In this document: positions 1-31,510 of the stretch, piece after piece
Layout: each line of letters begins with the position of its first letter
How positions within the stretch are numbered: position 1 is the stretch's first letter
Source: a virus
IMG/VR virus record: IMGVR_UViG_3300010935_000107
Span: 1-31,510 of that record
Strand: one strand, 5' to 3'
DNA length: 31,510 nucleotides
Notes under the pieces: model-generated
The model's input: only the letters and a program-made list of their open reading frames with translations
The model's database searches: none
What the model was told of the DNA's origin: nothing
Position numbers and translations under genes: made by a program

Positions 1-1
1 A

Positions 2-1198
2 GGCCCGAGCGTACCAGGGAGGCCAGGGGGCCCCACGCCGCCGAGCCCGCCGGGACACCCCGGCGCCCCGACCGGGCCGATCACTCCCGGCGGTATCCCG
101 TTCACCTCGCCGCCGACGCAGCCGAACCCGCCATGGCACTCACCTATCAGGCCCCGCGGCCCAATCACTCCCGGCGGTATCCCGTGGACCGATCCGCCGC
201 CACCGCCGAACCCGCCGTGGGTCTCACCTCTCGCACCGAAAGGCCCGATCACTCCAGGGGCTGGGGGCCTCGCACACCCGAGCGTACCTGCCAACCCTAA
301 CCTGGAGTTCCTGGAAGGCTTCCACGTCAATCAGCGGCCTAACTCAAACACATCCGTTGACAGTGGGGCGTCCCTGTTCATCGGCCGCGGCACCGACTAC
401 AAGGGCTCCGACCTCGACCCGACGGTCGATACTGTGCAGGACCATTCCAGCGGTCCCGCCGGTGTCGTCAACTACATCGGAAGCACGGCGCAGGGCAGGG
501 ACGTCGGGCTCTACTCCATCTTCCACCCGTTCAATAACGGCTTCGCGGCTATCTCGCTGCGGCCTCAACTATGGATTAAAGGCGCTCCCAATTTCGAGCA
601 TAATCCACTCCTGGGCGCGGAAGCCTACAAAATGGAGGAGCGCACGCGGCCTTCCGTCCTGACGATTCGCGCATGGGGGGCGCAAAGCAACAGCGGGGAA
701 TGGGATTACATAAACCCCCCGGCATCGTCTCGCGCCCGCGGCGGGTCTGTGAACGGCGGCCTTCTTATCGCCCCATCCGAATTCGAGATGGAGGACTACC
801 TCGGCATCAACTCCAACGCCGACACCGATAACCCAGGCGCGAGCACCTACGTCACCTTTGCGCCCACGGTCGCGGTGGCTTTCGGCAAGCCGACCACGGG
901 AGGCACTCCATCCACCGGGTCTAAGCTCTTCCACCAGGACACGGACGGCGGGAAACTGACCCTATCCGAAAGGGGGGACCTGACCACACCGACCACGGAT
1001 ATCATTCTGGCCGCCCTAGACGGCGACGGCGAGGGGTATCTTGAGCTCGAGGGCACCGGCGCGGTCAAGCTCCCCAGCGGCACTACGGCGCAGAGACCGA
1101 CCACCGCCGTCGCGGGCATGCTGCGCCTCAACACGACGACAACGGCTCTAGAGTTCTACGACGGGTCGAGCTGGCAAACCATAACCGCCGCCATATAG
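2..1198 (+). CDS. Tail-fibre-like structural protein, 5' end outside window
   Basis: The frame is open from the left edge, so the start lies outside the window. The first ~95 residues are rich in Pro and Gly, with nine consecutive xxP triplets followed by a 28-residue repeat opening with GPITPG. A Ser/Asn/Gly-rich middle follows. The last ~45 residues (LPSGTTAQRP, then AGMLRLNTTTTALEFYDGSSW) match the terminal motif common in phage tail fibres and other virion surface proteins, where it is usually the C-terminal tip. The stop is at 1196-1198. I infer a virion fibre or appendage; the collagen-like N-terminus would be an extended polyproline-II stalk. Receptor specificity cannot be read from sequence. 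Minus-strand open frames here are composition shadows. Confidence 0.75.
   Translation, partial: GPSVPGRPGGPTPPSPPGHPGAPTGPITPGGIPFTSPPTQPNPPWHSPIRPRGPITPGGIPWTDPPPPPNPPWVSPLAPKGPITPGAGGLAHPSVPANPNLEFLEGFHVNQRPNSNTSVDSGASLFIGRGTDYKGSDLDPTVDTVQDHSSGPAGVVNYIGSTAQGRDVGLYSIFHPFNNGFAAISLRPQLWIKGAPNFEHNPLLGAEAYKMEERTRPSVLTIRAWGAQSNSGEWDYINPPASSRARGGSVNGGLLIAPSEFEMEDYLGINSNADTDNPGASTYVTFAPTVAVAFGKPTTGGTPSTGSKLFHQDTDGGKLTLSERGDLTTPTTDIILAALDGDGEGYLELEGTGAVKLPSGTTAQRPTTAVAGMLRLNTTTTALEFYDGSSWQTITAAI
74..268 (+). repeat. 84-bp in-frame tandem repeat in tail-fibre gene
   Basis: Units begin at 74, 158 and 242, exactly 84 bp (28 codons) apart. Each opens with Gly-Pro-Ile-Thr-Pro-Gly. The first two share GPITPGGIP and a PNPPW-x-SP core; the third is truncated after about nine residues. 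The period keeps the reading frame, so copy number could change without disrupting the protein. Confidence 0.8.
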
Positions 1199-1210
1199 AC
1201 TAGAGAGCCC

Positions 1211-1453
1211 ATGAACACCACCGCCCCCGAAGACGTCACGGATCTGGTAGACGCCCCGCAGAACGACCGCGACGACGCCCAGGCCAGAGCTGGCGCGTGC
1301 GCCGCTGAAATCAGCGAGATTCTAGAGAAGCACCGGTGCCGCATCATGCCGCGCATCGACCCGGCGACAATCGAGCCGGTAGGTTTGGCTGGTGACAAAA
1401 TCCAAATTCAAGCATCGTTCTGGATCGCCCCGCTGGCCGCACGCGCCGACTGA
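1211..1453 (+). CDS. Small conserved phage protein of unknown function
   Basis: 80 residues, starting 12 bp after the fibre gene behind a purine-rich AGAGAG leader. The core reads CAAEISEILEKHRCRI, then a proline-bearing strand-rich C-terminus (EPVGLAGDKIQIQASFWI). Small proteins with a helical AEIQAILEKH-type core followed by a short beta segment recur in many phages without assigned function; I recognise the type but not a role. It is soluble, with no signal or membrane segment. Confidence 0.6.
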   Translation: MNTTAPEDVTDLVDAPQNDRDDAQARAGACAAEISEILEKHRCRIMPRIDPATIEPVGLAGDKIQIQASFWIAPLAARAD

Positions 1454-1457
1454 GACC

Positions 1458-1730
1458 ATGACAAAAGAGCAGACCAAGGACTTCTTTTTCCGAGCGACGC
1501 CTGCGATTGTGTGGGCGCTTGTTGGCCTACTTTGGACGATGGAATCTACAAAGCGCGACGAGTATAGGCGCTTAGAGGAGCTGCGAGCCTCTGCCGAGGA
1601 CAGCCGGAACCTGGAGACACACAACAAAATCGCAGCTAAGTTAGACGCTATCTCGACGCGGGTGGACGCAAACACAATCCAAATTGCTATCATTGAAGAC
1701 CGTGAGAACCGACGGAAATCGGGCCTATGA
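1458..1730 (+). CDS. Small membrane-anchored coiled-coil protein
   Basis: 90 residues from the ATG at 1458, four bases after the preceding stop, with GAGACC just upstream. A longer in-frame start at 1392 lies inside the preceding gene and is less likely. One transmembrane segment (residues ~12-26, ATPAIVWALVGLLW) is followed by a long charged helix (RRLEELRASAEDSR onward) with heptad-like leucine and isoleucine spacing, so an N-terminal anchor and a coiled coil. The size, topology and clustering with two more membrane proteins resemble phage lysis cassettes (holin or spanin-like), but no diagnostic motif is present. Confidence 0.6.
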   Translation: MTKEQTKDFFFRATPAIVWALVGLLWTMESTKRDEYRRLEELRASAEDSRNLETHNKIAAKLDAISTRVDANTIQIAIIEDRENRRKSGL

Positions 1731-2001
1731 CCGTTGGATTCAAGCGGTTACGATTCTTGCCGCCCTATATGCGGCAGGCATGGCCTATTCGGTCAGGTCA
1801 ATAACTCCAGCACCAGCAACTACAATGCCTACCATCACCGAAGTTCTCCCCGCCGACTACTCGACCACTTGGGTTTCCGGCGGTCTGACCATGACGGTCA
1901 ACACCCGCCTAGCTGACTACAACGGCGACAAGACCTCCGCCGCCGCTGACCACAAGGCCAAGGTCGAAGCCCTCCTGGTGGAGTTCCCGAAGGATGCGTA
2001 G
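1702..2001 (+). CDS. Small single-pass membrane protein
   Basis: About 99 residues from a GTG at 1702, overlapping the upstream gene by 29 bp. TTG codons at 1684 and 1693 are alternative starts and none has a strong ribosome site, so the start is uncertain. A transmembrane helix (WIQAVTILAALYAAGMAYSV) lies near the N-terminus. A Pro/Thr linker and a soluble tail follow (LPADYSTTWVSGGLTMTVN, then an Ala/Lys helix). The overlap with 1458-1730 and with the next gene implies translational coupling. Function unknown; lysis-cassette membership is inference. Confidence 0.5.
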   Translation: MRTDGNRAYDRWIQAVTILAALYAAGMAYSVRSITPAPATTMPTITEVLPADYSTTWVSGGLTMTVNTRLADYNGDKTSAAADHKAKVEALLVEFPKDA

Positions 2002-2485
2002 GCTCTACGCCGCCGCCTTTCTCATTTCCATATCCTGCGCTGGCATGGCGACGGCGGGGAAGGAGACGGCAAAAGGCACAATCATTGGCCTGTTCGCATG
2101 GCTCGGCTCCTTCTTTGGGCCAGCGGGAACGGTCATTGGCTCGCTATTTTCCTTCTTGGCCGTGAAGCTGGCCGAGAAGGATGAAGCTGTCGAAGCGGCA
2201 GTAGACAACGCGGGGAACAGCGTCAAGGCCCTGGGATTGTATGACTCAATCGCCCTTTTCCTGGGCCAATGGGGGCTGGCCATCGTCGTCGTCTTACTCG
2301 TCATCTTGGTATTGAAGTGGGGCCACAAGCTCAACAAGGTTGAGAAGTTCACGGGAATCGACATTGACCGCGACGGGGACGTGGGCGAGGAAGGCTCTGT
2401 CCCTAAGGCCAGGGAAATCGAGAAGGTGAGGGGGAAATCGCCAGTGAATAGAAACGGCCCCGAAGCCGTCAATCCACCCAAATGA
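1994..2485 (+). CDS. Membrane protein with signal peptide, holin-like candidate
   Basis: 163 residues. The N-terminus (MRRLYAAAFLISISCAGMATAG) looks like a cleavable signal peptide with an AxA-type site. A hydrophobic Gly-rich stretch (GTIIGLFAWLGSFFGPAG, then IGSLFSFLAVKLA) and a strong transmembrane helix (WGLAIVVVLLVILVLKWG, residues ~92-112) follow. After the helix, TGIDIDRDGDVGEE looks like a single EF-hand-type Asp-rich loop, a motif I associate with phage and bacterial membrane proteins of unknown role. The start overlaps the preceding gene by 8 bp. It could be a holin or an assembly or exclusion membrane protein; the sequence does not decide. Confidence 0.55.
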   Translation: MRRLYAAAFLISISCAGMATAGKETAKGTIIGLFAWLGSFFGPAGTVIGSLFSFLAVKLAEKDEAVEAAVDNAGNSVKALGLYDSIALFLGQWGLAIVVVLLVILVLKWGHKLNKVEKFTGIDIDRDGDVGEEGSVPKAREIEKVRGKSPVNRNGPEAVNPPK

Positions 2486-3099
2486 CAAGCCCCGAGACCT
2501 CAGCGCAAAGCGCCTCCGCAGAGCATACACTGCCCGAGCGGTATCGCGCTGCCCAGTTCGCAACCTTCGAGAGTGTCATGTCGAAGGAGTGGCTCGTCGT
2601 CACCGGGCAATGGCTCCACTCCCAGCGCGGCCTCTTCACCCGGGCCGGTGACGACGGGCGCGGGCAGTTCAACTATGAGTTGCGCGAGGTGGACGACATC
2701 CATGCCCCCTTCGCCGATTTGCGGGCGGCCCTAACTGCGCGGCTCACTGAGGCGGTCAAACGAGTTGGGGTATCAGACTTTGACCTCGACCACATCGAGT
2801 GCCACGCCAGCCTCTACCACCACGGCAGCCACTACGCATGGCACTCTGACAAGTCTGAGGGGGGTGATACCCGGCGGCTGGCCTATGCGCTCTACATGCA
2901 CACCGACCCGCGCATGTTCGCGGGCGGTGAGCTGGAGTTCCTCGACGGCACGACCGTCGACGCCTCCCACAATAGGCTCGTCGTCTTCGAGCCCGGCCAG
3001 CAGCACCGCGTCCGGCGCGTTGAGTGCTGGTCTGCAGACTTTCTCCACGGTCGGTGGGCCGTCTTCGGCTGGATCCACGGCCGCCCCGAAAACCCCTAG
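2482..3099 (+). CDS. 2OG-Fe(II) oxygenase, prolyl-4-hydroxylase-like
   Basis: 205 residues, start in an ATGA overlap with the preceding stop. The double-stranded beta-helix signature is visible: Fe ligands H121 and D123 in WHSDKSE, the turn GGELEF at 148-153, the distal Fe ligand H175 in GQQHRV, and a basic residue near R191 in GRWAVFGWIH that suits 2-oxoglutarate binding. The arrangement matches the P4H alpha-subunit-like branch of the superfamily. Such enzymes hydroxylate a substrate using Fe(II), O2 and 2-oxoglutarate. The substrate is not evident; the nearby proline-rich fibre is an attractive but unproven candidate, and nucleic-acid or small-molecule substrates are alternatives. Confidence 0.82.
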   Translation: MTSPETSAQSASAEHTLPERYRAAQFATFESVMSKEWLVVTGQWLHSQRGLFTRAGDDGRGQFNYELREVDDIHAPFADLRAALTARLTEAVKRVGVSDFDLDHIECHASLYHHGSHYAWHSDKSEGGDTRRLAYALYMHTDPRMFAGGELEFLDGTTVDASHNRLVVFEPGQQHRVRRVECWSADFLHGRWAVFGWIHGRPENP

Positions 3100-3120
3100 G
3101 TTCCTGATAGACTCCCGAAC

Positions 3121-4020
3121 ATGGCTAATACCTTTACCACAGCCGCCTACCCCGCGACCACCGACGCCGTAAATCTCTCGTCGGTCAACTGGACCGCCAC
3201 GCTCGACGGCACCGCTCAAGGGGGCTTCGCCGTTATCCCCGCCGCCACCGGTGTCTTCCCAGGCGTCGAGTTTTTCCGTGGCGGCCTAGCCACCAGCCAG
3301 TCGTCGCTAGACGACCCGCTCTGTCAAGCTCTGGAAGGTATTAGCAATGCAATGGTCTCGCGAGATACTGGGAACACGAATCGACTGTTCATCATGGCAC
3401 CCGACTACCCCGAGGGTGACGGCGGACGGACTGGAGGCACCGCCGGAGCCGGAACAGATGAGTTTGGCGGTGTCGATTTGGAATCCTGCGCCCTTTGCTT
3501 CGGGTCCATGTCCGAATTTGGTAAAGCCGACGGCGACCTTCGGGCCGTCATGGGGACTAGCCGGGGCGGTATGGAATCCCTGATGTACCTGAGGGCCTAC
3601 AAGCGCAAGCCGAAGTGCGTCGTGCTCTGGAACCCGTTTATCAACGTCGTGGACTGGAATAACGTAGCGGCCGCCACGCAGGACGACATCGCAGCCATGA
3701 TCCCCGGCTTCACCAGCCCAGCCCCCGACACTTTCGCAGCCCTGAGCCCTAGCGAGAAAAAGTCGCTCTTCACCCGTAGCCCCGTGCAGTGGGCCAACGA
3801 GCTCCCCGACGTGCCATACCTCGTCTTGCACGGAGATAACGACACGACCGCGAAGCGAGAGTGGGTCAACGCCCTGGTGCAGAACATGTCCGGCGCGGGG
3901 CTCAACGTGGAGTATCGCCTGATCGCTAACGGCGGCCACGTCTTTGCCAACGAGGCGCTAAACGCGGCGGTTAACCGGACCGTCGATTTCCTGTCGACTC
4001 ATCTGAGACGTGACCCGTAG
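3121..4020 (+). CDS. Alpha/beta hydrolase, prolyl-oligopeptidase/esterase-like
   Basis: 299 residues. The nucleophile elbow is MGTSRGG with S147. An acid candidate lies in LVLHGDNDTT (D239 or D241) and the His is H273 in ANGGHVF, giving the ordered Ser-Asp-His triad of the alpha/beta hydrolase fold, closest in style to S9 peptidase or dienelactone-hydrolase-like enzymes. The first ~90 residues may form a small cap or beta region. No signal peptide is visible. Position next to the fibre and oxygenase genes suggests a virion- or envelope-directed esterase (for example surface-polymer deacylation) or a lysis-associated esterase; both are inference. The 3' end overlaps the convergent gene by 50 bp. 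Confidence 0.8.
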   Translation: MANTFTTAAYPATTDAVNLSSVNWTATLDGTAQGGFAVIPAATGVFPGVEFFRGGLATSQSSLDDPLCQALEGISNAMVSRDTGNTNRLFIMAPDYPEGDGGRTGGTAGAGTDEFGGVDLESCALCFGSMSEFGKADGDLRAVMGTSRGGMESLMYLRAYKRKPKCVVLWNPFINVVDWNNVAAATQDDIAAMIPGFTSPAPDTFAALSPSEKKSLFTRSPVQWANELPDVPYLVLHGDNDTTAKREWVNALVQNMSGAGLNVEYRLIANGGHVFANEALNAAVNRTVDFLSTHLRRDP

Positions 4021-4342
4021 TCGCCCCGCTAGGGCCTAGACCGGCCTCAGCCTTGAGACGGTTCAGCACGTCCCCCGGCGTGTGACCATCCCAATCGGGC
4101 GCCTTGACCAGCGGGGCCGCGTGGCATAGCCCCCACCACTCATCGCGCAGATGATAGGTGATGAGCTGCCCGGTGCCCTCGAGGTAGACGCCGGCGACGA
4201 ACCAGCCACCGCCGAAGCAGACTTCCCCGGTGGCGTGACGCCGTGACTTCCAAGCGGTCGGGTTATCACGAATCAGGGCGCAGAACAGCGCCATGCGGTG
4301 CTCGTAAAGCTCCCCCATCGTGTGGTGCTCGTCGCGGATCAC
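3971..4342 (-). CDS. Small conserved phage protein with WDGHT motif
   Basis: 123 residues, last gene of the minus-strand operon. The start at 4342 overlaps the upstream stop in an ATGA; an internal ATG at 4318 is an alternative. Visible motifs are AWKSRRHATG, GGGWFVAGV, TYHLRDEWW and APDWDGHTPGDVLNRL. This is a recurrent phage family of unknown function in which a Trp-rich beta core ends in WDGHTxxDVLxRL. The C-terminal ~25 residues are low-complexity and overlap the hydrolase 3' end on the other strand. Confidence 0.7.
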   Translation of the reverse strand: MIRDEHHTMGELYEHRMALFCALIRDNPTAWKSRRHATGEVCFGGGWFVAGVYLEGTGQLITYHLRDEWWGLCHAAPLVKAPDWDGHTPGDVLNRLKAEAGLGPSGATTGHVSDESTGNRRSG

Positions 4343-4581
4343 TTCGTCAACGCCTCCTCACGCGATCGGTCTAGGGCCGCCTGGACTTCCAGCGCCGTAA
4401 GACCTAGACCTTTAGCCATCCTGGCGACCGTCCACGCAGGGGGCACCGCTGCGCCGCTGAAATTCCGGTAGAGTTGAGACTTGTGTACCCCGCACTTCTC
4501 AGCCATCGTGGCCATTGTGCGCGGTCTCCGCGTCGGGTCGGCATATCTAGCCTCCCGGTCAATGAGCTGACGGAAGTTCAC
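4339..4581 (-). CDS. XRE/Cro-type HTH regulator
   Basis: 80 residues from a GTG at 4581 that overlaps the preceding TGA (GTGA), which supports this start over the longer frame beginning at 4665. The helix-turn-helix reads TMATMAEKCGVHKSQLYRNFSG, with a following helix (WTVARMAKGLGLTALEVQAAL), typical of single-domain Cro/CI-family DNA-binding proteins. It would act as a small repressor or operon autoregulator. It lies downstream of the polymerase in the early operon, so it would accumulate as that operon is expressed. Confidence 0.75.
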   Translation of the reverse strand: MNFRQLIDREARYADPTRRPRTMATMAEKCGVHKSQLYRNFSGAAVPPAWTVARMAKGLGLTALEVQAALDRSREEALTK

Positions 4582-4754
4582 GCCAGTAACCGCCACAGCA
4601 TCGTACCGAGGAATCCGGTCGAGACGGCGATAACCAAGACGAAAGCGAGGCGCGTCAATGCCCACGTTTCAGCTACCAGTTCCTCGGCGAGGCGACCCTG
4701 GCCACCATCGATGAGGGGGAATTCTTCTGGGTTGGATTCGTTCATGTTCCCCAT
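4578..4754 (-). CDS. Small C-tail-anchored membrane protein
   Basis: About 58 residues from the ATG at 4754. A TTG at 4781 overlapping the polymerase stop and an ATG at 4745 with GGGGA just upstream are alternatives. An acidic N-terminal part (NESNPEEFPLIDGGQ) and an amphipathic helix precede a C-terminal transmembrane helix (LAFVLVIAVSTGFLGTMLW), so a tail-anchored topology. It is coupled to the XRE gene by GTGA overlap. Function unknown; a membrane-targeted early protein such as a superinfection or host-takeover factor is possible. Confidence 0.55.
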   Translation of the reverse strand: MGNMNESNPEEFPLIDGGQGRLAEELVAETWALTRLAFVLVIAVSTGFLGTMLWRLLA

Positions 4755-4777
4755 TGTCGCGCCGTGTCCGGCCCGTG

Positions 4778-6835
4778 TCAACCTCTAAAATACGTTGAGC
4801 GGTAGCCCTCGGCTGCCAGCGGTAGCCCGCCGGCCCATGTCGGCGCCACCGCTAGGGCCTGCTCGAAGTGCTGGACCGAGCCCTCGCCAGCATCCACCTC
4901 AGCCACCAGGGAGTCGTGGACGTGCATCACCAGGCGATATGGGTCCTCGCGGTCGAGGCGCACCGTAGCGGCCGCGAGCAGGTCTCTGGCGACCGCCTGG
5001 GTCACGTTCTCAGCTAACTTCCCGCCGTAGGTAGACTCCTCGACCATGCTCGACTTGTCCTTGCCCATGGTGAAAAACCGAATCTCCTCGCGCACGATGT
5101 CCTTCTCCTCGATGTTGCCCTCATCGTCGACAATCTTGATGGTCGTCTCGGTCATTACCAGCCGAGGCCGCCAGTAGCGCAGGGTGCGCCCACTCGGCAG
5201 AATGAGCCCCAGGCACCCCCGGCTCGCGATGGCCGAGATACGCCCGGCGCGGAAGGTCGTCCCCGGCTCGTCGATAGCGAGCTTGGCCGCCTCCTCGATG
5301 TCGCGCCAAAAGCCGACGATAGCGGCGTTGGCCTCGCGCCAAGCCTTCTGGATGCGCCGCGCCTCCTTGAGGTCCAGGGCGATTCCCCACTTCGCGGCGG
5401 TGGCGACGAAGGTCAGAACCCCCATGCCGTAGCCGAGGGCCAGGGTCGCCACCTTGCCCAGCGGTCGGCTGTCGCTGCCGATGTCTCGCGCAGCCTTGAC
5501 GTAGATGTCCTCACCCCTGGCGAAGACGTCCAGCACGTCAGCCTGGCCCGCGAGCCAAGCGACGACACGGGCCTCGATGGCCGACCAGTCGGCGGCGATC
5601 AACTCCTTCCCCGGTGCCGCACAGAGAATCGAGCGCAGGCAGGAGCTAACAGCTTCAAGCGGCCGGTCGACTAGAAACTTGAGGCCCTCAAGGTCGCGCC
5701 CCCTGATGCACTCGCGCACGGCGTCGGCGAGGTCGCCCAGCTTGTCCTTGGGTAGGTTGTGGACCTGCAGGCCGGAGCTGGTCCAGCGGCCAGTACCAGC
5801 ACCGTAGAGCTGCAGGGCGAAGCGCAGCCGGCCGTCGCGCCCGACCATATCGGCTACCCTGGCGAGCTTGGATAGCGAGGTCGCCTTCGTGGACTCCAGG
5901 CGGTTCTGCAGCACCATCCGCACGTCTGGATGAACGTCCTCCTGCGCGAGCATTTCCACGACGGCAGCCTTGTCGGTCGATTCGCTCTTGCGGTGGACGA
6001 CCTTGCCGTCGACCGTCTTCTTCCGCGTGCGGGTAGGGATAGCTACCCCGTGCGCCTTGAGGAACACCTTTAGCGCCGACGGGTTGCGGGAGTCCTTAAC
6101 GTGGATCGCACGCCAATCGGTGGCACCGGTGAGGACTTCGGTGTCGAGCTCGGCCTTGCGGGCAAGCACGACCGCCATGCAGTCTTCGGCAAACTTCCGG
6201 TCGAGGTACACGCCGCGGGCGTTGATTCTCTTGTCGACGCGGTAGGCCAGCTCTTCGGCTATACCTAACGGCTTGAGCCGATAGAAGCAGTCGAGCGTGG
6301 CGCCTACATCATCCCGGCAGTAGGCGACCAGCCGCGCCCGGTTTGGCCGCGTGTCGTGGGCATTGCTCCACCGGCCTACCCCGGCCGCAGTGAGCTTGCA
6401 CATCTTGAGCATAAGGGCCTTGCCCTCGGTGTCTTTCTGGACGGGGCAACCCAGGGCCTTAGCGAGCCCGCCGAGACTCATCGGCAGATTGACGGCGAGG
6501 CCGCGGATCTGCGTGTCGTCGACCTGCTCAAGTTCCAGGGCCGGGAAGCCGTAGCGCGGCTCGAGGATGTTCCTCCAAATGGATATTTCGAAGGAGGCAT
6601 TGTGCGCGACGACCTTACCCCCTGCGGTGATGAAGTCGACGACACCGCCGGGGAGCTCATCGCCGGGCTCCCAGGTGACGTAGTTATAGCGGCCGTCACG
6701 CTCGGCATAGCCGAAGACCACGCAGTAGACATCGGTGCTCTCGTCGGCCGCATAGGCCCACTGGCCGACCCGTTTGAGGTCCGCCGCGCTCGCGGTCTCA
6801 ATGTCGACCGCTAGGATGCCTTTAGATGGATTCAT
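4778..6835 (-). CDS. Phage family A DNA polymerase with 3'-5' exonuclease
   Basis: 685 residues from the ATG at 6835; a longer frame from a GTG at 6907 runs through a hairpin and adds a non-family extension. The exonuclease domain shows motif I DIET (11-14), motif II HNASFE (78-83) and motif III YCRDD (172-176). The polymerase domain shows motif A DWSAIEAR (D416), motif B RPLGKVATLALGYG (K461, Y469) and motif C HVHDS (H640, D641). All catalytic carboxylates are present, so an active replicative DNA polymerase with proofreading is expected. No 5' nuclease domain is present. It sits directly downstream of the DUF2815 SSB and DUF2800 nuclease genes, an arrangement seen in many phages. Confidence 0.95.
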   Translation of the reverse strand: MNPSKGILAVDIETASAADLKRVGQWAYAADESTDVYCVVFGYAERDGRYNYVTWEPGDELPGGVVDFITAGGKVVAHNASFEISIWRNILEPRYGFPALELEQVDDTQIRGLAVNLPMSLGGLAKALGCPVQKDTEGKALMLKMCKLTAAGVGRWSNAHDTRPNRARLVAYCRDDVGATLDCFYRLKPLGIAEELAYRVDKRINARGVYLDRKFAEDCMAVVLARKAELDTEVLTGATDWRAIHVKDSRNPSALKVFLKAHGVAIPTRTRKKTVDGKVVHRKSESTDKAAVVEMLAQEDVHPDVRMVLQNRLESTKATSLSKLARVADMVGRDGRLRFALQLYGAGTGRWTSSGLQVHNLPKDKLGDLADAVRECIRGRDLEGLKFLVDRPLEAVSSCLRSILCAAPGKELIAADWSAIEARVVAWLAGQADVLDVFARGEDIYVKAARDIGSDSRPLGKVATLALGYGMGVLTFVATAAKWGIALDLKEARRIQKAWREANAAIVGFWRDIEEAAKLAIDEPGTTFRAGRISAIASRGCLGLILPSGRTLRYWRPRLVMTETTIKIVDDEGNIEEKDIVREEIRFFTMGKDKSSMVEESTYGGKLAENVTQAVARDLLAAATVRLDREDPYRLVMHVHDSLVAEVDAGEGSVQHFEQALAVAPTWAGGLPLAAEGYRSTYFRG

Positions 6836-6866
6836 AAAAGAAGGTGCCCAGGGCGGGGCCGGGTTA

Positions 6867-6894
6867 GGTCTAGCAACCCCCACGGTGCTAGACC
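6867..6894. promoter_or_regulatory. Perfect 9-bp inverted repeat upstream of polymerase
   Basis: GGTCTAGCA at 6867-6875 pairs perfectly with TGCTAGACC at 6886-6894 across a 10-base loop. It occupies the 88-bp gap between the DUF2815 stop and the polymerase ATG. No T-run follows on either strand, so a classical terminator is unlikely. It could be an operator or an mRNA hairpin that tunes polymerase expression. Confidence 0.5.
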
Positions 6895-6923
6895 ATACCG
6901 ACCCCACCCCAATCGTTTACAGT

Positions 6924-7526
6924 CTAGCCGAGGAGGTCGTCGATTCCATCGGCGTTATCGCCGTCGAGGTCGTCGTCCTCGTTCATGAAGTCCTCGACGG
7001 CGACCTCTCCGAAGACTTCACGGGCAGCCTTGCGGCCGTCGAGGCGGGTATCCTCACGGATCAACTGCACGGCGTTGAGCGAGAAGCTCACGCCCTTACC
7101 GCCGGTCTCATGCTCCCATCCGTAGGCGATCAAGTGGAAGCGGCACCAGCAGCCAGGGAAGACCCGCTCGGAGTCAAGAATCGCCTGCTTCTTCTGGTCC
7201 AACACAGACGGTTGGTACCCACTCTTGGAGTTCAAGTAGCGCCAGCCCTCGTCGTACCCGGCGAGCGGCTTTTCCGGGTCGCGGTCGTCGCACTTTTTGA
7301 GCGGGTTGTTGCGCGGGACGAGCTTGATTACCTTGCCCCACTTCTCGACCATCGCGGCCTTGACAACCTCGACGAGCGGGGACATGTCGTAGTCGGGAGG
7401 GAACAGCAGCGCGGCCTGGTACTTGAGGTCGTTAGGCTTCGACTTGCTGGTAGGCTTGGGCTCGAAGAGCGCGGGGAAAGCCAGACGGACCGGCTCGGTG
7501 ACGATTTCAGTTTCGTTAAGTTCCAT
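6924..7526 (-). CDS. DUF2815 single-stranded DNA-binding protein
   Basis: 200 residues. The family features are an N-terminal strand-rich part (RLAFPALFEPKP), a central conserved stretch with GYDEGWRYLNSKS, and FPGCWCRFHLIAYGWE followed by GKGVSFSLNAVQL. DUF2815 proteins are OB-fold ssDNA-binding proteins of the T7 gp2.5 type. The C-terminus is a strongly acidic tail (EDDDLDGDNADGIDDLLG) ending in hydrophobics, as in SSBs that recruit partner enzymes. It should coat template DNA and contact the polymerase encoded immediately downstream. Confidence 0.88.
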   Translation of the reverse strand: MELNETEIVTEPVRLAFPALFEPKPTSKSKPNDLKYQAALLFPPDYDMSPLVEVVKAAMVEKWGKVIKLVPRNNPLKKCDDRDPEKPLAGYDEGWRYLNSKSGYQPSVLDQKKQAILDSERVFPGCWCRFHLIAYGWEHETGGKGVSFSLNAVQLIREDTRLDGRKAAREVFGEVAVEDFMNEDDDLDGDNADGIDDLLG

Positions 7527-7537
7527 GGTTCAAAGTT

Positions 7538-8737
7538 TTACTTTTCAATGGTGAAGACATCGCCCGGGCGGAACGCCTGGCGCCTGTCGGATTGCGGAAC
7601 GAGGGAGAGCCCCGCGTCCGGTTTGGTGGTGAGTTCGGCGACCATTGCCTTACCTAGCACGTCGAGCAGCTTCTCGGCTTGCGGCGGAGAAAGCAGTTTA
7701 GGCTCGGCGCGAGTGCTTGCGCCGTCGGGGAGCATCCTGCGGAGCATGTCCTCAGCGGAAGCCTCGTCGCGCCATTGGCGGTAGCCCGTCTTACGGACCA
7801 ACTTGTAGCCGTCGATGGCGGTGCCAGCGTTGGCGAGGTCGTAGGCGTAGGCGTGGAGCCCCTTGATCCACGACTCAATGACCGGCACCGCCGCTAGAGC
7901 CTTGCCGACCTGCTCGACCGTGAGGTCGCGGGGGTCGTGAGGCTCGTCTTTGACCTCAAGATCTGCGGAGTTAAAGAAGACCGCTTTTGCGCCTTCCAGC
8001 GCCGCGTCCTTGAGGGCGTAGCAAGTCCCCTTCACGGGGCAGAACTTGCACCAGTCACCGGCGCATCGGGGCGCATCCTCAGCTTCGGTAGCGGCGACAC
8101 CAGGGATTAAAACCTCATCGCGCCATGCCTCAAGCTCTACCCGGGTAAGCTCCTCGACTCCGCCCCCCGCCCGGTTGCGCGGCTGAAAGATGTGCCCGCG
8201 CACGCGGCGCAGCTTCTCGAATGCCTTGGTGTCCGTGCTCCTGACCCGTTCTAGGGCGCCGAGCGCGTAGCAGCGGGCTTGAGTATTGTCGACCGGAGAC
8301 ACGGGGACGCCCGCCCCGTACTTGAGGTCGGCTACATGGAGAGTGTCGCCGACTACCGCCACGAAGTCGGCGGTGCCCCAGACCTTCTTGTGGATTGCCT
8401 TGACCCTGACCTCGGCCCATGCGTTACCGGGCCCCGCGGCCTCGATGGTCTCGGCGCAGAACTGCACATATTCCTCTAAGTGCTCGAGCATTACCGCGTC
8501 GGCGGTGAAGCGGCCGCACTCGGACACGGTGCCGAGCAGGGACTTGAGGGCCCCGCTCGTATGAGCACCTGGCGCGTAGACCAGCCTGATAGCCTGCTCG
8601 GCGATGAAGTGCGCGAAGGTGCCCTCGTCGGCGAATTCGCTGGATTCGTCGACGACGCCTTCGCACGCCGCCACCGAGCCGGGGCAGTTAAGCCACCGGC
8701 TGGACGACGACGGGGAGAGTTTGGCGTGGGCACTCAT
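7538..8737 (-). CDS. DUF2800 PD-(D/E)XK nuclease
   Basis: 399 residues. The start is HAKLSPSSSSRWLNCPGS, diagnostic of DUF2800. Nuclease-core residues are visible: EGTFAH (E38, H43), GTAD (D124), ADLK (D137, K139) and a Q-x3-Y pair near 153-157. A cysteine cluster at C225, C230, C233 and C239 resembles the iron-sulfur staple of Cas4/AddB-type exonucleases. It probably acts as a recombination or end-resection exonuclease with the DUF2815 SSB. The start sits in an ATGA overlap with the gene upstream. The C-terminal ~130 residues are helical and less distinctive. Confidence 0.88.
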   Translation of the reverse strand: MSAHAKLSPSSSSRWLNCPGSVAACEGVVDESSEFADEGTFAHFIAEQAIRLVYAPGAHTSGALKSLLGTVSECGRFTADAVMLEHLEEYVQFCAETIEAAGPGNAWAEVRVKAIHKKVWGTADFVAVVGDTLHVADLKYGAGVPVSPVDNTQARCYALGALERVRSTDTKAFEKLRRVRGHIFQPRNRAGGGVEELTRVELEAWRDEVLIPGVAATEAEDAPRCAGDWCKFCPVKGTCYALKDAALEGAKAVFFNSADLEVKDEPHDPRDLTVEQVGKALAAVPVIESWIKGLHAYAYDLANAGTAIDGYKLVRKTGYRQWRDEASAEDMLRRMLPDGASTRAEPKLLSPPQAEKLLDVLGKAMVAELTTKPDAGLSLVPQSDRRQAFRPGDVFTIEK

Positions 8738-8961
8738 CGCATCGGCCCCCTGCTTGGCCGAGGCTGCGCGAGGATCAGCTTCGGCTTATGCTTACGGGAC
8801 TCGGTGATTTCTGCGACCAGCGCCGTGCGCTGCTCGCCGAGGTCGTTTAGGCGCATGTTGACCGCCGTCTGCATCCCCTCCAGCTCGCCGATGCAGCCGT
8901 CGATGTAGGCCAGGTTTACCGACGGGGGTACTTCCGGGCCTGTGGGGGTGGCGTCGCTCAC
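8734..8961 (-). CDS. Small helical hypothetical protein
   Basis: 75 residues. A Pro-rich N-terminus (TPTGPEVPPS) precedes one long predicted helix (GCIGELEGMQTAVNMRLNDL and onward) and a basic C-terminus. Both ends overlap neighbours by 4 bp, so it is translationally coupled inside the replication operon. The coiled-coil character suggests dimerisation or a partner role, but no family is recognised. Confidence 0.6.
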   Translation of the reverse strand: MSDATPTGPEVPPSVNLAYIDGCIGELEGMQTAVNMRLNDLGEQRTALVAEITESRKHKPKLILAQPRPSRGPMR

Positions 8962-9479
8962 GCCAACGCCTCGACAACCTTCGAGAAGTCGCTCTCTTTG
9001 ACGTCGGACAGTTTCGCGCAGGGCTCGCCACTCTTACTCTTGAAGCTCGCGAATACCGAGCGCACCGCGTCGATGCCCTTAGACTCGATGGCCGTTTTGA
9101 CAGCTTTCTTGAGGTCCAGGTCCGTGACCTTCGCGTCGGGCTTCTTGGCTGGAGTCTCGGCGGGCGTTTCGTCGTCCACCTCGGCGACGACTTCGGTGTT
9201 GGCCGCGTCCCGCTTGGCCTTATTCTTGGCGCGAGTCTCGCGAGCCTTCGCGGCTGCGGCTTTGCGCTTGGCGACGGCGGCGTCTTCGGCGCCCGCGTCG
9301 GAGACGGGAGCCTCGGCCGGCGCCTCGGGCGCGGGGATCGAAGTCAGGCGCACGGTCCCGGCCGGCGTGTCGACGGCGACACTCTCGACTTCTGTGGCCG
9401 AGCCGGTCCCGGACTTGATGATCCTCTCGACGCTCTCAAGGTCGTCGACTTCAAACGAAATGGTTACGGTTGCTTTCAT
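8958..9479 (-). CDS. Accessory protein with Ala/Lys linker in replication operon
   Basis: 173 residues from the ATG at 9479, chosen because GAGGGC lies about seven bases upstream; a GTG at 9512 is the longer alternative. An N-terminal beta region (MKATVTISFEVDDLESVERI) is followed by a long Ala/Lys/Glu/Pro linker (residues ~45-115) and a compact helical C-terminal domain (VKTAIESKGIDAVRSVFASF, then KLSDVKESDFSKVVEAL). Similar short C-terminal domains occur in other phage replication-module proteins without an assigned role. It starts just after the SNF2 stop. Function unknown; a scaffold or annealing accessory is possible. Confidence 0.65.
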   Translation of the reverse strand: MKATVTISFEVDDLESVERIIKSGTGSATEVESVAVDTPAGTVRLTSIPAPEAPAEAPVSDAGAEDAAVAKRKAAAAKARETRAKNKAKRDAANTEVVAEVDDETPAETPAKKPDAKVTDLDLKKAVKTAIESKGIDAVRSVFASFKSKSGEPCAKLSDVKESDFSKVVEALA

Positions 9480-9504
9480 GGTAGTGCCCTCTCGGGTCAT
9501 GGAG

Positions 9505-10830
9505 TTATTCACCTAGAACCTCGCGAATCATGCGAATCTTCTGGCGGTTGGATGCTGTTATGTCCTCGTCGATGGTTCCGGCAAGGGCCATAAAGCGGAC
9601 GCGCACACGGCGCGTCTGGCCGATCCTGTGACAGCGGTCAGCGGCTTGGGCATTCTCTCCAGGAGTCCAGGACTGCTCGGCGAATACGACATCGGCGGCA
9701 GCGGTCAGGGTCACCCCAACGCCACCGGCTACGATGTTGGCGACCATGACTCGAACCCGTGGGTTAGTCTGAAACTCGCGCACGTTCTCGGTCCTTAGCT
9801 CGGCGTTCGCGGCTCCGGTGATGGTCCTCACGCCGAAGCGCATCAGGTTCCCTGCTATCTTCTCGACGACCGCTCTATGGTGGGCGAATACCACGACCTT
9901 CTCTAGCCCGCCGTCAGCCAGTTCCTGGTAGAGCAGGTCGGATACCGGCTGCGCCTTCGCCATCCCACACAGGCGGCGGAAGCGGGCGAAGCCTTCCCCA
10001 TCCTTGACCGCGGCGAAGAACGAGCTCGGGTCGTCAAGGTCGCGGATAGCTTCCAGCACCTTGCCTTTGAGTTCGGCTTGCAGAACCTCCAACGCCTTGC
10101 CCAGATGCAGCGGGCGAAGGTGTACCGTTTCGAATCGGATCGACGGCAGGTCGGGTAGCACGTCTTTCTTCAACCGGCGCAGGATGAACCCACCGATTCT
10201 CTCTTTCAGCTCGGGAAGCATGTCCTTCCGGTTGCCGGTGACTTTCCTCCCGTACGGCGTCTCGCGCCAGTAGCAGAAGCGGTCGACAAACTGGTGTTCG
10301 GTGAGCGTGCGCCCGCCGGCGTCGACCTGCAGCCGCTCCGGCGCTAAACCTAATAGGTGAGTGTAGAGCTCGCCGGAGTTGTTGGGGCAGGGCGTCCCGG
10401 TCAGCAGCCACACCCTGTCGGCGCAACCGGCCAGCGCCCCGTAGAGCGCGACCGTGCGCTGCGCACCGGGGGACTTGAAGCCGTGGGCCTCGTCAACAAT
10501 CAACGCATCCCAACGCCCGGCGATAAGCTGCGATAGAATCCACGGCTTCAAAAGCAGCCCGTGAGTCACGACGACGATATCGACCAGCGGGTCAATCTCG
10601 ACCCGGCCGTTATCGACTACCTGGACGACTGGCGAGTCCAGCCATGCCACCGCCTCAGCCTCCCAGTTCCACAACACTACCGTCGGCACGACGACGAGCA
10701 CCCGGCTCAAGCCCCGAGCCGCGACCAGCGCGGTGATCGTCTTCCCCAGCCCTTGCTCGTCGGCGAGGATTCCAACCTTGCGTTCGCGAAGCCAGGCAAC
10801 GCCTGTGGTCTGGTGGGGGTAAAGGCTCAA
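9505..10830 (-). CDS. SNF2-family DNA helicase/translocase
   Basis: 441 residues. SF2 motifs appear in order: Q-motif-like LYPHQ at the N-terminus, Walker A DEQGLGKT (24-31), DEAH (113-116), LTGTP (143-147) and motif VI QAADRCHRIGQ (~395-405). It is the compact phage type, resembling the core of SMARCAL1/HARP-like translocases without accessory domains. It likely remodels forks or drives branch migration. The start is a TTG at 10830; no ATG or clear Shine-Dalgarno lies upstream before the in-frame stop at 10873. It is the first gene of the minus-strand operon. Confidence 0.93.
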   Translation of the reverse strand: MSLYPHQTTGVAWLRERKVGILADEQGLGKTITALVAARGLSRVLVVVPTVVLWNWEAEAVAWLDSPVVQVVDNGRVEIDPLVDIVVVTHGLLLKPWILSQLIAGRWDALIVDEAHGFKSPGAQRTVALYGALAGCADRVWLLTGTPCPNNSGELYTHLLGLAPERLQVDAGGRTLTEHQFVDRFCYWRETPYGRKVTGNRKDMLPELKERIGGFILRRLKKDVLPDLPSIRFETVHLRPLHLGKALEVLQAELKGKVLEAIRDLDDPSSFFAAVKDGEGFARFRRLCGMAKAQPVSDLLYQELADGGLEKVVVFAHHRAVVEKIAGNLMRFGVRTITGAANAELRTENVREFQTNPRVRVMVANIVAGGVGVTLTAAADVVFAEQSWTPGENAQAADRCHRIGQTRRVRVRFMALAGTIDEDITASNRQKIRMIREVLGE

Positions 10831-11102
10831 AAGATTCAGAATTTGGAGGGTGGGGCGCTCGCTACGTCCCGGTTACGCCAATAGCGTAGCGCGTACTTTT
10901 GCCGGGACAAGTGCGCATCAAAGAATATTTCGGCCGCGCACTTTTTCCCACCTTTAGACTTGCCCCGGCGTCTCGGCGGCGCGACCCTCTACCTCCGGTC
11001 GTGGAAAAACGGCGGCCGCCCCAGTCATGCTCCCAACCAGAACGACCCCCGTCGCAAGGCCCCGAAGGACCCGTGGATCAGCATAGCGCCGCCAACACGG
11101 GA
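10831..11102. promoter_or_regulatory. Divergent control region between SNF2 and primase genes
   Basis: A 272-bp region separates the divergent starts at 10830 (minus) and 11103 (plus). It holds two inverted repeats with similar spacing: CGCTACG (10860-10866) with CGTAGCG (10885-10891), and AAGTGCGC (10909-10916) with GCGCACTT (10936-10943). An AT-rich stretch (AAAGAATATTT, 10920-10930) lies inside the second. GCGTACTTTT (10891-10900) and GCGCACTTTT (10936-10945) are near-identical direct copies. Promoters for both directions and operators are expected here, but no hexamer pair is convincing. The plus strand is open as an Arg/Pro-rich extension of the primase, which I treat as non-coding. Confidence 0.55.
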
Positions 11103-13187
11103 ATGCGGGCACCCTTCCGAATTCCGCCCGCTCTAGCCGAAGTGCCCGCCTGGTGCGCTTGGGAACTGAGAGAAGTCAAAGGCAAGCCGCGCAAGGTGCC
11201 GATCCACCCCGACGGGTCGAAGTTCTCTACGCGACGGGACAAACCCTACACTCTGGCCCAGGTCCAGAACGTCGGCACCGGTGTAGGATTGGTCCTAACC
11301 GGCGGTATTGAGATAGGAGGGAAGCGGCTCATCGGCTTCGACTGCGACGCCTGCCGCGACCCTGAGACCGGCGCCCTGATGCCGTGGATGAAGCGCCTGA
11401 GAGCAAACCACCGCAACAGCTACGCCGAGTTCACCCCCAGCGGGCAGGGTGCACGGCTCTTGGTGCTGGTCGACAAGCCTCCACCGCAAGAGCTAAGAAA
11501 GGTACGGACCCTGGACCCTGCCGACAACACGACGAAGCGCCCGGAAATCGAGACTTTCGGCCTCGGTCGAGCGTGCTATATCACAGTTTCCGGGGACATC
11601 ATTCCCGGCGCTAGCGCGGACCTGGAATCGGTGCCCGACCTCAAATGGTTCACGACGCAGCACCCGAGCACCCTGGCCGACTTCGGCGGATCCACCCCCG
11701 AGCTGCCCGCCGGCACCGGGGAGGCTCCATCGCTGGACGAAATAGACCATCGGGTCAAGGCCCATCCCGAGGGCAGCGCCCTATCTGCCGGTAGGTGGGA
11801 GGATGTTCTGCCAGAGGAGAGCGCCTCCGAGGGGTACTACCGGCTGGTACAGCGGGCCGTCCGCGCCGCCAACGGCCACGGCGACGCCGCCACTCGGTGG
11901 CTCATCGAGCGCACCGCCTTCGGTGCCGGGACCGTTGATAGCGCCGAGCCCGACCGCTACCGCCGAGAGGACTGGGTAGCTACCGAGGTGGCCAGAATCG
12001 CGTCTAAAGCCCCGCGCACGGACCCCGAGGTGTTCGACCACCCGCCTACCGAAAGCTCCTTCATGCCTACGGAGGACGATATCGAGGAGCGCCAGGCCAC
12101 CGCCTCGGCGGCCGACGCCGCGTCTATTCTGCAGGTGGACGACTTTATCGAGCAGGTCACTAGTCGCGAGTGGCTGGTAGATGAGCTGCTGCCGTCCGAT
12201 GGGCTCGCGAGCGTGTTCGGCCGGCCGGGGCAGGGTAAGACCCCCCTGACCCTGCTCCTTGCGATCGCCACCGCTGCAGGGCTCCCGACGTTCTTCGGTC
12301 GCCGAATGGACCAGCACGGCCCCGTAGTAGTGTTCGTCGGCGAGGATGAGTCGGGCGTACGCGATCGCGTGCTGGCCCAGCTCAACGAAATCGACCCCCT
12401 CCTAGCAGGGAGCGGGCTGCCGCTCTACTTCACCAGAGAGCCGGGACGCCTCACGGACCCGGAGAATATCGCGCTATGGCTCAAGCGTATCCACGCCGCC
12501 ACCGGCGGGAAGCCACCGCGGCTGGTAGTCGTGGACACCCTGGCGCGGAACTTCGGCGGAGGGAATGAGAGCGCCACCGAGGACATGCAGGCTTTCGTAG
12601 ACGGCTGCGACGCCATCTCACGCCACCTTGAGAAGTGCCTGGTCATCTGCACTCACCACCCCAGCAAGGGTAACGAGGACGCCGGCCGCGGCTCCGGGGT
12701 CCTGCTCGGAGCCCTGGACACGGAGATTAAGGTAGAGCTCGTCGGGCGCTCAAAGCTGGTCGCGACCCCTACGAAGGTGAAAGGTGGGCCGCTACCCGAG
12801 CAGCCGCTCATCGGCACTCTGGTCCCGGTCCGGCACGGGCTGGGGTTCAAGAGCGATGGGTCGCCCCGGTCGGCGATTACCCTCGACGACACGCCACCGG
12901 ACCCGGGCGCCGTGTTCGAAGAGATCGCCGCCGACGAGAACATTGTGCACCTGCTGGAAGCAGTCGGGGGTCTCGACAGGCCGGTGTCTAGGACCGCACT
13001 TGCCGACCTTGTGGGCACAACGGCCAGAGTGATAATGCGTAGAATTGCCAGAGCAGAGGAGCTCGGGCTGATTAGCGTAAGAAAAGGCGCGAACGGCAAA
13101 GCGCCATCGTCCTATCTCCTTACAGAGGCAGGGTCTACGGTCATAACGAGGGCGGAAAATCCTATTGACCGTTTCGGCGGTCAATAG
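11103..13187 (+). CDS. Primase-helicase: AEP-like primase plus RecA-like ATPase and winged helix
   Basis: 694 residues from the ATG at 11103; a frame from a TTG at 10899 adds a low-complexity Arg/Pro-rich segment. The N-terminal domain begins IPPALAEVPAWCAWELREV and has FDCD (79-82) and FTPSGQGARLLVLV (110-123), as in NrS-1-type phage primase-polymerases. A RecA-like ATPase follows: Walker A GRPGQGKT (373-380), Walker B LVVVDTL (474-480) and a CTHHPSKG-type sensor (516-523). The last ~80 residues look like a winged helix (VSRTALADLVGTTARVIMRR), a plausible DNA-binding domain for origin recognition. It should prime and unwind at the origin. The stop lies inside the palindrome at 13161-13188. 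Confidence 0.87.
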   Translation: MRAPFRIPPALAEVPAWCAWELREVKGKPRKVPIHPDGSKFSTRRDKPYTLAQVQNVGTGVGLVLTGGIEIGGKRLIGFDCDACRDPETGALMPWMKRLRANHRNSYAEFTPSGQGARLLVLVDKPPPQELRKVRTLDPADNTTKRPEIETFGLGRACYITVSGDIIPGASADLESVPDLKWFTTQHPSTLADFGGSTPELPAGTGEAPSLDEIDHRVKAHPEGSALSAGRWEDVLPEESASEGYYRLVQRAVRAANGHGDAATRWLIERTAFGAGTVDSAEPDRYRREDWVATEVARIASKAPRTDPEVFDHPPTESSFMPTEDDIEERQATASAADAASILQVDDFIEQVTSREWLVDELLPSDGLASVFGRPGQGKTPLTLLLAIATAAGLPTFFGRRMDQHGPVVVFVGEDESGVRDRVLAQLNEIDPLLAGSGLPLYFTREPGRLTDPENIALWLKRIHAATGGKPPRLVVVDTLARNFGGGNESATEDMQAFVDGCDAISRHLEKCLVICTHHPSKGNEDAGRGSGVLLGALDTEIKVELVGRSKLVATPTKVKGGPLPEQPLIGTLVPVRHGLGFKSDGSPRSAITLDDTPPDPGAVFEEIAADENIVHLLEAVGGLDRPVSRTALADLVGTTARVIMRRIARAEELGLISVRKGANGKAPSSYLLTEAGSTVITRAENPIDRFGGQ

Positions 13188-13188
13188 G
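13161..13188. repeat. Perfect 11-bp inverted repeat across primase stop codon
   Basis: CCTATTGACCG (13161-13171) is the exact reverse complement of CGGTCAATAGG (13178-13188), with a 6-base TTTCGG loop. The primase TAG stop (13185-13187) is in the right arm. It is the left-most inverted pair of the TTGACC cluster. No T-run follows directly, so a terminator is less likely than a protein-binding or cruciform site. Confidence 0.7.
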
Positions 13189-13257
13189 CTATTGACCGAC
13201 GGCGAGGTCAAAGCGCGGTTTAACAGGTCAAAGGAATTCCTAACTACATACTACATA

Positions 13258-13839
13258 ATGGGTTACGAAGGAAACATAGAGCGGTCAAAGACGGTCAAAG
13301 CCCCTATTGACCTATTGACCCACACCTTAAGGGTGGGTCATAGGGTCAAAGGCTCAAGCGTAGAGTGGGGGAGGAGTGCTATTTTTGACGTAATTGGGGA
13401 CCCTGCTCCAGCCCCTAGACCCCGGGCGGTGTCGATAGGGAAGCATGCGAGAATCTACGTTCCGAGTTCGGCGGACCAGTGGAAGCATGACGTTCGGGCC
13501 GCGGCGATCGTGGCGCTCGGGGACTGGCCGCTCGCCGCCCCCGGTGTCGCCGTCGAGGTTTATCTGGAGTTCCGCTTCCCTCGCCCGAAGTCGCACTTGC
13601 GAACCGGGCGCTTTGCGGGGATACTGAAACCACGCGCCCCGCGCCAACACACACAAAAGCCCGACAAGGATAATCTTGAGAAAGCCGTCCTCGACGCCCT
13701 CGGCAAATTCGACGGGATGCCTCCGCTCGTTTGGTGCGACGACTGCCAGGTCGTCGATGGCCGTACCTCGAAGCGGTGGGCCGACCCCGGCGAGGAGCCC
13801 GGTGTCTCCGTCGCCATCATGGAGGTCATGCCGTGTTGA
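13258..13839 (+). CDS. rusA: RusA-family Holliday junction resolvase
   Basis: The RusA core begins at IFDVIGDPAPAPRPRAVSIG and contains the hallmark KPDKDNLEKAVLDAL, then WCDDCQVVDGRTSKRWAD, supplying the conserved acidic metal ligands and lysine. RusA proteins are dimeric nucleases that resolve Holliday junctions or trim branched DNA before packaging. The start is unresolved. I list the ATG at 13258, but it lies in the AT-rich part of the iteron cluster and adds ~41 residues unlike RusA. A GTG at 13333 is another option. A strong GGGGGAGGAG (13367-13376) precedes an ATT at 13381 exactly where family homology begins. The stop overlaps the next gene start. Confidence 0.88.
   Translation: MGYEGNIERSKTVKAPIDLLTHTLRVGHRVKGSSVEWGRSAIFDVIGDPAPAPRPRAVSIGKHARIYVPSSADQWKHDVRAAAIVALGDWPLAAPGVAVEVYLEFRFPRPKSHLRTGRFAGILKPRAPRQHTQKPDKDNLEKAVLDALGKFDGMPPLVWCDDCQVVDGRTSKRWADPGEEPGVSVAIMEVMPC
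13303..13352. repeat. 50-bp near-palindrome centred on CCTTAAGG
   Basis: Two tandem CCTATTGACC units (13303-13320) face GGTCATAGG and GGTCAAAGG (13336-13352) across the exact palindrome CCTTAAGG (13325-13332). TGACCCAC (13316-13323) pairs perfectly with GTGGGTCA (13333-13340), and pairing continues outward with small indels. It could extrude as a cruciform or bind a dimeric initiator. Confidence 0.65.
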
Positions 13840-14183
13840 TTGACCCCGAGACCTTGACCGTCGGTGAGCGCCTGGAAGTATCCCGGCGCCGATCCGGCAT
13901 GAGTCAGCGCCAGGCGGCCGCTCTGTTCGGGTGGCCCTTCCGGCAGTACGTCCGGGCCGAGCATGACGAGTACGCCGATGCACCCGCCCCGCCAATTCTG
14001 ACGCTCACGGTCGGCGAGGAGTGCCGCCTGGTGAGGAAGCGGGCCGGGGTCACCCTGGCCGAGCTCGAGAAGAGGTCAGGCTTCAAATCGAAATGGGTCC
14101 ACCGGGTCGAGCTCGGGCAGACCCGCTCTGCGCTACCGCTGGAGACTTTCTGGCGCCGTCACCTCGAGGAGAGAGTCCCGTGA
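13833..14183 (+). CDS. Tandem helix-turn-helix DNA-binding protein
   Basis: 116 residues from a GTG at 13833, with GGAGG (13821-13825) seven bases upstream; the start overlaps the RusA stop. Two HTH-like units are visible: GERLEVSRRRSGMSQRQAAA and later GEECRLVRKRAGVTLAELEKR. Each is followed by a recognition-helix segment (FGWPFRQYVRAEHDE; GFKSKWVHRVELGQTR), so an internally duplicated XRE-like fold. Both units keep the GExxRxxRxxxGxx start. It may regulate late genes or bind the nearby TTGACC sites; the position just before terS also allows a packaging role. These are inferences. Confidence 0.75.
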   Translation: MLIDPETLTVGERLEVSRRRSGMSQRQAAALFGWPFRQYVRAEHDEYADAPAPPILTLTVGEECRLVRKRAGVTLAELEKRSGFKSKWVHRVELGQTRSALPLETFWRRHLEERVP

Positions 14184-14650
14184 GCGATTCGTGCGAAAAC
14201 GCTCAGCCGTCCCACCGGCCCAACGGGAAGTTTGCGCCAGGGAACAAGCTCGGAAAAGGAAACACTAGCGAGCGGATTAACGTGGCCCGTCTGGCTCGGC
14301 GCAAGGCCAAGGAGCTCGGCCTCGACATCGACGCTCTGCTCTGGGATGTGGTGATGGCGATGCTGTTGAACGGCGCGTGCGGCGATACGAAGTCGGCCAA
14401 GCTGGCATACGACATGCTCGGCGAGCAGGCTCCCGCTGGCCCGCTGGTCACCATCGACGCCACCCAGCGCCTACCGCAAGCTCCGTTAATCGACGTCGGT
14501 CCAGATGGAGCGCCTCCGCTTGGTGAGCACCTTCGGCGTCTCCTGGCTATCGCCGAGGAGCGCGGCTTGACCGGTCTCGCCAACGCGCACCCGGCGCAGG
14601 TCATCGAGCACATCGCCAAGAAGAACGCCGTCGATGAGCTTCTCTCCTGA
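14180..14650 (+). CDS. Terminase small subunit-like protein
   Basis: 156 residues from a GTG at 14180 in a GTGA overlap, with GAGGAGAG upstream. The N-terminus RPNGKFAPGNKLGKGNT is the signature of many phage TerS or TerS-like proteins, followed by basic helices (INVARLARRKAKELG) and a region on the pattern GDTKSAKLAYDMLGEQAP. The gene lies directly before and overlaps terL, which supports a role in recognising phage DNA for packaging. The C-terminal helices (LRRLLAIAEERGLTGL; HPAQVIEHIAK) may bind TerL. Small terminases are divergent, so the call rests on motif plus context. Confidence 0.75.
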   Translation: MSDSCENAQPSHRPNGKFAPGNKLGKGNTSERINVARLARRKAKELGLDIDALLWDVVMAMLLNGACGDTKSAKLAYDMLGEQAPAGPLVTIDATQRLPQAPLIDVGPDGAPPLGEHLRRLLAIAEERGLTGLANAHPAQVIEHIAKKNAVDELLS

Positions 14651-16274
14651 TCGCCATGAACAGGAGCTCGACGCTCGCGAGGCCATCCTTGAAGCCTACG
14701 CCGCGATCTGCCCGGGCATCATTGACAACCCGTATCTAAACGGTCACTTCCCGCTGCCGATGCAGTGGATGTTTCTGAGGGGTCACCTCGACTACCCGCC
14801 CGATGACGGCGGCGTGTTCCAGGCGCTGTATGGCGGCGCGGCGGGCGGCGGCAAAAGCGACGCCCTGCTCATGGCCGCCGCGCAGTACGTCGACCAACCG
14901 GAATTCGCCGGGTGCATTTTCCGCCGCACCTTCGCCGACCTCTCGCTACCCGGTGCCATCATGGACCGCGCCCTCGACTGGTGGAAGAACGCGCCCGGCG
15001 TTCACTGGGACGGGACGAATAAGACCTTCCGCTTCCCGAGTGGGGCCAAAGTGTCCTTCGCGTACCTGCAGCACCCTGGCGACGAGCTGCGCTACCAGGG
15101 CGCCGAGTTCCAGCTCGTCAACTGGGATGAATTGACGCAGTTCCCCGACCGCCGACCGTACCGCTACCTGCTTTCCCGTATCCGCCGCCCAGCGAATTCT
15201 AGCATCCCGCTCCGTGCGCTATCGGCCTCGAATCCAGGAGGGCCCGGGCACCCGTGGGTAGCCGAGGACTTCGACGTTGAGATTGACGCGCACGGCTTCC
15301 CGTTCTACCCGGCTCGCGTCGTCGACAACCCGTACATCGACCGCGACGCCTACGTCGCCGGACTGATGCACCTTCACCCGACGACGCGAGCCCAGCTACT
15401 CGCTGGGGACTGGCGAGCGCGGGAGCCAGGGGACTACTTCCGCCGCGAGTGGTTCGGGCCGCTCTTGGACCCGGCAGTCGATACCTGGCCCTCACGGGAT
15501 TGCCGCCGCGTGAGGTGGTGGGACTTGGCCGCAAGCGTCAAGGAGGGTTCGGCCCATACTGCCGGGGTCAAGATGGCACGACACCGGAGCGGCGTCTATG
15601 CCGTCGAGCACTGCGCCAGCTTCAAGGCGACGCCCGGCCAGCGCGACTCCCGCATCGTCGACATCGCCAAGAGCGACGGCCCGATCGTCACCGTCGGCCT
15701 CGAGATTGAGCCCGGCTCCGGTGGGATCGCCCAGGTCGAGTCCATCGCCGAGAAGCTCAAGGCGCACGGCATCCGCTGCGCCTACGCCCGCCCGAGGTCC
15801 GAGCACAGCGACCGCGAGAAGGTCTACGTCGTCCGCGCTCCCAGCTCAGGCAACGGTAAGGCGGCCCGCTGCGACCCGGTGGCGGCCTGCTTGGAGCGCG
15901 GCTACTCGCGCCGGGGTGAGGGCGAGGAGTGGGATAGCGTGACCCAGGACCGGGTGCCCTGGTGGGGTGACGACGCCAGCAAGCCCCTAGAGCAACAGCG
16001 GGACGGAATCAGGCTCTTCGCGGGCTCATGGACGCAGGCGTACCTGGATATCGTCGAAGGCTTCCCAGGGGACGGCACACAGCGTGTGGACGAAGCTGAC
16101 GCTACGAGCGGGGCATGGGCCTGGCTCAAGTCTCACCCGGCGGGCGCGTCGCAGGCCCTGCCTGTGGACCGCCGCAAGGCCCAGGTCACCGGTGACGAGT
16201 TCCGGCGCACGAACCCGGCAGAGCGTCCTAAGGTCGAGACCGGACGGGACCGAGGAGGGCGCTGGAGGCTCTAG
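14634..16274 (+). CDS. Terminase large subunit
   Basis: 546 residues, start ATG at 14634 inside the TerS 3' end. The N-terminal ATPase has Walker A GGAAGGGKS (67-75) and Walker B LVNWDE (161-166, catalytic E166), then ALSASNPGG as the coupling motif (195-203). The C-terminal RNase H-like nuclease begins with RWWDLAAS (D297), with VGLEIEPGSGG and an acidic VDEADA near the end as likely further metal sites. It is the packaging motor that cuts and translocates DNA into proheads through the portal. The last ~30 residues are basic and probably disordered. Confidence 0.95.
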   Translation: MSFSPDRHEQELDAREAILEAYAAICPGIIDNPYLNGHFPLPMQWMFLRGHLDYPPDDGGVFQALYGGAAGGGKSDALLMAAAQYVDQPEFAGCIFRRTFADLSLPGAIMDRALDWWKNAPGVHWDGTNKTFRFPSGAKVSFAYLQHPGDELRYQGAEFQLVNWDELTQFPDRRPYRYLLSRIRRPANSSIPLRALSASNPGGPGHPWVAEDFDVEIDAHGFPFYPARVVDNPYIDRDAYVAGLMHLHPTTRAQLLAGDWRAREPGDYFRREWFGPLLDPAVDTWPSRDCRRVRWWDLAASVKEGSAHTAGVKMARHRSGVYAVEHCASFKATPGQRDSRIVDIAKSDGPIVTVGLEIEPGSGGIAQVESIAEKLKAHGIRCAYARPRSEHSDREKVYVVRAPSSGNGKAARCDPVAACLERGYSRRGEGEEWDSVTQDRVPWWGDDASKPLEQQRDGIRLFAGSWTQAYLDIVEGFPGDGTQRVDEADATSGAWAWLKSHPAGASQALPVDRRKAQVTGDEFRRTNPAERPKVETGRDRGGRWRL

Positions 16275-16313
16275 GGCGCTCAAGTCCCGCCCCACCGGTG
16301 CCGATAAGTGGTC

Positions 16314-16523
16314 ATGGATAACACCCCCGACACCGACGCGCTCTACCAGCGGCTCCAGGAGGTCGCCTACGCCCTCGACGACATCGACCGCACGATTGAC
16401 TCACTGCGAGGCGTCCTCGAGGTTGGTCGCCGCGAGCTAGGCCACAAGGCCGCTCTGCTTCGCGAAATGTCTCCCGGTATCCTGCCGTCGACCACTCCAA
16501 AAATATTCACAGAAAGGTTGTAG
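16314..16523 (+). CDS. Small coiled-coil hypothetical protein
   Basis: 69 residues from the ATG at 16314 (a GTG at 16308 is also possible), about 40 bp after terL. Most of it is one amphipathic helix (YQRLQEVAYALDDIDRTID, then RGVLEVGRRELGHKAALL) with heptad spacing, so a dimeric or trimeric coiled coil is likely. No family recognised. It could be the last gene of the terminase transcription unit, since a promoter candidate lies right at its stop. Confidence 0.5.
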   Translation: MDNTPDTDALYQRLQEVAYALDDIDRTIDSLRGVLEVGRRELGHKAALLREMSPGILPSTTPKIFTERL

Positions 16524-16548
16524 ACACCGCGCGACGCCGCGCTACTAT
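16521..16548 (+). promoter_or_regulatory. Sigma70-like promoter candidate upstream of clamp gene
   Basis: TAGACA at 16521-16526 (5 of 6 to TTGACA) and TACTAT at 16543-16548 (4 of 6 to TATAAT) are 16 bp apart. Transcription would begin near 16555, at the ATG at 16556, implying a leaderless or near-leaderless message. The local AT content is higher than the flanks. The call is from consensus matching only. Confidence 0.4.
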
Positions 16549-16555
16549 GGACGGC

Positions 16556-17116
16556 ATGCAAATCCACTCACGCTACAAACTCGACCGCGCCGTCGCTAGG
16601 GCCGAAGACCCCCGGTCCAACACTCGCGGGTTCTTGATTGATACCGAAGTCGGGCTAGCCGTCGTTACTGATGGTCGCATCCTGGCGACTGTCCCGTGTG
16701 AAATCGAGGACGACGACATGCCTGTCGGTGAGGTTGTTATTCCCGCCGAGGCGCTCAAGGCTGCACGCAAAGCAAAAGTCCGTGGCGCTGAGGAGCTAGG
16801 TATCGAGATTGGCGCGGGCAGAGTGTTCGTCTCCGACGAGAACGGCCAGCAGTCCTTTCGCGCACTCGGTGGCGAGTACCCGAACTACAAGAACGTCCTG
16901 CCCGAGAAGGGTGACGGGTTCAGCATCACGCTCAACGCGGATATGCTGCACCGGCTCGCCGACGCGCTCGGTGCTGAGGGCAGCGGCGTAACGCTCACCT
17001 TCCAGAAAGATAAGACTGGTCAGCTCGATTCGAGGCGTCCGGTTCACGTCACGCCACTAGGCGACCACGGCGACGCGAAACCCGTTGGTGTCATCGTGCC
17101 GCTATCGGGGATCTGA
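16556..17116 (+). CDS. Sliding-clamp-like protein (DnaN-type fold, short)
   Basis: 186 residues from the ATG at 16556; an ATG at 16547 overlaps the promoter -10 and adds three residues. The clamp-like features are an N-terminal strand-helix pattern (GFLIDTEVGLAVVTDGRI), a mid-region helix (IPAEALKAARKAK), the loop GGEYPNYKNVLP (105-116, equivalent to the FPxYxxVIP of DnaN) and a C-terminal strand ending VGVIVPLSGI, like the IVMPM end of beta clamps. Bacterial DnaN is ~370 residues in three domains; this has about half that, so it would form a higher-order ring or act as a single clamp domain. It may be the processivity factor for the phage polymerase encoded far to the left. Confidence 0.6.
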   Translation: MQIHSRYKLDRAVARAEDPRSNTRGFLIDTEVGLAVVTDGRILATVPCEIEDDDMPVGEVVIPAEALKAARKAKVRGAEELGIEIGAGRVFVSDENGQQSFRALGGEYPNYKNVLPEKGDGFSITLNADMLHRLADALGAEGSGVTLTFQKDKTGQLDSRRPVHVTPLGDHGDAKPVGVIVPLSGI

Positions 17117-17119
17117 ACC

Positions 17120-17218
17120 GTGAGCCAGCCCGAAGAACGGAAGCCGCTCCTCATTTGGGCCGTGCTGGTCCTCTCCCTCGCCTTCTGGGCGGGGGTCGCG
17201 TACCTCATCTTTAGCTAA
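17120..17218 (+). CDS. 32-residue single-pass membrane microprotein
   Basis: A GTG at 17120 opens a 32-codon frame ending TAA at 17216-17218, filling the gap between the clamp gene and the next CDS. The product has a short charged N-terminus (SQPEERKP) and a transmembrane helix (LIWAVLVLSLAFWAGVAYLI). Position, the tight fit between neighbours and a clean hydrophobic segment support coding. The start has only a weak ribosome site. Function unknown. Confidence 0.5.
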   Translation: MSQPEERKPLLIWAVLVLSLAFWAGVAYLIFS

Positions 17219-17222
17219 GAAC

Positions 17223-17522
17223 ATGAAACAGATCACCAAAGAACAACAAGAGGAACTGACCAAGCTCCTCGACCAACACGCTGACGAGTCCCCGGCGCTT
17301 CGTGCGCTGCTGCCGGGGCCGGATGTCTGGGAGGGCGCCACCGTGCGCGACCCCCGCTATCACGCCTCTGCCCGTCGTGGAATCCTAGAGAGACACCTAC
17401 TTCTAAAAATCGAAAGCCCCGCCGGGGCACCTGCTGTTCTTGACAAGGAAGATGCCGCCGCCCTCCGCGACATGCTTAACAACTTCCTCGACGGTAGGCG
17501 GCTGGACGGAGGGGAGGAATGA
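17223..17522 (+). CDS. Hypothetical protein, helical
   Basis: 99 residues. A Glu/Lys/Gln-rich N-terminal helix (TKEQQEELTKLLDQHADES) precedes a middle segment with ATVRDPRYHASARRG and a C-terminal helix (DKEDAAALRDMLNNFLDG). The ATG follows the microprotein stop by four bases and the stop overlaps the next start (ATGA). No family recognised; probably a soluble early protein. Confidence 0.6.
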   Translation: MKQITKEQQEELTKLLDQHADESPALRALLPGPDVWEGATVRDPRYHASARRGILERHLLLKIESPAGAPAVLDKEDAAALRDMLNNFLDGRRLDGGEE

Positions 17523-17920
17523 GCCAGCAAATCAATCTGACCCCTGACATCGTGGCACAGCTACGGGGAGTGGCTGCGGAACACCCTGGACGATTCCCGG
17601 ATTTGGAGAAACTGGTCGGCGAGGCGGAGAGTGCGCCCGACCCGCGCCTGACGTGGAAGCATGGGAACGCCCCAGACCGTGGGTGCTGGCACGACATCGA
17701 GCTTTCGCCTATCGAACCCAAGTATGTGCGTGTTGGCGCTATGTGGGGTTCGCAGCATCTCAACGCCCCCGCCCTCGTCGCCCTCGCCATCGGTCTGCTT
17801 GATGCGGCTGCGGCGCTGGAAGGGCTGCCGGAGGAGAGGGGCGAAGGCGCACACAGCGCGAGGGCGTATCGCTTGGGCAAGTCAAATCTGGTCGAGCTGC
17901 TCCAGGAGTTGAACCGATGA
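17519..17920 (+). CDS. Hypothetical protein
   Basis: 133 residues with a strong GGAGGGGAGGA ribosome site and ATGA overlap at both ends. The N-terminal helix (TPDIVAQLRGVAAEHPGRFP) is followed by a Trp/His/Cys-bearing beta segment (LTWKHGNAPDRGCWHDIEL) and Ala/Leu-rich helices. It is coupled to the decapeptide-repeat gene downstream. No motif gives a function. Confidence 0.6.
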   Translation: MSQQINLTPDIVAQLRGVAAEHPGRFPDLEKLVGEAESAPDPRLTWKHGNAPDRGCWHDIELSPIEPKYVRVGAMWGSQHLNAPALVALAIGLLDAAAALEGLPEERGEGAHSARAYRLGKSNLVELLQELNR

Positions 17921-18903
17921 AAACCATCCACATCACAGAACCGAATCAGGTCATCACTCCCGAAACCCATCCGGTTACGGAGATTACCCGTTTCATCTTC
18001 GACTCCGACCAAGACGGAGACATCACGGTATCCGGCGACTTCGGGTTTTGGGTGGGCGCTTCCCGCAAGGGCAAGGGCAAGGGAAACGCTTACCGCGATG
18101 GCGATGGTGATGGAGGCGCTTACCGCAAGGGCGAGGGCGAGGGCGACGCTTACCGCAAGGGCGAGGGCGAGGGCGACGCTTACCGCGATGGCAAGGGCGA
18201 TGGAAGCGCTTTCCGCGAGGACAGCGGGGATGGAGGCGCTTACCGCTACGACGATGGCGATGGAGACGCTTGCCGCGGTGGCGAGGGCAAGGGAAACGCT
18301 TTCCGCGAGGACAGCGGGGATGGTCACGCTATCCGCGGTGGCGAGGGGTATGGCGATGCCTTCCGCTACGGCAGCGGTGCGGGCGCTGCCTTCCGCGAGG
18401 GCGAGGGCGAGGGCGGCGCTTACCGCGATGGCGATGGCGATGGAAGCGCTTACATCCGGGGTGTGGAAAAGCAGGTCTCGTCCGACGACCTAGACGCGCA
18501 GATGGGGCAGCCCGTGGAAGCCCTTGATGAGCTGACGGAGAAATACACGCGCCCGACGAGCGACGGCTGCCTGCTAGTCCACCGCGATGTGGTGGCGGCG
18601 CTTGGGCCTGTGGTTGGTACTTTCGAGCGCTGCCGCCGCGCTAATCTGCCGATGAGCAGAGAGGCCGTAGCGCTCTACGAAGCCCACGACGCCCACGGCC
18701 TCCCCGAGATCCCCGTGCCGCCGCTGCATGAGCAAGTGCTGGCGCTGCTGGGGGATGGGTGGAAGGTTGAGCACAGCTGTATGGGCGGCTACTCGCGAGT
18801 ATCGCGTCGCTGCGTGTTCATAGTAATCCTAGACGATGCCAACCCCAACACCCCGGCCCAAATCGCCGACGCGCTGCGAGTGCTGGCGGGGGAGGAGGTC
18901 TGA
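17917..18903 (+). CDS. Decapeptide-repeat protein (A-Y/F-R-x-G-x-G-x-G-x)
   Basis: 328 residues. An N-terminal domain (~47 residues, ending DFGFWVGAS) leads into thirteen consecutive 10-residue units with pattern A-[YF]-R-x-[GD]-x-G-x-G-x. A non-repetitive C-terminal domain of ~150 residues follows, containing LVHRDVVAALGPVVGTFERC, LHEQVLALLGDGWKVE and a Cys-bearing strand region. Strict 10-residue periodicity with conserved Arg and aromatic positions suggests a beta-solenoid. Similar Gly-rich AxR-type repeats occur in other phage proteins of unknown role. The start overlaps the previous stop (ATGA) and the stop overlaps the next start. Open frames on the other strand and in other phases here are repeat shadows. 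Confidence 0.75.
   Translation: MKTIHITEPNQVITPETHPVTEITRFIFDSDQDGDITVSGDFGFWVGASRKGKGKGNAYRDGDGDGGAYRKGEGEGDAYRKGEGEGDAYRDGKGDGSAFREDSGDGGAYRYDDGDGDACRGGEGKGNAFREDSGDGHAIRGGEGYGDAFRYGSGAGAAFREGEGEGGAYRDGDGDGSAYIRGVEKQVSSDDLDAQMGQPVEALDELTEKYTRPTSDGCLLVHRDVVAALGPVVGTFERCRRANLPMSREAVALYEAHDAHGLPEIPVPPLHEQVLALLGDGWKVEHSCMGGYSRVSRRCVFIVILDDANPNTPAQIADALRVLAGEEV
18058..18447 (+). repeat. Thirteen 30-bp tandem repeats
   Basis: Units start every 30 bp from 18058 and open with GCTTACCGC or a close variant (GCTTTCCGC, GCCTTCCGC, GCTATCCGC). Units at 18118 and 18148 are identical over 30 bp, and those at 18208 and 18298 differ only in the last bases, which suggests recent duplication. The period is a multiple of three, so changes in copy number keep the frame, and it keeps several other frames open by accident. 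Confidence 0.92.
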
Positions 18904-19127
18904 TGGGAAAGGTATTAACCGAGTACGTCATTCAGCGCTGTTACGAGGACGGCAGCGCAACTGATTTCCGAGTGCGGCTAGATGCCACAGGCCGCGACTG
19001 TGTGTGGGTGGAGCACGGGGACAGCGGCGGCGAGGGCAGTTGGATTACGCTACCTGTTGAAGTAGCGGCTAACATCGCGAAAGCCGTTATCGCGTGTGCT
19101 ATTCAGGCGGGGGAGTCCGATGAATAA
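18903..19127 (+). CDS. Small hypothetical protein
   Basis: 74 residues, start in a TGATG overlap with the repeat gene. A beta-rich first half (VLTEYVIQRCYEDGSATDFRV; DCVWVEH) is followed by ITLPVEVAANIAKAVIACAI, a helix. It has the look of a small cytoplasmic early protein. No family recognised. Confidence 0.55.
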   Translation: MGKVLTEYVIQRCYEDGSATDFRVRLDATGRDCVWVEHGDSGGEGSWITLPVEVAANIAKAVIACAIQAGESDE

Positions 19128-19494
19128 CATCCGCGCCGAGGAAGTAGCCCGCGCTGTGGCGGGGGTTCTGCATATAAGCGAGGAATACACCCCACACCAC
19201 TGGGACAAGACCAAAGGCTCTACTCTCTGGCGAGCGCCCGACCGCGCCGCAGTCGATGGCCGTATGGTTTGGGTAGCCCACCTGGACGGATATTGGTGCA
19301 GCGCCGAGGAAGTGTTGTCCGACATGAACGTAGCGCGGCGGCTGTTTGAGTGGGCGGTTAAGGGGCCTCTCTCCGGGGGCAAGCACAAAGACGCGGTGTT
19401 CGGCTTCGCCTACGACGGTTGGTTCAAAACCCCCGCCGCCATCGAAGCCCTCTGCATCGCCGCTGGGCTGGTTCCCGAGGAGAAAGACCAATGA
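19120..19494 (+). CDS. Hypothetical protein, Trp-rich
   Basis: 124 residues from the ATG at 19120, with GGGGGAGT just upstream, overlapping the previous stop by 8 bp. The N-terminal helix (RAEEVARAVAGVLHISEEY) is followed by W-bearing beta segments (PHHWDKTKGSTLWRAP; MVWVAHLDGYWC) and a C-terminal helix (IEALCIAAGLVPEE). Function unknown. It is part of the compact block of small genes between terminase and portal. Confidence 0.55.
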   Translation: MNNIRAEEVARAVAGVLHISEEYTPHHWDKTKGSTLWRAPDRAAVDGRMVWVAHLDGYWCSAEEVLSDMNVARRLFEWAVKGPLSGGKHKDAVFGFAYDGWFKTPAAIEALCIAAGLVPEEKDQ

Positions 19495-19934
19495 CTGAGC
19501 AACCCACCAAGCCGCCGACGCGGGAAGATTTTGATGCCGCAAACAGGGCGCGATACCTCTGCCTAGCCCTGCACTGTGGTGAACCAGGGCGCGGATTCTG
19601 CGACCGATGCGAGGACGGGAAGTTGCGCACCGCCTACGCCGACCACCTGGAAGCCCAGCTAGAGCAAGCCGAAGCCGAGAACGCTGACTACAGGCGAGTC
19701 ATGGACTTTGGAAAATTACTGAGTGGTCGGTCTATGCTTGACCACTGCAACGACTTGAGAGGCCAACTGAGAGAAGCCGAAGCCGAGAACAAGCGGCTGG
19801 CCGGACTATTCAACAGGGCCATGACCTTGCTAGATGCGCTTGGAAACCGCCCTGTGATTCACGCAACAGAAGCGTGGCCGCAAGTCGTCATTGACGAGTG
19901 CTCCGCCCTCCGCGCCGAAGGGGGTGGGGAGTGA
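19491..19934 (+). CDS. Coiled-coil protein with N-terminal Cys cluster
   Basis: 147 residues from the ATG at 19491 (ATGA overlap). CLALHCGEPGRGFCDRCEDG holds four Cys and a His in a spacing that could bind zinc. Two helices with near-identical heptads (LEQAEAEN and LREAEAENKRL) indicate a coiled coil in residues ~55-110. It resembles generic phage zinc-binding coiled-coil proteins; a DNA-binding or host-interaction role is inference. Confidence 0.6.
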   Translation: MTEQPTKPPTREDFDAANRARYLCLALHCGEPGRGFCDRCEDGKLRTAYADHLEAQLEQAEAENADYRRVMDFGKLLSGRSMLDHCNDLRGQLREAEAENKRLAGLFNRAMTLLDALGNRPVIHATEAWPQVVIDECSALRAEGGGE

Positions 19935-20143
19935 TGGCTAGTTGCGAAAGATGTTGGAGGCAGGCCGCTTCCTCTTTAGACCAGAGCAAAGAATACGCAA
20001 GGCTGGTTCGGGTCAACGATTGCACTCCCGAACAGCAAGCAGGGGATGGTTCGCGCTGTCCCAAGTGCGAAACCTTGACCGTTCACCAATACACCAAGCA
20101 GTGCATCGTCTGTGGATACACAGAGAAGGAGAAACCCCAATGA
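19934..20143 (+). CDS. Small zinc-ribbon protein
   Basis: 69 residues starting at the ATG at 19934, with GGTGGGGAGTG upstream. Pairs of cysteines are CERC near the N-terminus, CPKC at ~42-45 and CIVCG at ~58-62, with DCTPEQQAGDGS between. This matches a recurring phage family of small proteins with CxxC ... CTPEEQAG ... CPxC ... CxxCG. It is probably a zinc ribbon; no enzymatic motif. The stop overlaps the next ATG. Confidence 0.7.
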   Translation: MASCERCWRQAASSLDQSKEYARLVRVNDCTPEQQAGDGSRCPKCETLTVHQYTKQCIVCGYTEKEKPQ

Positions 20144-20532
20144 CCCAAGCCGAAACCAACCCCGCCCCCGACTGGAACGAAGCCGTGGCCCGGTTCTGGC
20201 GGCGGTTTTTCAGTGGCCGGCACCGGGGGCTAGACCTGAGCCGTATCTGCGCGGTAGAGTGTGGGGGCCATGAGAACCCATCTACAGGAATCCGCGATCT
20301 ACGACTCGGCCACCGCCGAGGCCCCACTGACCGAAACCGACAAGACCGTCCTCCCGGTGACAATCAATGGGATGCGGTCGCGAAAACGCGCCCTGCGCGA
20401 GCTGCGCTGCGTACCGGCATGGGCAGCCCGCGAGCTGGCCAAGCGGGAAGAATCCGCTACAGTAGCGGAACCGGTGGCGCCGATCACAGAAGCCGACGCG
20501 CCGGAAGCGGTCGCCGTGGACGCCACGGATGA
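20140..20532 (+). CDS. Doubtful ORF after the zinc-ribbon gene
   Basis: The ATG at 20140 overlaps the zinc-ribbon stop (ATGA), and the first ~42 codons (TQAETNPAPDWNEAVARFWR onward) have ordinary codon use. After about 20262 the frame becomes Arg/Gly-rich low complexity, which looks like a shadow of the gene at 20270. Either a short gene has lost its own stop, or a frameshift once joined the two. I list it because the start context is good, not because the whole product is convincing. Confidence 0.3.
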   Translation: MTQAETNPAPDWNEAVARFWRRFFSGRHRGLDLSRICAVECGGHENPSTGIRDLRLGHRRGPTDRNRQDRPPGDNQWDAVAKTRPARAALRTGMGSPRAGQAGRIRYSSGTGGADHRSRRAGSGRRGRHG

Positions 20533-20545
20533 AGTCGCTTCCTGA
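20270..20545 (+). CDS. Small acidic-tailed hypothetical protein before portal
   Basis: 91 residues from the ATG at 20270 (GTG at 20261 also possible), with GTGGGGG just upstream. High third-position GC supports this frame over the overlapping one. The centre is basic (NGMRSRKRALRELRCVPAWA) and the C-terminus is Ala/Glu/Val/Pro-rich and acidic. It ends 21 bp before the portal gene. No family recognised. Confidence 0.55.
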   Translation: MRTHLQESAIYDSATAEAPLTETDKTVLPVTINGMRSRKRALRELRCVPAWAARELAKREESATVAEPVAPITEADAPEAVAVDATDEVAS

Positions 20546-20566
20546 TAACCCGACGACGCAGGTGCC

Positions 20567-21886
20567 ATGAGCGAAGCCCTCCATGTCCGCAACCAGGCCG
20601 CCCAGGTCTACACCCGTGCGCTTTCAAGCGCATGGCGTAACGGAGTCCCGCTCCACGACCCTAGTCTGTGGCTTTTCCGTGACCCTGAGGTCGAAGAGAA
20701 GATGCTGCGCGATGCCGATATCCGGCACGCGGTCGGCTACCGGCGGCACCTTATCGCCGGGAAGGACTGGAGTCTTGTCCCGCGAGACGAGACTAATCCG
20801 ATCGGCTGCCTTGCCGTTCACGTCGGCACCACCTTGCTCAAGGAGATCGAGGGCTTCACGCAGGCCCGCATGAACCTGGCGCGGGCGTTCTTCTCCGGCG
20901 CCCGCTTCGCTCGAATCCACGGTGAACCCAGAATCCTAACCCTCGGTGACGGCAAGCCGCGCACCTGGTGGGTTCCGACGCGCCTCGAGGACATCGACAA
21001 GCGCATGTACCAAATCGTACCGCACAACGACAGCGGAGACCTATCGGCACACTGGGAGCGATGGGATGTCGGCGAAGCGGCCTACGAGGTCGAGACCCGC
21101 CGCGACGCGCTCCACACAATAAAGCACGTTTACCAGGACGACGAGGCGTCGCTAGGCCACGGCTCGGCACTGCGCGAGGCCCTCGGCTGGTGGTGGTACG
21201 CGAAGGAGCACGTATTTCAAGAATCGCTAGCGGCCGTCGAGAAGTTCGCCCAGGGCGTGCTCACCGCCAAGGTGGATGGTGCTCGCGACGCTGAGACCGG
21301 TCTCCCCAACAACGAGCTAATCGCCGAGTGGACCGCCGTCCTCGAAGACCTCCGGGCGCGGCATGTTCTGGTCTACGACAAGGCAGACGAAATAGAAATT
21401 CTCCCGGGCGGTGGCGACGGGTGGCAACTGCTCGAAACGATCCGCGCCGAGCTTAGAAATACAATCTACACGCTGGTCATGGGCGCCAATATCACCACCG
21501 CCGCAAACGATGGAGGTAGCTACGCGCTGGCCGAAGTCCAGGAGAACAGCACCGAGGCGCTGATTCAGTTCGACCGGGAGACGCTGCAGGAGACCCTCTC
21601 GAAGAGCCTCATCGGGTGTTTGTGGTTTCGCAACCACGCGAACCTTGTCGAGCTTGGCATCGAGAAGGAGAAGCCATTATTCAACGTCACTCAAGAGAAG
21701 CGTCAGGACCCGCAAGAGAGGGCGACCGTGGCGAGCACCCTATCGGCGATGGGCGTCGACCTGTCGCTGGCCGAGGTCCTAGAGCAGACCGGCTTCTCGG
21801 CACCTGAACCGGGCGAGGATGTTATCCCCGGAGGATCGGCAGCTCCAGCCATACCCGGTGGCAGCGGGTTCCCCTTCAAGCGGTAG
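20567..21886 (+). CDS. Mu gp29-like portal protein (DUF935 family)
   Basis: 439 residues. Motifs of the Mu gp29/DUF935 portal family are visible: an early segment with DADIRHAVGYRRHLIAGKDW, the central GHGSALREALGWWWYAKEHV, and GANITTAANDGGSYALAEV in the C-terminal third. The portal is the dodecameric ring at one vertex through which TerL packages DNA. The C-terminus is a Gly/Pro/Ser tail (PGGSAAPAIPGGSGFP), normal for the family. It is followed after 3 bp by the gpF-like gene, the usual order in Mu-like head modules. Confidence 0.9.
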   Translation: MSEALHVRNQAAQVYTRALSSAWRNGVPLHDPSLWLFRDPEVEEKMLRDADIRHAVGYRRHLIAGKDWSLVPRDETNPIGCLAVHVGTTLLKEIEGFTQARMNLARAFFSGARFARIHGEPRILTLGDGKPRTWWVPTRLEDIDKRMYQIVPHNDSGDLSAHWERWDVGEAAYEVETRRDALHTIKHVYQDDEASLGHGSALREALGWWWYAKEHVFQESLAAVEKFAQGVLTAKVDGARDAETGLPNNELIAEWTAVLEDLRARHVLVYDKADEIEILPGGGDGWQLLETIRAELRNTIYTLVMGANITTAANDGGSYALAEVQENSTEALIQFDRETLQETLSKSLIGCLWFRNHANLVELGIEKEKPLFNVTQEKRQDPQERATVASTLSAMGVDLSLAEVLEQTGFSAPEPGEDVIPGGSAAPAIPGGSGFPFKR

Positions 21887-21889
21887 CCG

Positions 21890-22828
21890 ATGGCCGAATT
21901 CGACGTCGACGCGATTCTAGAGGACACCAACACGCGCCTTGCCGGGGAGTATATCGCGGCTTTCCGCGAGTACCTAGTCGCTGTCGTCCTCAAGAATAAG
22001 CCCCAGACCCGGGACGCCCGGCTACGCCTGGAGGAAGTGGTCCGCGAGTCAATGGGCCGCGCCGAAGTGCTCGGTGCCTTCTCTGTCCTACGCCGTGCCG
22101 CCGGAGTCCTGGCGCCGGAGACCGGGTTCATGGCCGAGCGGTATCGCCTCATGGCCTTCGCAGACACCGCCGCAAAGAAGGTTTTATCCCGCGTGACCTT
22201 CGCCGAGGCTCTAGAGGACCTAGTAGACCGCGTGCCGGTGACGCTCAAGGGCCCCGCTGAGAGGATAGCGGGGCAGATCTCCGACCTCTACGCGGCGGAC
22301 CGGGGCGTTATCGCCTTCGCCAAGTCCGCAGAGGCGGCGGTCACGCAACGGGCGCAGGAGCTCATCACGTCGGCGATCCGCCAGGGTATCCCCGAGCGGG
22401 ACATCGGGCGCACGCTCGCATTCAACGTGAACCGAATTCGCAAGGAAACAGAAGCCTGGACAGAAGGATACGCCCGGATGGCCTTCCGCACCAATCTCAA
22501 CGACGCAGTTTCGCAGGGTCGCCTGCGCCAGGCTCGCGATCCCGACGTGAAGATTGCCACCCCTGCGCTTAGGTACACGGCTGTCGGGGACGGCGACACG
22601 CGCTCTAACCACCAGGCGGCCGACGGGGTTATCCTCGCCGTAGATAATCCGGCTTGGCGCTTCATGCGCCCGCCCTTCGGCTACAACTGCCGGTGTCAAC
22701 TCGACCTCATGACCCGCCCCGAGCTGCGGCGTATGGGGCGCATCGACTCGGCCGGCAAGGTCATCGAGACGCGGATACCGGGAGTCGCAAAGCCCGACGA
22801 CGGCTTTCGATCGGGGGGCGGGGTGTGA
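21890..22828 (+). CDS. Mu gpF-like minor head / head morphogenesis protein
   Basis: 312 residues. The N-terminal half is helical. The C-terminal part carries the hallmark MuF/SPP1 gp7 region: RMAFRTNLNDAVSQGRLRQA, then DTRSNHQAADGVILAVDNPA and RPPFGYNCRCQ, with a conserved His and a Cys-x-Cys. The family associates with the portal and is packaged inside the head, probably acting at DNA ejection. The gene directly follows the portal and overlaps the small HTH gene by 4 bp (GTGA). Confidence 0.9.
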   Translation: MAEFDVDAILEDTNTRLAGEYIAAFREYLVAVVLKNKPQTRDARLRLEEVVRESMGRAEVLGAFSVLRRAAGVLAPETGFMAERYRLMAFADTAAKKVLSRVTFAEALEDLVDRVPVTLKGPAERIAGQISDLYAADRGVIAFAKSAEAAVTQRAQELITSAIRQGIPERDIGRTLAFNVNRIRKETEAWTEGYARMAFRTNLNDAVSQGRLRQARDPDVKIATPALRYTAVGDGDTRSNHQAADGVILAVDNPAWRFMRPPFGYNCRCQLDLMTRPELRRMGRIDSAGKVIETRIPGVAKPDDGFRSGGGV

Positions 22829-23043
22829 GCCGCCACCGTCCCTGGTCTGAGGTGCGCCGGGACTTCGAGACCTTAGTGTTTAAGGCCGGTGTCGATGAGA
22901 TTGCTCGGCGTACCCACGTCCACCGGGCCACCGTATACCGCCTCATCAACGGCAAGACCCGGCGCCCAAGTGGGCCGCTTCGCGCAGCAGTTGAGGATAT
23001 TGTCGCAGATGCGACACCGCCGGAGCGTACCGTTGGGGGATGA
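22825..23043 (+). CDS. Small HTH protein inside the head operon
   Basis: 72 residues from a GTG at 22825 overlapping the gpF-like stop. The core is a helix-turn-helix: VDEIARRTHVHRATVYRLIN with a basic turn (GKTRRPSG) and a following helix (LRAAVEDIVA). A longer frame from 22654 is a shadow of the gpF-like gene. It should bind DNA, perhaps to regulate head genes or act in packaging. The stop overlaps the protease ATG. Confidence 0.7.
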   Translation: MSRHRPWSEVRRDFETLVFKAGVDEIARRTHVHRATVYRLINGKTRRPSGPLRAAVEDIVADATPPERTVGG

Positions 23044-24413
23044 GCCCCGCAGTATCGCACGCCGCTCCCGGTTTCAGGGTTACTAAGACCGACGACGCGA
23101 CGGTATTCCACCACGTCCCGATTTTCGCTGAGTGCGATCGCGGCGACCTGGTATTCGGGGCTGATTGGATTGCCGCCGCCGTGGAGAGCGCGAAGCAGCA
23201 GGAGCGCGATGGCTACCTGCCGCCGCTCCATACGCGGCACCATGAGCCGTCTACCGACCAGACCGATGCGGTTCGGGCGGTCGGCGTTTTCCGTATCACC
23301 GACGCGGCACCGCTCACATTCAAGGGTAAGCGCATCACGGCTATCTTCGCCGACCTCATCGTCACCGATGAGTTTATGGCCGACGAGCTGGGGAAGATGA
23401 AGTACCCCTACCGGTCGGTTGAAATCTTCGACCCCGAAGGCCCGCCGAAAATCAACGGCCTGGCCCTCCTCGACCACGAAGCGCCGTATCTGGAGCTGCC
23501 GATGCTCTTTGCGGGTGAGATTGAGGACAAGAGAGACCAGAGCGGGCGCAGGGATGAAATCGTCGCAAGTGCGACTAACTCCACCTTCTCGCTCAACTAC
23601 TCTCGCAATTCCGGCGGACCCGCGTTAGGGTCAGCCCGTCGCGGCGAACGCGCCGTGCTTCTGTTCAAGTTCCCCGACGAGGAAATCATGACCAAACCCG
23701 CCAATAAGCCTAAGCCCGCCAACTTTGAGGGCAAGGACCCGGAAGACAAAAAGGACCCCGAGAACCTCGAAGGTGAAACGGCCCTCGACGTCGGCGCCGT
23801 CTGCGAAGCCATCAAGAGCGGCGAGATCAGCGTCGCCGACATGGACGCCATCCTCGAAGCCATCCAGTCGCAGAGCACCAAGCCCGCGGTGGATGAAGAG
23901 GAGCCCGCCCCGGCCCCGGCCCCCGGTGCCGAGATCATGAAGGACGCCAGCAAGGAGTCCCTCAACTTCGCCCGCCTGGCCGGTGAGAACGAGGCCCTCA
24001 AGGCTCGCCTCGACGCCCGCGACGCCACCGACCAGCGCAACACCGACGTCCGCGTCGCGATGAAGCGCCTCGAAGGCAAGCCGCTCGGCGCCGACCTCGA
24101 GCAGCGCCTCGTCAGCTTCCACACCAAGGCCAACGGCAACGCCGAACTCTTCAAAGAGTACGTCGACACGATGGCCCGCACCGCCGGTGACCTTCCGGCC
24201 GACAACGGCGGCGAGCACTTCGCAGCCCAGCCCAAGACGCCCAAGTCGGCGATGGCCTTCCAGGCTCTCGGCGGCGAGGCCGTCGACAAGGCCGCGCAGT
24301 TTTCTCGCCAGTATCAGCAGATGAAGGGACGCATGCGGGCCTCGGAAGAGTCCTATGTGACCATCAACATGCGGAACATCGGCTACACGCTCGACGAAAC
24401 CGCTACCGCGTAA
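23040..24413 (+). CDS. Mu gpI-like prohead protease fused to scaffold
   Basis: 457 residues. The N-terminal ~215 residues match the Mu gpI protease: LPPLHTRHHEP (His near 64-68) and YPYRSVEIFDPEG (S126, likely catalytic), then LALLDHEAPYLELP. The remainder is a Lys/Glu/Pro-rich linker and a coiled-coil scaffold (NFARLAGENEALKARLDARD), ending in a globular tail. In Mu the same gene yields full-length protease (gpI) and, from an internal start, scaffold (gpZ); the same seems true here (see 23688). The protease should cleave scaffold and capsid during maturation. The gene sits between the HTH gene and the decoration-like gene. Confidence 0.87.
   Translation: MSPAVSHAAPGFRVTKTDDATVFHHVPIFAECDRGDLVFGADWIAAAVESAKQQERDGYLPPLHTRHHEPSTDQTDAVRAVGVFRITDAAPLTFKGKRITAIFADLIVTDEFMADELGKMKYPYRSVEIFDPEGPPKINGLALLDHEAPYLELPMLFAGEIEDKRDQSGRRDEIVASATNSTFSLNYSRNSGGPALGSARRGERAVLLFKFPDEEIMTKPANKPKPANFEGKDPEDKKDPENLEGETALDVGAVCEAIKSGEISVADMDAILEAIQSQSTKPAVDEEEPAPAPAPGAEIMKDASKESLNFARLAGENEALKARLDARDATDQRNTDVRVAMKRLEGKPLGADLEQRLVSFHTKANGNAELFKEYVDTMARTAGDLPADNGGEHFAAQPKTPKSAMAFQALGGEAVDKAAQFSRQYQQMKGRMRASEESYVTINMRNIGYTLDETATA
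23688..24413 (+). CDS. Nested scaffold protein (gpZ-like), internal start
   Basis: 241 residues. The in-frame ATG at 23688 is preceded by GAGGAAATC, a good ribosome site four to five bases away, precisely at the protease/scaffold boundary. The product (TKPANKPKPANFEGKD onward) is the coiled-coil scaffold alone. Internal initiation that separates a scaffold from a protease-scaffold fusion is known for Mu gpI/gpZ and lambda C/Nu3. The call is from sequence and analogy; no expression data are in the window. Confidence 0.65.
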   Translation: MTKPANKPKPANFEGKDPEDKKDPENLEGETALDVGAVCEAIKSGEISVADMDAILEAIQSQSTKPAVDEEEPAPAPAPGAEIMKDASKESLNFARLAGENEALKARLDARDATDQRNTDVRVAMKRLEGKPLGADLEQRLVSFHTKANGNAELFKEYVDTMARTAGDLPADNGGEHFAAQPKTPKSAMAFQALGGEAVDKAAQFSRQYQQMKGRMRASEESYVTINMRNIGYTLDETATA

Positions 24414-24428
24414 CCAGGGAATCGACCA

Positions 24429-24911
24429 ATGACCGACCGCACCACGACCAAGATTTACGAAACCAAAGGGGCCGACCGTCTCGCGGTTCCCATCGCCAAC
24501 GGCGTCACGCTACCCGTCGGGACCCTAGTCCAGGAGGAGAGCGGTTTCGCTAACCACTACGACGGGACCAACAACCTGCTCGGCATCGTCCTTGGCGGCG
24601 AGAACCTGAGCACCGCCGGTCTCCCGGTCGGTGACACCAGTCTCACGCCGGACCCCGCCGTCTACGTTGACACCAGCGGCCCGGTCATCACCGGCATCGC
24701 CGTGGCGTCATCGACCGCAGTCGGGCAGTTCGTCTACTGCAACGACTCCGACCTGGACAACGCGACCATCACGCAGCCGACCACCGACGCGCCCATCGGC
24801 ATCATTGTCGGCTGGCGCTCGGCGACCGACGCCGATGTAAAGCTGTTCAGCTACATCCAGCACATTCTCGGCCGTACCGCGGCAGCCACCCTCGGCACTA
24901 GCTGGGTCTAG
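24429..24911 (+). CDS. Capsid decoration/head-stabilising-like protein
   Basis: 160 residues, 15 bp after the protease and before the major capsid gene, the usual place of a head-decoration protein (like lambda gpD or Mu-like head fibres). It is beta-rich with repeated Gly/Thr/Val strands (VPIANGVTLPVGTLV; LLGIVLGGENLSTAGLPVG; DAPIGIIVGW). No TM or signal. Family match is by position and composition, not by a specific motif. Confidence 0.55.
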   Translation: MTDRTTTKIYETKGADRLAVPIANGVTLPVGTLVQEESGFANHYDGTNNLLGIVLGGENLSTAGLPVGDTSLTPDPAVYVDTSGPVITGIAVASSTAVGQFVYCNDSDLDNATITQPTTDAPIGIIVGWRSATDADVKLFSYIQHILGRTAAATLGTSWV

Positions 24912-24948
24912 GGCCTTCGCCTTCTCACATCAAACCAAGAGATAGATC

Positions 24949-25935
24949 ATGAGAGTCAACTCTTCACAAACTCTGGCGAACGGCCTCCGTACCGAATTCT
25001 GGGATACCTACGCCTCCGTCAAGAACCGCGTAGCAGATTCCCGCCTTTCGACGGTGATGAACCTCAGCGTTGGGGCCACCAATCGCGAGCACGACTTCGC
25101 CTACTACGAAAGCGCCCCGCACTTCGACCTGTGGAAGCGCGGCGACGAGATCAAGTCGAAAGGCATGGACTCGGTGAGCTTCAACGTGCCGGTCTACGAA
25201 TGGGGCCGCCGAGTGCCCTGGCTCAAGTGGGACCGTGACGACGACCAGACCGACTCCCTGATGGACGTCGCTCGCCAAGCTGGCGAGTCGGCAGCCCTTC
25301 TCCCGGAGCGGTTCTTCTTCGACCTGATCCAGAACAACACCGGGCTCCTGCCGAGCATCCCGACCGCCCCCGACGGCGCGGCGATGTTCGCGACCACTGC
25401 CGGCGGTGCTGCTCGCTTCGGGGCCACAAACGGCAACCTCCTGACCGGCGGCGGTGTCACCGCTGCGGCCATCCTCACGGACTTCTACGATGCTATCGTG
25501 CAGTTCATGAACTTCCAGGACACCGAGGGGCAGCCGCTCATCGGCGACCAGGTTCTCCAACAGCCCTTTGTCATCTGTCACCCGGTGGAACTCACCGAGG
25601 CGATGGAGACCGCGTTCCTGCAGAAGCAGCAACTCGGCGACGGCACCGCCGGTGGTGCAAAGTCGAACATCGTGGCCGACACTGCCAAGCGCGTAACGCT
25701 ATGGCCGAGTCCCCGCCTGTCCGATGCCAACGACTGGTACATCTTCCTCGGCGCCCCGCCGAAGGAGGCGACCTTCTTCCTTGACCGCGAAGGCGTGCAG
25801 GAAGAGACCGCACTGATGGAAGACAACAACAGCGACCTCACCCGCCGCACTGCCGAGGAATCCATCCAGTGGTGGAGCCGCTCCGGTGCCGGTATCTCGC
25901 TGCCCTACGCGGCGATCAAGACGACCAACATTTAA
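24949..25935 (+). CDS. Mu gpT-like major capsid protein
   Basis: 328 residues. Visible family features are an N-terminal helix (ANGLRTEFWDTYASVKNRV), FDLWKRGDEIKSKGMDSVSF, and the GRRVPWLKWDRDDDQTDSLMD segment that corresponds to the RxDxxDDQ core of gpT-type heads. An E-loop or A-domain with GAPPKEATFFLDREGVQ follows. The gene order protease, decoration, capsid is that of Mu-like heads. AGAGATAGATC precedes the ATG. A terminator lies 36 bp after the stop, as expected for a highly expressed gene. Confidence 0.9.
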   Translation: MRVNSSQTLANGLRTEFWDTYASVKNRVADSRLSTVMNLSVGATNREHDFAYYESAPHFDLWKRGDEIKSKGMDSVSFNVPVYEWGRRVPWLKWDRDDDQTDSLMDVARQAGESAALLPERFFFDLIQNNTGLLPSIPTAPDGAAMFATTAGGAARFGATNGNLLTGGGVTAAAILTDFYDAIVQFMNFQDTEGQPLIGDQVLQQPFVICHPVELTEAMETAFLQKQQLGDGTAGGAKSNIVADTAKRVTLWPSPRLSDANDWYIFLGAPPKEATFFLDREGVQEETALMEDNNSDLTRRTAEESIQWWSRSGAGISLPYAAIKTTNI

Positions 25936-25970
25936 CCACGCAGCCGGTTAGGTCCATTGGCCGACAAGAC

Positions 25971-26008
25971 ACGGCCGCCGACTCCTAGAGGCGGGGGCCG
26001 TTCTTCTT
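25971..26008 (+). terminator. Rho-independent terminator after major capsid gene
   Basis: ACGGCC (25971-25976) pairs with GGCCGT (25996-26001). The stem continues inward with CCG/CGG after one mismatch. A T-rich run (TTCTTCTT) lies directly after. It sits in the 124-bp gap between the capsid gene and the next CDS. It would separate high capsid expression from the connector and tail genes. Confidence 0.7.
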
Positions 26009-26059
26009 ACCTACCAACATCTACAGCATGAGGCCCGCGAAAAGCGGCCATAACCTCCG

Positions 26060-26653
26060 ATGACTACAGCAACCGAAACCAAAACGACCCACGTCGACCC
26101 CACCAAACTCGCGCCGGACTTCGAGAATATCCCGGGCGAGCTCATGGCCTCCGAGTACACCTTCTGGCTCGGCGTTACCCCAGACTGTCCCCGGGGGCAG
26201 ATCGACGTAGCGGGGCTCCACTTCCCGAAGAGTGAGGAGCGCATCCTCATCAACGACGCAGGGAAGCAGGTCCGCGTACCCGAGCACGGGGCCATCAACA
26301 TGACCGTCACCAAGCACCACTTCGAAGAGCTGGTGCGTCTGCTCCCGCGCCTGGTCATCAGGCCGAGCAAGGTCGTCAAACAGGACGGCAGCGGCGAGAA
26401 CATCGGCGACCCGGTGCAGCGGGCGAAAGGCCGCCTCATCAAGATCCCCGATGAGAAGATGCTCGCCGGTGCCTCTGATAGCGGGCGCAGGCTCAAGCCA
26501 TTCGTCAAGCAGCCAGGGGACCGCCCGGCCACCGAGTTCATGTACTTCATTCACGCACCGACCGGGAAGCGTGAGCACGAATACCAAACGATCGCCGACG
26601 CTGGCCTTGAGTGGCCGGCAGAACTCAAGGCGGTCGACGACCTTCTGAGCTAG
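26060..26653 (+). CDS. Head/structural accessory protein, unknown
   Basis: 197 residues, first gene after the capsid terminator. The N-terminus is Thr-rich and charged (ATETKTTHVDPTKLAP). The middle is beta-rich and has HGAINMTVTKHHFEELVRLL. The C-terminal part includes PFVKQPGDRPATEFMYFIHA. No family recognised. Position suggests a head accessory or early connector protein. A GC hairpin (26032-26049) lies just upstream of the start. Confidence 0.5.
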   Translation: MTTATETKTTHVDPTKLAPDFENIPGELMASEYTFWLGVTPDCPRGQIDVAGLHFPKSEERILINDAGKQVRVPEHGAINMTVTKHHFEELVRLLPRLVIRPSKVVKQDGSGENIGDPVQRAKGRLIKIPDEKMLAGASDSGRRLKPFVKQPGDRPATEFMYFIHAPTGKREHEYQTIADAGLEWPAELKAVDDLLS

Positions 26654-26663
26654 GAGCTCCTCG

Positions 26664-28028
26664 ATGCCGACCGAAGCCGAAATCCAGACACAGTGGAAGA
26701 ACCTAGTAAACATTCTCGAAAAGACTCGGGTCTACGCGGACGATAGCCTCGCCAACGCCGGCGGGTATATCGACGTGCTATACCAGAGCTTCGAGGGCGA
26801 GTACATCCCTGTCGACGGTGCCGCCTTCGCAACGCGGGTACGGGCACTCCTATCGAGCGCGGTGAACCAATCCCAGGCCATCGCCGCGCTCGAGCCCGTG
26901 CTCTTCGAGTACGCCTCCATCCTCGCGGCTAGTGGCACGATGGGCTTCGGTTCTGGCGGGCAGAGCATCGGGGAAGTCTTCGCAGCCCTATACCAGTGGC
27001 TCCACGACAATACCGACAGCGTGGCGACGCGGGCTATAACCTACACGGCGGTGTCGGCCAACGGTGCCAATGTAGGCAACGCCGTGGTCTCGCGGCTAAC
27101 CGAGGACCGTCTGGGTTACGACCTGGAAGCGTGCCACGTCGAAAAGAAGATGCTCCGGTGCCTCATCGACCAGAACAGCGGGGCGCAGAAGTGGGCCGAG
27201 AGCTTCGAGATCGCGGGCGAGGCGTCCAGCTTCGACGGTCTCCGTGTAGGTGCCACCGGCAGCGGTGCCGCGTCACGGCCCATCCTCCGGGCGAAGCACG
27301 CCGGTAGCGGCGCGGGCGGGTCTCTCCTCAACAATTCCAGCTTTTCGGACTTTACGGCCTCCGTGAGCTCGGGGGCTCAGTTCAACAACTGGGTCGAGAC
27401 CCTGGGCGGTGCCGCCGCAACGACGGACATCACGCAGGACACGACGAACTACTACCGGTCGCACCCCAACGCCGGGACAAACGCGAGCATGAAAATCTCA
27501 ATGAACAGCGCGAGCGACGCTGTGCTGGTCAAACAGTCAATCAGCAGCATGCGGATTGCCCGTTTAGACCCCAATACTCCGTACTTCCTACGGGTGATGT
27601 GGAACCGGGCCGTAGGCTCCGGTACAGCCGGGACGGTCGCGCTAAAGCTCGGGAAGAACACTGTTGTGTCTGTCGCCGTCGGAGCCCAGACCGGCTGGCA
27701 AGAGTTGGTCATCCCGTTCGATAAGACCTGCTGGCTAGAGGAATTTGGAGAGGACTCTCTCGACATAGAGATCGGGTGGAACAACGGCACCGCCGGATTC
27801 ATCCTGTTCGACGATGCCATCTTCTGCCCTTGGGATTTGGTCGACGGAACCTATTGGCTCGTTCACCAGAACAATGGCACACCAGTCGCGAATCTTGCAG
27901 GGGACGAATATTACGCGGTCGACACCGGCGGTGCCCCTGGTACGGGAATCCTCCAGTATTGGAGCTGGGTCTCAGGTCTCGGCTACCTTCCAAGTTCCGG
28001 CACCCCGACCATCACCGACCCGACCTAA
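26664..28028 (+). CDS. Virion structural protein with jelly-roll-like C-terminus
   Basis: 454 residues. The N-terminal ~110 residues are helical (TQWKNLVNILEKTRVYADDS). The middle is Gly/Ser-rich (GASTGSGAAS-type). The C-terminal ~200 residues have the rhythm of a beta-sandwich carbohydrate-binding jelly roll: NNSSFSDFT, LDPNTPYFLRVMWNR, GWQELVIPFDKTCW, then GFILFDDAIFCPW. These features suit a virion protein that binds surface glycans or forms a spike. It lies between head and connector genes. The exact role is unknown. Confidence 0.6.
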   Translation: MPTEAEIQTQWKNLVNILEKTRVYADDSLANAGGYIDVLYQSFEGEYIPVDGAAFATRVRALLSSAVNQSQAIAALEPVLFEYASILAASGTMGFGSGGQSIGEVFAALYQWLHDNTDSVATRAITYTAVSANGANVGNAVVSRLTEDRLGYDLEACHVEKKMLRCLIDQNSGAQKWAESFEIAGEASSFDGLRVGATGSGAASRPILRAKHAGSGAGGSLLNNSSFSDFTASVSSGAQFNNWVETLGGAAATTDITQDTTNYYRSHPNAGTNASMKISMNSASDAVLVKQSISSMRIARLDPNTPYFLRVMWNRAVGSGTAGTVALKLGKNTVVSVAVGAQTGWQELVIPFDKTCWLEEFGEDSLDIEIGWNNGTAGFILFDDAIFCPWDLVDGTYWLVHQNNGTPVANLAGDEYYAVDTGGAPGTGILQYWSWVSGLGYLPSSGTPTITDPT

Positions 28029-28031
28029 TCC

Positions 28032-28511
28032 ATGACTGCCGCTACCGACCTGTGGGCCTCCGTCGTCGCCAACTACGAAAGCGAGGGCCTGGTGAACCTC
28101 ACCAACCCTCGCGACAATAGCGCGACAACTGTCGGCACGGCCTACGGGGAGAGCGCGGCACAGGAGGTCGTCGACCTTTTTCCTCTTTACGGTCAGGTCG
28201 TCTACGACGCCGCCAGCTCCCAGCACCTAGCGGTCGGCCGCCGGGCCGTTATAGCGGTGCTATTCGAGCGCGGTGGCACCGCTTCGTCAATCGCCGAGGT
28301 CGAGTGGAAGGAAGTCTTCGGCGACGACGGGCTCCTGACGAAGCTCAAGCGCACCAGCGCCAGGGCACGGCAGGGCCCCAATTCTAACTCTGGGGTCCAG
28401 CAGAGAAGCGAGCTTACCAGCACCGGGCAGAAGGTCCGCGGCTGGTCTGATCCAGACGCGCTACCCGGTGGTCGTCGATACATGTCCCGGAGAATCATCG
28501 CCGAGGATTGA
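28032..28511 (+). CDS. Head-tail connector-like protein
   Basis: 159 residues, 3 bp after the previous gene. Helical N-terminus (TDLWASVVANYESEGLVNLTN) and a pattern AQEVVDLFPLYGQVVYDA followed by HLAVGRRAVIAVLFERGG, reminiscent of small helical head-completion adaptors such as Mu gp36 or HK97 gp6. The C-terminal ~50 residues are charged and low complexity. The call is by position and size. Confidence 0.5.
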   Translation: MTAATDLWASVVANYESEGLVNLTNPRDNSATTVGTAYGESAAQEVVDLFPLYGQVVYDAASSQHLAVGRRAVIAVLFERGGTASSIAEVEWKEVFGDDGLLTKLKRTSARARQGPNSNSGVQQRSELTSTGQKVRGWSDPDALPGGRRYMSRRIIAED

Positions 28512-28515
28512 CCCG

Positions 28516-29100
28516 ATGACGAAAGCTACCTTCCAGAAGGGCGCGAAAATGGAGCGGTGGGAGAGTAATCTCGACGACCCGCGCCGGGCGCTCAAGCACA
28601 TCGGGGCCTTGATGGTTGCCGAGTCGCAGCGGTCATTCCGTGAGCAGCAGCACGGGAAGGACAAGTGGGAGCCGCGAGCGCCCGTGAACGTCTACGGCAT
28701 TATCTCGGACTTCGCTAAGGGCAGCACGCCTCCGGCCAGGCGCTTCGAGCGCCGCCCCGTGCTCAGAGACACCGGGAGGCTCTCGAGTTCAATCTCGTTT
28801 AAGGTGCTAGGCAACACCGCCGTCGAGGTCGGCACTAACCTGCCCTACGCCGGTGTCCTCCAACACGGCGGCGCGATTGAGAGCGAGCCAATCACGGGAG
28901 CGGTGCGCCGCGCCCTCTGGAAGTGGCTTAAGCCGAAAGATAGCGACCTAAAAGCGCAGCTAGGCTTCCTGTTGAACAAGAATTTCCGCGACGAGACGCT
29001 CAAGGGCGAAGTCCCGGCGCGGCCCTTCGTCGGCATCACCGAGGCGACCCGCGAGGACGTTCGCGAGGTTGTCGGCGTCGAAATCATGGAGGTACGATAA
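28516..29100 (+). CDS. Tail completion / virion morphogenesis protein (Mu gpG-like)
   Basis: 194 residues from the ATG at 28516; a longer frame from 28468 overlaps the connector gene. The family signature is LRDTGRLSSSISFKVL, then EVGTNLPYAGVLQHGG and VPARPFVGI, as in Mu gpG / phage virion morphogenesis and HK97 gp10-like proteins. It should terminate the tail or join the head to the tail. It immediately follows the connector-like gene. Confidence 0.8.
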   Translation: MTKATFQKGAKMERWESNLDDPRRALKHIGALMVAESQRSFREQQHGKDKWEPRAPVNVYGIISDFAKGSTPPARRFERRPVLRDTGRLSSSISFKVLGNTAVEVGTNLPYAGVLQHGGAIESEPITGAVRRALWKWLKPKDSDLKAQLGFLLNKNFRDETLKGEVPARPFVGITEATREDVREVVGVEIMEVR

Positions 29101-29105
29101 GATCA

Positions 29106-30377
29106 ATGGCAAATGTAAAAATCTCTGCTCTCACGGCGCTAGGCGCTACTCCGGCTGACGCGGACCTCATCGAAGTCGAGACTGTCGCGGGAGCCTCGCG
29201 CAAGGTCACGCGGGCAGAGCTGGCCCCGACCAATGCCGAGATTGCTGCCTTGGCTGTCGTAACAGCGAACACGGCGAAGGTCACCTATCCGTCGGCTGAC
29301 TCGTCCAAGCTCGCAGGAATCGAGACTGCCGCGACCGCCGACCAGACGGGTGCGGAAATCAAGGTGGCGTACGAGGCCGAGGCGAACACCAACGCCTTTA
29401 CTGATGCGGATGTCATCAACATCGGCAACCAGAGTGGAGTAAATACCGGCGACGAGGTCGCCGCGTCTGAAACTGTCGCGGGTGTGGTCAAGCTTGCGAC
29501 CCAGGCTGAGACCGACACCGGCACCGACGCGACTCGTGCTGTGACCCCTGCTGGACTGGCGACGATTCAGACCGACGTGGACGCGAACACGGCGAAGGTG
29601 ACATACCCATCAGCGGACTCGGCTAAGCTGGCTGCGATCGAAGCCGCTGCCGATGTCACCGACGCGACCAATGTGGCCGCTGCCGGTGCCGTCATGGATT
29701 CGGATGTCAGCCCGGCGGAAGGCATCTTGCGCAAGACCGGATCAGGCGCCTACACCGCCATCAAGACCAACCTGGCCGCGACCACTGACCCGGGGGTTAG
29801 CAATGATTCATCTGCTGGCTACGGCATCGGCTCCCTCTGGATTAACGTCACGCTGGACAAGGTGTTCCAGGCGGTCGATGTCACCGTGGGCGCTGCTGTT
29901 TGGAAGGAACTGAGCGGCGCGGCAGGGGGCGGATCCTATCCAAGCGGGCAAGCGTTCACGATGGAGGTCAGCAATATTTTTTCTTACGCGAATTCAGTGT
30001 TTGGAGAAGTTCAAGGGAAGGGACTGGCCATTCGCCTGCCTGCTGGGGCGACGATTACCGGCGCAAAGATTTCTTACGGAAACTGGCTGGCGCCCGACGA
30101 TACGGCGTATCAGGAGTTTCTTCTCAAGTTTATCCCGGAAGCGGGCGCGGCAAGCGGAGTTGGAACTAGCCTACAAAGTGCGCCCGACACAACAAAGCTA
30201 ACGGGAGGAATGTACGCAACTGCACCCGACAAGAGCGCTTCCTTCCCTCTAAGCCTTGACCAAAATCTGACGCGAGACGCAGGCGACCTTCTCTACCTTC
30301 TGGGTACGAAAGTTGTTACTTCCGCAGGCTGGATTTACTACCCGTGCAGCCTCACCGTTTCCGGCACATGGACATAG
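29106..30377 (+). CDS. Tail-fibre-like protein, modular
   Basis: 423 residues. The start MANVKISALTALGATPADAD is a common phage fibre N-terminus. Two copies of a TAKVTYPSADSxKLAxIE block follow. QTGAEIKVAYEAEANTNAF and GVVKLATQAETDTGTDATRA are typical fibre modules. The middle has DPGVSNDSSAGYGIGSLWIN, another recurrent fibre motif. The last ~140 residues (from about 29940) are a different, more AT-rich module. I infer a trimeric fibre or spike. It is odd that it directly follows the tail-completion gene. Confidence 0.7.
   Translation: MANVKISALTALGATPADADLIEVETVAGASRKVTRAELAPTNAEIAALAVVTANTAKVTYPSADSSKLAGIETAATADQTGAEIKVAYEAEANTNAFTDADVINIGNQSGVNTGDEVAASETVAGVVKLATQAETDTGTDATRAVTPAGLATIQTDVDANTAKVTYPSADSAKLAAIEAAADVTDATNVAAAGAVMDSDVSPAEGILRKTGSGAYTAIKTNLAATTDPGVSNDSSAGYGIGSLWINVTLDKVFQAVDVTVGAAVWKELSGAAGGGSYPSGQAFTMEVSNIFSYANSVFGEVQGKGLAIRLPAGATITGAKISYGNWLAPDDTAYQEFLLKFIPEAGAASGVGTSLQSAPDTTKLTGGMYATAPDKSASFPLSLDQNLTRDAGDLLYLLGTKVVTSAGWIYYPCSLTVSGTWT
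29265..29657 (+). repeat. Two ~75-bp blocks 318 bp apart in fibre gene
   Basis: GCGAACACGGCGAAGGT at 29265 and again at 29583 start ~75-bp blocks that both encode AN-TAKVTYPSADS-x-KLA. The spacing is 318 bp (106 codons), so the repeats stay in frame. They likely reflect duplication of one fibre module. Confidence 0.75.
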
Positions 30378-30387
30378 CCTAGAGATA

Positions 30388-31038
30388 ATGACCACCTTCC
30401 GCGTCACGGACTCCGGAGCCTTCCGGGTCACCGATACCGGCGACTTCCGCGTAACTGCGGATTCGGTGACGGACGCCCCGTTTGTTTTCTCCACTGGCGT
30501 TATCAGGGCGGCCGGGACTATCATCGCCTCTCCGACTGACCTGACAGACGCCGCGGGAACCGGGGAATACGGGGGGTCAATCATTGGGTCCACGCGGGCG
30601 GTGGCTCTGGAGCCGTTGGGGTCGCCGTACCGCGTCGAGTGCGAAGGGCTGGGTGAATACTCCGACGTCCTGGAAGGTAACAACCGCTACGTCGCCAGCT
30701 TCTTCCTGCGCGGGTGGAGTCTGAGCGCGGTAGCTAACCTGCTCGCCGGTGGGTACTCTCAGGGTGCGACGACGAAGAACGCCGTATGGAAAGTGCCGGG
30801 GACGCGGACCCCCGGACAGAGCGCCTCCGGGCGCGGCCTGGTGTGGCTGTTCGTCCCCGACGATACGCTCAATCACCCGGCCCTGATTATCCGCTCGGGC
30901 ATCCCCGACTTTGCCGATAGCGCCGAGCTCGCTTTCCAGCACCGGGAAGAGCTCGGTCTCTCCGTCGCTGTGGAGTGCCTCCGCAACACCAGCGGGCAAA
31001 CGCTCGACATGGGCCACCTAGAGGACCTTACTCTGTGA
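30388..31038 (+). CDS. Hypothetical virion protein with N-terminal FRVT repeats
   Basis: 216 residues from the ATG at 30388, with AGAGATA upstream. The N-terminus has three FRVT units in 24-bp tandem (TTFRVTDSGA, FRVTDTGD, FRVTADS). A beta-rich body follows (FVFSTGVIRAAGTIIASP; NNRYVASFFLRGWSLSAV; GRGLVWLFVPDDTL). Position after a fibre gene suggests a structural or adsorption protein, but no family is recognised. Confidence 0.55.
   Translation: MTTFRVTDSGAFRVTDTGDFRVTADSVTDAPFVFSTGVIRAAGTIIASPTDLTDAAGTGEYGGSIIGSTRAVALEPLGSPYRVECEGLGEYSDVLEGNNRYVASFFLRGWSLSAVANLLAGGYSQGATTKNAVWKVPGTRTPGQSASGRGLVWLFVPDDTLNHPALIIRSGIPDFADSAELAFQHREELGLSVAVECLRNTSGQTLDMGHLEDLTL
30397..30468 (+). repeat. 24-bp tandem repeat at N-terminus
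   Basis: Three 24-bp units begin with TTC CGx GTx ACx at 30397, 30421 and 30445. They encode FRVT followed by Asp/Ser/Gly-type residues. Confidence 0.7.
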
Positions 31039-31496
31039 GAATGTGGCCCCCCCGTAAACCTACCCCACCGCGAGATCTCACGCTCGACGACGCGGGGCTC
31101 GACCGTGCTATCCGCGCCGGTGTCCAGTTTCCGCTTGACTGGTTTCTCTCACAGCCACCCGATGTCCAGGAGGCTATCGCATCGCGCCGCGACCTGTGGC
31201 TCGAAGACCTGGTGGTGGCGGCGGGATACGCCATCCTCGACCCCGAACGGACCCGGCTCGGACTGGCCGCCGAGAACGGCGACGAAGATGCCGAGGCGAC
31301 TCTCGCGGGGCTCAACGCCCGAGAGGTGGCTGAGGAGATAGGCCGTAGGGCTGCCCGCAACGGCTCAGGAGAGCCGCCGCGCCGCCCGCCCGTTTCCATG
31401 AGCGGGCTAGGAGAGCGCCGCCAGGCGGCCACGGACGCGGCCGAGGCGGGGCGCCGGAAGGGTGCGCTATTCGGGGCGCAGGAGCGAGGCGCATGA
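31035..31496 (+). CDS. Hypothetical protein before right-edge gene
   Basis: 153 residues from a GTG at 31035 in a GTGA overlap with the previous stop (ATG at 31041 is an alternative). Pro-rich N-terminus (WPPRKPTPPRD), then helices (DDAGLDRAIRAGVQFPLDWF; DLWLEDLVVAAGYAILDP) and a charged Ala/Glu/Arg C-terminal part. It could be a tail-assembly helper, since a tape-measure gene often follows such a gene, but there is no motif to prove this. Confidence 0.55.
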   Translation: MRMWPPRKPTPPRDLTLDDAGLDRAIRAGVQFPLDWFLSQPPDVQEAIASRRDLWLEDLVVAAGYAILDPERTRLGLAAENGDEDAEATLAGLNAREVAEEIGRRAARNGSGEPPRRPPVSMSGLGERRQAATDAAEAGRRKGALFGAQERGA

Positions 31497-31510
31497 ACGC
31501 CCGCCAGATG
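31493..31510 (+). CDS. Start of next gene, truncated by window end
   Basis: An ATG at 31493 overlaps the preceding TGA (ATGA) and is followed by five more codons (NARQM) before the window ends. The product cannot be identified from six residues. Confidence 0.5.

Follow-up and report, generated by a model that had tools for sequence, protein, structure and literature searches.

Positions 13162-13351 of the window (the whole stretch analysed, a linear metagenome virus contig of 31,510 bases that may be incomplete) are very probably a replication origin, at which the upstream primase-helicase would load itself via its own winged helix. A dense array of short repeats lies there at the 3' end of the helicase gene, with an AT-rich spacer and a hairpin; unrelated arrays recur at the same place in many lineages with this helicase type, and in related phages the iteron and the recognition helix co-vary strictly. 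From such features we infer binding, melting, helicase loading, priming and origin activity. In the mechanism proposed the primase-helicase would be its own initiator, its C-terminal winged helix binding both iteron groups and so gathering helicase subunits on both sides of the spacer. The spacer would open, RecA-fold helicase rings would assemble on the exposed strands, and priming would start at the opened spacer region, possibly at the hairpin.

Genes for terminase large subunit, portal, head and tail fibre identify the window as coming from a tailed phage, and DNA polymerase A, an exonuclease and an ssDNA-binding protein are also encoded. Beside the terminase, the 16547-17116 protein matches both phrog_947 (DNA polymerase processivity factor) and phrog_3007 (RusA-like).

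The array, its spacer and its hairpin

A first-pass annotation made from the letters of this DNA had reported ten exact TTGACC copies and one variant within 192 bp, on both strands and parted into two groups by an AT-rich stretch, and all of this was located as described. The left group, 13162-13231, has five copies (13165+, 13179-, 13192+, 13206- and 13226-), and the right group, 13283-13351, another five (13283-, 13293-, 13307+, 13315+ and 13344-) together with the one-mismatch copy GGTCAT at 13336(-). Among the array copies CTATTGACC occurs five times and CTTTGACC five times, and CTATTGACC is confined to the array in a search of the whole record. The expectation for TTGACC in 192 bp is about 0.07 on a dinucleotide model, or 0.23 if the record's own rate is used, and at that rate the Poisson probability of at least ten is about 1e-13; elsewhere in the record the densest stretch, whether of 192 or 300 bp, has 2 copies. 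The same annotation's view that copies are often paired at 8-10 bp did not survive, since the start-to-start spacings (14, 13, 14 and 20, then 57 between the groups, then 10, 14, 8 and 29) include just two such pairs.

The 51-bp spacer at 13232-13282, a candidate unwinding element, is 37% GC in a record of 63%, and just 0.2% of the record's 51-bp windows are as low; the lowest in its vicinity, starting at 13219, is 33% GC and ranks at 0.05%. The left group overlaps the final helicase codons (the stop ends at 13187), and the array also spans the gap before rusA. That gene, for a RusA-like Holliday junction resolvase, has its conserved part at 13381-13839 on the plus strand (Pfam RusA, 1.8e-19), in an ORF open upstream into the array. 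At the point where its relatives begin, it lacks an ATG; the start may instead be TTG at 13315 or GTG at 13333, both inside the array, or ATT at 13381 after a GGGGGAGGAG stretch, and the rusA start and the origin may overlap.

Within the right group, at 13316-13340 (+), is a hairpin, TGACCCAC-A-CC-TTAA-GG-GTGGGTCA, whose tip reads CTTAAG; its 5' arm carries a one-base bulge, and its base is formed by an inverted iteron pair. It has equivalents in the two closest relatives (L001 and L003). Folded as DNA, 13310-13346 gives -11.2 kcal/mol (z -4.0), and for the window, L001 and L003 alike the fold of the single-stranded DNA exceeds shuffles in stability by 2.5 to 5 SD. Hairpins with a CTTTAG, CTATAG, CTTAAG or CTAAAG tip are in or beside the array in 31 of 113 lineages (here 90% clusters) versus 3 of 1175 control windows, and mirrored or other tips in 0-3 of the 113; the tip motif was spotted in the data and counted afterwards, which makes a p-value optimistic, and it is the control tips and control windows that protect the count from obvious artefacts. 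Stems are wholly different in sequence between lineages, so the pairing has been kept by compensating changes. They are often an inverted iteron pair, and the one-base bulge, where present, is nearly always on the 5' arm. Intrinsic termination was considered and rejected, as a T tract follows only 1 of 30, which is not what ordinary terminators would have. By analogy with ssiA of RSF1010 (PMC4434180) the hairpin is a candidate single-strand initiation structure, that is, a primase start. No known RNA family was matched within 10500-14500.

Cumulative GC skew, which had been suggested as a check, gives no clear origin signal for or against and no clean switch at the array. The skew is strongly positive at 17.5-19 kb, in or beside an ORF (17917-18903) whose protein is without a PHROG match, and around 18000-18400 there are dense short repeats, GCAAGGGC and CCCTCGCC, with 8-mers in five to six copies.

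Recurrence of arrays past the helicase stop

L001 and L003 have helicases 60% identical to that of the window and share its gene order. The TTGACC cluster is absent from both, and at the matching place, between helicase and rusA, each has a different array, of CGAACCAA/TTGGTTCG in L001 and of GGGCACACAAA in L003. Conservation of TTGACC in relatives had been put forward as a further check, its loss counting against an origin; the sequence is not conserved and the presence of an array at the locus is. Since position and layout are kept and the sequence turns over with its predicted reader, loss of TTGACC is the wrong ground for refutation. Identity to the window is 70% in L001 and 56% in L003 over the helicase core, and 39% and 37%, respectively, over the winged-helix stretch. 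Distant from its helicase, L001 also has CCGGAGCC nine times in about 250 bp (within 1-325).

For a wider view 262 loci with the same helicase type were gathered from virus contigs, bacterial genomes and named phages, and clustering at 70% helicase identity gave 79 lineages with enough flanking DNA. With an array taken as at least 5 copies of one 7-mer, both strands counted, in a 300-bp window, 37 of the 79 lineages (47%) have one at the helicase stop and 41 (52%) at stop+100, with 22% at +200, 5% at +300 and, at 400 bp or more away on either side, 0-3% per offset (0-2 per ~75), lineage counts that vary with the way the loci were gathered. In arrays with two groups and a gap, the GC of the gap is below that of the locus in 26 of 37 lineages. 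Named phages with an array include Rhizobium phage 16-3 (GCGTGACA x13), EBPR siphovirus 5, Alteromonas PB15, Idiomarinaceae 1N2-2, Roseobacter CRP-811 and CRP-406, and Salicola CGphi29. As an out-of-sample check, five plasmid-like circular records that had played no part in forming the rule were fetched via one of these helicases, and in four of them the densest array is 80-160 bp beyond the stop of the helicase gene. The proposal that the TTGACC cluster is the replication origin thus gains support from comparison, with an array at the matching place in both closest relatives and in roughly half of the 79 lineages.

Circular plasmid records from Klebsiella, Caenibius and Methylobacterium (L268-L271; 17-38 kb), with an array just past the helicase stop, also have terminase, capsid or tail genes of phage, which is what one would expect if they were phage-plasmids, or phage genomes filed as plasmids.

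At the threshold used, 30 of 80 lineages have no array, some of them with sub-threshold repeats. Those with none at the helicase stop include phages of Mycobacterium, Gordonia, Corynebacterium and Nocardia (L095, L096, L102 and L104-L106). A shorter C-terminus was rejected as the reason, the C-terminal regions of arrayless helicases being equally long or longer; the arrayless mycobacteriophage cluster B, Gordonia and Nocardia phages may have another kind of origin.

The reader of the repeats and rival explanations

The primase-helicase gene (10899-13187, +; an ORF of 762 codons whose TTG at 10899 is a mechanical ORF start) encodes an N-terminal primase/polymerase-like part, a RepA-like, RecA-fold core that matches Pfam AAA_25 (4.8e-31) and a predicted C-terminal winged helix. 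Its PHROG matches are to DNA primase and polymerase/primase families; its N-terminal part matched no Pfam family, and the protein gave no Pfam match to TOPRIM. An AF2 model of helicase plus C-terminal domain has a pLDDT of 90, and Foldseek relates the core to RecA-fold ATPases (RecA, DMC1, RSF1010 RepA), with 1g8y, 1nlf and 1olo among the top matches. The C-terminal domain (12903-13157, +), modelled separately with a pLDDT of 85, is predicted to be a DNA-binding winged helix and the reader of the repeats. Its AF2 elements are H263-272, H274-284, H292-299, H303-315, E319-322, E332-335 and H337-347, with the recognition helix at about 13023-13061. Its best PDB structural matches in Foldseek are winged helices of MarR/SlyA type, including the DNA-bound 8ylg, 3q5f and 4lll, and searching PDB with the helicase sequence yielded weak CodY/SlyA winged-helix matches and nothing else.

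Repeat identity follows this domain. There are 63 distinct top 6-mers among 140 array-bearing loci. Between loci whose helicase cores are 75-85% identical, repeats are shared in 0 of 25 pairs with a C-terminal identity of 25-40%, in 143 of 535 at 40-60% and in 164 of 164 at 60-80%; the partial Mantel r of repeat versus C-terminal region given helicase is 0.56 (0/500 permutations), and that of repeat versus helicase given C-terminal region is -0.14, figures that, with locus pairs not phylogenetically independent, are descriptive rather than proof. In one branch the repeat can be predicted, for all 61 loci compared, from the six residues that open the recognition helix: GLNARR/GLNSRR goes with TGTACCGAA (29/29 loci), GLDYRR with TGCACCGAA (4/4), GIKSNR with AACCGAA (14/14) and GVKNNR/NVKNNR with CATCCGAA (14/14). 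The CCGAA part is constant and accompanies an Arg-Phe that does not vary; the 5' bases vary, together with the residues that precede the Arg-Phe. Such co-variation is what would be expected from direct reading by the winged helix and is hard to explain otherwise; the series comes from a different branch of the family, and we infer the window's reader from relatives. The earlier suggestion that the primase winged helix binds the array is to this extent borne out by comparison.

The co-variation speaks to what reads the repeats and bears less directly on whether they are an origin or, for example, a site of autoregulation. Could the winged helix bind the array mainly for regulation (autorepression, copy-number control or segregation) and replication start elsewhere? 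Iteron initiators often also autoregulate, and the regulatory reading predicts identical co-variation. We nevertheless consider it improbable: the gene's start is 2.3 kb away from the array, which lies at the opposite, 3' end, and no promoter was found nearby, so that the array would be a poor autorepression site; the AT-rich spacer and the conserved tip hairpin fit an origin, and the origins of SaPI, PICI, Cch2 and pRN1, relatives in logic, are at the corresponding place.

It is more doubtful still, indeed very unlikely, that the array consists of operators through which the tandem HTH protein encoded at 13833-14183 (+; Pfam HTH_31, 1.4e-9) controls transcription of rusA and late genes. That protein has two HTH motifs, its gene is close by in an order kept in L001 and L003, and two more TTGACC copies, at 13840 and 13854 and 14 bp apart, are at its start. 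The first-pass annotation had offered it as an alternative reader, a role in which it was rejected: the HTH proteins of L003 and the window are 60% identical and almost the same in their likely recognition helices, yet between the two the repeats have changed completely. In addition, arrays persist in lineages with other downstream genes, no common one being evident (42 families in 48 array-bearing lineages, by a crude search with crude ORF choice), and in L011 no HTH gene follows the array. Nor is there a sigma-70-like promoter near the array, with 0 promoter-like sites in the array region; a promoter cluster, considered on account of the resemblance of TTGACC to a -35 box, was likewise rejected with no -10 partner found.

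That the repeats are a non-functional by-product, whether of codon bias, recent tandem duplication or something else, is barely credible for the window and already refuted for the family as a whole, for although TTGACC is somewhat common outside the array (29 copies versus 23 expected on an order-3 Markov model, a frequency thus mostly of codon context), the density, the two orientations, the absence of longer repeat units and the fact that many lineages have unrelated arrays at the corresponding position all argue against it.

Known systems and the meaning of the family

The favoured reading, an origin to which the adjacent helicase would recruit itself, has close parallels. SaPI Rep and Cch2 each use the C-terminal domain to bind iterons that lie immediately after the helicase gene (PMC7581432), and a PICI rep-ori segment replicates plasmids (PMC6092414). 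The PICI/SaPI Rep-ori and SCCmec Cch2 systems have an initiator helicase with a C-terminal DNA-binding domain (predicted in the present case), an origin directly 3' of its gene, and short iterons, varying between elements, in two sets around an AT-rich region (PMC6092414, PMC7581432). The window likewise has its putative origin immediately 3' of the helicase gene and two iteron sets flanking an AT-rich region, a layout that matches PICI/SaPI, in this case in a tailed phage and beside a helicase of RecA fold. However, PICI/SaPI helicases are of D5/DUF927 type, whereas that of the window is RecA-fold and RepA-like, with Pfam AAA_25 alone; and PICIs and SaPIs are satellites needing a helper phage for their virion, whereas the window has terminase, portal, head and tail genes of its own. 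With a helicase of another class and a full phage, the system falls outside PICI/SaPI membership. The two-set iteron origin has been stated to be confined to PICIs (PMC6092414), and the window's helicase family appears to be a counter-example that contradicts that claim.

RSF1010 (IncQ) resembles the window in its hexameric helicase of RepA-type fold and its iteron origin, but divides iteron binding (RepC), unwinding and priming (RepB') among three proteins, whereas the window has a single ORF for helicase, winged helix and primase-like part. Its primase RepB' reads the hairpins ssiA and ssiB (PMC4434180, PMC4234260), a possible parallel to the hairpin of the window. Window-type hairpins share no tested sequence with ssiA.

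The alpha protein of phage P4 has a TOPRIM primase and a helicase of another superfamily. It is similar in combining primase, helicase and origin-binding domain in one protein and in its origin repeats (PMC4234260). A TOPRIM primase is not found in the window protein by Pfam, though some array-bearing relatives are annotated with TOPRIM (PB15). With lambdoid O, repeats and reader diverge together. Iterons and an AT-rich element at the initiator gene are likewise common to lambdoid O/ori (PMC7466680), but the lambda O type is a non-helicase initiator with a separate helicase loader, while the gene adjacent to the array in the window is itself that of a helicase, and no O or P family was found among the window proteins scanned. 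In pRN1, ORF904 also unites primase-polymerase, helicase and C-terminal winged helix, and the origin is again just downstream of the gene, with a stem-loop (PMC4234260); it differs in having an SF3 helicase and no iterons.

No description of a system like that of the window was found in the open-access literature, the search scope being papers available without subscription. It is possible, and we put it forward tentatively with chances a little below even, that these helicases represent a widespread and undescribed class of phage replicon, in which RecA-fold self-loading initiators have exchangeable winged helices, each reading an iteron of its own where the helicase gene ends, and a fixed CTTTAG-tip hairpin is the primase start. 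Were that so, the class would parallel the RSF1010 system with a single protein, the PICI origin layout would have been used a second, independent time, and the protein-to-repeat code would be readable.

Most phages have no mapped replication origin. Should the rule hold, sequence would be enough to place it in any phage with this helicase type, the guide being whichever short word is most often repeated immediately after the helicase stop, and the CTTTAG-tip hairpin would be a second cis element at these origins. The natural series of winged helices and iterons offers ready data for a recognition code. It also lets one ask a question of wider biology: do related phages keep distinct iterons and so avoid cross-talk in one cell?
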